Shown here in pieces: positions 1 through 64,000 of a stretch of DNA of 64,000 nt (position 1 is the stretch's first letter; each line of letters begins with the position of its first letter). Below the pieces are notes generated by a model. The model was not told the origin of the DNA and did not search any database. It saw only the letters and a list, made by a program, of their open reading frames with translations. Both the position numbers and the translations under genes were made by a program. The DNA is from Deltaproteobacteria bacterium HGW-Deltaproteobacteria-2. Lineage in GTDB: Bacteria; Desulfobacterota; Syntrophia; Syntrophales; Smithellaceae. The stretch is from positions 499,901 through 563,900 of the forward strand of contig PHBC01000001.1 in the NCBI GenBank assembly GCA_002840505.1, in the 5' to 3' direction.

Positions 1-377
1 GCGCCGCATCCTTTTCCTTTATACGGATGAATCCTTGCATATCCACCCATCTTATTATGCAAATCCATATATCCTAGTCTATTTACCCATTCCGGCACTC
101 TACCTATCAGATCGTGGAAATGTATCGCGCCACGATATTGTTCTTCTCTAGCTCTAATCCAGATGACCCCGTCATTAGGTCTTTTCCAATATCTGACGCC
201 GAATATTTCCCTGTTCAGAATATGGATAAGTTTATCGTGAATTTTTATAGCCGCTTCCGGGTGAATCATTTCATCAGTAAAGGGATTATCCCTATATGTG
301 AAATGACAAAACCAACTCCACGGCCACTGGCTAACAAAACTCACCCATTCTTTTGGTAAGTTATTGGGTCTAAACAT
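1..377 (-). CDS. HUH-type rolling-circle replication initiator (Rep), partial
   Basis: The reading frame is open from ATG 377 to the left edge (125 codons) and continues outside the window. The product probably nicks and rejoins DNA at a replication origin. Seen: an N-terminal W-P-W-S-W-F-C-H-F-T-Y segment, a Y-W-K-R segment, and a hydrophobic-His-hydrophobic-His motif (A-I-H-F-H-D-L-I, about residues 84-91) matching the metal-binding HUH motif of rolling-circle Rep proteins. The catalytic Tyr motif would lie past the edge. GGGAAGG precedes the ATG by about 4 nt. It lies downstream of an RHH gene on the same strand, the cop-rep order of small rolling-circle plasmids. The call rests on pattern recognition alone. 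Confidence 0.6.
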   Translation of the reverse strand, partial: MFRPNNLPKEWVSFVSQWPWSWFCHFTYRDNPFTDEMIHPEAAIKIHDKLIHILNREIFGVRYWKRPNDGVIWIRAREEQYRGAIHFHDLIGRVPEWVNRLGYMDLHNKMGGYARIHPYKGKGCG

Positions 378-787
378 ATAACCTTCCCGTTTCTCTGTTT
401 CTTATCCCACAGGCAATTTCTTCTAAATTTTATCTTATGACGTTTAAATAACCTCACATGCAACCGTCTATCTTCTTTCAGACCATTCATTATCTGGGTC
501 AACGTATTGACTCCAGGTGATACATATTTACTAGCACTCGTACTTTCGCACATGCGCGCCTGCTCGCTCGCGGGCGCTCTACCCGCGCCGCTGCGCGCAG
601 GCTCTCTAGATTTAATCCGATTTTGTATGTTTTTTAATTCGTAAGTAAGACGCTTTTTCGAACCGTTCATTCTCAAATCCTCATAGCTGGATGAGAGCCT
701 TGACAGGTTCAAGATGCACTGATAAACTTCAGACATCCTGAGTTTGTCGAAAGACTCTCTGGTTACTGAAAAGTCAAGCATTCGCAC
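341..787 (-). CDS. doubtful hypothetical protein between RHH and Rep genes
   Basis: A 148-codon frame with a GTG start that overlaps the Rep start by 37 nt. No family is recognised. The C-terminal half is basic (K/R-rich) and could be a small DNA-binding protein. The middle is encoded by an abrupt GC-rich patch (about 550-610) containing a 6-bp hairpin (569-574 with 582-587), and the N-terminus is encoded by a fragment of a widespread interspersed repeat (about 737-752). Both make the frame look partly accidental. It may be non-coding DNA, such as an origin region, between the repressor and Rep genes. Confidence 0.25.
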   Translation of the reverse strand: MRMLDFSVTRESFDKLRMSEVYQCILNLSRLSSSYEDLRMNGSKKRLTYELKNIQNRIKSREPARSGAGRAPASEQARMCESTSASKYVSPGVNTLTQIMNGLKEDRRLHVRLFKRHKIKFRRNCLWDKKQRNGKVICLDPITYQKNG

Positions 788-819
788 CCGCTAAAGTCGC
801 TTGCTTGGCTTTTCTTTTT

Positions 820-1191
820 TTATCCTTTTTTCTTTTTACTTACTTTTTTCTTTTTATCAAAATCATCCACTATTTCATGATACAATTGACGCAATTCTTC
901 ATCAGTCTTTTCCTTATATAATTTCTGAAATATTGCCGAAATCATTTCTTCTAATATCTCACATGCAAGACCTGATCTTGTAGTCCTCCATCTTTCTGCT
1001 AAATGATCCAGTATTGCTACTTTAAATTTATCTATCCTCATCATCACGGGAACACTCAAATCTTCATAAGCATCTATTAAATCTAAGGTCTCTTCTTTTC
1101 TATTAATGAAATTAGTAATGTTTTCTTCAAACATTGGCCCTTTTTTGTTCTCCCTATCTCCGGCTTTCTTATTTAATATTTTTTTCTTCAC
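820..1191 (-). CDS. ribbon-helix-helix (CopG/Arc-like) repressor with Lys-rich tail
   Basis: A 123-residue protein. The central part (V-M-M-R-I-D-K-F strand, helix, R-T-T-R-S turn, helix) matches the RHH DNA-binding fold of plasmid copy-number and antitoxin repressors. The last 15 residues are mostly lysine. The GTG at 1191 is chosen because AAAGGAG lies 8 nt upstream; an in-frame ATG at 1218 sits inside the operator, close to the predicted transcription start, and has no ribosome site. The promoter overlaps a perfect inverted repeat, so autoregulation is likely. It is upstream of the Rep gene on the same strand, consistent with copy control of a rolling-circle replicon. The exact partner is inferred. 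Confidence 0.6.
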   Translation of the reverse strand: MKKKILNKKAGDRENKKGPMFEENITNFINRKEETLDLIDAYEDLSVPVMMRIDKFKVAILDHLAERWRTTRSGLACEILEEMISAIFQKLYKEKTDEELRQLYHEIVDDFDKKKKVSKKKKG

Positions 1192-1216
1192 GGCATTATC
1201 TCCTTTCAGAATAATC

Positions 1217-1266
1217 ATAATGATTACATTTTGTAATCATTATAGTAAGTATTTTTATTATGTCAA
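1217..1266 (-). promoter_or_regulatory. promoter and operator of the RHH gene
   Basis: On the minus strand TTGACA (1266-1261) and TATAAT (1244-1239) are 16 nt apart, a consensus sigma-70 promoter. A perfect inverted repeat, two 12-bp arms (1217-1228 and 1232-1243) around a 3-nt spacer, covers the -10 box and the expected start near 1232. This is the layout of an autorepressor operator. Confidence 0.75.
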
Positions 1267-1304
1267 GCTTTTTTAAAATTTTTTTTGTAATTAAGAAGTC
1301 AGCT

Positions 1305-1353
1305 CGGCACCGGCTCCGACGAGCTTGGCGGGAGCCCATTCTCGCCGGTGCCG
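1305..1353. repeat. GC-rich hairpin in AT-rich spacer
   Basis: Two perfect 10-bp arms (1305-1314 and 1344-1353) enclose a 29-nt loop that can fold further (GAG/CTC and GGC/GCC inside). The flanks are strongly AT-rich. No U-tract follows on either strand, so it is not a standard terminator. A replication origin or recombination site of the neighbouring Rep cassette is possible. Confidence 0.5.
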
Positions 1354-1375
1354 TGATATTTGTTTTTAACCTTTA

Positions 1376-1403
1376 TTGACAAATATTTATTTATATGTAT
1401 GAT
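1376..1403 (+). promoter_or_regulatory. promoter of the HEPN gene
   Basis: TTGACA (1376-1381) and TATGAT (1398-1403) with a 16-nt spacer, about 40 nt before the start codon. AAAGGAG at 1431-1437 is the ribosome site. Confidence 0.65.
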
Positions 1404-1443
1404 TTTCCTCAACTATTGTAATAGACATTAAAAGGAGATTATT

Positions 1444-2628
1444 ATGGAATGGAAAGAAGCTAAAAACGGTGACGATGGGAGCATCTCAATTCCAGATAAT
1501 TGGTTATTTTTATACTATTACGAAGCTTTGAATACTCTCTTTCGCATAGAGAATGCACTTCGCGTTTTTGTCTACATTGTACTAAAGACGCAGTTTAAAG
1601 ACGACTGGCTTAATCTCTCTGCCATAAGTGACGACGAAGAAAACACTACTTTAGGAAAAGTCGCAAAACAAAGGATGAGTCAAGCACGTAACTTTGGATA
1701 TTTGGGATATGTGATACCATGTCCCTTAATGTATATGACAAGCGGCGAACTCGTACGCCTCATGACATCAGAGGCTTATTGGAAGTATTTTGCTGCATAC
1801 TTTCTTGGCACTAAAGAAGTTATGAAAAACAAATTAGATGAGATTGGTGTCGTTCGTAATGCTCTTGCCCATTTCAGACCGATTAAAAAGGATGATGTTG
1901 AATTAATCAAGCAGAACGCTCGACATGTTCTCGGGAAGATAGAACCTTGTCTAACTGATATTATGCGTTGTGCAAACGTAGTTCCCACTAACACACAAGA
2001 TGAGTGGTATACACAACTGAAGACACTCGGAACAGAAAGTTGTAGATTGTCTTTTAGACAGAGCGATGATGAAAATTGGATTCGATTGACGTTAGATTAT
2101 AAGTGCGCGGTAATTAAACAACAAGGAAATCGACGAATCAGGCGTCACCGTGTCTTGCAGATCAATACACCTGCAATATTGCACCTTCTTCCAGAACTTA
2201 AAGGACTTTTGGCTTATCTTTCCGAGTCAGTTACATATCCAAGTTTGATAGAAGATGGATTAACACTAAATAAATCGGTCATTTTTCTATTTAATAAAAA
2301 TATACTGTCGCAAAATTACAAAGCGTTGAAAGAACACATGGAGAGTTTATTAAGATTTATCTCTGAGGAGTCAGAATTACTCAAGGAGGATAATCTCGCA
2401 CGCGGCGAGATTATTAGGGCTGTAAATGTATTAGCACGCTATAATAAAACAGAAGATGAAGAAGTTGGATATTGGTCATTTACCTATGATGAAATGTTTT
2501 GTGATGTGAAAGAAAGTGACCCGCCAGAGTACTGGGGTAGAATAGGGACTGTTGATGTAAACTATGTCACGTCCACAGATGATTATCCATGGATGCCAGT
2601 ATCAGTGTCTGAGTCGGTGCCATTCTGA
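1444..2628 (+). CDS. HEPN-domain protein, putative RNase/defence effector
   Basis: A 394-residue soluble protein. Around residues 25-150 it is helical and carries R-N-A-L-A-H at 138-143, the R-N-x-x-x-H active-site motif of HEPN ribonucleases (toxins, abortive infection, Swt1-type proteins). The remaining 240 residues are not recognised. It has its own consensus promoter and AAAGGAG 6 nt before the ATG. It stands alone between a plasmid-like cassette and recombination-type repeats, a common setting for defence genes. No nucleotidyltransferase (MNT) partner is next to it, so it is not a classical HEPN/MNT pair. The HEPN call is fairly firm; the defence role is inferred. Confidence 0.6.
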   Translation: MEWKEAKNGDDGSISIPDNWLFLYYYEALNTLFRIENALRVFVYIVLKTQFKDDWLNLSAISDDEENTTLGKVAKQRMSQARNFGYLGYVIPCPLMYMTSGELVRLMTSEAYWKYFAAYFLGTKEVMKNKLDEIGVVRNALAHFRPIKKDDVELIKQNARHVLGKIEPCLTDIMRCANVVPTNTQDEWYTQLKTLGTESCRLSFRQSDDENWIRLTLDYKCAVIKQQGNRRIRRHRVLQINTPAILHLLPELKGLLAYLSESVTYPSLIEDGLTLNKSVIFLFNKNILSQNYKALKEHMESLLRFISEESELLKEDNLARGEIIRAVNVLARYNKTEDEEVGYWSFTYDEMFCDVKESDPPEYWGRIGTVDVNYVTSTDDYPWMPVSVSESVPF

Positions 2629-2638
2629 AATAATGACA

Positions 2639-2706
2639 TCGGGACTTAATCGGTTTACACAAAATTAAAACTTAATATAATTGTTGATTTAGGCGTTTCC
2701 GGTATT
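2639..2706 (+). repeat. partial third copy of the AT-rich island-end repeat
   Basis: This aligns with the first half of the repeats at 3880-4021 and 21699-21830 (GGGACTTAATCGG, then an AT-rich stretch, then TTTAGGCGTTTCCGGT). It lacks the T-arm/CCA end, so it looks like a decayed or truncated copy. Confidence 0.6.
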
Positions 2707-2815
2707 CTCTTTAGCTGCAACGATAGTTTATTTTATCTCTTAATTATAAATAAGTTTTTCGGTAAGTTTTCTTGAGTTATTTTTCAAATAGAAAGAAATT
2801 TACAGATGATTAATT

Positions 2816-3334
2816 TTATTTATCAGCTTTCACAAACTTTATTCCATAAGTAAACAAAAGGAGCATCATTAAAGAATGGGGAGAAACAGATTTATAACGT
2901 AAGTATAGTAATAAATCCTGCCATTGATCTGACGTTATTTCAGGATTTGTTTTTAATTTAGGATTATTTGTATCATAATTGCAATAGAGGAAAGCCAATG
3001 AAATTGCGAAGATTTCGTTGATTATTGGTATAAACTCTTTACTATCTGTAACATTTTCAAGAGATTTAATTGGTTTTAACTTTCTTATCCAAAATGCTAA
3101 ATGCCCCATTTTTTTATAAACATTAGGACATTTAATTTCCGAATATCTATCATATATATCCATATCTTCTAAATATTTCAAAAATACTTGTTGACCTATA
3201 CTCAAATCAATCTCGAATTTAACGTTTTTTCCCAATCCCAAATCATCTGAAAATTGGGGTAAATGTTTATCAAAAAAGTTTTTGATGAATTCAACAGAAG
3301 GAGGCTTACCATAGGAGAAATCAGAGAGAGGCAT
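2816..3334 (-). CDS. hypothetical protein (172 aa)
   Basis: No family recognised. It is a soluble, mostly helical protein rich in Lys, Leu and Phe, with no signal peptide or obvious motif. AAGG lies about 10 nt before the ATG. It sits between two copies of the island-end repeat with another small orphan gene, so it is probably accessory DNA. Confidence 0.5.
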   Translation of the reverse strand: MPLSDFSYGKPPSVEFIKNFFDKHLPQFSDDLGLGKNVKFEIDLSIGQQVFLKYLEDMDIYDRYSEIKCPNVYKKMGHLAFWIRKLKPIKSLENVTDSKEFIPIINEIFAISLAFLYCNYDTNNPKLKTNPEITSDQWQDLLLYLRYKSVSPHSLMMLLLFTYGIKFVKADK

Positions 3335-3395
3335 AATATACCCTTGTCGATTGATTTATCAGAATTGATTCAATCAATGAATTTTTATTGAAAAC

Positions 3396-3578
3396 TTATT
3401 TTACAGCACAAATATTTTTTGCTGCAGTCTTCAGCGCTTTAAGATTGCTCGCTGCGAACTGTTTCCAGCCATTCTCAATTTGTGCTTTCGTAAGGTCTAA
3501 ACGTACCCCACGATTTTTTGAAAAACTTATTTTTTTGCCTTTTTCATCAAGAGGGATATTAATATATGTAATTTCCAT
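3396..3578 (-). CDS. hypothetical small protein (60 aa)
   Basis: A short basic protein of unknown family. The support is in its signals: AAAGGAGGG 5 nt before the ATG, and a plausible promoter 90-115 bp upstream (TTGTTG-N16-TATAAT). The sequence has two parts, a beta-like N-terminus (I-T-Y-I-N-I) and a helical Ala/Lys-rich C-terminus, which could suit a small DNA-binding protein, but nothing specific is seen. Confidence 0.55.
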   Translation of the reverse strand: MEITYINIPLDEKGKKISFSKNRGVRLDLTKAQIENGWKQFAASNLKALKTAAKNICAVK

Positions 3579-3665
3579 AATTGCCCTCCTTTCTTTAAAA
3601 TTTTTTTAATTATCAACAAAGAACTTTTAGCTACAAATTAACTATTTAAATGGTTCTATTTTGTA

Positions 3666-3693
3666 ATTATACACTTTTTTCAAAAATCAACAA
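3666..3693 (-). promoter_or_regulatory. promoter of the 60-aa gene
   Basis: Minus strand TTGTTG (3693-3688), 16-nt spacer, TATAAT (3671-3666). The leader is about 80 nt. Confidence 0.45.
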
Positions 3694-3725
3694 TTTTTTT
3701 TATTTTTCAAGAATTGATGATTATA

Positions 3726-3742
3726 CTTGACTAAAAGTCAAG
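3726..3742. repeat. short perfect palindrome
   Basis: CTTGACT, AAA, AGTCAAG: 7-bp arms around three A. It lies in a gene-free AT-rich stretch (3694-3879) with nothing else recognisable. It could be an operator, since it contains a -35-like TTGACT. Confidence 0.35.
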
Positions 3743-3879
3743 CGATTGCAGCCTGTAACAAATTATTTATCTACTTGTCAATAGAAAAAATAATATTCTT
3801 ACTTATATAAATAAGAATTACTTTTGCTTAAAATTTGATACTAATGAATAATATGAATTATTATTTAAATAATCAAGTA

Positions 3880-4021
3880 TTATTGGGTCGTGAATTTAGT
3901 CGGGACTTAATCGGTTTTAATCGGTTTAAACAAATTTAAATCTTAATAAAATGGTGGATTTAGGCATTTCCGGTAAACTCTCACGCCGGAAACCGGGGTT
4001 CAACTCCCCGTGGGACTACCA
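3880..4021 (+). repeat. island-end repeat with tRNA/tmRNA 3'-end segment (att-like)
   Basis: This 142-bp unit is repeated, somewhat diverged, at 21699-21830. Its last 31 bp (3991-4021) are identical to 21800-21830 and fold as a T-arm (CGGGG, loop TTCAACT, CCCCG), followed by a 7-nt acceptor strand, A73 and CCA. The identity stops exactly at CCA. No matching 5' acceptor strand or D/anticodon arms are present, so it is a 3' fragment, as left by integrases that insert at tRNA or tmRNA 3' ends. This copy carries an extra 10-bp internal duplication. Confidence 0.65.
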
Positions 4022-4130
4022 AGCAAATCAATAAGTTACAAAATTTTCAGCAGTAGTGAAGCATTGATAAATCTTTATTTTCCAACCTTCTTGCCAATCT
4101 TCAGCCCTAAAATTGGTCTTTTTGTTCAAT

Positions 4131-5789
4131 TTATAATTCGGTGATGAGCGTTGAAAGGTAAGTGCGCTCTTCGCCGATGGGAATCTTCGGAAGGATGACC
4201 TCCTGCACGGCTTTTTTCGCCCGCGTTATGCCCTGCTCTTTCTCTTTATCCGTAAGTTCAATATCGTCAAGTTCGGACGCCGCCTCGATTGATTCGCGTA
4301 AGCTGAAGACGAATTTGATCGGATCGTCTGATTTTCCCTCGTAGTAGGCACGGTATGCTTCGCGTATCTTGTTGGCCATGTCAACGATCTCCTTCAAATC
4401 TTCAATACGCTCCTTGCGATCTGCTGTGAGAAAATCTGCCGCCAGTGGATCGCTCTTGTCATTTACAACGTTATCCCAAAGCAATTGGAAGTCCTTCAGG
4501 TCGAGCTCCTTGAGATTCGCGACATACTGGCGGAGAATCATCGCTTCGTCAGAACGGTACTGTTTCGGCTCATGGGATGTCTTGTCCTCTTTTTCGAATG
4601 GTGGATAGGTAATTTCCATGATGCGCGCCCGCGATTTGATCGTTTCCGCGAGCGGCTTCACGCCCATGTAGTGTTGCGGATTTTGAAGTCCGACCAAGAC
4701 AACTTCATTCGCCGCCTTAACCACTTCTTTGTCCTCGCCAAGGAAAAGCGCGCGGTCGTGATCGAATAGCGAGTTCAGTATTTTCGCCACTTCCGGCTTC
4801 AGGGTGTTGATTTCGTCGAATTCCAAAATCGCGCCAGGCGTCTCAAGCGCCTCCACGACGGTGGAATTGATCCGGTATGTGCCACGCTTCGAATCATATT
4901 CCAGCAAATATTTCAAATCCTGTTCGTCCTTACCTGCCGAGCAGGTGAAGCGGAAGACCGGCCGACGTGTAAGATACGCCAGATGGTCGACGATTTTGTT
5001 TTTACCGGTGCCCGCATCGCCCTGGATAATCACGACGCCCTGACCGCGCTCTCGCTGGCGGTTCATAAGGCGGATAAATTTCTCCATTGTCTTGACAACA
5101 TGAAGAGTTTCTACAAAATACGGATCGCGCCCCAAAATTCCCGTGACTTTCTTAGTGGCCACTCCGTTCAAATGCCGCAGCACCCGCAAGACCCACTCTG
5201 AATTCGGGTGTTTTTCATGCAGTTCTTTGAGATAAACCCGCGCTTTCTCTTTTTTCTTTTTATCGTCGCTTGAAATGTTTTTAATGGCTTCAAGATAATT
5301 TTCTTTTGTATTCTTCAGAGCTTTGAATTTCTCGATGGGCATGAAGCGGTCTTTATCTCCAAAACGCACCTTACCCTCAACGGGCTCCCCACCGGGCTGT
5401 ATCTCAAGGCCGTCGCTCCGCATGAAAGAAATATCCACCATCGTCTGCCCTTGTTCGCGGAATTGGTGCGCTACGATGTCCCATGAAAGTTTCTCTTCAT
5501 TGTCCTCGAACACTGTCGTCCACTCGCGTCCGATGCGCACTTTTTTCCCGTTTCTTTCTTCGGCAATCATTTCTCTCTCCCTGCTCCGGCTCTCAAGAAA
5601 GGCTTCCACTTCGCTCACTTTCACCTTTACGTCCATCTGGCAAAGAATCTCCTTCACCTCTTCGGGAACGTTCCGGGACTGTAGAAGTTCTTCTCGCGTC
5701 CTTTCGATTTCACCCAGGCGATCAATGTCTTCCTGACGTAAGGCACTTAATGATTCTATTTTCCCCATGGTTTTGAATTTTTCTTTCAT
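4131..5789 (-). CDS. MoxR/AAA_5-type AAA+ ATPase
   Basis: A 552-residue ATPase. An N-terminal charged region of about 240 residues is not recognised. The AAA+ core has Walker A G-D-A-G-T-G-K-N (257-264), Walker B I-L-E-F-D-E-I-N (321-328), a sensor-1 Asn near 370 and an arginine-finger candidate in S-R-A-R-I (386-390). AAA_5/MoxR ATPases usually remodel a target through a VWA partner, and a VWA protein is encoded two genes upstream on the same strand. No Shine-Dalgarno is visible before the ATG at 5789 or before the in-frame ATG at codon 8. The target is unknown. Confidence 0.8.
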   Translation of the reverse strand: MKEKFKTMGKIESLSALRQEDIDRLGEIERTREELLQSRNVPEEVKEILCQMDVKVKVSEVEAFLESRSREREMIAEERNGKKVRIGREWTTVFEDNEEKLSWDIVAHQFREQGQTMVDISFMRSDGLEIQPGGEPVEGKVRFGDKDRFMPIEKFKALKNTKENYLEAIKNISSDDKKKKEKARVYLKELHEKHPNSEWVLRVLRHLNGVATKKVTGILGRDPYFVETLHVVKTMEKFIRLMNRQRERGQGVVIIQGDAGTGKNKIVDHLAYLTRRPVFRFTCSAGKDEQDLKYLLEYDSKRGTYRINSTVVEALETPGAILEFDEINTLKPEVAKILNSLFDHDRALFLGEDKEVVKAANEVVLVGLQNPQHYMGVKPLAETIKSRARIMEITYPPFEKEDKTSHEPKQYRSDEAMILRQYVANLKELDLKDFQLLWDNVVNDKSDPLAADFLTADRKERIEDLKEIVDMANKIREAYRAYYEGKSDDPIKFVFSLRESIEAASELDDIELTDKEKEQGITRAKKAVQEVILPKIPIGEERTYLSTLITEL

Positions 5790-5866
5790 TGATTTCTGTT
5801 GCTATAAAATATTTTTTACAACCAAAAAACCGGTTAGTATCAAGATTCCAATAGCCAATGATGAAA

Positions 5867-6739
5867 CTACCGGGACGGACACACGCCAAGGTGCAATGAC
5901 GAGTATCCCCTGACAACGTAGTTAACACCCAGGCCATTGGAGCCGAATTTACCGACCAACATGAAGTAGCCATCCGACGACTGCACATCGGTCCAGTCCC
6001 AATCCTTTTCCAAAATGTGTTTGTTCCTTACATGGTAATATGCGGGAATGTCGTACGCTGCCTCGGCAGGCGTTCGCCGGGTAACGAATTTTGGATCGAC
6101 CTTGTGTTCCTTCGCCCATTGTTGCAAAATTTTTTCCTGTTCGTCCCAATTCTTACTGCGCGACTCATCGAGTACTTCTTTTTTGACGATTGCCCACGTC
6201 ATCCGCACGGCATTTTTCTGGTCCGTCGCAAACTTTTCATTATTATACCAACTCAGGTCATAGAAAAGACCTTTAAATTTCTTCCGCAAATTCTCTATCG
6301 TGGCCAGTAGTTCCCTGCCTTCGTGCATGATTGTCGGAGTCCGGAGGACTACCATAAAACCCTCGTCTTTCAGGCGTTCGATATCTTCCCTTGTCAGGCT
6401 CTGTTCCTTTATTTTTTCAATCCACATATTGGCGATTTGTTTCTTCTCATTTTCATTGAACTTCCGGCCTGTGAATTTTTCAATCTCCAGGATGCCGAGG
6501 AAATCATTTTTGAAGAGCGCTTTTATTTCACGCAGGGACAAGCCTTCCGGCGCACGTTCACTCTCCGGCAGCGTTTTTTCCCTGAGCCGGTTCAGACTTT
6601 CCAGCACGGCTCCGAAATCGTTTGCCACAAATGATTCCTGCGCCCGCTTCGCGAGGTCGGTAAGATCCCTTCGTTCGCTTTCGGCCTGCGTCTTTTCGTT
6701 CTTTTTCCTGAATGCTTCAAATGAAAATTTTTCCAGCAT
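5867..6739 (-). CDS. conserved-context hypothetical protein of the AAA+/VWA module
   Basis: A 290-residue protein of unknown family. The first 170 residues are highly charged and helical (possible coiled coil). The C-terminal 70 residues are richer in aromatic and Gly residues (W-D-W-T-D, G-K-F-G-S-N-G-L-G) and look like a small beta domain. It starts 4 nt after the VWA stop codon and lies 77 nt before the ATPase, so it is probably co-transcribed and may be an adaptor or substrate. No Shine-Dalgarno precedes its ATG. Function not assigned. Confidence 0.65.
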   Translation of the reverse strand: MLEKFSFEAFRKKNEKTQAESERRDLTDLAKRAQESFVANDFGAVLESLNRLREKTLPESERAPEGLSLREIKALFKNDFLGILEIEKFTGRKFNENEKKQIANMWIEKIKEQSLTREDIERLKDEGFMVVLRTPTIMHEGRELLATIENLRKKFKGLFYDLSWYNNEKFATDQKNAVRMTWAIVKKEVLDESRSKNWDEQEKILQQWAKEHKVDPKFVTRRTPAEAAYDIPAYYHVRNKHILEKDWDWTDVQSSDGYFMLVGKFGSNGLGVNYVVRGYSSLHLGVCPSR

Positions 6740-6743
6740 GGTA

Positions 6744-8906
6744 TTATAAACTCTTTTTCTCGAACCGCGCGAGCTGATTGCTCAAAATCTTGAGGAATGC
6801 CTGCTGTAACCTGCCCACGTCCGGTACCGGCAGACCGTTCTTGTCATAATATTCCTTGATAGTTGCTTCCATCTCGTATCCTATCCCCACGCCAATCAGA
6901 GGGATTTGCTTAGACCATTTTCGTACGATGTTGTGTAGCTCCCATTCGGCGCCTGCGTGCGCCGCGCTCGGCACAGGTTTGCCATCGGAAAACACGATGA
7001 GCACCCCTGCCGCGTTGTTTTCCATAAGTTTTCGCTGGAGGCGGCGAGCGGCGGCGTCCACTGCATAACCGTCGTCGTTCCATTGAGCATTGGATGTTTC
7101 CACTTCTTTTAATACGCTCATTATCTTTAATTTTTTCTTCCCGAAGTACTCTTCATCGAATCTTTTAAGTTCGATCAGTTTATCATGGAATGCAAGTATC
7201 TCGAATGGCAAGCCTTTTTTCGAAAAAGCCTCCGCCATAAGGATGGCTGCTTTCAAAGCTTCTATGATATTCCTTCCCCGCATGCTGTTGCTCACGTCGA
7301 TAAGAAGCGAAAACACCACTTCACGTATATCGGGTATTTCCCTGGTTTCAAAGAATTTGCCATGCTCCGTGGGAACTTCCCTCGCCAATCGTTTGGCGTC
7401 AATCCGCTTCCCTCGCTGTCGGCCGCCTTCCCATGCTTCTTCTTCCTGCGGCGGGAAAACCTCGTCCAAGCGTTCGACTAGTATGTTTACGTATTTTTTG
7501 ATCTGATCATAATACTTGTTATACTGGCTGCGTTCTTCTTCCGTCAGGCCGGTCGCACGTTCCCGGAGCCGTTCTTCGGCTTCGCGAGCGGCCTTCGCTA
7601 CTTCTTTTTTGGTCTTGTTGATCTGTTGCGCTCGGTCAGCTTCGCTTTCCTCGTATTCTTTCTCTTGAGCTTCGGCTTTTTTTACGTCCTCGTTGTTCAC
7701 CTTGCGCGGTTTTATTTCAAGAGTGCCGTCTTTTTTCTCTGCCACTTCCACCGACTTCGGCTGAATGTGCCCGACAAATTCGCGTTCTTCTTCGGTAAGC
7801 TTTTCGCGCGCTGCCGTGCGGTATTTCTCTGTTTTCTCCGGAGACAAATCGTCCGACGAACGCTCAAGTTGCCCTTCTTCAGACAACATTCCTTCCTGCG
7901 ACGCGTTTTCCTGTTCTTTCCGGGACGATACTTCTTCTTTTCCGTTTTTCTTTTCTACTGATTCCTGTTGCCCTTCGCCCTGTGTTTGTCCTTCCTGAGA
8001 TTTGCCCCCGCCACTTCTATGTTGCGATATATTTTCAGATTCCGTACGCTGCCGCCTGGCTTCCTCTTCCACGTACCTGTCAATCAGTTCCTTGAAAACC
8101 GGCCATCCTTTCCGCCAGAGGATTTCCCGGAAAGCTTTGCGTCCCTTGCCTTCGTGCAGGTATTCGTCAAGTGCCGCCTGCGTTTCTTCATAGGCCTTCA
8201 GCACTTTCGCATCCTTTATCCTTGCCTTCATTGCCTCGAAGTCAAATCCCTTAATGAACGGTTCCGCGCCTTTCGCCCAACACAACGCGCTGTACTGGAC
8301 AGGAAGCGGTCGCTTTTCAAAATCGTGCGTGAGCGCATCAGCAATATCCTCCTGGAGGTATGCACCAAGGCGCCACTTTGCGGTAGCGGATGTCTGTCCT
8401 TCAAGGGCGTTCGAGCGGCCGTCTTCCCACGCGTCGTAGATCATGAAAAGATCCATTGGCTGATAGCCTTCCATCTTCGCTCCCTCCTGTGCCTCGATAA
8501 CCGACCGATAATCGGAATGCTTCAGACGGCCGACTTCACGGCGAAAAATGCCGAAAATGTAATCTTCGCTCCGATTTAGAAGATCTTTTTCAGAATACGT
8601 CATAATTTCCGGAGCAAGAAGTTTCTCGTCAAATTCTTCCAGGCTTTTTCCGGGATACCTGCGGCGTTCCTCTTCAAATTTTTCGGAAAGTCCCGCCGTC
8701 CATGCCTGCCCAGGCATCAGACGCAAACCGAAATTTTTTGACAATGTTTTAGCGACGAAACGAAGACGATTTTTCAGTTCCTGGATTTCGCGTTGATTAC
8801 GCTTTTGTTGATCGGCTTTTATCTTTTCAGAGACAAACGTTGCGGCCTCAAATGAGGTCTTTTTCGCTTCCGGTTGAAATTCTGTATCAAAGGATACTTT
8901 CTTCAT
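6744..8906 (-). CDS. VWA-domain protein, CobT-like, partner of AAA+ ATPase
   Basis: A 720-residue protein. Residues 1-285 are helical. About 290-480 is a low-complexity charged linker rich in E, K, Q and S. The C-terminal VWA domain has the MIDAS motif D-V-S-N-S (537-541) and a later F-S-D-G. This layout resembles the CobT subunit of cobaltochelatase and VWA partners of MoxR ATPases. No CobN-like chelatase subunit is present, so cobalt insertion is unlikely. It is the first gene of the module, driven by a consensus promoter whose predicted start lies only about 6 nt before the ATG, with no Shine-Dalgarno. Confidence 0.75.
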   Translation of the reverse strand: MKKVSFDTEFQPEAKKTSFEAATFVSEKIKADQQKRNQREIQELKNRLRFVAKTLSKNFGLRLMPGQAWTAGLSEKFEEERRRYPGKSLEEFDEKLLAPEIMTYSEKDLLNRSEDYIFGIFRREVGRLKHSDYRSVIEAQEGAKMEGYQPMDLFMIYDAWEDGRSNALEGQTSATAKWRLGAYLQEDIADALTHDFEKRPLPVQYSALCWAKGAEPFIKGFDFEAMKARIKDAKVLKAYEETQAALDEYLHEGKGRKAFREILWRKGWPVFKELIDRYVEEEARRQRTESENISQHRSGGGKSQEGQTQGEGQQESVEKKNGKEEVSSRKEQENASQEGMLSEEGQLERSSDDLSPEKTEKYRTAAREKLTEEEREFVGHIQPKSVEVAEKKDGTLEIKPRKVNNEDVKKAEAQEKEYEESEADRAQQINKTKKEVAKAAREAEERLRERATGLTEEERSQYNKYYDQIKKYVNILVERLDEVFPPQEEEAWEGGRQRGKRIDAKRLAREVPTEHGKFFETREIPDIREVVFSLLIDVSNSMRGRNIIEALKAAILMAEAFSKKGLPFEILAFHDKLIELKRFDEEYFGKKKLKIMSVLKEVETSNAQWNDDGYAVDAAARRLQRKLMENNAAGVLIVFSDGKPVPSAAHAGAEWELHNIVRKWSKQIPLIGVGIGYEMEATIKEYYDKNGLPVPDVGRLQQAFLKILSNQLARFEKKSL

Positions 8907-8918
8907 GGTGATGGTTTA

Positions 8919-8947
8919 ATTATATAAATTATCAGCATAAAAGTCAA
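8919..8947 (-). promoter_or_regulatory. promoter of the VWA/AAA+ module, near-leaderless
   Basis: Minus strand TTGACT (8947-8942), 17-nt spacer, TATAAT (8924-8919). The start codon lies 12 nt after the -10 box, so the mRNA would begin about 5-7 nt before the ATG. Confidence 0.7.
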
Positions 8948-8952
8948 ATTCC

Positions 8953-8986
8953 GAAGGGATAGCCTCTAACTACAAGCTATCCCTTC
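8953..8986. terminator. hairpin between VWA promoter and decayed epimerase gene
   Basis: A perfect 11-bp stem (8953-8963 with 8976-8986) and 12-nt loop. It follows the decayed gene at 9011-9406 and may end leftward transcripts from the TatT side. The U-tract is poor. Confidence 0.45.
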
Positions 8987-9010
8987 TTAAATTCTTAGAG
9001 TGTTTTATTT

Positions 9011-9406
9011 CTAATAATGACTTATTAAATTTCGATGTTTTGTCCAGAATCCATAACATGTAATGTATCTGTAATGTCTGAATAAATAGCAGCTTTTACG
9101 CGTTCTTGAGTTAACAGGAATAGTACTAGATTCAAAATTGCAATTACAAAAAAACAGAAACGACTCCGTATCATAAAAACATCCTGATATTTCATGAAAG
9201 GCTTTATTGTTATCGTTCCCTCTCAGCAGACTTGCCTCGGTAAGGACGGCAGGATTATCAGGATGAAAACCATACGCAGTGATTGAAGAACAATTCATAA
9301 TCCTCTTCACTCCATACCGGGCGGCAGCAATCAGGACATTCTTCGTTCCATTTTCTTTAAGGACGGTATTGATACCCAATGTCGCATGAAATGGGTGGAA
9401 AGCCAT
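9011..9406 (-). pseudogene. remnant of an NAD-dependent epimerase/dehydratase
   Basis: The first 70 codons read like the middle of an extended SDR protein: N-T-V, then G-T-K-N-V-L-I-A-A-A-R-Y-G-V-K-R, then C-S-S-I-T-A-Y-G. This is the usual region leading to the catalytic Ser strand. After about codon 70 the sequence loses family character, suggesting frameshifts. The Rossmann N-terminus (GxxGxxG) is absent, and the apparent ATG lies in the loop of a hairpin, so the 5' part was deleted. Probably non-functional. Confidence 0.55.
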
Positions 9407-9426
9407 TACAGCTTCCCACCCATTTC
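9388..9426. terminator. long hairpin after the TatT gene
   Basis: Two 16-nt arms (9388-9403, 9411-9426) with one mismatch and a 7-nt loop, 18 nt beyond the TatT stop codon on the minus strand. There is no clear U-tract; it may end or protect the tatP-tatT transcript. Confidence 0.45.
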
Positions 9427-9443
9427 AATAAAAAAACTGCTTT

Positions 9444-10358
9444 TCAAAACCATCTCTCTCTATGTTCCATGTTGTACCGCGCCTTCTGTTTGGCCAACTC
9501 ATTTACCGCGCAAAGCCCGCCACCAAGTTTACAGGAATCCATCTCGATTACGCGGTTATTCAGCTTATCATACATTTCTTCATCCTTGATGAGCGGAGCC
9601 AGATACCTTGCCTTAAACATATCCGCCAATCCAAATTCACCATTTTCGGCTTTGTTGCTGTTAGCAAAAGCTTCCATGGACTCATCTGCGCCGCCACCCA
9701 GACCGCTCCATCCTGGATAAATTGCATAGACGATGCCCATAGCCATCCAGCAGCCTCCCCAGGCATAATTCGGATCGAGCTCGATGGAACGTTTGACCAT
9801 GGCAATCCCGTCCTGAACATCGGTAATCTTTCCCACTCTATCCAATTGCAGTGTGCAACGCTTGGCAATATTAAGAGCACACCAGGTCATAGCCTTCAAA
9901 TCATCCTTGGTCAGGAACTTTACAGCATCAGGAATCTTAACCCCTTCTTCCATCGCTTTACGAAATTTGGAATTATTGGCTTTCAGTGCCCTCATACCGT
10001 AATCCGCTCCGACTTTATAAAGGGATATGGCGTAATCGTTATTTTCGTCCTCTTCAAACAAACCATAAGCGCAATACAAGTAAGAAGTTGTTGCCAGCAG
10101 GTTATAATCTGTCGGCGCCAACTCGGTCAGACCGGTAACCACCAGTAAAGCACCGGGAAGGCCATCTCTTACAAAAGTACCATTTTTTGTCCTTAAAAGT
10201 TTATCCACAAGGTCGTCCACCGACGTATCCAGCGCGGGAACGACGGTCTTCTGTACAGTATGCCGCGTTGCTGTACACCCTGATAAACCCATAGTCAGGA
10301 AAACAATCAAACAGAGGATTGAAATACCCTCGAAAAGCAGTCTAGTCTTTCTTGTCAT
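9444..10358 (-). CDS. tatT: TRAP-transporter-associated TPR lipoprotein TatT
   Basis: A 304-residue lipoprotein. The N-terminal signal ends in the lipobox L-S-G-C (about residues 25-28), so it is likely anchored to a membrane. The body is helical with TPR-like repeats, including an S-I-E-L-D-P-N-Y-A-W segment. It matches the TatT (T component) family, which in Treponema associates with the substrate-binding TatP. Here TatP is encoded directly upstream on the same strand. GGAGG lies 8 nt before the ATG. Family assignment is good; the ligand is unknown. Confidence 0.75.
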   Translation of the reverse strand: MTRKTRLLFEGISILCLIVFLTMGLSGCTATRHTVQKTVVPALDTSVDDLVDKLLRTKNGTFVRDGLPGALLVVTGLTELAPTDYNLLATTSYLYCAYGLFEEDENNDYAISLYKVGADYGMRALKANNSKFRKAMEEGVKIPDAVKFLTKDDLKAMTWCALNIAKRCTLQLDRVGKITDVQDGIAMVKRSIELDPNYAWGGCWMAMGIVYAIYPGWSGLGGGADESMEAFANSNKAENGEFGLADMFKARYLAPLIKDEEMYDKLNNRVIEMDSCKLGGGLCAVNELAKQKARYNMEHRERWF

Positions 10359-10451
10359 TATCCCCGCCTCCGTAAAAATTAATTTTTTTGGAAAATAAGC
10401 TGCATTACACCCTGCGTTTTCTTCTGCAGGACAGATAACTGGGCATCCTGT

Positions 10452-11522
10452 TTATTTTCTATTTTTATTCCTATATTCCGCCAGGATTCCCTTAAGCTCC
10501 GCCAACTCGGCTTTTGTATAGTATCCCTTCTCGGCAAATTCATCCCAAACAGGGAGGAGTCTTTTCTTAAATACATCAATCTCCGCCCGTGTCATCTTGG
10601 TCTCTTTCAAACCGTATTTATACATGGCTTTAAGACATTCTTCATTATCGTCACGAACTCTCTGCCTAAACCCCTTCTCAATTGTTGCCATAAAATTATC
10701 AATAGCAACTTGATGCTCTTTAGGCAATTGGTTCCATGCCATTAACGAAATGATTCCAATTGCCGGCGAATATCGTATGCGAGCGGTATTGACGTATTTC
10801 GCAATAGTATACATCTGAGTGCCTACTATCCAGATAGCCGGGCTGACACTGGCATCGATTACGCCCGTGTGGTATGATGAAGCTATCTCGGGTACGCGAA
10901 CCGGTACAGGACTTGCGCCAATAGCTTTCAGAGATCTTTCTTCCAACAGCCCGTTCCACGTTACGATCTTGACATCCTTGAAATCATCGGGTTTCCTTAT
11001 TTCATGTTTTACGGAATAAATTTGATCGAAATCCTGTTCCGCCAGCAAGAAAAGGTGGTATCCTCTTTTTTCATACCATTGAGAAATTCGCGGTCTTAGC
11101 TTAGCGTAAACATATTCCACTTCCTGATAATTATCAAACATGAACGGGAGTTCTATCAAGGACATCTCCGGACAGGCCATTATCGTTCCCTGTCCGGAAA
11201 ATCCTCCTCCATGTAACTGACCGTTCCGCATTTTGGCTATTATATCCTGGTCATCACCCATCGTACCGCCGTAATACCAATCCAGCTTCACCTCGCCATT
11301 CGTTGCTTTTGTTATTCCGGGTGCAATTATAGTTTTGATTAAAGCCGCCCAGCCTACTCCGTTGGGGGCCAGTGTACCCATTTTTAGAACATACACTGTT
11401 TTACCATTTTTGATTTGTTTAACATTATCTATTGCCCACGCTTCTTGAAATAAAAAAATTGAACAAAAAGAAAAAAGAACTAACACTTTCCACAAGAGCC
11501 GCACAACTTTTCTATCTTTCAT
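10452..11522 (-). CDS. TRAP transporter solute-binding protein (DctP/TatP)
   Basis: A 356-residue periplasmic binding protein. A signal peptide of about 30 residues ends at A-W-A. The mature protein begins with the K-M-G-T-L-A-P-N-G pattern of DctP proteins and contains L-P-F-M-F-D-N and K-I-V-T-W-N-G segments of that family. The ATG at 11522 is chosen over an upstream in-frame start because GGGAGG precedes it and a signal peptide begins there. It would bind organic acids for a TRAP permease, but no DctQ/DctM membrane subunit is in this window. It lies downstream of the acyl-CoA operon, which hints at a carboxylic acid ligand. Confidence 0.85.
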   Translation of the reverse strand: MKDRKVVRLLWKVLVLFSFCSIFLFQEAWAIDNVKQIKNGKTVYVLKMGTLAPNGVGWAALIKTIIAPGITKATNGEVKLDWYYGGTMGDDQDIIAKMRNGQLHGGGFSGQGTIMACPEMSLIELPFMFDNYQEVEYVYAKLRPRISQWYEKRGYHLFLLAEQDFDQIYSVKHEIRKPDDFKDVKIVTWNGLLEERSLKAIGASPVPVRVPEIASSYHTGVIDASVSPAIWIVGTQMYTIAKYVNTARIRYSPAIGIISLMAWNQLPKEHQVAIDNFMATIEKGFRQRVRDDNEECLKAMYKYGLKETKMTRAEIDVFKKRLLPVWDEFAEKGYYTKAELAELKGILAEYRNKNRK

Positions 11523-11727
11523 AAAAAATTCCTCCCTGAAATATTTATGATGTAATGCGTAGCCTAAATTACCGAGCAAACACAAAAAGAAACAAACCGT
11601 TTTAATTAAAGAATATTTCCCCCTTTCAACAAATTCTCATACTAAACACCCTCCTCTCATCGCGTGCAAAGCTCACTTCGAGTTGACGGAAAAATCCGGC
11701 GGCGATACGGATTCTTTTCGTTAACTT

Positions 11728-12861
11728 TTATGCTATTATTTCACGTATGAGCGCCAATTTCTTAAGCGGGACCAAGCCAAGGAGCGCCTGAACCTGTCTG
11801 GCATCACGGTAGCGTTTTTCCTGCCCATAGTCCTTCATGTACCCGTTGCCACCCAGCAGTTGGACACCGTCGGTGACAACCTCGCACGCCAGATCATGGA
11901 CATGCAATGTGGACGCGATGCTTATCTGTCCCCAGTCTTTAAGATTCTCATCGATAGCCTTGCAGGTCTGAGTCACACAGAGTTCAGCAGCTTTTGATTT
12001 GATCGCCATGTTAGCCAGGAGCATCCTTACTTCCGACCAGTTGATGACGGGTCTGCCGCCTTGTTCCCGCTCCTTCATGTAATCGATGGCTTCCTTGAGA
12101 GATCCTCTCATGATACCGGCATTGATGGCCGCGGCAGCCACGTGCATGATTGTGGATGCAGCTTCGAAATACTTTCCACCTTCACCTTCCCCGCCGATGA
12201 TCTGAGCACTTGCTCCGTTTAGTGTAATGTCTATAATTGGGCAAGCATGGAGTCCAAGACTGAAGATAGGCCGGCTTTTTCTAACTGCCTTATCATTCAG
12301 ATCTACAAGGAAGAATGAATAGCTCTTACCGCCGGCAGTTCTGGCCGGTACGATAGCCCATTTCGAAAAATTGCCCAGAACAAGATAGTCGAGCTTCCCG
12401 GTAAGTGTATAACCCGTACCGGAAGACGAAGCCTGCGGTAAAGCGGCTGCCTGACCGGGATCGGTGAAAGACGGAAAGGCGACGAGATATTCCCGTGCAT
12501 TCGTCACGACAGGGTATATCTTTTTAGCTATCTCATCTGAACCGGCATTCAGAATGATCTGCTGGGACATTGCGCTTGTGAAGATAATCAGGGAGTAGGA
12601 CGCATCCACCTCGGCGACATGGCCGAGCATCATACACATTGTACTGATCCCCTGTCCGATACCGGCGTACTTCTCGGGCAGCATGATACCAAGAAATCCA
12701 AGATTATAGATATTATGGAATACATTCTCGATGAGTTCAGTATCGAGCTTGCCGAAGGGGTATCGGTCATGCTCCTCCACATGCGGTTTGAGTTCGTCTT
12801 TGGAAAATTTTGTTATGAGTTCTTCAAATGGTTTCAGGTCTTTGTTTAATGCAGTCAGCAT
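11728..12861 (-). CDS. acyl-CoA dehydrogenase (short form)
   Basis: A 377-residue flavoprotein of the acyl-CoA dehydrogenase family, oxidising an acyl-CoA to the enoyl-CoA. Seen: the N-terminal helical domain with L-P-E-K-Y-A-G-I-G-Q-G, and the C-terminal Q-L-L-G-G-N-G-Y-M-K-D-Y segment with R-D-A-R-Q, typical of the family's end. AAAGGAGG precedes the ATG and overlaps the stop of the upstream dehydrogenase gene, so the two are co-translated. The pair may form a heteromer or act on successive substrates. The substrate cannot be read from sequence. Confidence 0.88.
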   Translation of the reverse strand: MLTALNKDLKPFEELITKFSKDELKPHVEEHDRYPFGKLDTELIENVFHNIYNLGFLGIMLPEKYAGIGQGISTMCMMLGHVAEVDASYSLIIFTSAMSQQIILNAGSDEIAKKIYPVVTNAREYLVAFPSFTDPGQAAALPQASSSGTGYTLTGKLDYLVLGNFSKWAIVPARTAGGKSYSFFLVDLNDKAVRKSRPIFSLGLHACPIIDITLNGASAQIIGGEGEGGKYFEAASTIMHVAAAAINAGIMRGSLKEAIDYMKEREQGGRPVINWSEVRMLLANMAIKSKAAELCVTQTCKAIDENLKDWGQISIASTLHVHDLACEVVTDGVQLLGGNGYMKDYGQEKRYRDARQVQALLGLVPLKKLALIREIIA

Positions 12862-12873
12862 GGTGTCCTCCTT

Positions 12874-14379
12874 TTATTCTTCAAAGAATGTTGCCTTGGG
12901 ACAGGCAGGGGCAATGATGGATTTGAACAGATTGATCCGGTTGAGCTGGTTGGTGCCCTCATAGATCTGGAGAAGTTTGGCGTCTCGCAGGATCTTCTCT
13001 GCGCCGTTGTCCTGCCTGAGGCCGGCCTTGCCCATGAGTTCGAGGGCCATTTGGCAGTTCCTCACCCCTAAATCCGTGCAGGAAAACTTGGCCATCGAAG
13101 CCAGTCCTGTAGTCAAGTGCTGGTCCTCCGGCTTCTGCCAGTCCAGGTACCACTTGCTCATCAGCCATGTCCCGATCGATTTGTTGAGCAGGGAAGCAAT
13201 GATTGTGTTGAAAAACCACAGCGGCATATACTTCAGATAGTAGTACATGGGTTTCATCTGAAGAAGGTTGTACGGACCACGATGCTGATTGGCATAATTT
13301 GCCTCCTGATAGGCGAGCCTGCCTAGTCTGACATTGGCATACATTTCGGCCAGCCGACATTGCACCCATTCGTATGTAACCATCGACTTGCCGTCGATTT
13401 CGGTTTCATTTGCATACTTGAGAGCGGCATTGAAGGCCCCTCGCGCAGCCCCGATGCCAAACGCGCCAACTGCGGCACGGGAGATAGAAAAGACATAGTC
13501 GATATGACGCATGTTCATGTCGCGGGGGGAATGATCTGTAAAGGATTTAAGAGATTCAGGATAAGTCAGCACATACTCATCTGGCACGAAGCAGTCTTCG
13601 AAGTTGAGCACGCTGGCCGGACAGATTCTCTGACCCATCTTGTTCTCGTGTCGACCAAAGGAAAATCCTTTCATGCCGGTTTTAACCACCATGGAAACCT
13701 TGGTATCGGCGCCTTTTTTCAGGTCTCCATAGGCATAGAGGACGGTCCATTTCGAAAGATGTCCCATGGAAATGAAAATCTTGCTGCCGTTGACGATGTA
13801 GCCGCTCTTGACTTTCTTGGCATGACAGCCCAGCCTGCCGACAGCTTCCAGCTCTACCTCTTCCACGTCGGTACCGGCGTTGGGTTCGGTAATGGAAAAA
13901 GAAATAAGGCATGGTTCGCCGGTTTTTTCACCATCAACAACTTCACTTAGAACTTTCTTTGTTACTTTAGCATTGCAAGACATCATGAGTCCTGTCATAC
14001 CGAGATAATGCACGCCGATCACATTGGCGATACCAAGGCAAACCGATCCGATCTCCTCCAGGAAATATGAGATGGATGGCATGTTGTAGCCCTTCCCGCC
14101 GAAGAGCTTTGGTATCCACAAAGTATAGAAGCCCCATTCGTTGGCCTTTTTTACCAGTTCCACGGGGAAGTAATCCGGGTCTTCATGGGTCTTGCGATCT
14201 AGTTCGAGGCATAAAGGCCTGGCAACCTCGTCATTGAACTTACGTGCGAGTGCGATCAGTTCTTCTGTTTCCTTAATCATGGCCCTGGGCATCCGCGGCG
14301 CATAATACATGGAAAGGGTCTCGTCCTCGAAACGCGGGAACCGTGATATGAATGACTTTACATCCGATCTTTCCAACAT
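12874..14379 (-). CDS. acyl-CoA dehydrogenase (long form)
   Basis: A 501-residue acyl-CoA dehydrogenase, longer than the usual ~380. Seen: L-F-G-G-K-G-Y in the N-terminal domain, an F-S-I-T-E-P-N-A-G-T-D segment in the middle beta domain (FAD/substrate contact), a C-terminal helical domain with an insertion around residues 340-420, and I-Y-E-G-T-N-Q near the end. AAGGAGG lies 4 nt before the ATG. It lies 41 nt after the fused oxidoreductase gene and 12 nt before the short dehydrogenase. Electrons could pass to the upstream Fe-S/flavin fusion protein; this is inferred from the neighbourhood. Confidence 0.88.
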   Translation of the reverse strand: MLERSDVKSFISRFPRFEDETLSMYYAPRMPRAMIKETEELIALARKFNDEVARPLCLELDRKTHEDPDYFPVELVKKANEWGFYTLWIPKLFGGKGYNMPSISYFLEEIGSVCLGIANVIGVHYLGMTGLMMSCNAKVTKKVLSEVVDGEKTGEPCLISFSITEPNAGTDVEEVELEAVGRLGCHAKKVKSGYIVNGSKIFISMGHLSKWTVLYAYGDLKKGADTKVSMVVKTGMKGFSFGRHENKMGQRICPASVLNFEDCFVPDEYVLTYPESLKSFTDHSPRDMNMRHIDYVFSISRAAVGAFGIGAARGAFNAALKYANETEIDGKSMVTYEWVQCRLAEMYANVRLGRLAYQEANYANQHRGPYNLLQMKPMYYYLKYMPLWFFNTIIASLLNKSIGTWLMSKWYLDWQKPEDQHLTTGLASMAKFSCTDLGVRNCQMALELMGKAGLRQDNGAEKILRDAKLLQIYEGTNQLNRINLFKSIIAPACPKATFFEE

Positions 14380-14420
14380 AAATCCTCCTTATTGTTTTGA
14401 GAAATTCAATAATTCCTGTA

Positions 14421-16877
14421 TCACTCCACCCAGTTAATCTTCGGAAATTCGCGGTCCACGGGTTTATCAACCTGCACCGCGGGATAGCCGAGGGTAATAA
14501 CTATGGACACCGAGCTATAAGGCCACGCGAGTCCCAGTTTTTTACCGAACTTCATTTTGGTTATAGGATCAAGGTTCAGCGCATTGGCCACGAATCCTAC
14601 ATAGCAGGTTCCCAACCCCAGTGAATGTGCCGCCAGCACCATGTTTTGTCCCAGGATGCCCATACCGAGCTCCGGTTCGGAGATGTGCAGACTATGTTTC
14701 AAAAGGAATATGGCCACCGGTGCGTGGAACATGCAGTGTGCCATTCCTTCGCCGAACCTGGGCGCCAGCGAACCCTGTATCGCCGCCATTGGCCTCTGAT
14801 CGATAGAATTCGGTTTGATGAAGGCCAGAGCTTTTTTCAGTATTGTTCTGCCCAACCCCCTGCCCTGATAGAGCTTGGTGAAGATGGCGAGGAACTTAAG
14901 CGAGGAATCGGAAAGATCTTGCAGAAGCTTCCTGTCCGTAACTACCACAAATTTCCATCCCTGGCAGTTGCCCGCCGATGGCGCAAACCTGCCCGCTTCA
15001 ATGACCCGGCTGATGAGTTCTTTCGGCACAGGTTGATCTTTGTACACGCGCACTGAGCGCCGACTGTACAGCACCTTTTCCACACCGGTGAGTTTATCTC
15101 CTATCTCGCTCAAAGGAACAGGTTTATCCAGTTGAAGCGGATTGGGGAATCCCTGACCAACCTCTGGATAATCGAAGTCATAGGCAAATCTACCTTCTTC
15201 CACATTGTAGAAATGAGGAAAAACCAGGGCTTCCTGCGGGCAGACTGCTTGACAATCGTGGCAGGCAATGCAGATCTTGCCGAAATATTGCACCCCGGCA
15301 AAATTCGGCTCGTTCAAACCGCAACCGAGGCATCTCTTTGGTTCAGCCGATACCTGGTTGCCATTCAACGTGGTACAAACCTCCGTATCAGGCTGACTGA
15401 GTCTTTGTTTTACCGGAATGTCCGTGGATTCGCTTCGCTCTTCCTTTTTAATTTCAGGAAAAGGAACACCTGTGTAGTCGATCTCTTTCACTAGAGGCAC
15501 TGTTGCCTCCTTGCCCTTGATGAAGGCATCGATGGCCAGCGCAGCTTTTTTTCCCGCGCCGACGGCCTCGGAAACCAAGCCCGGCCCCTGTGCTGCGTCA
15601 CCTCCCGCGAAGACTCCCTTCTCGTTCGTATTCCCCATGATGCCGGACGTAAGCCAGGATGAGCCGAGCAGGCGTTCAAAACCTTCTGATTTAAGGTTCT
15701 GACCCACGGCAATAATGAGAGCATCAAATGCAATGTCAAACTCACTTCCTTGGACAGGGACAGGTTTCCCTCGTCCCGATTCGTCCGGTTCTCCCAATTG
15801 CATTCGCTGGCAGATCGCCTTCCACGCCGCGCCGTCTTTCGATATTTGTACGGGAGCGCACAGAAACTCAATTTTTACGCCTTCCTGCCGGGCTGCCTCC
15901 ACTTCTGTTTGATGTGCGGGCATCTCAGCAATGGTCCGGCGATAGAGGATGGTCACCTCTGAACCCATGCGGCGTGCCGTTCGCGCTGCATCAATAGCTG
16001 TATTACCGCCGCCAACGACAATGACTTTTCCCCCCAACTTGAGGGGTTGGTTCTTCTTTACAGACCTCAAAAAATCCAGCCCTGGATAAACGCTTGCCTC
16101 CTTGTCCCATCCAAAACTCACAGAACTACTGTTCTGAGCACCCGGGGCCAGATAGACAGCGTTGAAATTCTTTTTCAAATCGTCGAGCGTTATATCTTTT
16201 CCGATGGCGACGTTGAGCTTCATGGTAATGCCCATATCGATGATTCGCTTCATCTCCTTGTCCACCACCGATTCGGGCAGACGATATTGCGGAATCGCCC
16301 AGGTGAGCATGCCCCCCGGTTTTGATCCCGACTCATACACGGTAACCTGATACCCTAGCCGGGCAAGCTGGTATGCGCACGACATCCCCGATGGACCGGA
16401 CCCCACCACCGCAATTTTCTCACCGAGCACCTTGGCCGGCCTTGCAAAGGATAGCCCCTTGTCGATGGCGTAATCCCCGATAAATCGCTCCATGCCGTGG
16501 ATGTTGAGTGCCGCATCCACACCACGCCGGTTACAGGAATTCTCGCAAGGGTGCGGGCAGACCCTTCCGGTAACAGCCGGCATCGGGTTCGTCTCCGTGA
16601 TTGTTCTCCATGCATCTTCATAAGAGCCTTCCTTGGAAAGGAGTTGCATGTACCACCTGATATCTATTCCTGCCGGGCAATTGTACTGACACGCCGCCTG
16701 CTGCCTCTGCGAAGGTTCTTTCCGCGGAACCATTTCAATGGATTGGACTGGACATTGTTTGACGCAGACGCTGCATCCAACGCACTTGTCTCTGTCAACC
16801 TCGATGCCGAACGGTTTTGTTGAAACCGGCGGATCACTAACATACTTGAACTTGCTTGGTTTAAAAGACCCGGACAT
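14421..16877 (-). CDS. four-part fusion: ferredoxin, GltD-like NAD(P)H oxidoreductase, ferredoxin, nitroreductase
   Basis: An 818-residue redox fusion. In order: a 4Fe-4S motif C-V-G-C-S-V-C-V-K-Q-C-P (about 30-45); a GltD/DPYD-type N-terminal cluster domain (C-Q-Y-N-C-P-A-G); a pyridine-nucleotide oxidoreductase with FAD site G-S-G-P-S-G-M (about 160) and NAD(P) site V-V-G-G-G-N-T-A (about 285); a Cys-rich ferredoxin-like stretch (C-L-G-C-G, then C-I-A-C-H-D-C-Q-A-V-C-P, about 515-555); and a C-terminal FMN nitroreductase domain (Y-S-R-R-S-V-R-V-Y, then F-A-P-S-A-G-N-C-Q). The ATG at 16877 is chosen for GAGGGGG 8 nt upstream. It likely links NAD(P)H, Fe-S and flavin pools to the acyl-CoA dehydrogenases around it. 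The partner reaction is unknown. Confidence 0.8.
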   Translation of the reverse strand: MSGSFKPSKFKYVSDPPVSTKPFGIEVDRDKCVGCSVCVKQCPVQSIEMVPRKEPSQRQQAACQYNCPAGIDIRWYMQLLSKEGSYEDAWRTITETNPMPAVTGRVCPHPCENSCNRRGVDAALNIHGMERFIGDYAIDKGLSFARPAKVLGEKIAVVGSGPSGMSCAYQLARLGYQVTVYESGSKPGGMLTWAIPQYRLPESVVDKEMKRIIDMGITMKLNVAIGKDITLDDLKKNFNAVYLAPGAQNSSSVSFGWDKEASVYPGLDFLRSVKKNQPLKLGGKVIVVGGGNTAIDAARTARRMGSEVTILYRRTIAEMPAHQTEVEAARQEGVKIEFLCAPVQISKDGAAWKAICQRMQLGEPDESGRGKPVPVQGSEFDIAFDALIIAVGQNLKSEGFERLLGSSWLTSGIMGNTNEKGVFAGGDAAQGPGLVSEAVGAGKKAALAIDAFIKGKEATVPLVKEIDYTGVPFPEIKKEERSESTDIPVKQRLSQPDTEVCTTLNGNQVSAEPKRCLGCGLNEPNFAGVQYFGKICIACHDCQAVCPQEALVFPHFYNVEEGRFAYDFDYPEVGQGFPNPLQLDKPVPLSEIGDKLTGVEKVLYSRRSVRVYKDQPVPKELISRVIEAGRFAPSAGNCQGWKFVVVTDRKLLQDLSDSSLKFLAIFTKLYQGRGLGRTILKKALAFIKPNSIDQRPMAAIQGSLAPRFGEGMAHCMFHAPVAIFLLKHSLHISEPELGMGILGQNMVLAAHSLGLGTCYVGFVANALNLDPITKMKFGKKLGLAWPYSSVSIVITLGYPAVQVDKPVDREFPKINWVE

Positions 16878-17074
16878 ACCCAACACCCCCTCTTTTGAAT
16901 TTTTTCCTTACGTAAGTATTTTTGTGAGATTTTTTATTTATCGTACTGCATCCTGCCTCAATAATGCAGATTCCCAGATCTTTTCCTACCTATCGTGGAA
17001 GAAGCAGCTTCCCATCACAGCAGGGATATAACCTAAGCGGCCTCTTGTACAGGTTTGAGCAGACTGGAAATGTC

Positions 17075-18313
17075 TCAAACTTTCTCGAATAGGTGTATGG
17101 TCATAGAAGCCTCTTCTACGCCGAGGTTTCCTCCGCCGTTTTCCGTGAGGGCAATACGTGCACCCTCGACCTGACGATTTCCTGCCTCACCTCTGAGTTG
17201 GGTAACAACTTCGTGAATCTGGGAAAGGCCGGACGCACCAATGGGGTGTCCTTTGCATTCAAGTCCGCCGCTCGTATTCACGGGCAGTTTGCCGCCAAGC
17301 GTTGTGGCTCCTGATTCTGCAAAATGTCCGCCTTCGCCCGGCGCGCAAAATCCCATGCATTCGCACTGATGCAGTTCCCCGTAGGATGTAGCATCATGAA
17401 GTTCGGCCAGGTCAATGTCTTGAGGTCCTATTCCCGCTATTTCGTAAGCCTTTTTGGAAAGTCTCTCGCCGATATCCTCACCGTCAATATCACGATGGGT
17501 CGCCGATCCGAGCACGGAGGCCCTGATTTTCACCGGCCTTGCGATTTTAAGTTTCCGCAGATATCTATCCGAGCAGAGAATGGCAGCAGCAGCTCCATCT
17601 CCCACAGGCGCACACATGGGAACTGTGAGGGGATAGGTCACCGGTCGGGCATTCATGACTTCGTCAACGGTCATTGTTTCCTGAAACTGGGAATAAGGAT
17701 TGAGAGATCCGTGCAGATGATTTTTGGAGCAAATCACGGCAAGCTGTTTTTTTGTGGACCCGTATTTTTTCATGTGCCACCGCGCTCCCATGGCATAAGC
17801 ATCCATGAAGATGCTTCTCCCTTCTCCGGGAGGAGTCTCTCCCTCGGGCAGTTTAAAGTCCAATATCTTGTTGAGATCCATCAGCATGTTGATGTGTTTT
17901 TCAAAGTTCTCCACATCCATGCACGTGGCGTATGCGCTCAAGGAAAGAGCCTTGTTTTGATTGCTGATCTTTTCCGAGCCAAGCGCCAGTACTACATCAT
18001 ACATACCGGAAAGGATGGCGGTATACCCCAAGTGGAAGGCCGTGGAACCACCCGCACAGGCATTTTCACAATTCACGATGGGTATGCCCTTAAATCCCGA
18101 ATCCCAGAGCATAACCTCGCCACGGATGGAATGCTGGTTGGAAAACATACCCCAGAAGGAATTGGCCACATAGGCAGCCTGTAGATCTTCTATTCCTAAC
18201 GCGGCATCGGCCAGAGTCGCGTTCAGAGCATCTTTGGCCATCCCTCTTACAGACCCGTCGAGGTACTTGCCGAACCTTATCATACCGACACCGATTACAT
18301 ATACATTGTCCAT
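17075..18313 (-). CDS. thiolase family protein (SCP-x-like acetyl-CoA acyltransferase)
   Basis: A 412-residue thiolase, catalysing thiolytic cleavage (or condensation) of a beta-ketoacyl-CoA. Seen: the nucleophilic Cys in N-C-E-N-A-C-A-G-G-S (about residues 85-94), and the catalytic His in C-K-G-H-P-I-G-A-S-G. The usual C-terminal C-x-G loop is replaced by T-E-N-G-G-G, as in the SCP-x/lipid-transfer branch. AGAGGAG lies 6 nt before the ATG. It is the second gene after the CoA ligase. A 188-nt gap to the next gene shows no recognisable feature. Confidence 0.85.
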   Translation of the reverse strand: MDNVYVIGVGMIRFGKYLDGSVRGMAKDALNATLADAALGIEDLQAAYVANSFWGMFSNQHSIRGEVMLWDSGFKGIPIVNCENACAGGSTAFHLGYTAILSGMYDVVLALGSEKISNQNKALSLSAYATCMDVENFEKHINMLMDLNKILDFKLPEGETPPGEGRSIFMDAYAMGARWHMKKYGSTKKQLAVICSKNHLHGSLNPYSQFQETMTVDEVMNARPVTYPLTVPMCAPVGDGAAAAILCSDRYLRKLKIARPVKIRASVLGSATHRDIDGEDIGERLSKKAYEIAGIGPQDIDLAELHDATSYGELHQCECMGFCAPGEGGHFAESGATTLGGKLPVNTSGGLECKGHPIGASGLSQIHEVVTQLRGEAGNRQVEGARIALTENGGGNLGVEEASMTIHLFEKV

Positions 18314-18428
18314 CTGTATCTCCTCTTTATTTTTTATGAAATCTTGTTGATGCTAATTTCATGTCTACAGCCTTGAGCGTCTGAAATGAGCCATGACATA
18401 CACTCCATATTTCGGGCTGATACATTTT

Positions 18429-20027
18429 CTAAAATGCGAAGACATTGCTTGCGTCCATGCGGAACTCGTCTCGCAATACGCGATCCAGATTCTTCTCGGA
18501 AGCAGTTTTGGGTATCTCGTCCACGATTTGAAGATACTGTGGTATATAGCCTTTTTCCAAGGTTTTGGAGAGTTCTTTCGCGATAATCGCCACATCGAGT
18601 TTTGTACCCGGAACGGGTACAACAGCGGCGACGATGTCGCTCTCACCCGGCGCCCCCGATTCAGCCGGTATGCCGTACACGCAGACATCACTCACGTAGC
18701 CGAGATCCGCTATTGCTTTCTCCACATACTCGGGCAAGATAAAGTCACCTTGACGCCTTAAGCCCCCGCCTTTGCGGAAATCGAAGAACAGCCACCCATT
18801 CTCGTCTTTGTGGCACATGTCACCGGTGCGGAGTATGCCGCCGCGGGTTTTGTCTTCGGAAGCCTTCTTTTTACCAAGATACTCCACTTCCACTTTACCC
18901 TGCTTCTGGGACACGACCAGCTCGCCGATTTCTCCAGGGGCACATTCAGAATCATCATCGTGTACCACTTTCATCTCCATGACTCCTTCAATAGGTTTGC
19001 CGAATGAACCAATGGGACCTTCACCCGGAGGATTGTGCGCAAAGCCACCCTCCACGGCACCGTACCATTCATGAATCTTCACGTTGAAACGCTTCTCGAA
19101 ATCCTCCCAGATGCTCCTGGGTGTTCCTGCGCTCAGGACCTTACGCACCGGGTTGTCGGCATCGTCCGGCCTTCTGGGCTCGCTATAGATGCCCATCATC
19201 ATGCCACCCAAAAGCGAAAAGGTAGTGCAACCGTGCTTCCTGCAGATGTCCCAGAGCCTACTCTTTGTGAATTTGCGGCTGATGACCGACGGAATATTTA
19301 ACATTAGAGAAGGTATCAGAGTAACGGATTGCGCATTGCCATGGGTGAGCGAGAGTCCGGTGTAGAGCTTATCATCCGGGGTATATTGCCAGATAAGCTG
19401 GGCAAGCATGATAAACATGGGCAGCCGATGCGCCTTAACCACAACTCCCTTGGGATCGCCTGTAGTACCCGAAGTATAGATGACCTCGAAAGGTACGTTG
19501 ATCTCCCGGTTCAAATTATCTGGAAGACCGACCTCGGGACCATCAAGGATCTCGTTTAGAGAGGGGTAATTACTCATTGCAGGTTTTTTGAAACCCTCTT
19601 TGTGCAATACTCCTATTACTTTGACGTCCTTTAGCTCGTTCAGGACATTATTCACATCGTCGTTGAACTCGCTGGAGTAGATGATGCCTTTCGAATTGGA
19701 ATCCTTGATCTGGTAGTTGAGCTTGCTCCCTTTGGACCGCGGATCGATTGGTACGACGACAGCACCGGTCATGGACCCGGCAAGCATGGTATAAATAAAT
19801 TCAGGGTGATTGCGCATAACCAGACTGAAGCGGTCTCCCTTACCGATGCCTGCAGCCTCAAGGGCTTTCGCAACTTTGCACCCGTTCAGGAAAATGTCTT
19901 TGTAAGTTACCACCTCGTCCGCCAGGCTATCGCCGTTTTCGAAAGTAACAACAGGAAAGTCCGGCATCTGCTCGCACTTTGCCTGTATTTCATCGCAAAG
20001 TAATCCTTGTACATATTCTTTCGGCAT
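18429..20027 (-). CDS. AMP-forming acyl-CoA synthetase (CaiC-like)
   Basis: A 532-residue adenylate-forming ligase that activates a carboxylic acid with ATP and CoA. Seen: P-loop-like Y-T-S-G-T-T-G-D-P-K-G (about residues 175-185), E-W-Y-G-A-V-E-G motif, and the hinge region with R-T-G-D-M. The C-terminal catalytic Lys context (K-T-A-S-E-K-N-L-D) is present near the end. It resembles crotonobetaine/carnitine CoA ligases. AAGGAGG precedes the ATG. It is the first gene of a leftward operon, divergent from an AraC-type regulator that probably controls it. The substrate is unknown. Confidence 0.88.
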   Translation of the reverse strand: MPKEYVQGLLCDEIQAKCEQMPDFPVVTFENGDSLADEVVTYKDIFLNGCKVAKALEAAGIGKGDRFSLVMRNHPEFIYTMLAGSMTGAVVVPIDPRSKGSKLNYQIKDSNSKGIIYSSEFNDDVNNVLNELKDVKVIGVLHKEGFKKPAMSNYPSLNEILDGPEVGLPDNLNREINVPFEVIYTSGTTGDPKGVVVKAHRLPMFIMLAQLIWQYTPDDKLYTGLSLTHGNAQSVTLIPSLMLNIPSVISRKFTKSRLWDICRKHGCTTFSLLGGMMMGIYSEPRRPDDADNPVRKVLSAGTPRSIWEDFEKRFNVKIHEWYGAVEGGFAHNPPGEGPIGSFGKPIEGVMEMKVVHDDDSECAPGEIGELVVSQKQGKVEVEYLGKKKASEDKTRGGILRTGDMCHKDENGWLFFDFRKGGGLRRQGDFILPEYVEKAIADLGYVSDVCVYGIPAESGAPGESDIVAAVVPVPGTKLDVAIIAKELSKTLEKGYIPQYLQIVDEIPKTASEKNLDRVLRDEFRMDASNVFAF

Positions 20028-20460
20028 AGCTCCTCCTTGTGATATTGCCTTATTTTTCTGTTGATGCTAGAGTAGCAAGCAAGGTTACTTAAAACAATAT
20101 TATGAGAGGTCAATTCAATTGTGAGTTGCGGTCAGTGAGACAGGTGCTGTCCGGATATTTCATAATTCTTTTTGAATATTGGGTATAATAATCGAATATT
20201 AGAAAGATTTTCAGACAGATGCATTATGACGAAACATCATGGTACGGCTAAAAATAATTGACTAATGGCCACTAACCACAATGTATATGGCCTTAAATCA
20301 TATTCGATCTTGTTCAAATAGACGGTATATTGATTATCAATGAACAGAAAGAAGGTGTCAGTGCAATTTAATCTTCCAATGTGTGATTAAACTGTATCAA
20401 GAGTCTTTCAACGTCTCTCTAAGATTGTTCAAGCGAAATAGAAGGCATGGTCAGTACGTT
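20028..20460. promoter_or_regulatory. divergent control region between CoA ligase and AraC-type genes
   Basis: A 433-bp region with no gene. For the leftward operon a weak promoter can be drawn (TTGACC, 16 nt, TAAGTA, near 20116-20089), as expected if an activator is needed. A perfect palindrome ATTGAT-T-ATCAAT (20329-20341) lies upstream of the regulator. Both are candidate regulator sites only. Confidence 0.35.
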
Positions 20461-21513
20461 ATGAATAAAGCTCCCGATCTTGGCAAGATTCATCTCAAGT
20501 CAACGGATCGTCTAAATCTTAAGCGATCTATCTACAGCATAAGAATACTTGCCGAGTATGCAAAGAAATTCAATGTTTCCGCTGAGGTTCTTCTATACGG
20601 CAGCAAGATTAGTGCTGATGATTTGACGGATCCTGAAATATCCATCACTCCCGAAGAGGAGCTGAAGCTCTTCAGAAGAGCTATTGCCCTGATTCCCGAC
20701 CCGAAGATCGGATTGGAAATAGGCAAACTGCACAATGTCAGCGCTATGAGCCGGGTGGCCATTCCAGCAATTTTCTGTGACACTTTTCTTGACGCAATCC
20801 GCATGGTATTCAAGTATATGGACCTCACGCAGACATATTGCCAATACGAGCTCATCGTAAAGGATAACGACGCGATCATGAGCTGCGAGGAACTTATTGT
20901 ATTCGGAGATCTGAGGCGATTTCTGTGCGAGCGCGATTTAGTGTCTGCCTATACTTTATGCTGCAATGCATTGGGCGCGCCTCTTGTTCTAAAAGAGATA
21001 ATGCTGACGTATGCACAGCCTGAATATGTCAATGCTTATCAGGATATTTTCAATTGCCCGGTTACATTCAACGCAAACAGGTATCAGGTGATTTTCGATA
21101 AAAGCTATTTGTCTAAACAATTACCCCTGGCCAATGCCCTGACCAGGGACACCTATGAAAAAGAGTGCAAGCGGGCTTATGCACACCTGCATGAACAGAA
21201 GTCCACTCTGGACAAAATACAACAGGAACTTTTGTTCCCTTATGAAGACCCCCCTTGCTTCGAAAAGCTGGCTCGCCGGCTGAACATGTCTACCCGAACC
21301 CTGAGACGTCACCTTGCTGTCGAGGGTATATCGTACAAAACCCTGTTGAATGAGTTCCGGAAGAAAAAGGCTCTTGAACTTATCTCCTCAACGAACACGC
21401 CGATAGAAAACATTGCTGCGGAACTGGGCTATAAAGACACAGCAAATTTTTACCATGCCTTTAAGAACTGGACAGGCACCACTCCCAGTAGCTATCGGAA
21501 GACAAAACTTTAA
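20461..21513 (+). CDS. AraC-family transcriptional regulator (arabinose-binding-like sensor domain)
   Basis: A 350-residue regulator. The N-terminal 200 residues match the ligand-sensing domain found in OruR-type AraC proteins (V-L-L-Y-G at the start, then an I-G-L-E-I-G-K segment). The C-terminal 100 residues carry two helix-turn-helix motifs (L-A-R-R-L-N-M-S-T-R-T-L-R-R-H-L, and I-A-A-E-L-G-Y-K-D-T-A-N-F-Y-H-A-F-K) ending T-P-S-S-Y-R. The ATG at 20461 is preferred over a GTG at 20383, which lacks a ribosome site and adds 26 unlikely residues; neither start is strong. It probably senses a substrate of the divergent acyl-CoA operon. Confidence 0.8.
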   Translation: MNKAPDLGKIHLKSTDRLNLKRSIYSIRILAEYAKKFNVSAEVLLYGSKISADDLTDPEISITPEEELKLFRRAIALIPDPKIGLEIGKLHNVSAMSRVAIPAIFCDTFLDAIRMVFKYMDLTQTYCQYELIVKDNDAIMSCEELIVFGDLRRFLCERDLVSAYTLCCNALGAPLVLKEIMLTYAQPEYVNAYQDIFNCPVTFNANRYQVIFDKSYLSKQLPLANALTRDTYEKECKRAYAHLHEQKSTLDKIQQELLFPYEDPPCFEKLARRLNMSTRTLRRHLAVEGISYKTLLNEFRKKKALELISSTNTPIENIAAELGYKDTANFYHAFKNWTGTTPSSYRKTKL

Positions 21514-21698
21514 AGTAATTTTTTTAAACTCGACGATAGCAAAAGAAAAGCAGGTCATAAATTTATTGCTTTTCGAAACGGCAGACAAGAGCAAAATTGT
21601 ACACTCTAGCTTATTTTCACGTTGCATTCTTCAAATGGTAATCCTCAATTCTAATGACTGCAAAATATTGAGGAATAGCAGATGTAACGTTCAATAAG

Positions 21699-21830
21699 TT
21701 ATTGGATCGTGAATTTAGTCAGGACTTCATCGGTTTAAACAAATTTCAATATTGATAAAATGGTAAATTTACGCATTTCCGACAAACTCTCCCGCGAAAA
21801 ACCGGGGTTCAACTCCCCGTGGGACTACCA
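21699..21830 (+). repeat. island-end repeat, second copy with T-arm/CCA segment (att-like)
   Basis: Copy of the unit at 3880-4021, without that copy's 10-bp duplication and with substitutions scattered through the AT-rich part. The last 31 bp (21800-21830) are identical in both and end exactly at CCA. The two copies are in the same orientation and about 17.8 kb apart, so they could bound an inserted island. Confidence 0.65.
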
Positions 21831-21893
21831 TAAAATGATTGGCATTAATTGATTATTTTACAACTTAGAGTTGGGTTCCTGGATAGGTGGATG

Positions 21894-21912
21894 GAGAGCG
21901 TTGCTCTCTTTT
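21894..21912 (+). terminator. terminator after the AraC-type gene
   Basis: A GAGAGC-GTT-GCTCTC hairpin followed by TTTT on the plus strand. It abuts the stop codon of the convergent small gene at 21911. Confidence 0.55.
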
Positions 21913-22114
21913 AACATATCTTGATTCCGCAGTCTTCTGTCGCAGCACCTGGATTCATCTCAGGAACTTCTCCGTCGCTTAGTACGATCTTATACCCACA
22001 CCTTGGGCATTTGCGGATCTCAACTGATCCGACAGTGTGTCACCCGCCCGTACCGACGAAGATATAATCGGTGTGATCCTTTTTCAATTTACAGTTTTTA
22101 CAAATCAATTCCAT
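21911..22114 (-). CDS. small zinc-ribbon protein with in-frame TGA (selenoprotein candidate)
   Basis: Reading from ATG 22114 to TAA 21911 gives 67 codons in one frame, interrupted only by TGA at 22042-22040 (codon 25, context T-G-G-TGA-H-T-V-G). On both sides the protein looks intact: C-K-N-C near the start, C-P-R-C-G in the middle and D-C-G-I-K-I-C at the end, i.e. paired cysteines as in zinc-ribbon or redox proteins. AGGTG lies 5 nt before the ATG and a near-consensus promoter lies upstream. A 6-bp stem-loop begins 9 nt after the TGA. Reading TGA as selenocysteine explains the conserved frame; a recent nonsense mutation is the alternative. The biochemical function is unknown. Confidence 0.6.
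22014..22031 (-). promoter_or_regulatory. bSECIS-like stem-loop after the in-frame TGA
   Basis: On the minus strand CGGATC (22031-22026) pairs with GATCCG (22019-22014) around the 6-nt loop AGTTGA, starting 9 nt after the TGA. Bacterial SECIS elements are short hairpins just 3' of UGA with a G early in the loop; here G is the second loop base. The spacing is at the short end. Confidence 0.4.
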
Positions 22115-22163
22115 GTTTTCACCTACAGGACTATAAAACAATTTTTTAACATATTGTGTTTTG

Positions 22164-22192
22164 ATTTTAAGAAGGCTGTCCTACCTTGTCAA
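22164..22192 (-). promoter_or_regulatory. promoter of the TGA-containing small gene
   Basis: Minus strand TTGACA (22192-22187), 17-nt spacer, TAAAAT (22169-22164). The leader is about 40 nt, with AGGTG before the ATG. Confidence 0.65.
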
Positions 22193-22311
22193 GGGATATT
22201 TTATATTAGAAGAGTTTTTATCAAACAATTCTGCGGTAACATTCAGGGGAAACTGTTCAGTAGCCAATATTTCCTTGATTTTGCCGATATTTATAAAGTA
22301 ATAAGATAACT

Positions 22312-23019
22312 ATGGATAAACTTTACATTGTTATGCCGGCCTATAACGAAGAGAACGTGATAGTCAATGTCGTGGATGAATGGCACAAAGTTATTGAAAA
22401 AATCGGGCATGATAGCAAACTGGTAATATTTAATGATGGAAGCAAAGATAATACATTAAGCGTTTTAGAAAACATCCGGAGTAAATATCCAGATCTGGTA
22501 GTGATTAGCAAAGAAAATACGGGACACGGGCCAACATGCATCTTTGCTTATAAATATGCCATTGCCGAAAATGCGGATTGGATTTTTCAAACAGATTCCG
22601 ATGGCCAAACAAGATCAAGCGATTTTTGGCATTTTTGGAAAAAACGGAATAGCTATGATTTTATTATTGGCTATCGCGTGAAACGCGGCGACGGATTGGC
22701 TCGACGGTTTATCTCGCAAACGCTTAAAGTAGTAATACTCATAATATTTAAGATTTTTGTGAAAGACGCCAACACACCTTTCCGTTTGATGAAAGTTGAA
22801 TGTTTACGTAAATACATACCGGCAATCCCCCGTGATTTTTTTCTTCCCAACACATTATTGTCGGTGATGATTACGAAAAATAAGGAAAATTTTTTCTGGC
22901 AAGAAATTACTTTTGCTCCGCGAACTTCCGGCATTTCAACTATTTCTTTGGCGAAAATCGGCAAACTGGGAACAACGCTGATAAAGCAATTATATAAATT
23001 GAGAAATGTAAAAACCTGA
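22312..23019 (+). CDS. family 2 glycosyltransferase (polyprenyl-phosphate sugar transferase type)
   Basis: A 235-residue GT-A enzyme. Seen: the N-terminal V-M-P-A-Y-N-E-E-N segment, F-N-D-G-S-K-D-N-T nucleotide-binding loop, and T-D-S-D-G-Q in place of the usual D-x-D. A hydrophobic helix near residues 140-155 suggests membrane association. It resembles dolichyl-phosphate mannose synthase-like transferases, which load a sugar on a lipid carrier for PMT-like membrane enzymes; several such enzymes are encoded nearby. The stop is 1 nt before the next start, so it is translated with the following radical SAM gene. Confidence 0.85.
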   Translation: MDKLYIVMPAYNEENVIVNVVDEWHKVIEKIGHDSKLVIFNDGSKDNTLSVLENIRSKYPDLVVISKENTGHGPTCIFAYKYAIAENADWIFQTDSDGQTRSSDFWHFWKKRNSYDFIIGYRVKRGDGLARRFISQTLKVVILIIFKIFVKDANTPFRLMKVECLRKYIPAIPRDFFLPNTLLSVMITKNKENFFWQEITFAPRTSGISTISLAKIGKLGTTLIKQLYKLRNVKT

Positions 23020-23020
23020 G

Positions 23021-24385
23021 ATGAAAATTGTCTTAATAAGACCAAATTATAACTCTCACATAATAACACCACCGCTGGGGCTGGGTTATCTCTCGTCATA
23101 TTTAAAAAAGTTCGGGATAGACACAGTAATTATTGACGGGTTAAAAGAAAGTTTGGAATTGAACCAAATGGTTGGTAAGATTTTAGACTTGAAGCCTGAC
23201 GCCGTAGCAATAACCTGTCTCACGGCTTTTTATAAAGAAGTTATTTTATTATCCAGAGAATTAAAAAAAAATAATATTAGAACTATTATCGGCGGTGCGC
23301 ATCCTACTTTTTTACCTTATCAAACATTAATTGATTCAGGGGCTGATTATGTAGTGTGTGGAGAGGGAGAACTCTCGTTCCTTAATTTAATTAACAGAAG
23401 CTTTCAAAATGATAATATTCAAGGTGTTTACTCTTTAAAAAATTTAAAAAATGAACAGCAGCCAATAATAAAATCGCCGATAGTCGAGAATCTGGACGAA
23501 CTGCCATTCCCTGATTGGGAACAAATAGACCCGAACAGCTACCCCAGGGCTCCGCATGGAGCTTTTATGAAGGGATTTCCTATCGGTGTGATTATCACCA
23601 GCCGTGGTTGCCCTTATGAATGTACATTTTGCGCCAGTCCCCAATTTTGCGATAGAAAAATACGATTCAGAACTCCGGAAAACGTTGTCGCGGAAATTGA
23701 ATATTTGGTTAAAGATTTCAAAGTAAAAGAAATACACTTCGAAGATGATAATTTGACTTTAAGAAGAGATAACTTAGAAAAACTATGTCATTTGTTAATT
23801 GAAAAGAATATTAACATTAAATGGGCCTGTCCAAACGGAATCCGAGCCGATGAAGTCGATCAGGAAATTATTCAATTAATGAAGGACAGTGGATGTTATT
23901 ATTTTGCCTATGGCATTGAATCCGCTAATCCTCGGATTTTAAAAAATATTAAAAAAAGAGAATCCATAGAGACTATTGAAAGAGCGATTGCAACAGCGGA
24001 CAAGGTCGGTATAGCCTGCCAGGGATTTTTTATTTTTGGGTTACCGGGAGAGACTGCCGATACTATTGAAGAAAATATAAATTTTGCTGTCAGGTCAAAA
24101 TTGTCACGGGCGCAATTTATGATTTTAGATGTTTTACCTGGTTCTGAATTGTGGGAAATACTAAAAGGCAAATTTGTTCCGAACTGGAATAAAGAAAGCT
24201 ACAAGGAACCGGAATGGATACCTGATGGCGTAACCAGGGAACAACTGCTATCAGCGCAATCGACTGCCTTTAGAAAATTTTATTTGAGGCCCCAAATATT
24301 CTTTAGATTATTAAAACTGGTTGATCACAGACAGATTTTTTATTTTATTAGAAGATTAAAAGATTACAGGTTATTAAAAGATTAA
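23021..24385 (+). CDS. B12-binding-domain radical SAM protein 1
   Basis: A 454-residue enzyme. The N-terminal Rossmann domain (to about 150) is of the cobalamin-binding type (P-P-L-G-L-G-Y-L-S, then I-G-G-A-H-P-T-F); the classical D-x-H-x-x-G motif is absent. The radical SAM core has C-P-Y-E-C-T-F-C (Cys 197, 201, 204) for the 4Fe-4S cluster. The C-terminus carries the R-K-F-Y-L-R-P signature shared with other members of this block. It is co-translated with the upstream glycosyltransferase. These enzymes usually methylate or rearrange unreactive carbons; the substrate is unknown, perhaps a lipid or sugar of the locus. Confidence 0.87.
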   Translation: MKIVLIRPNYNSHIITPPLGLGYLSSYLKKFGIDTVIIDGLKESLELNQMVGKILDLKPDAVAITCLTAFYKEVILLSRELKKNNIRTIIGGAHPTFLPYQTLIDSGADYVVCGEGELSFLNLINRSFQNDNIQGVYSLKNLKNEQQPIIKSPIVENLDELPFPDWEQIDPNSYPRAPHGAFMKGFPIGVIITSRGCPYECTFCASPQFCDRKIRFRTPENVVAEIEYLVKDFKVKEIHFEDDNLTLRRDNLEKLCHLLIEKNINIKWACPNGIRADEVDQEIIQLMKDSGCYYFAYGIESANPRILKNIKKRESIETIERAIATADKVGIACQGFFIFGLPGETADTIEENINFAVRSKLSRAQFMILDVLPGSELWEILKGKFVPNWNKESYKEPEWIPDGVTREQLLSAQSTAFRKFYLRPQIFFRLLKLVDHRQIFYFIRRLKDYRLLKD

Positions 24386-24466
24386 CCGTTATGATTATTT
24401 GATGATAGTCGGAGATGATTCAAACTTCTTTTTTCTAAAAAATCATTCCATGAGCAAGTTCAGATT

Positions 24467-26269
24467 CTAATTAGTGGGATTGATTTTTAATTTACTTCCC
24501 ATAAAACGTGATACGGAATCATTATCCAGAAAACATCTTACAGACAAACCTTCCGCAATCGAAAATCTGTCTATCAGTGTCATATTGGCAAGAACATATT
24601 GAGAAATCGGATCGCCGGAAGGGAAAGAAAATTGTTTGTCTTGCCAGAAGCGCAGAGGTTCTTCCAGAGCAATAGGCACCAGAGCAGGCATTGCTTCAAA
24701 CACGTAAACCAGTTTGGGCTTGCGCCCACGGGTTTTCATGAATTCCATTGTCATATGAAGATAATACTCAGGCTCCTCTATAAAAGAAATAATAGGGTCT
24801 TGCAGGGCTGGTCTACGCCGGGCTATCATGTGCACCATGGGAGAGGAAACATAAGAAATTATATAATCATTTTTATTCGAATAAGCCTGAGACGTTGTAC
24901 TGATCCAGTCATACAAGTTTTTGTAAATCTGATTGGTTTTGATGCCCTTGCCGAACCCTGCTTCTATTTCAGCATTTGCCTGTTCAGGAGCCACATCGAA
25001 AAAAGTATATTGCCAGTCAGACCATGCCGTTGAATAGTAAAAAGGAGCAAAAAACAAGATTAAAATAGCCAATTTTACAAGATAGATTCTTTTTTTGATC
25101 GTTTCCATGGATAAAATAACGCATGCCATTGCTGCTATAGCGGGTATGGAAGAGTGAAGCACCGTCAGGAAACCTACGGCAGAAAGAATACTGCTGGTAA
25201 TGGCTGCGATTACGCTATAAAAAAAGAGGACAATGGCAAGCGATTCAAAGTTACTCCAAGGCGTTTTCTTAACAATTTTGAATATGAAATAACACAAAAA
25301 CAATAAATACGATGATGCCAATAAAGCGGCAAACCATAGGGGACGGCTATACCATCCGTTATACCAGCCATGATAATAAGGAGTTGTCAATCCGAACAGA
25401 GACGTGTTGATGGCAAAAAACATCATTATTGATAGTATGAACAATAAGCCAACTAATGATACCGTCTTCGATATCTTTGTACTCCACAAAAAGGCACTCG
25501 TAAAAAGAAAGGTGATGCTGACGCGTTTCAATGCTTCCCCATTAATGGAAATGAGGGGCCCCGCTAAATGAGGGGATGAAGAAAGCCTCAATTGAACCTC
25601 TGTAATAACACTCTGGATGAAGGCATTTCCGTAAATACCAAGGAAAATTATCCACAATAATAAAACCGGAGCCATAACAAAACATAGATCCTTAAAATTA
25701 AAATCAAGAGCTTCTATTTTAAATCTCCTGATAATAATAAACAATATAATCACCGAAATGACGACCACACTCATGTGGAGCAGACTGAAGCTGATCAGCC
25801 CCATGATGAAGAATGCCAGATGAAGAGTTATAAACAGATGGGGATAGGTGTAATAGTTAAGATTCGAGATTGCGCCCACGGGATCAAGCCCTGTAAACGC
25901 AAATACGGAAAATATGAGCGGTTGGAACCAGAAATCTTTATTGATTCTATATAGCGCGAAGCTCAAAAACAACAGTGAAAAAATAGTAAGAATAAATTGC
26001 AATTCCCGGAAACCGAGCAATGTTATGCCGGGGTAAAGCCTGAAAACAAGAGCGTTAATCAATATTGCAGCCCTGGGTGCACCTGTAAATTTGTCACTGA
26101 AAAAGTCATCACCGACTGTAAGCCGCCAGGCCTCTGTCATGTGCCAGCCTTCATCGCCAAAATTAAAACCGTATTGGAGTTTGAACCATCCGAATACGGC
26201 GGCCACAATGAAAATGCTACAAGATATAAAAAAGGGAAGAAGCTGGCTGGAATGGATTTTATTTTTCAT
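24467..26269 (-). CDS. multi-pass membrane protein (GT39-like), paralogue lacking the TPR tail
   Basis: A 600-residue membrane protein with about ten hydrophobic segments and an early G-D-E-G-W-H loop, placed like the acidic loop of PMT/GT39 glycosyltransferases. Nearly the same sequence follows upstream at 26278-28464, so the two arose by tandem duplication. Compared with that copy, this one stops at TAG (24469-24467), and the next codons still match the paralogue for about eight residues before a second stop: the TPR tail was lost by mutation. The ATG at 26269 has GAGG 6 nt upstream and is preferred over a TTG at 26281. Glycosyl transfer is inferred from topology. Confidence 0.75.
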   Translation of the reverse strand: MKNKIHSSQLLPFFISCSIFIVAAVFGWFKLQYGFNFGDEGWHMTEAWRLTVGDDFFSDKFTGAPRAAILINALVFRLYPGITLLGFRELQFILTIFSLLFLSFALYRINKDFWFQPLIFSVFAFTGLDPVGAISNLNYYTYPHLFITLHLAFFIMGLISFSLLHMSVVVISVIILFIIIRRFKIEALDFNFKDLCFVMAPVLLLWIIFLGIYGNAFIQSVITEVQLRLSSSPHLAGPLISINGEALKRVSITFLFTSAFLWSTKISKTVSLVGLLFILSIMMFFAINTSLFGLTTPYYHGWYNGWYSRPLWFAALLASSYLLFLCYFIFKIVKKTPWSNFESLAIVLFFYSVIAAITSSILSAVGFLTVLHSSIPAIAAMACVILSMETIKKRIYLVKLAILILFFAPFYYSTAWSDWQYTFFDVAPEQANAEIEAGFGKGIKTNQIYKNLYDWISTTSQAYSNKNDYIISYVSSPMVHMIARRRPALQDPIISFIEEPEYYLHMTMEFMKTRGRKPKLVYVFEAMPALVPIALEEPLRFWQDKQFSFPSGDPISQYVLANMTLIDRFSIAEGLSVRCFLDNDSVSRFMGSKLKINPTN

Positions 26270-26277
26270 ATGAGGCC

Positions 26278-28464
26278 TCAATCCCTAACATTAGCTTCTT
26301 GAAGTTTCTTCAGAATCGCCTTATAGTCCTTCGTATTTTTGATGTTATCAAAATCATGGTCTGTCTGCAAAAGTCCCCCATCATTAAAACCTTTATCCAC
26401 CGCTTTCGTAAGCCACAGAATTGAATCGTTAATTTGTTTTCGCTTGGCATAGATACAGGCAATATTATAGTAACTATCAATCCTATTCGGATCAATTGCT
26501 ACAACTTTTTTCAAGAGATTCAAGACTTCCAGATCATTTCCTTTCAGAGATTGATTGATCGCCAGGCGCATCAAAGCCGGGATGAACTTCGGGTTGGTAT
26601 CCAGTGCTCTTTGATAATATCTTTCGGCCTTATTAAAATTCCCCCGCCTTTGATAAAAATTTCCCATAAGCAAATTTGAATTCGGATTAGCGGGATCAAT
26701 ATTCAATTTATTTTCCAATACACGTAATGCAGACGCATTATCAAGAAAACACCTTACAGATAATTCCTGCGTAATGGGGAAACTGTCTATCAGTGTCGTA
26801 TTGGCAAGGACATATTGAGAAATAGGATCGTCGGAAGGGAAAGAAAATTGTTTGCCTTGCCAGACGCGTAGAGGTTCTTCCAGATTAATAGTATACAGAG
26901 CAGGCATTGCTTCAAACACGTAAACCAGTTTTGGCTTGCGCCTACGGGTTTTCATGAATTCCATTGTCTTATGATAATAATCCTCAGGAAACTCTGCAAA
27001 AGAAATATGGGATTCATCCAGGGCTGGCCTGCGCCTCGCGATTATATACACCATGGGAGAGGCAACATAAGAAATTACATAATCATCTTTATTCGAATAA
27101 GCCTGAGACGTTGTACTGATCCAATTATATAAGTTTTTGTAAATCTGATTGGTTTTGATACCCTTGCCGAATCCCGTTTCTATTTCAGCATTTGCCTGTT
27201 CAGGAGCTACATCAAAAAAAAGAAATTTCCAGTCAGTCCATACCGTTGAATAGTAAAAAGGTGCGAAAAACAGAATTAGAATGGTTAATTGTACAAGATA
27301 TGCCCTCTTTTTGATGGTTTCCAAAGACAGGATGATGCATGTCATTGCCGCCACAGCAGGGATGGAAGAGCCGAGTATTGCTCCAATGCCAACACCAGAA
27401 AACATACTGCCGTCGATGGCTGTAATTATGCCGGGAATAAAAACAATAAGAGCAAATAATTCAAAATTATTCCATGACTTTTTCTTGACAATTTTAAATA
27501 TGAAATAACACAAAAATAAGAAATACGATGATGCCAATAAAGCGGAAAACCACATGGGACGGTTATACCAGCCGTTATACCAGCCGCGATGATAAGTCGT
27601 TATCAATCCGAAAAAGGTCGTATCGATAGCCGTGAACATCAATATTGCCAGTATTGATAAGACAGCCACTAAAAGAGCGGTCTTGGATATCTTTGTGCTC
27701 CACAAAAAGACAATCGTAAAAAGCAAGGTGATGATGGTATATTTCAAGACCTCCAGATTAATGTAGATTAACGAGTTCACTAATGGATTTGAAGGAGAGA
27801 ATATCACTTGAAGTGATGAAATGACATTCCAGATGAAGGCGTTTCCATAAATACCAAGGAAAATTATCCATAATAATAAAACCGGCGCCATAACAAAACA
27901 CATATCCTTAAAATTAAAATCAAGAGCTTCTATTTTGAATCTCCTGATAATAATAAACAATATAATCACCGAAATGACGACCACACTCATGTGGAGCAGA
28001 CTGAAGCTGATCAGCCGAAGGGTTATAAACAGATGGGGATAGGTGTAATAGCTAAGATTCGAGATTGCGCCCATGGGATCAAGCCCTGTAAACGCAAATA
28101 CGGAGAATATTATCGGCTGAAACCAGAACTCTTTACTAATTTTGTATAGCGCGAAGCTCAAAAACAACAGTGAAACAATAGTAAGAATAAATTGCAATTC
28201 CCGGAAACCAAGCAATGTTATGCCGGGATAAATCCTAAAAATAAGAGAGTTAATCAGTGTTGCAGCCCTGAGCGCACCTGTAAATTTGTCACTGAAAAAG
28301 TCATCACCGACTGTAAGCCGCCAGGCCTCTGTCATGTGCCAACCTTCATCAGCAAAATTAAAGCCGTAGCGGAGTTTAAGCCATCCGAATACGGCGGCTA
28401 TCATGAAGATACCGAAAGATATGGCAAAAGGGAGCAGTTGGCTGGAACGGATTTTATTCTTCAT
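26278..28464 (-). CDS. multi-pass membrane protein (GT39-like) with C-terminal TPR domain
   Basis: A 728-residue protein. Residues 1-420 hold about ten membrane spans with an early A-D-E-G-W-H loop. A soluble domain follows, and about 595-728 form tetratricopeptide repeats (A-E-R-Y-Y-Q-R-A-L-D-T-N-P, then D-S-Y-Y-N-I-A-C-I-Y-A-K). It is the full-length partner of a tandem duplication; relative to the downstream copy it lacks 7 residues in one loop (a 21-nt in-frame deletion). It ends 8 nt before that copy's start. It is likely a membrane glycosyltransferase or its scaffold; acceptor and donor are unknown. Confidence 0.75.
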   Translation of the reverse strand: MKNKIRSSQLLPFAISFGIFMIAAVFGWLKLRYGFNFADEGWHMTEAWRLTVGDDFFSDKFTGALRAATLINSLIFRIYPGITLLGFRELQFILTIVSLLFLSFALYKISKEFWFQPIIFSVFAFTGLDPMGAISNLSYYTYPHLFITLRLISFSLLHMSVVVISVIILFIIIRRFKIEALDFNFKDMCFVMAPVLLLWIIFLGIYGNAFIWNVISSLQVIFSPSNPLVNSLIYINLEVLKYTIITLLFTIVFLWSTKISKTALLVAVLSILAILMFTAIDTTFFGLITTYHRGWYNGWYNRPMWFSALLASSYFLFLCYFIFKIVKKKSWNNFELFALIVFIPGIITAIDGSMFSGVGIGAILGSSIPAVAAMTCIILSLETIKKRAYLVQLTILILFFAPFYYSTVWTDWKFLFFDVAPEQANAEIETGFGKGIKTNQIYKNLYNWISTTSQAYSNKDDYVISYVASPMVYIIARRRPALDESHISFAEFPEDYYHKTMEFMKTRRRKPKLVYVFEAMPALYTINLEEPLRVWQGKQFSFPSDDPISQYVLANTTLIDSFPITQELSVRCFLDNASALRVLENKLNIDPANPNSNLLMGNFYQRRGNFNKAERYYQRALDTNPKFIPALMRLAINQSLKGNDLEVLNLLKKVVAIDPNRIDSYYNIACIYAKRKQINDSILWLTKAVDKGFNDGGLLQTDHDFDNIKNTKDYKAILKKLQEANVRD

Positions 28465-28710
28465 AGTGACGGCGCCCCAAAAAGATTAAGAACAGCAGTC
28501 GTAAGCCGCAAGATATGTTCCTTTGTCTGAGTCGGGTTGAGGTTTGTTCTCTCTGTTTGCCGCCTAATTCCGCGATGAGACATCATTATCAAACATGTAT
28601 CCTTTGGCCTCGGTCCATACAGAACACATATTATATATTTATCATACCCATATCAAAATTATTTTTGAAATACAATTGCGGAATGTTTTCATTGGAATCA
28701 CAGGTATGAA

Positions 28711-28793
28711 TCCCAAAGCAAGCTTTGGGAACGGATTCCGTAGCAAGCTGCGGAGTATTAAACCATCCGCTTCGCGGGATTGTTCCCAATCCC
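28711..28793. repeat. cluster of four short hairpins (REP-like)
   Basis: Within the 434-bp spacer 28465-28898 there are four hairpins in a row: a perfect palindrome TCCCAAAGC-AA-GCTTTGGGA (28711-28730), a second AAGCAAGC-type hairpin (28737-28754, one G-T pair), CCGC/GCGG (28767-28777) and GGGATTG/CAATCCC (28776-28793). The rest of the spacer shows no gene or promoter. It looks like a repetitive extragenic palindromic unit. Confidence 0.5.
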
Positions 28794-28898
28794 GATCCAT
28801 TAGTATTGGATAATTCGACTAACAAACTTTAATGCGCTTAGCTTTTAAAGTTTGAGTCTTATTACAACTTACCCATTGAGCTGCTCTTCGCTTTCGGA

Positions 28899-29051
28899 AT
28901 GGAAGTTTCAACAATAAAAAGTTTTAATGAATTACAAAAGATGGTGAAAAAAGCAATTGACTATTACAATAACGGGCGATATCAATTCAATAAGCGGATA
29001 AAAAACAGGATGCAGTATAGAATTCTTCGAGATGAGAAGCAAATACCTTAA
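28899..29051 (+). pseudogene. C-terminal remnant of an IS3-family transposase
   Basis: The 50-codon frame contains F-N-E-L-Q-K-M-V-K-K-A-I-D-Y-Y-N-N-G-R-Y-Q, which matches the Y-N-x-x-R region near the C-terminus of IS3/IS150-type integrase-core transposases. No catalytic D-D-E part is present and no terminal repeats were found. It overlaps the start of the following radical SAM gene by 20 nt, so the 5' flank of that gene is old insertion-sequence debris. Confidence 0.5.
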
Positions 29052-30126
29052 AATCCTTAGACAAAAGATTAGAGAAAGCGATTTCTTGTGGTTTCCGAAA
29101 AACGCTGTCCGGATGGCCGGTGTCGTCGCTTCCGCATATCTTAATAAAAACGTTGTCGGTCCGGTGAATGTCATAATCGTACCATCATGGCGCTGTAATT
29201 CTTTGTGCAAGATGTGCGATCTCGCAAAAAAACCATCGGCAGGAGAGATGGACTTTAATGAGTTCAAGCGAATCGTAGATGAACTTGCCGATATCGGCGC
29301 ATCAGTATTCTCCTTCTTTGGCGGAGAGCCTTTTGTGAGGGAGGATATATTGGAAATGATTTCTTATGTCAGATCTAAGCATCTGATTACACAGATTAGC
29401 ACGAATGGCATAATTCTCTCCGACAAGAAGCTCGCTCGAAAGCTCGTTGAAACAAATTGCGACATTATCACTTTCTCTCTGGACTGCATGGATTCTGTGA
29501 CATACAAGCGGATAAGGGGCGTTGACAAGTTTAATGAAACCATCGAAGGCATCCAAAACACTATCTACTTCAGGGATCTCCTAAAAAAGCAAACCGCCAT
29601 CAATGTAAATTTTGTAGTGATGGATGAGAATATCGATGATGCCATGGAAATAATCAAGTTCATCAAGAGTCTGGGTATAGATCTTGTGACTTCTTATCCA
29701 ATCGTCGAACTCGGTTACCTCAAAAATTACCAATCCAACGAATTCAACAAAAAGCTGGTTGATCTTTTTAAAGAATTAAAAAAAATCAAAGATCGCAACA
29801 ATGTTTTGGATATTTCAATTGAATATCTTGATTACATCATTAAAAGGATCACAGATAAACGGCCGAGAGTTAAATGCTTTGCGCCAATCTCAGACATACA
29901 TATCGATCCATTCGGAAATGTATTCCCATGCATACATTTCTTAGGCAAAGAAAAGGCTGTTGGAAATATCAAGGGTAAATCTATCAGGGAATTCTGGTAT
30001 GGTAAGAATTATGCAGCACTGAGAAAGCAGTTGGCAAACTGCGACCAATGCGACTACATGTGCCATGTCGAGCCTGCGTTATTCTTCAACAAGTTCTGGT
30101 TTAAAAGCAATACAAAGAAAGCATGA
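29032..30126 (+). CDS. radical SAM protein with SPASM-like C-terminal cluster
   Basis: A 364-residue enzyme without a B12 domain. Seen: the cluster motif C-N-S-L-C-K-M-C (Cys 55, 59, 62), the G-G-E-P SAM-binding motif, and a Cys-rich C-terminus (C-F-A-P-I, P-C-I-H-F, then C-D-Q-C-D-Y-M-C) that would hold an auxiliary 4Fe-4S cluster. Members of this group modify peptides, sugars (dehydrogenation or epimerisation) or other metabolites. Its neighbours include glycosyltransferases, making a glycan or sugar substrate plausible. The ATG lies in insertion-sequence debris; no clear Shine-Dalgarno is visible. Confidence 0.85.
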   Translation: MRSKYLKILRQKIRESDFLWFPKNAVRMAGVVASAYLNKNVVGPVNVIIVPSWRCNSLCKMCDLAKKPSAGEMDFNEFKRIVDELADIGASVFSFFGGEPFVREDILEMISYVRSKHLITQISTNGIILSDKKLARKLVETNCDIITFSLDCMDSVTYKRIRGVDKFNETIEGIQNTIYFRDLLKKQTAINVNFVVMDENIDDAMEIIKFIKSLGIDLVTSYPIVELGYLKNYQSNEFNKKLVDLFKELKKIKDRNNVLDISIEYLDYIIKRITDKRPRVKCFAPISDIHIDPFGNVFPCIHFLGKEKAVGNIKGKSIREFWYGKNYAALRKQLANCDQCDYMCHVEPALFFNKFWFKSNTKKA

Positions 30127-30175
30127 AAGTCCCGCAAACAGCAATCTGTCCCGGAAAATCGATTTGCTGATTTAT

Positions 30176-31588
30176 TTAACCGAAGATGCCTTTCGAAAGC
30201 CTTTTGAAATATTCAGGAATATACAGGGGAAGTCTTCGCGTCTGGGGGAAATCTCTTATAATTCTGGCGATTCTGTAGGGATTCATATAGAAATCCCTGT
30301 TTGCTTTTCTCTGATAATAAAACAACGTTTCATCAGGAACATCCGCCAGGTTGAACCTAATATGAGAATATTCTTTATCTTCATAGTTGATGTTTCTGAG
30401 TTTCTCCGGATTATTTTTCAAGGCGATATCATATATCTTTGTGTTCGGAAATGGAGTGAGGGTATAAAATGAAACAGCGTGAAGCTTTGACATGCGGGTG
30501 ACCTCTAACGTCTGCTTTAAATCATCCTCGGTTTCCGTTGGAAATCCCATCATCACAAACCCGAATGTAAAGATTCTTTTCGAAGCCGCGTATTTCACGT
30601 TCTCCAGATATTTCCGGATATTAAGATTTTTTCCGATCAGCTTTTGAAGCCGCGGCGAGCCTGATTCCAGAGGGCAGGAGCAGTAGTACATACCCGCGTC
30701 CGTGAGAGCGTCAATCGAGCTCTCGCTGAGCTCGTCAACCCGCAGTCCGTTTGGGAAAGACAATCCGATCTTAGTCCCAAATTTCCCGATAAGTTCGCAG
30801 ATTTCAAACAGCCTTTTTTTATCATGATTAAAGATATCATCGTAGATCTCAAAATCATTAATCCCGTATTTCTTCATATAGAATCTCATTTCTTCAACAA
30901 CTCTCTGAGCCGAATGGATACGAAGTCTGTCTCCAAAAATCCGATGACAGTAAATACATCTGAAGGGACATCCTCTGCTGCTGAAAAGAGCGACATATTT
31001 CCTATGCATTAAAAGAGTCATTGCCTGGATTTTCCAGTATGGCTCAAGATCGATAAGATCATAAGCCGGGAATGGAAGCGAATCAATATCTTCAACAAGC
31101 GGAGTAATCCCTGGATTGGTCACTATTCCTTCCTCGGCACGCCTGAATATTCCGGGGACATCTGCCATGTTCCCGCCTCCCGAATACGCGTTAATCACCA
31201 ACTCGAAAGCAAGTTCTCCCTCGTAAGGCACCGCCACATCGGCAAGGTTGCCCTCCAACGACTTCTCTCCAAACGCGGAAACATGAGGTCCCCCTATGAC
31301 TATCAGTGCGTCAGGAAGCACGACCTTCAAATTACTTGTGATATAAGGAAGACTGTGTGCGTTCGTGGTCAGCATACTTAACCCGACTACGTCAGCGCCG
31401 AATTCTTTAGCCTGTTTTACGAGTTCGTCGTTTGGCATGTTACTTATTTTTTGATTAACAATACGTATCTCAACATTTAATTTCTGCCGGAGATGCGCCG
31501 CGATATACATTATCCCGAGAGGCGGAGTCACGCCCAAAACTGATCGCCTGAATCCAAGGCTGGCAAGAAATATTTTTAGAGGCCGCAT
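30176..31588 (-). CDS. B12-binding-domain radical SAM protein 2
   Basis: A 470-residue enzyme. N-terminal cobalamin-type domain (T-P-P-L-G-I-M-Y, I-G-G-P-H-V-S), no D-x-H-x-x-G. Radical SAM cluster C-P-F-R-C-I-Y-C (Cys 207, 211, 214). The C-terminus has R-D-F-Y-M-N-P, a variant of the F-Y-L-R-P signature. An upstream TTG start is possible, but ATG 31588 fits the family's N-terminus (R-P-L-K-I-F-L-A) and has CAGG about 7 nt upstream. It lies 170 nt downstream of the TMTC-like gene on the same strand. The shared D-I-F-N-H-D-K-K-R and R-L-Q-K-L-I-G-K-N-L-N patterns make it most similar to the protein at 45323. Confidence 0.86.
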   Translation of the reverse strand: MRPLKIFLASLGFRRSVLGVTPPLGIMYIAAHLRQKLNVEIRIVNQKISNMPNDELVKQAKEFGADVVGLSMLTTNAHSLPYITSNLKVVLPDALIVIGGPHVSAFGEKSLEGNLADVAVPYEGELAFELVINAYSGGGNMADVPGIFRRAEEGIVTNPGITPLVEDIDSLPFPAYDLIDLEPYWKIQAMTLLMHRKYVALFSSRGCPFRCIYCHRIFGDRLRIHSAQRVVEEMRFYMKKYGINDFEIYDDIFNHDKKRLFEICELIGKFGTKIGLSFPNGLRVDELSESSIDALTDAGMYYCSCPLESGSPRLQKLIGKNLNIRKYLENVKYAASKRIFTFGFVMMGFPTETEDDLKQTLEVTRMSKLHAVSFYTLTPFPNTKIYDIALKNNPEKLRNINYEDKEYSHIRFNLADVPDETLFYYQRKANRDFYMNPYRIARIIRDFPQTRRLPLYIPEYFKRLSKGIFG

Positions 31589-31758
31589 AACATACCTGAT
31601 TGATTCTTTTGACAAGAACTTGTTTTTCAAGTGAGGAGTTTAGGTGAATTGCAATTGCGTGTCAATGCAATATTGACCGCAGAATATGGGTTGTGGTATA
31701 GACGACTAAAGAAAAAACGGGCACACGTTGCAGGAGAGGCACAGAAGGGGCATCATAT

Positions 31759-33501
31759 TCAGCGCAGTTGCAGTAATTTCTTAAAGGAAGAATCGACTGT
31801 CGCACCAATTTTCTCAGCAGTTAATACATCCTGTTTTGCTTCAGCAATGCGCCCCAGATTATAATATGTATTGGCCCTGTTTATATAGTTGATCGGGTTA
31901 AATGGTTTCAGTCTAATCGCCAGATCAAAGTCAGCCAAAGCTTTTTCGTATGATCCCATTTTAGAATAAATCACGCCTCTATTGCCTAGCACGTCCGAGA
32001 CGAGGGGATTGGGAACATTACCGTTAATATAAAAAGGCGGCAGAAACCCGAGATAGCGATTGTAATCCTGCAATACCTTTTCGATATCATTTCTGTCTAA
32101 ATAGATGGAGCTGCGATCGAGGTAGGCTGGTGGATACTCCGGATTTACCTCAATTGCCGCGTTGAAGTCGTCAAGGGCTTTGTCGGATTGCTTGTTTTTG
32201 TAAAAATAATGCCCCCTGTTGAGATAGGCGATAGCTATTTTGCGGGGATATTTTTCGATTACATCAGTCCAGAGGGTCTCGCTATTTTTCCATATGGGAA
32301 TATATTTCATCGTTAATGCGCAAAAATAAACCATCAGAACAATAGCAAGACCAGCTGCCATCAAGCGGTATCGTGAAGTCTTTTCCGCTAATTGTTGCAT
32401 ACCCATGACCATAACAAAAAACAGCCCGATATAGGCAATATAGGTGTAGTGGTCATTAAGGAAGGCAGACTCGTTTGCCAAAAACGGCATGAGGAGCAAG
32501 AAAATATTAAAGGTAAAAAACAGCAGACCGAAGGTAACGAAACGTTGCTTTCGCCATAAGGCCAATGCACTTATAAAGATAATGGCTGCTATCGCCGCTC
32601 CTGCCCAGTGTTCCACATTAAGTGCGGTTGGTGTGGGGTAAAGAGCGGATATAGCATAAGGGAAAAACGATTTCAATATGTATACCGTGTACGCATATCC
32701 ACCAAGTATAATCTGTTCTAAAAAACTAAAAGCATTTACGATTGCCTTGCTGTCAGTTGTGAGGTAAACATTCTTAAAGAAAAATGTCATACCCAGCAGA
32801 CCACTGGCCAAAGAGCCGGCAAAGAAGACTGCTTTTTCGAGAATAACTTTCAAGCAGATTTTTCTTGTAAAATACCAGTCCAACAACACCATCACTAGCG
32901 GCAGAGTCACAGCCTGACCTTTGGAAAGCAGCGATAATGTAAAAAAAATGAAGGTAAGTACTAGTTGAGCGTTTTTACCGGAAACGATGTAGCGGATGTA
33001 GGTAAGCAGAGCGGCCAGATAAAAGAGCGCGTAAAGAAGGTCTTTGCGTTCTGTGACCCAGGCCACGGACTCTACCCGCAGGGGATGGATGCCGAAGAGC
33101 AGGGCCGCAAAACCGCTCCACCAGATGGAGAGACCCATTCTGCGGCACAACAGCAAGACTAACGCTGTGCAGAACAGATGCAGCAACAAATTATCCAGGT
33201 GGTAGAGAAAGGGCCGGTCCTTTACCAGCTTCCATTCCAGCGCGAAAGAGACGATCACCATTGGATTATAGGTATTATAGTCGGCAGGTGTCGTGAAAAT
33301 CTCTTTCAGCGTTCCCTCTTTGACTAACCGGTTTCCATAGATGTACAAATCGTCGTCCCAGTTGGTCCAGTCCAACTTGAGGCTACCGGAAAATACGAAG
33401 GCCGTGATGATAAGCACCAGGAAGATCACAAGGAGGTCGTGTTTTCTCTTGTGGTTGCTATCTTCTATTCCCTTTTCTTGGATCAGAGCTTCATTTCCCA
33501 C
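31759..33501 (-). CDS. TMTC-like membrane protein: PMT-type transmembrane domain plus TPR
   Basis: A 580-residue protein. About ten membrane spans (residues 25-420) with D-W-T-N-W-D-D-D-L-Y in the first loop and H-P-L-R-V-E-S-V-A-W-V-T-E-R-K-D, the hallmark of the DUF1736/TMTC family. C-terminal tetratricopeptide repeats (about 425-575) follow. TMTC proteins of animals are O-mannosyltransferases; bacterial members are thought to transfer lipid-linked sugars. The GTG at 33501 coincides with the predicted transcription start of a consensus promoter, giving a leaderless mRNA. A TTG 63 nt further up lies inside an inverted repeat and before the promoter, so it is rejected. Confidence 0.75.
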   Translation of the reverse strand: MGNEALIQEKGIEDSNHKRKHDLLVIFLVLIITAFVFSGSLKLDWTNWDDDLYIYGNRLVKEGTLKEIFTTPADYNTYNPMVIVSFALEWKLVKDRPFLYHLDNLLLHLFCTALVLLLCRRMGLSIWWSGFAALLFGIHPLRVESVAWVTERKDLLYALFYLAALLTYIRYIVSGKNAQLVLTFIFFTLSLLSKGQAVTLPLVMVLLDWYFTRKICLKVILEKAVFFAGSLASGLLGMTFFFKNVYLTTDSKAIVNAFSFLEQIILGGYAYTVYILKSFFPYAISALYPTPTALNVEHWAGAAIAAIIFISALALWRKQRFVTFGLLFFTFNIFLLLMPFLANESAFLNDHYTYIAYIGLFFVMVMGMQQLAEKTSRYRLMAAGLAIVLMVYFCALTMKYIPIWKNSETLWTDVIEKYPRKIAIAYLNRGHYFYKNKQSDKALDDFNAAIEVNPEYPPAYLDRSSIYLDRNDIEKVLQDYNRYLGFLPPFYINGNVPNPLVSDVLGNRGVIYSKMGSYEKALADFDLAIRLKPFNPINYINRANTYYNLGRIAEAKQDVLTAEKIGATVDSSFKKLLQLR

Positions 33502-33507
33502 GGTGAA

Positions 33508-33536
33508 AGTATATGAAGAATGGTCTTGTGTGTCAA
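33508..33536 (-). promoter_or_regulatory. promoter of the TMTC-like gene, leaderless
   Basis: Minus strand TTGACA (33536-33531), 17-nt spacer, TATACT (33513-33508). The predicted start falls on or next to the GTG at 33501. Confidence 0.65.
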
Positions 33537-33545
33537 AGAAATATT

Positions 33546-33671
33546 TATACCCTTTCGCTTTCAAAGGCTAACTTTGTTGGCAGCGTCGTCAGCGTCCTCA
33601 ACGTATTTACATATACGACTGCGGAGCCTCCTCCTTGCCGCCCCGTTAGCCTTTGAAGGCGAAGGGGTATA
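33546..33671. repeat. 126-bp inverted-repeat element (MITE/hairpin type)
   Basis: Two 27-nt arms (33546-33572 and 33645-33671) are inverted copies with two mismatches. Between them is a GC-rich stretch with a central CGTAT-6 nt-ATACG hairpin (33602-33617). No gene is inside. It lies between two leftward membrane-protein genes. It resembles a small non-autonomous mobile element or an interspersed hairpin repeat. Confidence 0.6.
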
Positions 33672-33739
33672 ACCTACCGGATGTATCTTATGATCATGGG
33701 AGAGGTATATCAATGCTGACGCTGAACCACAGGGACAGG

Positions 33740-35377
33740 CTACATTTGGTTATTCCCGGCATATTGTTTTGGTGCATATATGAATAAGCAACCACCGCCT
33801 AGCCATGGTATTTCGTCCGGCCAGTCTTTTTTAAAAATTTCCGCGTAATCGGGCAAATCTAACGCTTTATAAGAAAGTATGACAGCTTCATGCCTGTCTA
33901 TTAATTTCGCCTGTTTGGAAATATCGTCTACCCATGGGAAATGTACCGGTGCAATTTGGATACGCGGCAAATCATTCATCGCAAAAGCGACTACATCCGA
34001 CGTATAATTAAGAATATGACATGAATTCTTAAAAGGAGCGATGGCTTCAAATACTTCCTGATAAAAATCATTATACTCTTTAGTTAAAAGTTTGCCTTTA
34101 AATATTCCAATAGTTTTATTGGTAACTCCATTACTAAACAAAACATCCATCTTCCATGGATAATAGGCTGAAGTGGTTGTTTTAAAGAACATGGTGGCTG
34201 ACAAAAACAAACCCAACAGAACACTGGAAAAGACAATGAGATATTTTACCGGCTTTATGGTTTGGGTGAAAAAATTATAAAAAACAAACACGACTATACC
34301 TATGCCTAAAGACGCGCCATTGACCAACCGGAATGTTTCATAAACATGAACTGAATTCAAATATCCAAAGACCGTTATAAGGCATACGGCCGCTATATCA
34401 TAACGGGTATATGCAGACACCACAGACTTACCGAATATTTTTCGAATGATTTCCCGCAAAATTATAAAGGAACATACTATCAGTATTAACGTGAATAGTT
34501 TACCTCGGAAATCGGATGCGTAACTATCGTTGATCTGGATGATAGAGGCCAAGAAATTAAGATATGTGTAAATACTATCGCCTTTTCCTATTGTATTGAT
34601 TAGCATTTTGTTCTGATAAAAGAAATCATCCAGTGCGGAATTCATCGCGAGATACGCAAAAAATATTATTAAAGGAATAAAAAAGCCAAAACTCATGATT
34701 CCAATTTTTTCTATAATACGTTTTTTTGTGCCTTGAATGGTAAAAAATTCCCAGCACAGCAGAATTATGAACGGCGGAATAATTGCGATAACCGAAGAAT
34801 ACCGGGAAAGCACCGACATGCTCAGAAAAATACCTGCCAGAAAACCATTATACCGGTTTTCGGAATATCGTAATAAAAAAATCAGTGCCAGCAGTTGAAA
34901 AGTATACGCGAAGTAATTAGGAGATGGATAAATAATATACGGATGAATTAAGAAAATCAGCCCCACCGCAATAAAGGCCAAGTGTTTGGCCAGGAATCGG
35001 AGAAAAACACGATAGGATAGAAATAACGTCAAGGAATAAAATAGCCCTGTAATAATTCCAACGCTCATTAACCTTTCGCCAAACACAGTTAAGGCAACTT
35101 TCATAATCCATGTGTGGAGATATCCATAGAAAGTAAGTGTTTCGGAATGCGGTATGGCCCCCCTCTGTAAATCAAGCGCAGCAAGATAGGGCCAGCCCCA
35201 ATGTAGACTGTCATAATTAAGCATGGATTCAATCCAGCTGCAGCAAAAACTCGCCGCGCAGATAAGTAATACCAGTAGATCAAACCCATTCCATCTGTTG
35301 AAGAAGAGAAAGAATTTTTCAAGAGGTTTTTCTTCGGATAATTCCTGCTTATTAGCTGATAATTTCCGTAATGCCAT
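33740..35377 (-). CDS. multi-pass membrane glycosyltransferase-like protein (GT39/ArnT type)
   Basis: A 545-residue protein with about eleven hydrophobic spans and no TPR tail. An N-terminal cytoplasmic segment of about 30 residues precedes the first span. The loop after it (L-N-Y-D-S-L-H-W-G-W-P-Y) replaces the acidic pair seen in classical PMT proteins, so the catalytic assignment is uncertain. The C-terminal 90 residues are soluble. It is probably the fourth lipid-linked sugar transferase of this block. No Shine-Dalgarno is visible before the ATG. Confidence 0.65.
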   Translation of the reverse strand: MALRKLSANKQELSEEKPLEKFFLFFNRWNGFDLLVLLICAASFCCSWIESMLNYDSLHWGWPYLAALDLQRGAIPHSETLTFYGYLHTWIMKVALTVFGERLMSVGIITGLFYSLTLFLSYRVFLRFLAKHLAFIAVGLIFLIHPYIIYPSPNYFAYTFQLLALIFLLRYSENRYNGFLAGIFLSMSVLSRYSSVIAIIPPFIILLCWEFFTIQGTKKRIIEKIGIMSFGFFIPLIIFFAYLAMNSALDDFFYQNKMLINTIGKGDSIYTYLNFLASIIQINDSYASDFRGKLFTLILIVCSFIILREIIRKIFGKSVVSAYTRYDIAAVCLITVFGYLNSVHVYETFRLVNGASLGIGIVVFVFYNFFTQTIKPVKYLIVFSSVLLGLFLSATMFFKTTTSAYYPWKMDVLFSNGVTNKTIGIFKGKLLTKEYNDFYQEVFEAIAPFKNSCHILNYTSDVVAFAMNDLPRIQIAPVHFPWVDDISKQAKLIDRHEAVILSYKALDLPDYAEIFKKDWPDEIPWLGGGCLFIYAPKQYAGNNQM

Positions 35378-35512
35378 AATTTTTTTGATCAGTCTTTTTA
35401 AAAATCTTGATTAAACGGCGCATTTTGCTTGAACCTGCGCCACAATAAATAAAGGAAATTCAATCTAATATTTGCAGTTTTTCTTGTAAAGTAATATTTT
35501 AAGCAGTAGATT

Positions 35513-35530
35513 AAATAGTAACTACTATTT
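35513..35530. promoter_or_regulatory. perfect palindrome upstream of methyltransferase gene
   Basis: AAATAGTA-AC-TACTATTT, 8-bp arms, 20 nt before the ATG at 35550 and in the spacer between divergent genes. It is a candidate operator. Confidence 0.35.
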
Positions 35531-35549
35531 CAGTTCCAATGTCACCTTA

Positions 35550-36302
35550 ATGCTTACAAACGGAGACAGGAATAAAATTAAAAACATAATCATTGATAAA
35601 GACAAAGTAAAATATTCCTTATTATTGTTGTCCAAACGATACAACTATAATCACTGGATATACGACAATATTCAAGATTTTATCGGAGACGATATTCTGG
35701 AAGTAGGAGCCGGCATCGGGAATATTACCGATTTCATTATGTTTAAAAATAAATTAACGCTTATTGATATTGATCAAAATTATGTAGATTATTTAAAGGC
35801 CAAGTATTCATTTCGTGATAAATCAAACTTTAAAGTTTTCAGGACCGATATTCAGGACGTTAAATCATCTCTTCTTGCCACAAATACGTATGACACTATT
35901 ATTTGTTTAAACATTCTCGAGCATTTAAAAAATGACGAAAAGGCTGTTGAAAACATGACCTCTCTTTTGCAACCGGGTGGACGACTAATAATTCTTGTAC
36001 CGGCTTTAAATATACTTTATGGGTCAATGGATGTATCTTTCGGACATTATCGACGTTACAACAAAAAAAAGTTAAAGTTACTTATACAGGGGCAAGATCT
36101 CGATATAGTTAAAGTTTATTATTTAAATTCTTTAGGTTTATTCGGATGGTTTATCAATGGCCGAATACTTAAAAACGAAGAGTTGCCGGAATATCAGACG
36201 AAATTATTTGATAAATTAGTTCCTTTTTTAGGGCTTGCTGAAAAAATAATTAAGCCTCCATTAGGACAGTCACTTATTCTCATTGCTCAAAAAAAATATT
36301 AA
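35550..36302 (+). CDS. class I SAM-dependent methyltransferase 1
   Basis: A 250-residue enzyme. SAM-binding E-V-G-A-G-I-G-N (about 51-58), acidic D-I-D after strand 2, and L-N-I-L-E-H after strand 4. The C-terminal half has F-G-H-Y-R-R-Y, typical of methyltransferases in glycan loci (Methyltransf_11/23 group). Divergent from the membrane protein at 33740 and 47 nt before a radical SAM gene on the same strand, which suggests co-transcription. The acceptor is unknown. Confidence 0.85.
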   Translation: MLTNGDRNKIKNIIIDKDKVKYSLLLLSKRYNYNHWIYDNIQDFIGDDILEVGAGIGNITDFIMFKNKLTLIDIDQNYVDYLKAKYSFRDKSNFKVFRTDIQDVKSSLLATNTYDTIICLNILEHLKNDEKAVENMTSLLQPGGRLIILVPALNILYGSMDVSFGHYRRYNKKKLKLLIQGQDLDIVKVYYLNSLGLFGWFINGRILKNEELPEYQTKLFDKLVPFLGLAEKIIKPPLGQSLILIAQKKY

Positions 36303-36349
36303 AAGCATAGATATTAAAATTAAACACAGGTCGCTTATTAACTAAACCA

Positions 36350-37762
36350 ATGAATTTTGTTTTTATTAATCCGCCGCGTGATATTGCCGCAAATAATATA
36401 TGGAGGATAATCAATTCCGAAAACCCTCCGCTGGGACTAGCGTTACTATCAGCAATATGGGATGCGCAAGGACATACTTCACAAATAATAGATGCCGCCG
36501 CCTTACAACTAAAGATTCCGGAAATTATTGCCCTGATTAATCCTGTTACGGATTTTGTCGGGATTACGGCAACTACTCCGGAAATTTCCCGGGCTTTAGT
36601 TATTGCCCGGAAGGTGCGCGAAGCTTTTCCCCGCATCAAAATAATAATGGGCGGAGTCCATCCAACGGTATTCCATGAAGAACTCATTCGGGATAAATTT
36701 TGCGATATGGTTGTTCGAAATGAGGGCGAAATTCCAATTACAGAATTAGCCAAGGGAACCTCATATAATCTTATCCCTAACCTAACTTGGAGAAAATCCG
36801 ACAATGAAGTTGTTGTCAATCCCGATGCCAAAACATATGTGGATTTGGATAATTTACCCCTCCCTGCTTATCACAAACTACCGATGCATCTGTATCATTC
36901 TGCTTTAGGTGCAGCCCGGCAGGAACCGTCTATCGGAATGGTAACTTCCAGGGGCTGCCCCGGCAAATGTACCTTCTGTTTCTCGGGAATGTTTGGCTCT
37001 CAAATAAGATTTTTGTCTCCGGTAAAAATTATTGACCATATTGAACATCTTCAGAAAAATTATGGCATCAAAGAGATATCTTTTTATGATGACACATTCA
37101 CTGCCAACCAAAAGAATGTCGCCGAATTATGTCAGTTAATTCTTACGGAGAAAATCAAGATTACCTGGTCTTGTTTTGCCCGGGTGGATTGTGTGACACC
37201 CGAATTACTTTTGCTGATGAAAGAAGCAGGATGCCATCAAATCATGTACGGTTTTGAAAGTATCGATGAGAATATCTTAAAAAACATCAACAAGAGAATT
37301 AATTTAACTCAATTTCAAAAAGCCATTGACTGGACCAAGGCGGCAAAAATCAATATCCGCGGAGCCTTTATGTTGGGCAATCCCGGAGAAACATTAAAAA
37401 GCATGGGAGAAACTATTGATTATGCCAAAAACACCGGGATTCCATTTGCTATTTTTAATATTACTACTCCCTATCCGGGAACGGCTATGTATAATGAGTT
37501 TGCATCAAAAAATCTGCTCTTACACCGGAACTGGGAGCTTTATAATCTCGCTGAACCGATCTTAAAGCTGGATACCGTATCCGATGAAGCAGTCAAACAA
37601 TTCTATTATAAAGCCTACCGTGATTTTTATCTGCGGCCTGATTTCATTCTCCGGCACATCTTTGCCAAACACACTCTCGCTGAATTGTTGATTTATGTTA
37701 AAGCGGTGTCAAGAATCACGGGGTTGTTATTCAGAAACATTTTCCCAAAACCAAGCTTATAG
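36350..37762 (+). CDS. B12-binding-domain radical SAM protein 3
   Basis: A 470-residue enzyme. N-terminal cobalamin-type domain (P-P-L-G-L-A-L-L, M-G-G-V-H-P-T-V-F) without D-x-H-x-x-G. Cluster motif C-P-G-K-C-T-F-C (Cys 203, 207, 210). D-D-T-F-T after the core strand, and R-D-F-Y-L-R-P near the C-terminus. It follows methyltransferase 1 and converges on methyltransferase 2, whose gene ends 11 nt after this stop on the other strand. Function within the locus is unknown. Confidence 0.87.
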   Translation: MNFVFINPPRDIAANNIWRIINSENPPLGLALLSAIWDAQGHTSQIIDAAALQLKIPEIIALINPVTDFVGITATTPEISRALVIARKVREAFPRIKIIMGGVHPTVFHEELIRDKFCDMVVRNEGEIPITELAKGTSYNLIPNLTWRKSDNEVVVNPDAKTYVDLDNLPLPAYHKLPMHLYHSALGAARQEPSIGMVTSRGCPGKCTFCFSGMFGSQIRFLSPVKIIDHIEHLQKNYGIKEISFYDDTFTANQKNVAELCQLILTEKIKITWSCFARVDCVTPELLLLMKEAGCHQIMYGFESIDENILKNINKRINLTQFQKAIDWTKAAKINIRGAFMLGNPGETLKSMGETIDYAKNTGIPFAIFNITTPYPGTAMYNEFASKNLLLHRNWELYNLAEPILKLDTVSDEAVKQFYYKAYRDFYLRPDFILRHIFAKHTLAELLIYVKAVSRITGLLFRNIFPKPSL

Positions 37763-37773
37763 AGAACGAGAAT

Positions 37774-38577
37774 TTATTTTTTACATATTATTTGCCACAT
37801 GGTTCCCCAAAACCGGCTGCCTTGGTTATCCAACATCTTATTAATATCTGCACCGGGAATACCTATTCCGGAAACCCCGATTTCCAGATCATGAAATTTT
37901 GAAAACATTTCCCTTATCTGACTCTTGGTGTAACTTCTGAGAATAGGCGCACCAAAACACTCCAGTATCATCGTGCCGAAACGGTGGTCAGAGCCAAACT
38001 TTTTGATTATCTTCCAGAGCAATCTGTCCTGAAATGTAACAATGTCCACGATTCGGGAAATGAATCTCAGCGCATGGGCGATAAAAACCTTGGGAGACGC
38101 CATTCGATAAAGATATATGTATCCTGTGCCGCCCTTCTTCAATACCCGATTGATTTCTTCAACCGCCTTTTTTGTATCAGGACTATGATGGAGGACGCCG
38201 CACGAATATACCGTGTCAAACGAAGAATCCGGGAACTCAAGGCCTTCGGCATTCCCGGTTTTATACACCGGAACAATGACGAGCTTGCCGGCGAACTGCC
38301 CCGCCGCTTCTCTGGCTTTGTCGATACTTTTTTCGGAAATGTCTATACCTGTATAAGAGCCTTTTTTCTTCATGGAGCAGACACATATGCTGTCAGTGCC
38401 CTGGCCGCATCCTACTTCCAGCAAATCTCCGTCCCTGGATGCGACAACCCACAGTATCTGCGCCAGCCACGGTTCCTTTTGATATCGATAATGCATCCTC
38501 TGTAAGACATCCGGTTGGCCATCACAGGGGTTTGAGTTCCAAAATATTCTGGTTGCTTCAATAGATTTTTTTGTCAT
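37774..38577 (-). CDS. class I SAM-dependent methyltransferase 2
   Basis: A 267-residue enzyme. E-V-G-C-G-Q-G (54-60) binds SAM, and C-G-V-L-H-H-S-P follows strand 4 as in Methyltransf_11 proteins. The N-terminus (F-W-N-S-N-P-C-D-G) is a signature of a methyltransferase subgroup often found in O-antigen and exopolysaccharide loci. Its start overlaps the stop of radical SAM protein 4 by 4 nt, so the two are translationally coupled and probably act on one substrate. Confidence 0.85.
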   Translation of the reverse strand: MTKKSIEATRIFWNSNPCDGQPDVLQRMHYRYQKEPWLAQILWVVASRDGDLLEVGCGQGTDSICVCSMKKKGSYTGIDISEKSIDKAREAAGQFAGKLVIVPVYKTGNAEGLEFPDSSFDTVYSCGVLHHSPDTKKAVEEINRVLKKGGTGYIYLYRMASPKVFIAHALRFISRIVDIVTFQDRLLWKIIKKFGSDHRFGTMILECFGAPILRSYTKSQIREMFSKFHDLEIGVSGIGIPGADINKMLDNQGSRFWGTMWQIICKK

Positions 38578-40076
38578 TTATTCGCATTCTTTTTATTGGG
38601 TTTTTCGTGGGATTTAAACAAAGTTATGATAAAATTTTTCAGAATTCTCTTTCCCATCTCTGACTTCTGCGCGAAATCCCTCGGCGATCTGATGGCTGTT
38701 AATTCACGCAATAATCGTCGCGGACGCCAGTAAAATCTCAAATGTGAATCGTTAACAAACCGCAGCATTTTTTCACGAGACATATTGTTTTCAATCAAAT
38801 AAGGAATTGTATAGTCAGGTGTGGGGTTTCGCGTAAACGCGTTCCAGTAATCTTCCGGAATTACGCCGCGCGCAAGAGCTTCCTGATAAATAGCAGTTCC
38901 CGGATAGGGAATGAGTATGGCAAAAGCAACATAATCGGTGTTAAGTTCCATTGCCAATTGATAGGTATCCCCCGCATCCTTCAATGTTTCATCAAGAAAT
39001 CCAATCATATAATAGGTCAATATTTCGAATTTCAGTTTTCGCGCCATTCGCACTGCGTTGCGCGCCTGATCTTTGGTAATTCCTTTTCGGGAATTTTTCA
39101 AAATGAGATCATTGCCCGATTCAATTCCAAAGTGAATCCTCCGGCATCCCGCTTTTTTCATTATCTCCAGCATTTCATAGTCCACTTTATCAACCCTGCT
39201 CCGCACAGACCACTCAATTTTTATTCCTCTTCTGATTATTTCCCCACAAATTTTCAGAACCCTTTCCCTGTGCCACGTAAATGTATCATCATAAATTTCA
39301 ATATTCTGGAAACCGGCGTTTGCTATGGCTTCAAATTCTTCCACGACAAGCCATGGAGCGCGAGACATTAATTTTTGCGCGTTGAGTTTGCAGAAAACAC
39401 AGTTGTAAGGGCAGCCGCGGCTGGTAATCATGGTGGTTGACTTGACATTCGACAGTAGAGAAGAATACGCATCATTATTAATCATCGAACGATCCGGTGC
39501 CGGCAAGGTGTCAAGATCATCCATCACTGCAATACTTACGGCAGGCGATCTTATCTGTCCATCGGAATCTTTCCAGAACACTCCATTGATTCCGTCAGGA
39601 GGATTCCCGGCAATTAATTTATCCAGCGCATCTCTGAAGGCGAATTCTCCATCTCCGGCAACGAGCAGATCAGCACTGGCAGAGGCCAGCGACAACTCCG
39701 GATAAATAGAGGCGTGAGGGCCGCCAAGACAAATAATTGTATCCGGCAAAAGTTGTTTAACAAGTTCACAGGTTCGCACGGTGTTATACCAGACATCCGT
39801 CATTACGGAAAAACCGACAATGTCCGGATTCATCCGGGCAAGGCGGGATGCTGTTTGTTCGGGGGATAAATTTTCGAGAGACGCATCAAATATTTCTATC
39901 GATGAAAATCCTTCTTTTTTAAGATACGCAGCAATTGACATAAGTCCCAGAGGCGGTTTTGAACCTATCGCCTGATTCTCGTGGAATACAAATAGCGACT
40001 GCACGCATTCTTTGTAAGAAGGCATTACGAGAACAATGAGGGAATCCTTTGTAATCTTTTTCGTTCGTAAATCCAT
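38574..40076 (-). CDS. B12-binding-domain radical SAM protein 4
   Basis: A 500-residue enzyme. N-terminal cobalamin-type domain (K-P-P-L-G-L-M-S-I-A, L-G-G-P-H-A-S) without D-x-H-x-x-G. Cluster motif C-P-Y-N-C-V-F-C (Cys 222, 226, 229). D-D-T-F-T follows the core, and R-F-Y-W-R-P-R-R-L is near the C-terminus. The start is ATG 40076, 2 nt after the asparagine synthetase stop; a GTG at 40085 would overlap it. The order is asparagine synthetase, this gene, methyltransferase 2, with almost no spacing: a coupled three-gene unit. Confidence 0.86.
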   Translation of the reverse strand: MDLRTKKITKDSLIVLVMPSYKECVQSLFVFHENQAIGSKPPLGLMSIAAYLKKEGFSSIEIFDASLENLSPEQTASRLARMNPDIVGFSVMTDVWYNTVRTCELVKQLLPDTIICLGGPHASIYPELSLASASADLLVAGDGEFAFRDALDKLIAGNPPDGINGVFWKDSDGQIRSPAVSIAVMDDLDTLPAPDRSMINNDAYSSLLSNVKSTTMITSRGCPYNCVFCKLNAQKLMSRAPWLVVEEFEAIANAGFQNIEIYDDTFTWHRERVLKICGEIIRRGIKIEWSVRSRVDKVDYEMLEIMKKAGCRRIHFGIESGNDLILKNSRKGITKDQARNAVRMARKLKFEILTYYMIGFLDETLKDAGDTYQLAMELNTDYVAFAILIPYPGTAIYQEALARGVIPEDYWNAFTRNPTPDYTIPYLIENNMSREKMLRFVNDSHLRFYWRPRRLLRELTAIRSPRDFAQKSEMGKRILKNFIITLFKSHEKPNKKNANK

Positions 40077-40078
40077 AA

Positions 40079-41965
40079 TTAACACTTAGTCATTATAAAG
40101 TTATTATACCAGAGCTGAAAGCTTAAAAGTGCCCATAGATTTCTTCCATGATCCGCTCGCCGCTCCCGGTGTTCGGTCAGCAACCGGACAATTTCAGTAT
40201 GATTGAAGATTCCCTGCGATTCAACTCTCTCGCGCGAAAAAAGATCGTCGAACACATCGGAAAAAACACCTCTCACCCATACCGCGGAAGGAGGCCCGAA
40301 ACCTTTTTTGGGTTTATTGATAATGCGCTTCGGCAGGTATTTTTCAAGCGCTTTCTTCAAGAGTCCTTTGGGGTTGTTGCCACACATCTTGAGAGAAAGT
40401 GGAAGCGAGTTGACATAGTTGATGATATCTATGTTCAGAAGAGGAACTCTCGCTTCCAGTGAAGCGGCCATGGTCATGCGATCCGCTTGAAAAAGACCAT
40501 TGCCTTCAAGAAAAAACGATGCATCGAGGTGCATGATTCTGCTGATGACATCCTTTTCCGTAAGGGCAGTGGCAATTCTTTCTACTTCTGAATAGGCCGA
40601 TTCTGTTACTTGATCAAGAATATCCGGTCTAAAAAGACGTGTTTTGGCGGCATCGTCATAGTATCCCATCCAAAGAAAGTGTTGCAACTCCGGAGGCAGG
40701 TTCATTCCCTTCACAAATTTTTTCGCCCGGAATTCAAAGCTCATATAGGTGTCGGAAACCGGTAGGCAATCTACAAGTGCCGGAATAACACCGGAAGAAA
40801 TAAACTCCGGAAGTTTGCGATAGTATGCCGCCAACTGATGCGCCCTGTATGTCGGATAACCAGCGAATATTTCATCTCCGCCCCAACCTGTCAGAACCAC
40901 TTTTACCTGCTGGCGGGCTGAGCGTGACAGCATCAAAAGAGGAAGCACAGTAGAATCGCCAAACGGTTCATCAAGAATTGCCGCGGCGTCAAACAGCGAT
41001 TGCCTCAGAATATCCCGCGTGCAGGAGACTTCCGTATGGTCAAGGCCAAGATGATTGGCTACCATACAGGCATCAGCCGATTCATCGTGAGTCTCTTCTT
41101 CAAATCTCAAGGCAAACGATTTTATCTTTTGACGTGAATGCCTCACGGCAAACAGAGCCACTGCCGAAGAGTCTATCCCCCCGCTCAAAAAAATCCCAAC
41201 CGGCACATCGCTCATCAGTTCTAGTTTCACGGCATGCTCCATTAGCTCTTCAATTTTGCCGCATGCTATATCAAGAGAATCAGAACAACTCGCGCTATAA
41301 TCAGGTTTCCAATAACAGCTCACCTGCCACTCTCTGTCGCATAAAACACCGCAATGACCGGCGGGAAGTTTGACAATTCCAGCAAAGGCGGATTGAGGCG
41401 ATGGCACATAACCAAAGGAAAAATAGCGATTGATTGCCGTCCAGTCAGGTATGGGCTTGCTAAAGATATTCAGCAGAGCCTTGGCCTCGGAAGCGAAAGC
41501 AAAACCATCTCCATTCCGTGTAATATAAAGAGGCTTTATTCCCAAACGATCGCGAGCAACAAAGAGTCTTCTTCGCTTTATGTCCCATATGGCCAGGACG
41601 AACATTCCGTTAAATCCGGCAAGGCATGATTCTCCATACTCCTCAAATGCATGAAGCACGGTTTCGGCATCTGAATTTGTATGAAAAGAGTGGCCGCGCC
41701 TGACAAGATCTTCACGGATATTGCTATGATTATATATTTCGCCGTTGTAAACGATAACCAGATCGCGTTTTTCATTGAAGATCGGTTGATTGCCCGTAAT
41801 CAGATCAACAACGGCAAGGCGATTCATTCCCAGCGCAAGGCCTGGCTCTTCATAGATTCCACTATGGTCGGGCCCCCGATGAGAAAGTGCACGCCGCATA
41901 TCTTTGATAATATCCGGCGAAACTGGTTTATCATTGAAATTAATTAAGCCGAAGATTCCACACAT
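40079..41965 (-). CDS. asnB: glutamine-dependent asparagine synthetase-like amidotransferase
   Basis: A 628-residue class II amidotransferase. The N-terminal M-C-G-I-F-G gives the catalytic Cys2, then H-R-G-P-D and Y-N-G-E-I-Y-N of the glutaminase domain. The synthetase half has the ATP pyrophosphatase loop L-S-G-G-I-D-S-S (about 255). Classical asparagine synthetase is about 550 residues; longer ones like this are common in exopolysaccharide and natural-product loci, where they may amidate other carboxyls. AGGAAAAG precedes the ATG. It lies 7 nt after the methyltransferase 3 gene on the same strand and before radical SAM protein 4. Confidence 0.85.
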   Translation of the reverse strand: MCGIFGLINFNDKPVSPDIIKDMRRALSHRGPDHSGIYEEPGLALGMNRLAVVDLITGNQPIFNEKRDLVIVYNGEIYNHSNIREDLVRRGHSFHTNSDAETVLHAFEEYGESCLAGFNGMFVLAIWDIKRRRLFVARDRLGIKPLYITRNGDGFAFASEAKALLNIFSKPIPDWTAINRYFSFGYVPSPQSAFAGIVKLPAGHCGVLCDREWQVSCYWKPDYSASCSDSLDIACGKIEELMEHAVKLELMSDVPVGIFLSGGIDSSAVALFAVRHSRQKIKSFALRFEEETHDESADACMVANHLGLDHTEVSCTRDILRQSLFDAAAILDEPFGDSTVLPLLMLSRSARQQVKVVLTGWGGDEIFAGYPTYRAHQLAAYYRKLPEFISSGVIPALVDCLPVSDTYMSFEFRAKKFVKGMNLPPELQHFLWMGYYDDAAKTRLFRPDILDQVTESAYSEVERIATALTEKDVISRIMHLDASFFLEGNGLFQADRMTMAASLEARVPLLNIDIINYVNSLPLSLKMCGNNPKGLLKKALEKYLPKRIINKPKKGFGPPSAVWVRGVFSDVFDDLFSRERVESQGIFNHTEIVRLLTEHRERRADHGRNLWALLSFQLWYNNFIMTKC

Positions 41966-41972
41966 TCTATTA

Positions 41973-42698
41973 TCAACTTTTCCTGACTGTAATCATCATG
42001 TATGTCCAGTGACTTTTGGGTAAGAATGCTTCCACGCCCCTCTCCCACAATCGTGCAAGGTAGTAACAGGCAGAAACCATCCTTTGCCGGATAAGCTGCT
42101 CCGGCCACCCCAAAAAAAATGCGCAAGCTCTGATGAGAAAACTAGCCTCAATGTATTCAAGTTCTGTCGATCCAAAATCACTGGTCAATGCTGACAGCAT
42201 CTCGGGTCGTGAGAAACGCATCCCCCGCTCGGCGGGACACAGCGCCCTGAAGACACGATTCAGCAGGCGTCGTCCATCCGATTCAACTATAATGACCACT
42301 CCTCCGTGCCTGACAACCCTGAATACCTCCGAGAGAACCTGTTCCCGAGCAAAGTAAATATGGTGCAACAAATCCCGGCACAACACCAGATCGTATTCGG
42401 CATCGTCAAAAGGAAGGTTGGTAGCATCGCCGCATATAGCAAGCACATCATCATAGACGGATTGTAAAAAATCAATCTTCTCAGAGGATAAATCAAGGCC
42501 AGTGATACGGGCATGTGGCAACTCCTGACGCAAGTAGTGCAAATTACTGCCCTCGCCGCACCCGACTTCGAGCAGATTTGTCCCATGCCGAGGGAAGAGA
42601 GACGCTATACGCTGTGCAAGACATCTCTCTTTTTCCGCTATGTACGGATTGTTCAAGCGGTTGTAAAAACGCTTGATGTCGACATTTCCATGGAACAT
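41973..42698 (-). CDS. class I SAM-dependent methyltransferase 3
   Basis: A 241-residue enzyme. E-V-G-C-G-E-G (44-50) binds SAM, L-C-R-D-L-L-H-H-I follows strand 4. The first 25 residues (F-Y-N-R-L-N-N-P-Y) resemble Methyltransf_11 members. A C-terminal hydrophobic stretch (A-C-A-F-F-L-G-W) could touch the membrane or bind a lipid. It lies between a glycosyltransferase (28 nt upstream) and the asparagine synthetase-like gene. Confidence 0.83.
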   Translation of the reverse strand: MFHGNVDIKRFYNRLNNPYIAEKERCLAQRIASLFPRHGTNLLEVGCGEGSNLHYLRQELPHARITGLDLSSEKIDFLQSVYDDVLAICGDATNLPFDDAEYDLVLCRDLLHHIYFAREQVLSEVFRVVRHGGVVIIVESDGRRLLNRVFRALCPAERGMRFSRPEMLSALTSDFGSTELEYIEASFLIRACAFFLGWPEQLIRQRMVSACYYLARLWERGVEAFLPKSHWTYMMITVRKS

Positions 42699-42726
42699 CT
42701 TCTGGAGTTCGTAAAGTTTGTGGGTA

Positions 42727-43692
42727 TCAGTTACTTTCAGGTTTCAACACCTCTTTGATCAAATTGGTCCGCCATTGTTCATCATTTACATGTGCGAGAA
42801 GATTGTCCAGGATCAGACCGGCCACCGGGAATACGGTACCGATAATTAAGAACACGAAAGTTGCAAAGAAAAGCACCGGCGCTAAGGCATACAGCCAAAC
42901 AGGGCTTTGACGCGTCAGGAAAACAAAAATAAGCGATGCCAGGGAAATACCGAATAAGCACCACGCGATAAAAGCGATCTCCGTGAAAACGTGAAAGGGA
43001 CGAACTCTATAGGCAAGCGTTGATGTCAGAGAAATAATATCCAGCAAGCCGCGATATCTCAAAAGGCCATATTTGGAAACACCTTGCTTTCGCGGAGCGT
43101 GCGAGACTTGTATTTCGGCAACAGAAAACCCAAGGTTCTGGGCTATGGCCGGTATCAGGCGATGAAGATCTCCCCGCAGATTCAGATTTTTATAAAGGTC
43201 TTTTTTTAATATTTTCAGGCCGCAATTGATATCATGGATACGTACTTTGAGCACTTTACGGGTAATTAAATTGAAGACACCGGATAATAAACGTTTGAGA
43301 AGTGAATCTTTACGGGACACACGCCAACCGTTAACCATATCGAAACCCTGGTCAATCTTTTCCAGCATCAGGGGAATGTTTTCCGGCTCATCCTGGAGAT
43401 CAGCATCCATCATGACGGTCACATCACCACCGGCCAGAGCGAAACCCTGCATCAAAGCCAGTGACTTACCGTGATTGCAACGGTGTCTGATAATGCCGAT
43501 ATTAGGGAAACGTTCACGCAAATTTACCAGCCGCTTATAACTGCCGTCGTTACTGCCGTCATCGACTGCTATAAATTCAAATGACAGGCCAAGCCCATTC
43601 AGAACAGTTTTAGTTCTCTGATAGAGTTCCTCGAGACTTTCGGCCTCGTTGAATACCGGGACCACAACACTAACAGTCTTTATCTGCTCCAT
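42727..43692 (-). CDS. family 2 glycosyltransferase with C-terminal membrane helices (GtrB/ArnC type)
   Basis: A 321-residue enzyme. V-V-P-V-F-N-E-A-E near the N-terminus, D-D-G-S-N-D-G-S loop, and M-D-A-D-L-Q-D-E-P with the D-x-D metal site, as in undecaprenyl-phosphate sugar transferases. Two membrane helices (about 235-260 and 270-295) anchor it. It likely makes a polyprenyl-phosphate sugar donor for the PMT/TMTC-like proteins of the block. Its ATG shares one base with the stop of radical SAM protein 5. Confidence 0.87.
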   Translation of the reverse strand: MEQIKTVSVVVPVFNEAESLEELYQRTKTVLNGLGLSFEFIAVDDGSNDGSYKRLVNLRERFPNIGIIRHRCNHGKSLALMQGFALAGGDVTVMMDADLQDEPENIPLMLEKIDQGFDMVNGWRVSRKDSLLKRLLSGVFNLITRKVLKVRIHDINCGLKILKKDLYKNLNLRGDLHRLIPAIAQNLGFSVAEIQVSHAPRKQGVSKYGLLRYRGLLDIISLTSTLAYRVRPFHVFTEIAFIAWCLFGISLASLIFVFLTRQSPVWLYALAPVLFFATFVFLIIGTVFPVAGLILDNLLAHVNDEQWRTNLIKEVLKPESN

Positions 43693-45152
43693 CAGTTTTC
43701 TCCTGTCAGTGAAAATTGAAATATGTTCGTTCCGGCGGTAAGGAGAATAAAAAATTCTTCAAGGCTTTCCATACGGCAAAACCTTTCCTTAAGATATCCC
43801 GGCCGCAGGTAAAAACTGCGGTAAGCTTTAACAATCCAACGCGACAAATCTTCGCCGCTGATACCGCAAATGTTTTCGGAGAAGAAACCATGAATATGCA
43901 GGTTGTCCATGTTGGAGGCCGAACCGTCCCTGATTTCGGGATAGCTGCCGGCTACACGATCAAAGAGCTCTGTTCCGGGATAGGGGGTCAGGATTCCGAA
44001 GCTAGCTGTTGAGGCCCGCAATTTTTTAGCAAAAGCAATGGTCTGATTAATCGTCCCGATTGTTTCTCCCGGCCCGCCGAAAACTATATGAGCATGGGTA
44101 TCTAGACCAATCTCTCTGGCCAGAGCAAAGGCCTTGATCGTCTGTTGAACATCGCTTTCCTTTTTATAATTTTGCAAAATCTCATCTGATCCGCTTTCTA
44201 CGCCGAATTTAATCATATGACAGCCCGCCCTCTTCATAACGGCCATGATATCCTTATCAATAGCATCAACCCGGCTGTTGGCGATCCATTTTAAATCCAT
44301 GTTCTTTCTGATCATGCCTTCGCAAATCTCTACGTTGCGCTTTCGGTCTGCTGTAAACGTCTCGTCACGAAAAAAAACCTCCCGGTAGCCCAGGGCTATA
44401 ATGCTTTCCAGCTCCTCAAGCACTTTTTCGGACGATCGCATACGGTATTTGTTGCCATAAAAGGCGGGAACGGTGCAGAAGATGCAATGACCGGTACAGC
44501 CGCGCGAGGTTTGCATAGTTGTATAAGGCATCCTCTTCACAACCGGATTAAAGTAATCAATCCCTTCGGGAAGCAGAAAACGGTCGGGAACAGGGAGTTC
44601 ATCCATGTCCATGAAAGAACGAGGCGGATTAATCACCGGCTCTCCGCGTTCATCACAATAACCGATTCCTTCAATGCCGGAGACGGAATGACCATTGATC
44701 AACTCACGCATAAGGCACCGTAAAGTCTCTTCCGGTTCGTGCAACACAATGAAATCCACCGCCGGATCCTTGAGACCGTACCGGGGCATAAAGGTAGGGT
44801 GCGACCCAAAGAGAACCGTTTGCACATCGCTTTTTAGTTTTTTGATTCGTCCCAATAGTTCAACATCAGCACGGAAGGACTGAGTTGATGACATCAACGC
44901 CACAGCACGTATTCCGGCAAAGCGAGAGCGCATCATGGCATCAAATCTTTCCCTCTCGTACTGAGCGTCAATGAACATAACATCAAGCCCGACATTGCGA
45001 ACGTGAGTAGCGCAGGACAGTTCATTCAACGGCGGCATCTGCATACCTCCCACTCTGCGTCCATTGCACCAGCAGCCGTAAACAAAGTCTCTGACGATGT
45101 TGCGACCTTTGGAATCCGAAACTGGTTTAAGGAATAATATTATATTATCCAT
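43692..45152 (-). CDS. B12-binding-domain radical SAM protein 5
   Basis: A 486-residue enzyme and the most divergent N-terminus of the seven: C-W-C-N-G-R-R-V-G-G-M-Q-M-P-P-L-N-E-L replaces the usual P-P-L-G-L, so the cofactor pocket may differ. F-G-S-H-P-T-F-M-P-R is kept. Cluster motif C-T-G-H-C-I-F-C (Cys 219, 223, 226). R-D-E-T-F-T and R-S-F-Y-L-R-P follow. It is translationally coupled to the glycosyltransferase at 42727. The 170-bp spacer upstream is AT-rich with no clear promoter. Confidence 0.85.
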   Translation of the reverse strand: MDNIILFLKPVSDSKGRNIVRDFVYGCWCNGRRVGGMQMPPLNELSCATHVRNVGLDVMFIDAQYERERFDAMMRSRFAGIRAVALMSSTQSFRADVELLGRIKKLKSDVQTVLFGSHPTFMPRYGLKDPAVDFIVLHEPEETLRCLMRELINGHSVSGIEGIGYCDERGEPVINPPRSFMDMDELPVPDRFLLPEGIDYFNPVVKRMPYTTMQTSRGCTGHCIFCTVPAFYGNKYRMRSSEKVLEELESIIALGYREVFFRDETFTADRKRNVEICEGMIRKNMDLKWIANSRVDAIDKDIMAVMKRAGCHMIKFGVESGSDEILQNYKKESDVQQTIKAFALAREIGLDTHAHIVFGGPGETIGTINQTIAFAKKLRASTASFGILTPYPGTELFDRVAGSYPEIRDGSASNMDNLHIHGFFSENICGISGEDLSRWIVKAYRSFYLRPGYLKERFCRMESLEEFFILLTAGTNIFQFSLTGEN

Positions 45153-45322
45153 TATCCGTAATTCATCAATTTATGGAATATGTTTCCTCGAGAAAATGTA
45201 TACTTTTTTTGTTAAAGTTTACATGATTTTGTCCAAAAAGCAACGACAGGTAATACTATAGAATTATTTCTTTTCACGCCTTATAATATAAAGTGGTTGT
45301 ACTAAGTTTTGATATTTCCGAT

Positions 45323-46732
45323 TCAGACAAATTTTCCACTCTTCGGCAGAGTTTTTATTAAAGTAATAAGCGCATATTGTGGAAGGTAGAGGACTCTTGG
45401 ATAGCGAATGGCCAATCTCAGCAATCTTTTCGGATTTAGATAAAAGCGCCAGTAGCCGCGTCGAAAAACCTTTTGTAATTGACCGTCTGTCATTGCCGAA
45501 ATATTCGGAGTATTATAAAAATTTATTTTTTGTAGATCAATGATGTAGTTTTTGTTTTTGAGGATATCAACAGCCATTTCCGCCAATACAGTACCGGCAA
45601 ACGGTGTAACATACACAAACACTGCTCGGTGTAAATCAGAACGGGCGGCAAATTCTACCGTGTCGAATGCTTCTTCGTAAGTTTCTGTCGGGAAACCTAT
45701 CATGAAGAAACCGATCGAATAAATTCCCGCCTTAACAGAAGCGTTGATTGCGCAAACGGCCTTATCAATGTTCAGATTCTTGTGAATCATCTTTTGCAGC
45801 CGGCGGCTCGAAGTTTCTATGGCAAAACAAATTGACACTGTTCCGGCCTGCTTAAAAAGATTCAAATCTTCTGGCTCGAGCATATCAGCCCGGACGCCAT
45901 TCGGGAAATGAAGTTTAACATCACCAATTCTGTTTTTGATGCCGTCAAGTATCGCATGCATCCTTTTGCGATCCAGATTAAAGCAATCGTCAATTATTTC
46001 AAATTCCCTGAATCCATGCTGGAAGCGAAGCGCTTCCAACTCGGCAAGAACTGACTCGACTGATCTTTTTCTGAAGACCTTGCCCATTGTCCGATGGCAG
46101 TAAGCACACTTGTAGGGACAACCTCGTGAAGTTATAACAGCCATATAAGGACGGCGGCCAACGCTGGCAAACGAATCCATTTTTGCGTATAATTTATGAT
46201 CAAGTAATTCCCAGTCGGGAAAAGGAAGCGAGTTTAATTCTTCCTCAGTCAGTTGCCGTCCCTGATTTATTTTTACCTCACCATCAACTAAAGAAGCTAT
46301 TCCAGTAATTGAGTCTGTAGAAAGATCTTTCTCTACAGCATTGATCAATTCGGGGAATACCAGTTCTCCTTCTCCAATAACAACAAAATCAGCTCCAAAT
46401 TTTTTTATCGCTTCTTGCGGATTGGCCGACGGCCACGGACCGCCGAAAATAACTGGAACATCCGGCAGAAGCTCACGGACAACCTTCATTACTTTTTTTG
46501 TGTTCTCCAGCTCGGTAACAATTACACTTATGCCGATAAAATCCGGTTTCCAACCGGTTAGCGTACTCCTGAGAATATTGAAATCTTTATAGTCAAGGCC
46601 GCAGTCGTGAATTTTCGCTTCATGTCCGGCTCCTTTCAGCGCTGCGCCAATGTACATAAGTCCCACCGGCTGTGTTATTAACGAAAATCCTAATTCTATA
46701 AACCTTGGTTTGATCAGAAGTATCTTCGACAT
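45323..46732 (-). CDS. B12-binding-domain radical SAM protein 6
   Basis: A 469-residue enzyme. Cobalamin-type domain (Q-P-V-G-L-M-Y-I-G, F-G-G-P-W-P-S) without D-x-H-x-x-G. Cluster motif C-P-Y-K-C-A-Y-C (Cys 205, 209, 212). D-D-C-F-N-L-D-R-K-R and R-L-Q-K-M-I-H-K-N-L-N resemble protein 2, so the two may be paralogues with related substrates. C-terminal W-R-F-Y-L-N-P. It lies 105 nt after methyltransferase 4; no Shine-Dalgarno is seen. Confidence 0.86.
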   Translation of the reverse strand: MSKILLIKPRFIELGFSLITQPVGLMYIGAALKGAGHEAKIHDCGLDYKDFNILRSTLTGWKPDFIGISVIVTELENTKKVMKVVRELLPDVPVIFGGPWPSANPQEAIKKFGADFVVIGEGELVFPELINAVEKDLSTDSITGIASLVDGEVKINQGRQLTEEELNSLPFPDWELLDHKLYAKMDSFASVGRRPYMAVITSRGCPYKCAYCHRTMGKVFRKRSVESVLAELEALRFQHGFREFEIIDDCFNLDRKRMHAILDGIKNRIGDVKLHFPNGVRADMLEPEDLNLFKQAGTVSICFAIETSSRRLQKMIHKNLNIDKAVCAINASVKAGIYSIGFFMIGFPTETYEEAFDTVEFAARSDLHRAVFVYVTPFAGTVLAEMAVDILKNKNYIIDLQKINFYNTPNISAMTDGQLQKVFRRGYWRFYLNPKRLLRLAIRYPRVLYLPQYALITLIKTLPKSGKFV

Positions 46733-46837
46733 TTAAAATTTAAATTCCTTTTCTATCCTTATCAAATACTTAAGACAAGAATGTTTTGCGTGAAATGAAC
46801 TTGTCCATTCTTGAGTTATACTAAAAACACCGGCACA

Positions 46838-47680
46838 TTATTTTTCTGCCCCAAAAAGGTAATAACAGTTAAAACCTTTCTTGAAAAAGAACTTCAGTAT
46901 TTCGACGGATTTCTCGAATCTCTTAATCCCGCTTTCATCCAATACCCCTCTCAGGTTGGATCTGTTTTCTGTAATGTTTTTCCTCCAGCAGTCTAGCGTT
47001 AGCTCTACTTCATTGCTTATATTTTTTGAGAATATATTTTTAAAACCGGATTGACACAGTAATTCAGTGTAGCGTTCTGGTGTTTCCGTACTTCCTTTTC
47101 CAAAGGTTTTTATCAAATTTATTATTTGGAATAAAAATTTTAACTTAATAATCAAGTTAAAATTTTTATTGATCAGAACATCTGACAGAAGAATATATCC
47201 ACCCGGCTTCAGCAATCTGTAGCATTCATCAAATAGCAATGCTTTGTTTTTTATCAAATGCGACGATTCCATAACCCATATTACATCGAAACTTTTATCC
47301 GCAAAACCGGTAGCAGTCATATCCGCAACCATGAAACGGACTTTATCTTTATATCTACTTCCCATAATCCTGCTATTTGCCAAATCAACACCTTTTTTGC
47401 TTATGGAAATACCTGTTATGTCTGAACCGAATTTATCATGGAGATAGATAGCGGGAGCACCGATACCGCATCCCGCATCTAAAATTTTTGTCTCCGGTCC
47501 CAGCTTGCAGAAAGAAGAAAGTTCATCAATGAGATTATCAGTAGCTCTATTCAGGTCATCTTCAGGTGTTTTGAAATATCCGAAATGAAAATTATCACCG
47601 AAAATATATTTCCAACCTTCAGTTATTGAATCGTAATGACGTCCAATATCGAAATATTTCTTCATCCTTACAGCCTGCAT
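46838..47680 (-). CDS. class I SAM-dependent methyltransferase 4 (tocopherol/UbiE-like)
   Basis: A 280-residue enzyme. The N-terminal G-D-N-F-H-F-G-Y-F matches the H-x-G-Y-F signature of small-molecule C- and O-methyltransferases such as tocopherol and macrolide methyltransferases. L-D-A-G-C-G-I-G (67-74) binds SAM, and V-M-E-S-S-H follows strand 4. Its start overlaps the stop of the TPP enzyme by 13 nt, so it belongs to the coupled unit radical SAM (49362), TPP enzyme, methyltransferase. It probably methylates the product of these two. Confidence 0.83.
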   Translation of the reverse strand: MQAVRMKKYFDIGRHYDSITEGWKYIFGDNFHFGYFKTPEDDLNRATDNLIDELSSFCKLGPETKILDAGCGIGAPAIYLHDKFGSDITGISISKKGVDLANSRIMGSRYKDKVRFMVADMTATGFADKSFDVIWVMESSHLIKNKALLFDECYRLLKPGGYILLSDVLINKNFNLIIKLKFLFQIINLIKTFGKGSTETPERYTELLCQSGFKNIFSKNISNEVELTLDCWRKNITENRSNLRGVLDESGIKRFEKSVEILKFFFKKGFNCYYLFGAEK

Positions 47681-49365
47681 TTAACATATCTATAAAGTAT
47701 GGACATCTTTTTGGACAAGGGAGTCTGGTCCCATGAATTTCTGATACTTCCTTTGATGTATCGGGGAAGCTCATCATAAACAACTTTACAATCAACAAGA
47801 TTTACGCCCTTATTCGCCAACACCTTTCCCAGTGTCTCTTTTAAATTCATTTCGTCAGAAATACGGAAGTATTTTACTCCTAAAGAATTTGCCAAATGCT
47901 CTAAGCCGGGGTTATTCAAATTAACGGAAACATCTTTATTATACAACGTTTCCTGCAATCCCTTAATAAGCCCCAACGCGCCATCATTAAAGACAAAAAC
48001 CGAAAGGTTAATCTTTTCCCTTATGGCAGTCAGGAGTTCAAATCCGCTGATTAAAAATCCCCCGTCACCACAAATACATACAACCTTTTTATCCGGCTTG
48101 GCCATTGCGGCGCCTATCGCAGCCGGAATACCAAAGCCCATTGCCTGATAGTCCGCCGGAGTCAAATAGGTTTGAGGATCGAACACTTCGAAATCGCTCA
48201 GGCTCCATAGTTGATGATATCCAACATCTGTGGAAATAATTGCGTCTCTCGGCAGACATCGTCTCAATTCCTGCAGAAATCTTGCCGGATGCAAAGAACC
48301 GTTGTTTTGTTTTTTTCCTATTTTGGCGGCATGCCCGGTTTTGAATTTTTTAATTTCCTCGATGGCTTTAACATTCACCGTTCGTTTTACACCGCTCAAC
48401 GACTTATTCAGTTCTTTAAGGGCATTTTGGGCATCTGCCTGTACAGAAAACAAACTGGAATAATTTTTGTCCAGATTATCTTTTGCGGCATCTATATGGA
48501 TCATGTTATTAAACTTCAGCCCCCAGCCTCCAGTCGCCATTTCAGAGAATTTTGTTCCAATTGCCAAAATCAAATCACAGTTTTTGAAAACACGATATGC
48601 TGCCGGAGAACCGGTCAGACCAAATCCATATCCGGTAGACAACTCATAATCTTCAGGAACAACTCCCCTGCCTGATATTGTTGTGGCAATGGGAGCGGAA
48701 AGTATTTTTGATATTTCCAGCAGTTCACCACCCGCGCCAACACACCCCCTTCCCGCATAAATTCCAACCTGCCGGGCCTCGCCGATATATTGTACAATTT
48801 TTGTGACAGCCTCTTTTGTAATACTCATTGGTGCAGGAAAAACTTCCGGCACCAGTTCTAATTCCTCTATTTCCTGATCCATTACCTGGCTTCCAATTTC
48901 AACAACAACCGGACCAGGTTCCTCCTTGCAGGAGAAATTATATGCCTCAAATAATTCGTTAATCTGAGAAATTGACGAAATCGCAACGGCCTTTTTTACA
49001 ACAGGTTTTACGATCTCCAGTTGGGGAATATCGTGTATATAAAAACTTTGCCGGTTTTTTTTCGGATTAACTGTTATCACCAGCATGGCCGATGAATCAA
49101 GAAAAGCCTCCGCAATTCCTGTAAGCATATTGGTCAGACCGGGGCCGGGGATAGCAATACACACACCCGGCTTTCCCGATACCCGGTAATAACCATCGGC
49201 CATAAATGCCGCAGAAAGTTCATTTGTGACAAGAGTAGTATCGATGCCAACACAATGTATCTCATTATAAAGAGAAAGGGTTCTGGCTCCGGGAATACCC
49301 CATATATTATTTACACCTAATTTTTTTAAAATGAGAGCGACGGCCTTTGCTCCATCAATTTTCAT
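47668..49365 (-). CDS. thiamine-diphosphate enzyme, acetolactate synthase-like
   Basis: A 565-residue ThDP enzyme with the three-domain layout of acetolactate synthase. The catalytic Glu is in T-N-E-L-S-A-A-F-M-A-D-G-Y (about residue 50). The ThDP/Mg site is G-D-G-G-F, then N-D-G-A near the C-terminus. It would decarboxylate or condense a 2-keto acid. No regulatory small subunit or other branched-chain amino acid gene is nearby, so a specialised role is likely. The start is ATG 49365, which overlaps the stop of the upstream radical SAM gene (ATGA) and has AGAAGG 6 nt before it. Confidence 0.82.
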   Translation of the reverse strand: MKIDGAKAVALILKKLGVNNIWGIPGARTLSLYNEIHCVGIDTTLVTNELSAAFMADGYYRVSGKPGVCIAIPGPGLTNMLTGIAEAFLDSSAMLVITVNPKKNRQSFYIHDIPQLEIVKPVVKKAVAISSISQINELFEAYNFSCKEEPGPVVVEIGSQVMDQEIEELELVPEVFPAPMSITKEAVTKIVQYIGEARQVGIYAGRGCVGAGGELLEISKILSAPIATTISGRGVVPEDYELSTGYGFGLTGSPAAYRVFKNCDLILAIGTKFSEMATGGWGLKFNNMIHIDAAKDNLDKNYSSLFSVQADAQNALKELNKSLSGVKRTVNVKAIEEIKKFKTGHAAKIGKKQNNGSLHPARFLQELRRCLPRDAIISTDVGYHQLWSLSDFEVFDPQTYLTPADYQAMGFGIPAAIGAAMAKPDKKVVCICGDGGFLISGFELLTAIREKINLSVFVFNDGALGLIKGLQETLYNKDVSVNLNNPGLEHLANSLGVKYFRISDEMNLKETLGKVLANKGVNLVDCKVVYDELPRYIKGSIRNSWDQTPLSKKMSILYRYVKCRL

Positions 49366-50621
49366 TTTAAGCCTTCTTTTATTGCTGAGTATTTGATATT
49401 GGAAAGGCAAAATCTTTCCATTTCCCCATTTTTATAATACGCGCTCGGACATTTGCTCATCTCCGTCAAATCAACATTGTACAAATTCGGCCAACATTTC
49501 AGGACGATATTGAGCATTTTTTTCTGAACAACAAATCTGGGTAAATGCAAGAGATAAAGAGCAATCTCCGCTAATAAAAACGGTCCGTAAGCTTTAATCA
49601 GATAATAAAATAAATACAGGGATTTGAATGAACTATTGTTAATCCTGTCTAAATCAATACGTGAACCGGGTGAAGAATATTTATCCTCGCTTTCTTTTTT
49701 AATATTAAAAACAAAACTGCATAATTTGGATCCGAATTTATCCCGGAAACCTTTCGGCAAAAGCCATCTGAAATTTTCTAAAAATATCTGCATAAAGCAG
49801 AACTCCCGGAGGATATCCGCTTTGTTGATATGCAGCTCATCTGCAAACAATTTTATTAATTCAGACATGCAGATTTGCTCCGCATTAAGATGTTTCCCTA
49901 TGGGAGCCAGAGTTCTGGTTCTAAGTTCGACGATAAAAGACCGGTGTTCAAAGCAAAATTTGACTAAAGGAAGAATTTGATCTTCATTAATATTTTTTGC
50001 CAATGTAGCGGAAAGCAAGGTGTCGATTTTTTCACGCCCGATATTTTCAAGAGCTTTCAACTTTGCCTCAAGATAATTTCCTCCGTTCATTTTTAGATAT
50101 ATTTCATCATTGAGACCATTAAAAGAAAAGAAAATGTTTTTTAACCCATGCGCCTTCAATTTCTTCACATATTCAAGAGACTCAAGTTTTATTCCATTTG
50201 TATTAAGGCTGGCTCTATTTCCCGCCATTTCCACCAATTCAAAAATGTCCTCTCTGCACGTTGGTTCCATTCCCATCATCACAACCTTGCAGTCGGGGTA
50301 TTTCTCTAATAACTCGTTTACTTCTTCACGCTCAATCTCGGTGTGATTGCTATATTTCTCATAACAAACCTGACAGTTCAAATTGCATTTTGCAGATGCA
50401 TACGTATGGATGGTCTGCATTTTTGCAGAAGGCTCACCGTTCGATCTTGTCAAAAGCAAATACAGGTTCTTATCCTTTTCAATTAACGCTTTATATTCCT
50501 TTCCGTGTTCATCTTTTTTCACCATATAAATGTTTTGGCCATCGGAAATAACTTTTGCATCGATAGCTTGCAAAGACAAAGGAGAAAGACTTTTGGTATA
50601 TTTAAGGAGTTCTTCTGTCAT
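49362..50621 (-). CDS. radical SAM protein, distantly Tes/MJ0619-like
   Basis: A 419-residue enzyme. An N-terminal strand-rich segment (I-Y-M-V-K-K-D-E-H-G-K-E-Y) is followed by the cluster motif C-N-L-N-C-Q-V-C (Cys 79, 83, 86) and M-E-P-T-C-R-E-D-I. This order recalls the Tes/MJ0619 radical SAM group (tetraether lipid synthase relatives), where C-P-E-H-G and G-G-E-P-T-V-R-E-D occur; here the N-terminal Cys residues are missing. The C-terminal 130 residues include hydrophobic helices, which suggests a lipid or membrane substrate. It is coupled by an ATGA overlap to the TPP enzyme. Start at ATG 50621, with a weak ribosome site. Confidence 0.75.
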   Translation of the reverse strand: MTEELLKYTKSLSPLSLQAIDAKVISDGQNIYMVKKDEHGKEYKALIEKDKNLYLLLTRSNGEPSAKMQTIHTYASAKCNLNCQVCYEKYSNHTEIEREEVNELLEKYPDCKVVMMGMEPTCREDIFELVEMAGNRASLNTNGIKLESLEYVKKLKAHGLKNIFFSFNGLNDEIYLKMNGGNYLEAKLKALENIGREKIDTLLSATLAKNINEDQILPLVKFCFEHRSFIVELRTRTLAPIGKHLNAEQICMSELIKLFADELHINKADILREFCFMQIFLENFRWLLPKGFRDKFGSKLCSFVFNIKKESEDKYSSPGSRIDLDRINNSSFKSLYLFYYLIKAYGPFLLAEIALYLLHLPRFVVQKKMLNIVLKCWPNLYNVDLTEMSKCPSAYYKNGEMERFCLSNIKYSAIKEGLK

Positions 50622-50799
50622 CTTCAACTATTTAATCTTTGGCATTATTTTGATATTTTTTGATAAACTATTGTTCTTGATAGCGGAAAGTATAGGAAGA
50701 ACTATCTTGTAAGTCAATTAAATATTGCCCTTTATTAATACCTGTTCGCCTTTTACAAGGTGCTATTGAAGAGATAAACATAAGAGGAAAGGTTTTTGC

Positions 50800-50863
50800 T
50801 TGACATAAACGGTTTTTTTTTCATACATCTACTGCACTTCGAAGAATCTAATTCAAACCGTTT
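50800..50863 (+). promoter_or_regulatory. promoter region with inverted repeat before radical SAM gene
   Basis: TTGACA (50800-50805) with a weak -10 (CATACA) 16 nt on. A 9-bp inverted repeat AAACGGTTT / AAACCGTTT (50807-50815 and 50855-50863) flanks the start region. The rest of the 262-bp divergent spacer shows nothing else. Confidence 0.4.
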
Positions 50864-50883
50864 TCCTGGTAAAAAGAGACATT

Positions 50884-52011
50884 ATGAGCCATTTCAAAAA
50901 AGAGGGATTTTATGCATTTCTGAACAGGGCAATGCGTTTATCCAATCTCTCCTATCTTATTAAGAAACCTCGTCTCTTACTTAGGATTGCCAGGGTCGCT
51001 TTTTACTATACTGTTCTTAAGAAAGACGTTCCCTGGAATGCAAACCTTGCACTTATCAGTAATTGCAACCTTAATTGTCAACATTGTTTCGCGCACACAT
51101 TTAATATTACGGCAGGGGGGGAAAACAAGAAAGAGCTATCCACGCCGGAGATCATCGCTGTTATCAAAGAAAGCCTTGATTTAGGAATATTTGATTTTGA
51201 TCTTCAGGGTGGAGAACTTCTATTGCATCCTGATTTAGAAAAAATAATCAAGGCTATTGAGCCCCATCGCTCATTTATAAATATTGTTACCAACGGAACA
51301 CTATTTAACGAAGACTGGGCAATCAGACTTAAGCGCTGGGGAGTTGACGTAATTGCGTTCAGTGTTGATAGTTACATTTCCGATGAGCATGATAGTTTTC
51401 GCAATCGGCAAGGCGTTTTCTCCAAATTGATGCAGGCCATTCAAATCGCCAGGGAATATAAATTTAAAATAACAATTTTAACAACGGTGACACACCAAAA
51501 TTTGCATTCGGAGGGAGTAAAACGGCTGCACGATTTTTGTCTCAAAAATAATTTTATCCATTATCTTCTGATTGGAATCCCCGCCGGCAAGTGGTTGGGA
51601 AGAACCGATATCCTGATCAATAGTGATGATCATATTTATATGGAAGAGATGGCGAAAAAAACTAAAAATAAGATTCGCCGTGATCTTTCTCCTCGTTTTT
51701 TTCGTTCAGGCTGCCCGGCGGTGAAAGAGAGTTATTACATGACTCCTTATGGCGATATATTACCTTGTCCCTTTATTCACATCTCCCTGGGTAATATTAG
51801 AGACCATTTGCTGGAAGATATTCTTAAAAGGGCCTTAACGCTTAAAGAATTCAGAAATTATTGTCCTGTATGTCTTATCGGGCAGGATAAAGATTTTATC
51901 AAGAAATACGGCCAAAGGTTATTCACCTCTGTTGAGTCACCCATAGACAGTGATGAAATTCTGGAATTCAAAACACGTTTGCCTCGTCGTTCAAAGTCTT
52001 TAGCTCGTTGA
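50884..52011 (+). CDS. radical SAM protein with SPASM-like C-terminus
   Basis: A 375-residue enzyme. A basic, hydrophobic N-terminus (about 50 residues) precedes C-N-L-N-C-Q-H-C (Cys 61, 65, 68). L-Q-G-G-E-L-L-L stands where G-G-E-P is usual. C-terminal Cys residues (S-G-C-P-A-V, L-P-C-P-F, N-Y-C-P-V-C-L) fit an auxiliary cluster as in SPASM/Twitch enzymes. Divergent from the Tes-like gene at 49362 and 7 nt before methyltransferase 5, probably one transcript with it and radical SAM protein 7. Confidence 0.84.
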   Translation: MSHFKKEGFYAFLNRAMRLSNLSYLIKKPRLLLRIARVAFYYTVLKKDVPWNANLALISNCNLNCQHCFAHTFNITAGGENKKELSTPEIIAVIKESLDLGIFDFDLQGGELLLHPDLEKIIKAIEPHRSFINIVTNGTLFNEDWAIRLKRWGVDVIAFSVDSYISDEHDSFRNRQGVFSKLMQAIQIAREYKFKITILTTVTHQNLHSEGVKRLHDFCLKNNFIHYLLIGIPAGKWLGRTDILINSDDHIYMEEMAKKTKNKIRRDLSPRFFRSGCPAVKESYYMTPYGDILPCPFIHISLGNIRDHLLEDILKRALTLKEFRNYCPVCLIGQDKDFIKKYGQRLFTSVESPIDSDEILEFKTRLPRRSKSLAR

Positions 52012-52018
52012 TGGTCTT

Positions 52019-53068
52019 ATGGAAAGAAACAAGTTTATAGAATTAAATAGTCATCATAAAGAACTTGATAAATTTAGAGTTCATTATGATACCAGATGTA
52101 TAATTTGTAACACCATGACCCCTTCTCAATTCATCGGCAGCGTTACCGAACATGAGTATTCTAACACCACATCTCTTGTTTTTCCTGTTTACCGTTGCCA
52201 CATTTGTCAACTTACCTATCTTTATCCGCGTCCTGATGTTTCGGAATTGAAAACCATTTATCCTCCTGATTACTATTCATATAATTTCTCCATAAATAAA
52301 TCCGAATCAAAATCAAATAAGTGGTCGCTTGTAAAATCAATCTGGTTTTGGATGAACTTGCGCACCTATCGTACCAGAATATTGCCGTTTGTTAGTCGTC
52401 CCACAGGAAGACCGCTAAGAATTCTAGATATCGGTTGCGGTGCGGGAGCTCAATTAGACAACATCAGAAAACTTTTTCCTGACAGTGAAACTCATGGTGT
52501 TGATATAAACAAAATCGCTATCGAAAAGGCTAAAGACAGCGGCCATAAAGTTTATTGCGGACGTTTTGAAGATATAGATTTTCCCAAAGGGTATTTTGAT
52601 GTCGTGTACTCCATTCACGTAATAGAACACGTGGAACGCCCGGACATATTCATGCGGAAATGCCTGGATTTATTATCACCTCACGGTATAGTTCTGATTG
52701 AAACACCCAACACGGATTCACTGGATTATAGAATGCTCAAGAAGAGACATTGGGGTGGATATCACCCGCCCCGGCACTGGTACTTATTCAATATTGAAAC
52801 ATTCCGGCATTTATCCAAACAGCTTAATGCGGAAATAGTATCTTTTGTGCCTTACAACACCGCCGTATTTTGGAACTGGAGTTGCCATTCTCTTTGCAGA
52901 GCTGTCCTGGGTAAAAAAATGGCGGATAGATTATTTCCACCCATAACTATTTTTTACGGAGGAATTCATTCCTTCATCATCCTGAGTTTTTTTTCTGTTT
53001 TTGAAAAAATTCTATTGGGCTTGTTTAATAAAGCTAATTCGTTGAGAATTGTATTTAAAAGAAGATAA
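52019..53068 (+). CDS. class I SAM-dependent methyltransferase 5 with zinc-finger-like N-terminus
   Basis: A 349-residue enzyme. The N-terminus has C-I-I-C (27-30) and C-H-I-C (60-63), a zinc-binding pair common in sugar-modifying methyltransferases. Then L-D-I-G-C-G-A-G (136-143) for SAM and H-V-I-E-H-V after strand 4. W-G-G-Y-H-P-P-R-H-W is typical of this group (Methyltransf_23 type). A C-terminal hydrophobic stretch of 20 residues could anchor it. It sits between two radical SAM genes with almost no spacing. Confidence 0.85.
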   Translation: MERNKFIELNSHHKELDKFRVHYDTRCIICNTMTPSQFIGSVTEHEYSNTTSLVFPVYRCHICQLTYLYPRPDVSELKTIYPPDYYSYNFSINKSESKSNKWSLVKSIWFWMNLRTYRTRILPFVSRPTGRPLRILDIGCGAGAQLDNIRKLFPDSETHGVDINKIAIEKAKDSGHKVYCGRFEDIDFPKGYFDVVYSIHVIEHVERPDIFMRKCLDLLSPHGIVLIETPNTDSLDYRMLKKRHWGGYHPPRHWYLFNIETFRHLSKQLNAEIVSFVPYNTAVFWNWSCHSLCRAVLGKKMADRLFPPITIFYGGIHSFIILSFFSVFEKILLGLFNKANSLRIVFKRR

Positions 53069-53095
53069 TTGAATGTTACTAAAGGACCGGCCGTA

Positions 53096-54595
53096 ATGAA
53101 AGCAAGCATTCTCCACCGCCCGATAAAGAAAGTGATCCTCATTTTCCCGCCGATGAACAATCCCCGCATTTACGCTAAACAGTGCTGCATGCCCATGGGC
53201 ATCGCTTATCTGGGAGCGGTGCTGCGTGATCATTATGATGTTCGCCTACTTGACGCAGTGGTTGAAGGACACCATCTTGAGCGCGATATAACCCCCCAGA
53301 TATTACAGTACGGCCTTGACACCGACATGATTATGGAACGAGTCCGCGAGTTCTCCCCTGATGTGGTCGGAATGAGTTGTCTATTTTCCCACCAGTTTTC
53401 CGTGGTGGCAGGGTTGGCGAAAAAAGTAAAGGACTGGAATCCTGAAGTTATTACCATCACCGGTGGCACACATCCGACTTTTTTACCCGAACGATGTTTG
53501 CGTGAAGAAGCGCTCGACTACATTGTGATGGGTGAAGCTGAGGAATCCCTTCCCGCGCTCCTCAAAGCAATTGAAACCGGTAGCGGTCATGGAGAAATCG
53601 ATGGTCTTGCCTTTCGCACAAATGACGGCCAGGTAATCCACCCCAAGACCTCGTGGATCAAGGATCTTGACTCCCTGCCTTTTCCCGCGCGTGACCTTCT
53701 GCCGCTTCAAAAATATTTTGATATCAACATCCCCATTAATTTTTTCTCCAAGAGCCCGCTCAACATTTCATTCATCTCATCCCGCGGGTGCCCGTTCCGG
53801 TGCAATTTCTGCTCCAGTAGTATATATTGGGGCAGCCGCTATCGCGCCCGCTCACCGGAAAACGTACTGGCAGAACTAGAACACCTGAAGAACGTCTACG
53901 GTATCGAAGAGATAAAGTTCGAGGATGACAACCTCACCTTAGATACAAAAAGGGCAAAAGCCATCTTCCGTGGCATGATTGAGCGCAAGCTGAATCTTTC
54001 GTGGAACATGCCCAACGGGGTTATGGTGAAGACGCTGGCTGATCACGAGCTGGTCCGTCTGATGAAACAATCTGGTTGTTACGAGGTGATCCTCGCCTTC
54101 GAAAGCGGCGATCAATGGGTGTTGGACAACATCGTTAATAAACCGCTCGACCTCGAAGCCGCACGCGGAATCGTGCGCAACTTGAAGAGAGAAGGCATCG
54201 ACACCCACTCCTGTTTCATCATCGGATTTCCAGGCGAAAAACTCGCGCAGATCAAGAATACTTTTGCTTATGCGCACTCACTTAACCTCGATAAAATGTT
54301 AGTCTTTTTCTTCAAACCCCTGCCGGGCACTCCGCTTTATAAGGAATGTCTGGAACGCGGACTGATCAATGCGGACCAGTGTGATGAGAACAGCTTCGTG
54401 TTTAGCGGCATTTCCGACCAGGATTGGACACCGGAAATATTGGAAAAGCTGTATCGTCACGAAGAATTGCGCTTTCTTTTCAGCCTCCTCTTCCGCAGGC
54501 CGGGGAAATTTTTCGGTAAGTACTTGCGACCGAGACTCCGGCCGAATCAGATTAGAACCATCTATTACTGGTTTGTGGACAGATTCGGCAAGTAG
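53096..54595 (+). CDS. B12-binding-domain radical SAM protein 7
   Basis: A 499-residue enzyme. Cobalamin-type domain (M-P-M-G-I-A-Y-L-G, T-G-G-T-H-P-T-F-L) without D-x-H-x-x-G. Cluster motif C-P-F-R-C-N-F-C (Cys 232, 236, 239), F-E-D-D-N-L-T as in protein 1. The C-terminal signature is altered (L-R-F-L-F-S-L-L-F-R-R-P). Start at ATG 53096 with AAAGGA 9 nt upstream; a TTG 27 nt earlier is less likely. Its codons are more GC-rich than those of the neighbouring genes, which may mean a different origin. Confidence 0.86.
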   Translation: MKASILHRPIKKVILIFPPMNNPRIYAKQCCMPMGIAYLGAVLRDHYDVRLLDAVVEGHHLERDITPQILQYGLDTDMIMERVREFSPDVVGMSCLFSHQFSVVAGLAKKVKDWNPEVITITGGTHPTFLPERCLREEALDYIVMGEAEESLPALLKAIETGSGHGEIDGLAFRTNDGQVIHPKTSWIKDLDSLPFPARDLLPLQKYFDINIPINFFSKSPLNISFISSRGCPFRCNFCSSSIYWGSRYRARSPENVLAELEHLKNVYGIEEIKFEDDNLTLDTKRAKAIFRGMIERKLNLSWNMPNGVMVKTLADHELVRLMKQSGCYEVILAFESGDQWVLDNIVNKPLDLEAARGIVRNLKREGIDTHSCFIIGFPGEKLAQIKNTFAYAHSLNLDKMLVFFFKPLPGTPLYKECLERGLINADQCDENSFVFSGISDQDWTPEILEKLYRHEELRFLFSLLFRRPGKFFGKYLRPRLRPNQIRTIYYWFVDRFGK

Positions 54596-54692
54596 GCATC
54601 CTACGCAATGATGATGAATCGTTCAACGATCCTGTTTAGATTGACAATGCGACAATCGCACCCTGGCTTGCCTTGGGGCATAATATCCGTAG

Positions 54693-54721
54693 TTGACAGA
54701 CATGGGCAATTTGCCTATGCT
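54693..54721 (+). promoter_or_regulatory. promoter of the SDR gene with inverted repeat in the spacer
   Basis: TTGACA (54693-54698), 17-nt spacer, TATGCT (54716-54721). GGCAA-T-TTGCC (54705-54715) lies within the spacer and could be an operator. Confidence 0.5.
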
Positions 54722-54777
54722 TCTTTCCCGAAAAAGAATTTTTTATCAAAATATTAAAAGCTTATCAGGAGAAAAAT

Positions 54778-55569
54778 ATGTCAAGACGTTTGGATGGTAA
54801 AAATGCAATTATAACCGGAGCGGGAAGCGGCATCGGCCGGGCGACTTCTCTGCTTTTTGCCCGTGCGGGCGCATGTCTGGTTATTGCCGATGTGAATGAA
54901 ACCAACCTTAATCTGGTAAAAGATGAAATCGTCAAGATGGGTGGCAACGTTGTCGCACGTCAAACCGATGTTTCGTCGGAAGAAGAAATCAAAGCTCTGA
55001 TCAATCTCGGACTGGACACCTTTACCAATATTGACATTCTGGTCAATAACGCCGGTATCGGCGGCGGACTGGATACTCTTGAGGATCAAAAATCAGAAGA
55101 ATGGCATCAGGTGTTTGATATCAACGTTATGGGCCCTGTTTACGCCACCAAACATATCATAGCACACATGAAGCTACGCCGCCGCGGCTCTATTATCAAT
55201 ATCGCCTCGGTTGCCGGCCTTCTCTCCGGCGCGGGTGGCAATGCCTACAGCGCCAGCAAGGCAGCACTTATCAACTTCACCAGAACATCTGCCTGCGAAG
55301 TCGGTGCACACAATATTCGTATCAATGCAATCTGCCCGGGACTGATTGAGACCGGCATGACTCAGCCTTTTTTTGAATGGGCCCGTAGCACCGGTAAGGA
55401 AAATCAACTCGGCAAGTATTGCGAATTAAAGCGCGCCGCCCATCCTGAGGAAGTTGCCTGGGCCATACTTTTCCTGGCCAGCGATGAAGCAAGCTACATC
55501 ACAGGCCAGGCTCTACCGGTGGATGGCGGCATTACTGCTTCAATGAGCGTTCCGGGCAGGAAGATTTAG
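54778..55569 (+). CDS. short-chain dehydrogenase/reductase (FabG-like)
   Basis: A 263-residue classical SDR. NAD(P) site T-G-A-G-S-G-I-G (about 14-21), N-N-A-G (about 90), catalytic Ser in N-I-A-S-V-A-G and Y-S-A-S-K. D-x-x at the end of strand 2 (I-A-D-V-N-E) favours NAD(H). It oxidises or reduces a hydroxyl/keto group; the substrate is unknown. CAGGAG precedes the ATG, it has its own promoter, and a strong terminator follows, so it is monocistronic and separate from the radical SAM block. Confidence 0.88.
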   Translation: MSRRLDGKNAIITGAGSGIGRATSLLFARAGACLVIADVNETNLNLVKDEIVKMGGNVVARQTDVSSEEEIKALINLGLDTFTNIDILVNNAGIGGGLDTLEDQKSEEWHQVFDINVMGPVYATKHIIAHMKLRRRGSIINIASVAGLLSGAGGNAYSASKAALINFTRTSACEVGAHNIRINAICPGLIETGMTQPFFEWARSTGKENQLGKYCELKRAAHPEEVAWAILFLASDEASYITGQALPVDGGITASMSVPGRKI

Positions 55570-55584
55570 AATGATAAAACAAAC

Positions 55585-55623
55585 AAGAAGGGGGACGGCG
55601 AATTTCGCTGTCCCCCTTCTTTA
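55585..55623. terminator. bidirectional rho-independent terminator
   Basis: An AAGAAGGGGGAC-rich arm pairs with GTCCCCCTTCTT over about 17 bp with minor mismatch, with T and A runs at both ends. It lies between the SDR gene and the convergent pckG. Confidence 0.85.
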
Positions 55624-55669
55624 ATAACCAAATAACCGAAGAAACGGTGTCTGCGGTTCTCTAAAGAAT

Positions 55670-57457
55670 CTACTTAAGTCTCTCCTGTAGATCTTCGAAT
55701 TGTTTTTTGAGTCTTTCAGGCAGACGGTCGCCGAACTGAGCGAAGTGTTTCTCAATATCGGGAATTTCAGCTTTCCAGGCTTCCAGATCAACATGAAGCA
55801 GAGCTTTAATATCCTGCTCATCAATTTTAAGCCCCTTCAGATCCAGGCTGTCCAACGTCGGCAACAATCCAATTGGAGTTTTAACCGCTTCAGCTTTTCC
55901 TTCAATTCGTTCGCACATCCATTTCAACACGCGGCTGTTTTCTCCGAAACCGGGCCACAACCATCGGCCATCCGGACTCTTACGGAACCAGTTTACATAA
56001 AAAATTCTGGGCGCTTTATCTTTAAGCTTGTCACTCATATCGAACCAGTGCTGAAAATAATCGCCCATGTTATATCCGCAGAATGGCTGCATGGCAAAAG
56101 GATCACGTCTTAAGTTTCCCACCGCACCGATATTGGCCGCCGTGGTTTCCGATGAGGCAGTCGCACCTAAAAATACACCATGGTCGAAGCTATAGGCCTC
56201 ATTAACCAAAGGAACAACACCGGCGCGACGTCCGCCGAAAACGAATATATCAATGGGCACGCCTTCCGGTTTTTCCCAATCAGGGCAGATAACAGGACAC
56301 TGAGAAGCGGGCGCGGTAAAACGCGCATTGGCATGAGCCGCCACCTCTTTATTCTCCGAGGGCCAGTCACGCCCTTTCCAGTCAATGGCGTGCTTGGGAG
56401 GCTTGCCATCCATACCCTCCCACCAGATATCGCCCTTGTCGGTTAAAGCGCAATTGCTAAAGATAACATTTTTTTTGATTGATTCCATCGCCATGGGATT
56501 GGAATCATAAGACGTTCCAGGCGCCACACCGAAAAATCCTGCTTCAGGATTGATTGCATAGAGCCGGCCATCGGGACCGATTTTCATCCACGCGATGTCA
56601 TCGCCGACGCATTCACATTTCCAGCCGTCAATGGTGGGCTGCAACATGGCCAGATTGGTTTTTCCGCATGCCGAAGGAAAGGCTCCGGTAATATGATACT
56701 GTTTACCTTCCGGGCTTGTCAGCCTCAGAATCAGCATATGTTCGGCCATCCAACCTTCGCGTTTGGCCATAGCCGAGGCAATACGCAAGGCCAGGCATTT
56801 CTTGCCCAGTAGAGCATTGCCGCCGTAACCGGAACCGTAGGACCAGATTAAATTCTCATCCGGAAAATGGCTGATATATTTTTTCTCTATGGGCGCGCAT
56901 GGCCATGGAACATCTTTCTGTCCTTTTTCCAGAGGCGCGCCGATGGAATGCAGGCAGGGAATGAACTCACCTTTCTTTCCCAGCTTCTTAATAACTTTCT
57001 TCCCCACGCGGGTCATGATGTGCATGTTACAGACAACGTAGGGGCTGTCCGTAATTTCTATGCCGATTTTCGCAATCGGCGAGTCAATAGGCCCCATGGA
57101 AAAAGGAATCACGTACATCGTGCGTCCCTTCATGCACCCCTTGTAAAGAGACTTCATCGTCGCCTTTAATTCATCAGGCGCGACCCAGTTATTTGTGGGA
57201 CCCGCCTCGCTCTGCAGAGGAGTACTGATATAGGTCCGGTTTTCTACTCTGGCCACATCGGAAGGATCGGAACGAAACAAAAAGCTGTTTTTTCTTTTCT
57301 TAAGTTTTATAGCCATGCCACTTGCAACCATCTGCGACATCAATTCATTATATTCCTTTTTAGATCCGTCACACCAATATACTTTATCGGGTGTGCACAT
57401 TTGCTCAATTTCATTCACCCACTTTTTCAATTTTTCATTTTTTACAACCATTTCCAT
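55670..57457 (-). CDS. pckG: phosphoenolpyruvate carboxykinase (GTP)
   Basis: A 595-residue enzyme interconverting oxaloacetate and PEP with GTP/GDP. The P-loop is [11 protein letters not shown] (about residue 270), as in the GTP-dependent family; G-D-D-I-A-W-M follows, and F-G-G-R-R is present. Length is normal for PckG. It lies 70 nt downstream of pyruvate phosphate dikinase on the same strand, so PEP-forming enzymes are grouped, fitting gluconeogenesis from acetyl-CoA/pyruvate in an anaerobe. No strong Shine-Dalgarno precedes the ATG. Confidence 0.93.
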
Positions 57458-57527
57458 AAAATACCATTCCCTCTATTAATGAAATCCATTTTAGCTCTAT
57501 ATTGAATATCTTTCCAAAGCCGAACAA

Positions 57528-60344
57528 TTATTTGCGAACCTTCGCTTTTGCCTTTGTTTTGGGCTTTGCTTTTGCCTTGGGTTTTGCTGCCACCTTTGCT
57601 TTTGCTTTTGGTTTCGCCACAGGAGGCTTGGGCGAACTCTTCTTCTCATTGACCACGGCCTGAGCAGCAGCCAGACGTGCAATCGGTATGCGATAGGGTG
57701 AACAACTAACGTAATTCATGCCTACGCTATGGCAAAACATAACGCTCGATGGCTCGCCGCCATGCTCGCCGCAAATGCCGACCTTTAAATCTTTACGTGT
57801 CTTGCGTCCCCTTTCAACACCAAGCTGTATCAACTGGCCAACGCCTATCTGATCAAGAATCTGGAAGGGATCAGCCGGAATAATTTTTTTCTCCAGATAC
57901 TCGGGCACAAACGCACCGACATCGTCACGGCTGAAGCCGTAAGTCATTTGCGTAAGGTCGTTCGTTCCAAAGCTGAAGAATTCCGCCTCTTCAGCAATCC
58001 GGTCGGCCAGCAGCGCCGCCCGCGGAATTTCAATCATCGTGCCGACCATGTAAGGCATCTTTTTGAGTCCATATTTGGCGCATACTTCAGGATAAATCTT
58101 TTTGACCAGAGCCCCTTGATTCTTTAATTCGTTCACACCGCAGACAACCGGAATCATAATTTCGGGAAACGCTTTTTTGCCTTCTTTGATCAGCTCCGCC
58201 GCTGCTTCAAGAATGGCACGAATTTGCATTTCGCTCACTTCAGGATAGGTAATACCCAAGCGCACCCCGCGATGTCCCATCATCGGATTGGTCTCGTGCA
58301 TTTTTTCTGCCCGGCTGTTGAGCTTGTCTATTGAAATATCCAGACTCTCAGCCAAACGCTGTCTTTCCTCCGGATTTTCCGGCACGAATTCATGCAGAGG
58401 CGGATCAAGAAGGCGAATGGTTACAGGTCTTCCGGCCATGACTTCCATTGTCTTTTTAATATCGCTTTTCACGAACGGGAATAAATCGTCCAGTGCCGCG
58501 CGACGCTGTTCTTCATTATCCGACAGAATCATCTTGCGCAGACAGAACAACGGTTTTTCGCTATTCTCACCGTAAAACATATGCTCGGTGCGGAACAGGC
58601 CGATTCCTTCAGCCCCGAACTGCATGGCTTTGGCCGCATCTTTAGGCGTTTCGGCGTTGGTGCGAATTTTCAGACGGCGTATAGAATCGCAAAGTTTCAT
58701 AAAATCAGCAAAGTTCTGATCGTCTTCTGCGCCGCTGATCATCGGCAAAGCGCCAATGTAAGCGCGTCCTTTGGTTCCGTTGAGCGTAACAATTTCACCT
58801 TCGCGTACCGTTTTCCCGGCAACCGTCATTGTCCTTTGCTGCATATCAACATGTAAAGCGCCGGCACCGACGATACAACACTTGCCCCAACCGCGGGCAA
58901 CCAGTGCCGCATGTGAGGTCATACCGCCACGTGCCGTAAGAATTCCCTGAGCCGCGCGCATGCCTTCCACATCTTCGGGATTGGTTTCTTCACGTACCAG
59001 GATTACCTTCTTACCTTCTTTCTTCAGATTGACCGCCTCTTCCGCTGTAAATACAACCTGTCCCACGGCTCCACCGGGACCGGCAGGTAGACCTTTTACC
59101 AGAAAATCTCCCGAAGCCTCGGCTTTCGGATCAACCATCGGATGAAGCATTTCATCAAGCTGAGCCGGTGTTACTCTGGATATTGCTTCCGCGGCACTGA
59201 TCATCTTTTTTTTGTACATTTCCACAGCCATGCGTACGGCGGCGGGACCATTGCGCTTGCCAGTGCGGGTTTGCAGCATCCAGACGCGGCCGTCTTGAAT
59301 TGTAAATTCCAAATCCTGCATGTCTCTGAAGTGAGCTTCCAGTTTATTGCGAATAGCCTTGATCTGAGCGTAGGCTTTGGGCATGGCCTTCTCCAAAGAG
59401 GGATGTCCTTCGGTATCGTCTACCTGGCGGGTTTCTTCATTTATCGGATTGGGAGTGCGGATTCCCGCAACAACGTCTTCACCTTGAGCATTGGGCAGCC
59501 ATTCGCCGTAGAATTTATTCTCGCCGGTGGCCGGATTGCGGGTAAAGGCCACACCGGTAGCCGATGTATCGCCCATGTTGCCGAACACCATCGCCTGCAC
59601 ATTTACCGCAGTGCCCCACTCATCGGGTATTCCTTCAATACGGCGATAGGAAACCGCGCGCTTGCCATTCCAGCTTTTAAAGACCGCACCGATTGCACCC
59701 CATAACTGCTCCATAACGTCATCGGGGAAAGGTTTGCCAAGAACGGCTTGTACTTTGGCTTTGTAAATTTCAGCCAATTCGGCAAGATCTTTCTCTGTAA
59801 GATCAACGTCTGATTTAGCATTGCGGCGTGTTTTCATTGCCGCGAGTTCTCTCTCCAGCTGCTGACGAACACCCATGCCTTCTTCCGGTTCAATGCCTTC
59901 GGCTTTTTCCATAACAACATCCGAATACATCTGAATCAAACGGCGGTAGGAATCCCAGACAAAGCGGGGATTTTTTGTTTTTTCAATCATGCCGGTAATC
60001 GTTTTCGATGTAAGACCGATATTCAGCACCGTCTCCATCATGCCGGGCATGCTGCTGCGCGCTCCGGAGCGAGCTGAACAAAGCAGAGGATTTTTCGGGT
60101 CACCGAACTTCATTCCCGAATCCTTTTCCATCTTCTGCAGAGCTTTTGCAACCTGTTCTTTTAATTCCTGAGGATAACGGCCTTTATTCGCATAGAAGGC
60201 CGTGCATACTTCCGTTGTAATGGTAAAACCCGGAGGAATAGGAATGTTAAGATGCGCCATTTCCGCAAGTCCAACGCCCTTGCCTCCCAAAAGATTTTTG
60301 CTTTTTCCATATCCTTCCGAAAAAGAGTATACATATTTTGCCAT
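57528..60344 (-). CDS. ppdK: pyruvate phosphate dikinase with Lys/Ala/Pro-rich tail
   Basis: A 938-residue enzyme making PEP from pyruvate, ATP and phosphate. N-terminal ATP-grasp part (G-G-K-G-V-G-L-A-E-M), phosphohistidine loop G-G-M-T-S-H-A-A-L-V-A-R-G, and C-terminal PEP-binding barrel with G-T-N-D-L-T-Q-M. About 55 residues more than the usual end: the last 35 are almost only K, A, P and V in K-A-K/P-K-A repeats. ATG 60344 matches the family's N-terminus (A-K-Y-V-Y-S-F); AAGGAGG lies 15 nt upstream, rather far, and an in-frame TTG directly follows it. Confidence 0.93.
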   Translation of the reverse strand: MAKYVYSFSEGYGKSKNLLGGKGVGLAEMAHLNIPIPPGFTITTEVCTAFYANKGRYPQELKEQVAKALQKMEKDSGMKFGDPKNPLLCSARSGARSSMPGMMETVLNIGLTSKTITGMIEKTKNPRFVWDSYRRLIQMYSDVVMEKAEGIEPEEGMGVRQQLERELAAMKTRRNAKSDVDLTEKDLAELAEIYKAKVQAVLGKPFPDDVMEQLWGAIGAVFKSWNGKRAVSYRRIEGIPDEWGTAVNVQAMVFGNMGDTSATGVAFTRNPATGENKFYGEWLPNAQGEDVVAGIRTPNPINEETRQVDDTEGHPSLEKAMPKAYAQIKAIRNKLEAHFRDMQDLEFTIQDGRVWMLQTRTGKRNGPAAVRMAVEMYKKKMISAAEAISRVTPAQLDEMLHPMVDPKAEASGDFLVKGLPAGPGGAVGQVVFTAEEAVNLKKEGKKVILVREETNPEDVEGMRAAQGILTARGGMTSHAALVARGWGKCCIVGAGALHVDMQQRTMTVAGKTVREGEIVTLNGTKGRAYIGALPMISGAEDDQNFADFMKLCDSIRRLKIRTNAETPKDAAKAMQFGAEGIGLFRTEHMFYGENSEKPLFCLRKMILSDNEEQRRAALDDLFPFVKSDIKKTMEVMAGRPVTIRLLDPPLHEFVPENPEERQRLAESLDISIDKLNSRAEKMHETNPMMGHRGVRLGITYPEVSEMQIRAILEAAAELIKEGKKAFPEIMIPVVCGVNELKNQGALVKKIYPEVCAKYGLKKMPYMVGTMIEIPRAALLADRIAEEAEFFSFGTNDLTQMTYGFSRDDVGAFVPEYLEKKIIPADPFQILDQIGVGQLIQLGVERGRKTRKDLKVGICGEHGGEPSSVMFCHSVGMNYVSCSPYRIPIARLAAAQAVVNEKKSSPKPPVAKPKAKAKVAAKPKAKAKPKTKAKAKVRK

Positions 60345-60383
60345 AACTTCGCTTTTCAACCTCCTTGGTTATAATAGGTAATT

Positions 60384-60405
60384 TTATGCCGCTATATCGG
60401 CATAA
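60384..60405. promoter_or_regulatory. inverted repeat in the ppdK leader/promoter
   Basis: Perfect TTATGCCG-CTATAT-CGGCATAA. On the minus strand TTGACA (60423-60418) lies just upstream but no good -10 is spaced from it, so the repeat may be an operator or activator site. From 60424 to 60607 no gene or other signal is seen. Confidence 0.45.
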
Positions 60406-60607
60406 GACCATGCTTATTGTCAAGATAAAATTGCATAAATGTCATCAAAGACAGAGCTCATTAAATAATTAATTATTTCAATATATTCCATCAGTTTTTC
60501 AGAACACAAACCGCGATTATTCCGATATAAAACTTGATGTTATTTTTTATAATTTCAGACAGGGAAACTGGCAGGATAATTATTTATAAAGGGATTCGAT
60601 ATGTTAT

Positions 60608-61528
60608 TTATAATGTATTACTATATAAACGAGGTAAATCTTCCTTAGTTAAACGAAATGGTCGCGGCTTAAATCCCAAATCGCGACTCGCTTCTTCATG
60701 ACTAAAAACGAGATCCTGATTCATTCTTTCAGCCATAGCGGCCGACCAATGGCGAAAAGGAGGAAACATTCGCAAGAACATTACTGCAACCCGGAAAAGC
60801 CAGAGAGGAAAAGTCACAAATCGCGGCTTTTTATTAAGGGCCACGAAAATACGACAGACCATTTCCCTGTAGCTAATTGTCTCTCCTCCGGATACGTTAT
60901 AACTACTATTAATTGCAGCCTTTGAACTCAGAGCGGTAACACAGCACGCAGCGACATCCTTTGCGTGCACCGGCTGTCGCAGCCCGTATGCTGCTCCTAA
61001 CACGGGGTAAAAAGAAAAACGCAGGATAAAGGAAGCAATCGCACTGACATTCTTATCTCGCCCCAGACCGTAAACCAGGGTTGGTCTCAATATTGTAAAA
61101 GTTAATTTTTCTTTTTTTGCCCAAGACTTCAAACGCTCCTCATTTTCAGCAAGAGTTTGCGCCAATATTTTTTCGTCCTGATCTGAGGATTCGCTCTTGG
61201 TAAACCTGCTTGTGGATGAAACAGCCACAATATGTTTGGCGCCATAGGTCAAAAGCATCGAAAAGTATTCCGACAAGACAGAAATAGGAGCAAGGCTAAT
61301 CCACAAATTTATTTGTTCTTTTCTTTGATCAAAATAACCGACTTCGGTTGATTTGAAACTGGCAAGTAATCGCCAGACAACAGAATTATCTTCCACAGCT
61401 TTTATTTGACTTTCCCGATGCGAAAACGCCACAACATCCCAACCTTCCTCAACCAACAAGGACAGTAGATAGTCCCCGACGATACTTGTTGCGCCGATAA
61501 CTCCAACACGTTCTTTATAACCAATCAT
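60608..61528 (-). CDS. NAD-dependent epimerase/dehydratase family protein
   Basis: A 306-residue extended SDR. The N-terminal dinucleotide loop is G-V-I-G-A-T-S-I-V-G. V-S-S-T-S-R follows strand 5 where the catalytic Ser lies; the usual Y-x-x-x-K is not obvious, so it may bind rather than convert a sugar nucleotide. L-R-P-T-L-V-Y-G is typical of the family. The start overlaps the upstream glycosyltransferase by 14 nt: same operon. It probably modifies a sugar for the glycosyltransferases. Confidence 0.8.
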   Translation of the reverse strand: MIGYKERVGVIGATSIVGDYLLSLLVEEGWDVVAFSHRESQIKAVEDNSVVWRLLASFKSTEVGYFDQRKEQINLWISLAPISVLSEYFSMLLTYGAKHIVAVSSTSRFTKSESSDQDEKILAQTLAENEERLKSWAKKEKLTFTILRPTLVYGLGRDKNVSAIASFILRFSFYPVLGAAYGLRQPVHAKDVAACCVTALSSKAAINSSYNVSGGETISYREMVCRIFVALNKKPRFVTFPLWLFRVAVMFLRMFPPFRHWSAAMAERMNQDLVFSHEEASRDLGFKPRPFRLTKEDLPRLYSNTL

Positions 61529-62420
61529 GTGTCAGCCTTTGTCCGATAAGGCGAATGCTGTAGGAAACAGCCATTGCGCCGAATCTTAACCATACTCCCA
61601 CTGCCACGATCCACATTAAGATACCGGGATACTGATGGCGGAAAAATTTACCATAGAAGCGCATCATACCTTTGTGTTTATGCCATTCCACAAAAATCGG
61701 GCGTGCTTTACTGCATGTTCCTTTGTGATGAACTACATGGGCATCGGGAACAAACATTATTTTCCAACCCCGCTGTCGAAAGCGCATGCACCAATCCAGA
61801 TCTTCACAGTGTAAAAAATATCCCTCATCCAAAAGGCCGACATCTTTCAACACTGCACGATTCACCAGCATACAGGAACCGGAAATAGCTTCAACCTCAA
61901 CAGGGTCACCCGGTAAAGGCTGCTGATGAAGCAGGAAATCCGAGAAAAGTCGGGGATAGCGTTTGCGAAAGCTAAAAAGGCCAAATGCGCGAATGAAAGA
62001 CCTCCATGGTGTGGGCACAGCACGTCGCCCCCCTGGTTGTTCTGTACCATCAGGATTGAGGACCAGCGGCCCGGCCATTCCAGTTTGCTGTGATGATTTC
62101 ATGCCGATCAGTAATTTCTCCAGAGCACCTTTATCAAGGAGACAATCCGGATTCAGAAAAAGCAAATAATCATTTTCCCCGGCAGCAACAACACCTATAT
62201 TACAGGCCTTGGCAAAACCCATATTTTTATTATTACGAATACATATCAGGTCTGATCGTGAAAACGCCATTCTCTCAATGGCCTCCATACTGTGATCTGT
62301 GGAGCCATTATCAACGACGATCACCTGAGCAACAGGTGCTGAGCCCAAAAGCGAATTTACAGTTTCATTTAATATAGTACCTGCATTATAGTTAACAATA
62401 ATAGCGGATACTTTCGGCAT
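61515..62420 (-). CDS. family 2 glycosyltransferase (rhamnosyltransferase/WbbL-like)
   Basis: A 301-residue GT-A enzyme. I-V-N-Y-N-A-G-T at the N-terminus, V-D-N-G-S-T-D-H-S loop, F-L-N-P-D-C metal site, G-S-C-M-L-V, and E-D-L-D-W-C-M-R-F-R-Q-R-G-W with the catalytic Asp region. This pattern is typical of rhamnosyltransferases for surface polysaccharides. It starts 1 nt after the preceding glycosyltransferase stop and overlaps the epimerase gene. Confidence 0.87.
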   Translation of the reverse strand: MPKVSAIIVNYNAGTILNETVNSLLGSAPVAQVIVVDNGSTDHSMEAIERMAFSRSDLICIRNNKNMGFAKACNIGVVAAGENDYLLFLNPDCLLDKGALEKLLIGMKSSQQTGMAGPLVLNPDGTEQPGGRRAVPTPWRSFIRAFGLFSFRKRYPRLFSDFLLHQQPLPGDPVEVEAISGSCMLVNRAVLKDVGLLDEGYFLHCEDLDWCMRFRQRGWKIMFVPDAHVVHHKGTCSKARPIFVEWHKHKGMMRFYGKFFRHQYPGILMWIVAVGVWLRFGAMAVSYSIRLIGQRLTHDWL

Positions 62421-63410
62421 TTAGAAAGACCTCCGCCGGAATTGTGATAAGCGAGGCAAAAAGCTTTTATTTAAAATCTTCCAAATTTCAGCTATGGAAG
62501 CGGTTCGGTTTCTTTGAATATCACGTCTCTTTTGCCACATACGAGAAATACCACAGAGCGCATCCCATTTTGCCTTCAGGATTACTACAACTTGTCCACG
62601 TAAAGAAAACCAGATAATAGTCACAAGATTGATCAAAATATGCGCAGGAAGCAGAGACCAGAAAAGCGCATCAGGCATATTTTTCACATATGCCCATACC
62701 ATATTTCTGTGACCATGATAAACAACAAAATCACTATGTCGGTTTCCTGTAGTTGCCGCCCCAACATGATAGGCAACGGCATCCGGCACCAGCAAACAAC
62801 GATGACCAGCCAAACGCAACCGGAAACCCAGATCGACATCTTCAAAATAGCAAAAGAAATCTTCATCAAATCCGTCCATCAATTCAAAGACATCTCGCCG
62901 ATAAAGCGCCGCCGCCGCACAGGCGGAAAATATTTCAAGAGGTTTATTTATATCATGCGGTATGGGCTGATAATTACCTTTTCGCCACGCCCATCCAGAT
63001 ACATGCATCGTGTCTCCATCTCCATCGAGAATTTCACGATTTACAGACTGGACAAGACGAGATGCAAAAAATGAATATTCAGGATGTGCAATTGCAGCGG
63101 AGAGCATTTTACTTAACCAATCTGGTTCCAGATACGCATCCGGGTTTATCAGTGCTATCCATTCATATCCTTTTGTTTTTTGAAAGAGCAGATTGTTCCC
63201 TGCTGCAAAACCAATATTTTTTTCGCTTTTGTAGAATTGTACGGCAGGAAATCTGCTGCAATAACTTTCCGCTATAGGATCATCATTGCCATTATTCAAA
63301 ACAAATATTTCAGGTTTTATAGATTCTTGTTTAGCAATGCACTCCAGACAACGCAGGAGCATAGGTGATGATTTCCAATTCACTATCAGAATAGCAACAT
63401 TTGTTTTCAC
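62421..63410 (-). CDS. family 2 glycosyltransferase
   Basis: A 329-residue GT-A enzyme related to the one at 61515. I-V-N-W-K-S-S at the N-terminus, L-N-N-G-N-D-D loop, L-I-N-P-D-A metal site, and F-E-D-V-D-L-G-F-R-L-R. A C-terminal hydrophobic segment (H-I-L-I-N-L-V-T-I-I-W-F) suggests membrane contact. First gene of a three-gene leftward unit with the glycosyltransferase at 61515 and the epimerase. Confidence 0.86.
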   Translation of the reverse strand: MKTNVAILIVNWKSSPMLLRCLECIAKQESIKPEIFVLNNGNDDPIAESYCSRFPAVQFYKSEKNIGFAAGNNLLFQKTKGYEWIALINPDAYLEPDWLSKMLSAAIAHPEYSFFASRLVQSVNREILDGDGDTMHVSGWAWRKGNYQPIPHDINKPLEIFSACAAAALYRRDVFELMDGFDEDFFCYFEDVDLGFRLRLAGHRCLLVPDAVAYHVGAATTGNRHSDFVVYHGHRNMVWAYVKNMPDALFWSLLPAHILINLVTIIWFSLRGQVVVILKAKWDALCGISRMWQKRRDIQRNRTASIAEIWKILNKSFLPRLSQFRRRSF

Positions 63411-63699
63411 GAAAGAAACCCGCTAATTAAAAAAATATTCCATGCTGTTGTCAAATGCTCAATAATTGTCACACGGTAATTAGCGTCATTGTTGCCGGTT
63501 AATTCTTTTACCGGTGCCAGTAGAATTTTTTGTGCGCCTTTCATCCGGCTCGATTGAGAAAGTCCAAGAATATTTGCTGGGCTATTGTACTTTATGAAAT
63601 GCCGATTATAATATTTGTTTTCTCATTGAATTATACCAATCCATGTTTCAATCAAATATCCGCATTCCTGCTCGGTTATTTTATCGCATAAAACGTTAG
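63411..63699. other. 289-bp spacer without recognisable genes
   Basis: No coding frame or consensus promoter was recognised. A weak CCGGT/ACCGG inverted repeat lies near 63496-63516. Confidence 0.4.
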
Positions 63700-64000
63700 C
63701 TAATCCATAAAACGGAAGCGGATAATCTGCACTATCGCCGATACCGCATCCTTCCAACCAATTTTTTTGCCTTCCTCGTATGTGCGCCCGGCATAAGAAA
63801 TACCCGTCTCATAAACACGCACCCTCTTTCCATTGAGGCGCATGCGGGCAATCTTGGCAGTAATCTCCGGTTCAACTCCAAACCGTGGACTTTTGATTTT
63901 GATTTGATCGACAACTTCACGCACAAAAACTTTGTAGCATACTTCCATGTCTGTAAGATTCAAATTAGTCAGCATGTTGGAAAGAAGATTTAGCGCATTA
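63700..64000 (-). CDS. family 2 glycosyltransferase (DPM1-like), C-terminal part
   Basis: The frame is open to the right edge, so about 100 C-terminal codons are present and the N-terminus is outside. S-N-M-L-T-N-L-N-L-T-D-M-E-V-C-Y-K-V-F, then E-P-E-I-T-A-K-I-A and Y-E-G-K-K-I-G-W-K-D-like residues at the end match the final region of polyprenyl-phosphate/dolichyl-phosphate sugar transferases. No transmembrane extension follows, so it belongs to the short soluble type. Confidence 0.8.
   Translation of the reverse strand, partial: NALNLLSNMLTNLNLTDMEVCYKVFVREVVDQIKIKSPRFGVEPEITAKIARMRLNGKRVRVYETGISYAGRTYEEGKKIGWKDAVSAIVQIIRFRFMD

Follow-up and report, generated by a model that had tools for sequence, protein, structure and literature searches.

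We believe that a small Smithella gene interrupted by an in-frame TGA is very probably a working selenoprotein gene, although the evidence is comparative and there is no experimental proof of selenium. The reading we favor, with a probability of roughly 0.8, is that it encodes a 67-residue selenoprotein whose UGA is decoded by SelB. The protein has cysteine knuckles like those of MasE, and its gene is a separately promoted paralogue of a longer form, probably serving the alkylsuccinate synthase system. Alkylsuccinate synthase is the enzyme by which oxygen-free bacteria attack the alkanes of crude oil.

The gene in the window

The window is the whole 64,000-nucleotide stretch that was analysed, and the gene, which we call the short form, lies on its minus strand. 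An earlier sequence-only reading had described one frame of 68 codons including the stop, with TGA as codon 25 and cysteine pairs on both sides of it. It had also described a TTGACA-N17-TAAAAT promoter, AGGTG before the ATG and a 6-bp hairpin that begins 9 nt past the TGA. All of these elements are present as claimed:

21911..22114, minus: coding sequence of the short-form selenoprotein, 67 codons plus TAA
22114, minus: start ATG, read from the sequence
21913-21911, minus: stop TAA, read from the sequence
22040..22042, minus: TGA in frame at codon 25, taken as selenocysteine; every orthologue and most long-form homologues have TGA, the others TGC or TGT
22091..22102, minus: first CxxC knuckle (C5, C8), aligned with the MasE iron ligands C3 and C6 (PMC12358834)
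21998..22009, minus: second CxxC knuckle (C36, C39), aligned with the MasE iron ligands C32 and C35 (PMC12358834)
22014..22031, minus: bSECIS-like hairpin CGGATC-AGTTGA-GATCCG, 6-bp stem and 6-nt loop AGUUGA, 9 nt after the TGA
22164..22192, minus: sigma-70-type promoter TTGACA-N17-TAAAAT, kept in 4 of 4 Smithella species
22192-22187 and 22169-22164, minus: the promoter boxes TTGACA and TAAAAT of the short-form gene
22120..22124, minus: ribosome binding site AGGTG, its GGTG kept in 4 of 4 species
21894..21908, minus: hairpin GAGAGC-AAC-GCTCTC directly 3' of the stop, without a T run; read from the sequence, no function assigned

With the TGA read as U, the protein is MELICKNCKLKKDHTDYIFVGTGGUHTVGSVEIRKCPRCGYKIVLSDGEVPEMNPGAATEDCGIKIC. 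The promoter gives 11 of 12 matches. The gene stands alone, next to a divergent glycosyltransferase gene and an AraC regulator gene. No homologues of AssA, MasB or MasE were found anywhere in the 64 kb, and the short-form gene is not part of a mas/ass operon.

A long form with Sec or Cys at the same column

A profile search, run on 395 genomes from the phylum and 155 from the order, recovered a longer relative across the Desulfobacterota. This long form is about 112 residues in length and joins the same CxxC-Sec-CxxC core (CxxC...G-U-P-A-C/T-G...R-x-CPxCG) to a C-terminal part that is helical. A gap-free alignment of 52 columns places the Sec of the short form over that of the long form (hhalign 97.7%, E 1.5e-12). 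The sequence-only reading had proposed asking what homologues carry at the TGA column, and the answer is U or C only: the sampled long forms have TGA in 16 distinct genes, Cys (TGC or TGT) in 8, and no other residue. Judged from these alignments, the exchange is of the kind typical of selenoproteins. The best tree calls for three changes of state, but its deep forks are weakly supported. All eight Cys long forms have CxxC from this column onward, while the Sec long forms have UxxC, UxxT or UxxS. The short form reads UHTV; the Cys found at U+3 in most long forms is missing from it, and hence it has no UxxC motif.

No Pfam or NCBIfam model scores over its cut-off for either form. The Pfam zinc-ribbon families stay below their gathering cut-offs, the best at 18 bits against 30.3 (PF13717) and 13.9 against 27 (PF13248). 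No relatives were found in viral contigs or plasmids. The weak A1 matches L047, L048 and L053-L058 were rejected as other proteins, mostly CxxC proteins without Sec at the column and in some cases MasE homologues.

Relation to MasE

The nearest relative of known structure is MasE, the delta subunit of (1-methylalkyl)succinate synthase, which is rubredoxin-like and holds one iron on C3, C6, C32 and C35 (PMC12358834). MasE sits where the activating enzyme would bind and contacts the glycyl radical domain through its C-terminal tail (WGKSAGIE), and the authors of the structure call its use of a rubredoxin-like fold enigmatic (PMC12358834). Our family shares with it an N-terminal CxxC and a second CxxC knuckle in the same order and at similar spacing, and the long-form gene adjoins masE. 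Long forms and MasE homologues match at 95.3% in hhalign (E 2.2e-8), and the long-form profile finds PDB 9o8u_D at E 0.005. Residues 3-50 of the long-form AlphaFold model match the same chain with a VIA Z of 5.5 (2.4 A over 46 residues, 30% identity). Such a score would be weak by itself and counts here only because the sequence and operon evidence agree with it. Foldseek gave no match for this model at E <= 0.001, and 9o8u_D surfaced only in a second look with VIA, where most rows came from the common helical C-terminal part. The model also has a low-confidence stretch at residues 25-29. For the short form the direct match to MasE is weak (61%, E 8e-5), a PDB profile search with it alone found only generic zinc-ribbon proteins, and its AlphaFold model (pLDDT 53) is too poor for a fold search.

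Neither form is MasE itself: the WGKSAGIE tail is missing and Sec or Cys25 has been added. The tail is absent from short and long forms alike, whereas in the adjoining MasE homologues it is invariant (PWGKSAGIE). In its place the long form has its helical region, and the short form closes with a tail of 20 residues, the last of them Cys. Between its knuckles MasE has RIDAS, with no Sec or Cys there. The comparison with rubredoxins has similar limits. The MasE fold is rubredoxin-like, with one iron on four cysteines, and the long-form profile matches rubredoxins weakly (E about 1), but the family has Sec between the knuckles instead of the rubredoxin core and no rubredoxin family matches over its cut-off. 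The sequence-only reading had called the protein a zinc ribbon. This label possibly names the wrong metal site, the nearest solved relative being the rubredoxin-like MasE.

Association with alkylsuccinate synthase

The long-form loci lie mostly in alkylsuccinate synthase (ass/mas) operons, between masE and the gene of a MoxR-type AAA ATPase, a link that was out of reach for the sequence-only reading. This ATPase is the next gene found downstream on the same strand, at 37-345 bp, in 17 of the 18 loci, and a VWA protein usually follows it. A MasE homologue lies 32-650 bp upstream in 14 of the 18, with AssA ahead of it in 11 loci, most of which also have a MasB-like small subunit and a radical-SAM activase. 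Several of the remaining loci, where MasE or AssA was not found, are broken off by contig ends. Comparison of the operon proteins with PDB 9o8u gives matches to MasD (1208 bits) and MasB (E 1e-24), and a relative of the masE-like operon gene matches MasE at E 4.8e-24. Pfam assigns to the operon proteins PFL-like plus Gly_radical, Radical_SAM, AAA_5 and VWA. Smithella sp. SCADC has been reported with assABC and masE (PMC4208337). One long-form locus, L087 (G046:C11:30411-30746), with TGA and a UPATG motif, is the only one of the 18 with neither ass genes nor a MoxR ATPase nearby.

AssA-type enzymes were counted by hand as matches of at least 57% identity. In the phylum sample they accompany the long form in 16 of 17 genomes, and in the order sample in 11 of 11; AssA occurs alone in 3 and 2 genomes respectively. 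Six of 17 Smithella genomes have AssA. The short form is present in four of these six and absent from all 11 that lack AssA (Fisher p 0.006, uncorrected for kinship and resting on four related genomes). The source genome has several copies of AssA-type glycyl radical enzymes, 69-86% identical to that of SCADC. Some of these copies are broken at contig ends (G000:C5, G000:C6), which leaves the count of ass operons uncertain.

We believe the gene of the window probably serves the alkylsuccinate synthase system because within Smithella it occurs only in genomes that carry this enzyme. One can instead argue that it is a selenoprotein with no part in alkane activation, working generally in thiol/selenol redox or metal handling, and that it owes its MasE-like knuckle fold to old descent. 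We consider this unlikely, but it is the strongest of the other explanations. Its proponents could point to the stand-alone gene with its own promoter and its glycosyltransferase and AraC neighbors, to the two Smithella genomes with AssA that lack the short form (G007, G011), and to the weak direct similarity with MasE. Against it, the long form and AssA are present in each of the four Smithella that have the short form, and the eleven Smithella without AssA lack it.

The mechanism we propose for the alkylsuccinate synthase reading is inferred at each step. The UGA would be decoded by SelB with the help of the hairpin downstream of it. A single metal ion would be bound by the four cysteines C5, C8, C36 and C39. 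Sec25 would lie on the loop that joins the two knuckles, in the long-form model the low-confidence stretch 25-29, and would be a selenol redox center, holding the oxygen-sensitive glycyl radical enzyme or its activase in a reduced state or repairing it. The gene of the window would be a single-gene, separately promoted paralogue working for the same system. A role in redox or in upkeep of the radical during alkane activation remains an inference. The most likely job is to keep alkylsuccinate synthase or its activase reduced and radical-competent; we give this about an even chance for the long form and a smaller one for the gene of the window. On the more general claim we come down, if only just, on the affirmative side: alkane activation by fumarate addition may use an unrecognised selenoprotein, a Sec-bearing MasE paralogue in the ass operon together with a stand-alone paralogue in Smithella, that may protect, re-reduce or help install the glycyl radical.

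If this is true, alkane degradation is partly selenium-dependent and selenium supply could limit the anaerobic degradation of oil. If the link holds, reconstitution of MASS, reported to be low-yielding and unstable, may need the family's protein. The work also places one more small gene in alkylsuccinate synthase operons, beside masE, whose design the structural authors find enigmatic. The natural Sec and Cys variants of these operons are a ready set for testing what benefit selenium brings to glycyl radical enzyme upkeep.

Translation through the TGA

The short-form orthologues of Smithella sp. SCADC, M82 and SDB_sulfate1 have TGA at the same codon, and their proteins are 97% to 84% identical to that of the window. 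The sequence-only reading had named a read error at 22040-22042 as something that would refute it; this is excluded because independent assemblies have the same TGA. A chance TGA is excluded as well, since it stands at the same codon in three more Smithella species and in the divergent paralogue family.

The standard code formally gives a peptide of 24 residues, and one could hold that the TGA is a real stop with a decaying or separately translated remnant after it. We regard this as very improbable. The substitutions after the TGA are of the coding type. Compared with SCADC there are three changed codons before the TGA and three after, all synonymous, and the one extra codon of the window gene comes after the TGA. 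Compared with M82, third codon positions make up 9 of the 15 nucleotide differences after the TGA. Both CxxC knuckles are invariant, and the C-terminal residue is the only other Cys kept in all short forms. The TTGACA...TAAAAT promoter and the GGTG are kept at all four loci, while the region 3' of the stop diverges much more. The TGA is also kept in the divergent long-form genes, and the other homologues run uninterrupted with Cys there. By this pattern of change, selection acts on the short-form gene both before and after the TGA. No Cys version was seen within the short subfamily. Two hits, L016 and L017, were rejected as chance matches. Transposase-like genes, of the IstA/IstB type by eye, lie upstream of the SCADC orthologue (L013, 1288-2996), and its promoter region is still kept.

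Recoding signals and selenocysteine machinery

Short and long Sec genes share one hairpin geometry, in which nt 8-14 after the TGA face nt 21-27 across a 6-nt loop. The stems themselves differ in sequence (CGGAUC/GAUCCG and CCGGAGA/UCUCCGG). Cys genes also have a hairpin of this geometry, but a weaker one. Mean pairing is 5.95 of 7 in Sec genes against 4.38 in Cys genes (p about 0.002), and the MFE is -8.9 against -4.0 (p about 0.003), for 20 Sec and 8 Cys genes without correction for kinship. In the Smithella long forms this register contains one mismatch, and the fold is in a shifted register. The published bSECIS model asks for a stem of at least 4 bp, a loop of 3-9 nt, a G in the first two loop positions, a spacing of 16-37 nt and an MFE of -7.5 or lower. 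The sequence-only reading had suggested a check of this kind, and here stem, loop, G and MFE (-9.0) of the window's conserved hairpin are within the limits, but the 14 nt from TGA to loop fall 2 short.

The selenocysteine machinery, whose absence would have counted against recoding, is all there: the genome has genes for SelA, SelB, tRNA-Sec and a SelD whose own frame contains TGA, and FdhA genes containing TGA are present too. Two tRNA genes with anticodon tca are called tRNA-Sec by ARAGORN, at G000:C3:236670-236763 (L018) and G000:C1:453455-453545 (L019), and the second of the two scores lower in Rfam (54.9 against 73.8 bits). This weaker tRNA, whose charging is unknown, is all that speaks for the UGA being read as something other than selenocysteine (Trp, or Cys through an unusual tRNA), an idea we give hardly any credence, given that homologues have Cys and never Trp at the column, that the complete machinery and the standard TGA selenoproteins SelD and FdhA are present, and that the hairpin after the UGA is weaker in Cys genes. 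Selenocysteine at this codon, left as an inference by the sequence-only reading, is now supported by the conserved TGA, the Cys homologues, the hairpin and the machinery together.

Other small selenoproteins

Two described families resemble ours. Hypothetical protein DG (NF049953, zinc ribbon-containing (seleno)protein; deep-Sep, PMC12013277) is a small protein with a CxxC metal knuckle and has Sec in some Desulfobacterota, but it has another architecture, over 172 positions. We reject it as the same family: the best score is 16.1 bits, for a long-form protein, against a cut-off of 130, and the loci do not overlap.

Desulfosarcina sp. BuS5 and D. widdelii PP31 are hydrocarbon degraders, and hypothetical protein DW is found in both. 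DW is the name used in a 2026 review for the family NF041197, Dual CXXC motif small (seleno)protein (OS_HP3), which by its name has two CxxC and Sec. Its listed motifs are RxU and GxU, whereas the long form has GU-P-A-C/T. DW was considered as the same family; neither form matches NF041197 (cut-off 40 bits) up to E 10, a result that does not include a direct comparison to DW sequences. An earlier listing of the long form under another name, such as DW, is possible.

The review of May 2026 counts 119 prokaryotic selenoprotein families (PMC13188914), and none of them is given there with our family's motif and context. The sequence-only reading did not recognise a described selenoprotein family, and its absence from that inventory, from Pfam and from NCBIfam agrees. 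No literature joining alkylsuccinate synthase with a selenoprotein was found, subscription papers being outside the search. The result adds to the selenoprotein families one whose TGA would make gene callers split or overlook it.

Other features of the window

A repeat of 105-142 bp with a tRNA-like 3' end (CGGGG...CCCCG) has three dispersed copies in the window (2646-2750, 3880-4021 and 21699-21830). It has no Rfam match, and parts of it also occur near the short-form orthologues in L013 and L014. On the minus strand at 4131-8906 an ATPase gene lies close to a VWA-like gene, and the ATPase is 29% identical to the MoxR protein of the ass operon. Two large membrane protein genes at 24467-26281 and 26278-28464 are tandem duplicates with about 82% DNA identity, the second with an extra TPR-like C-terminal part.
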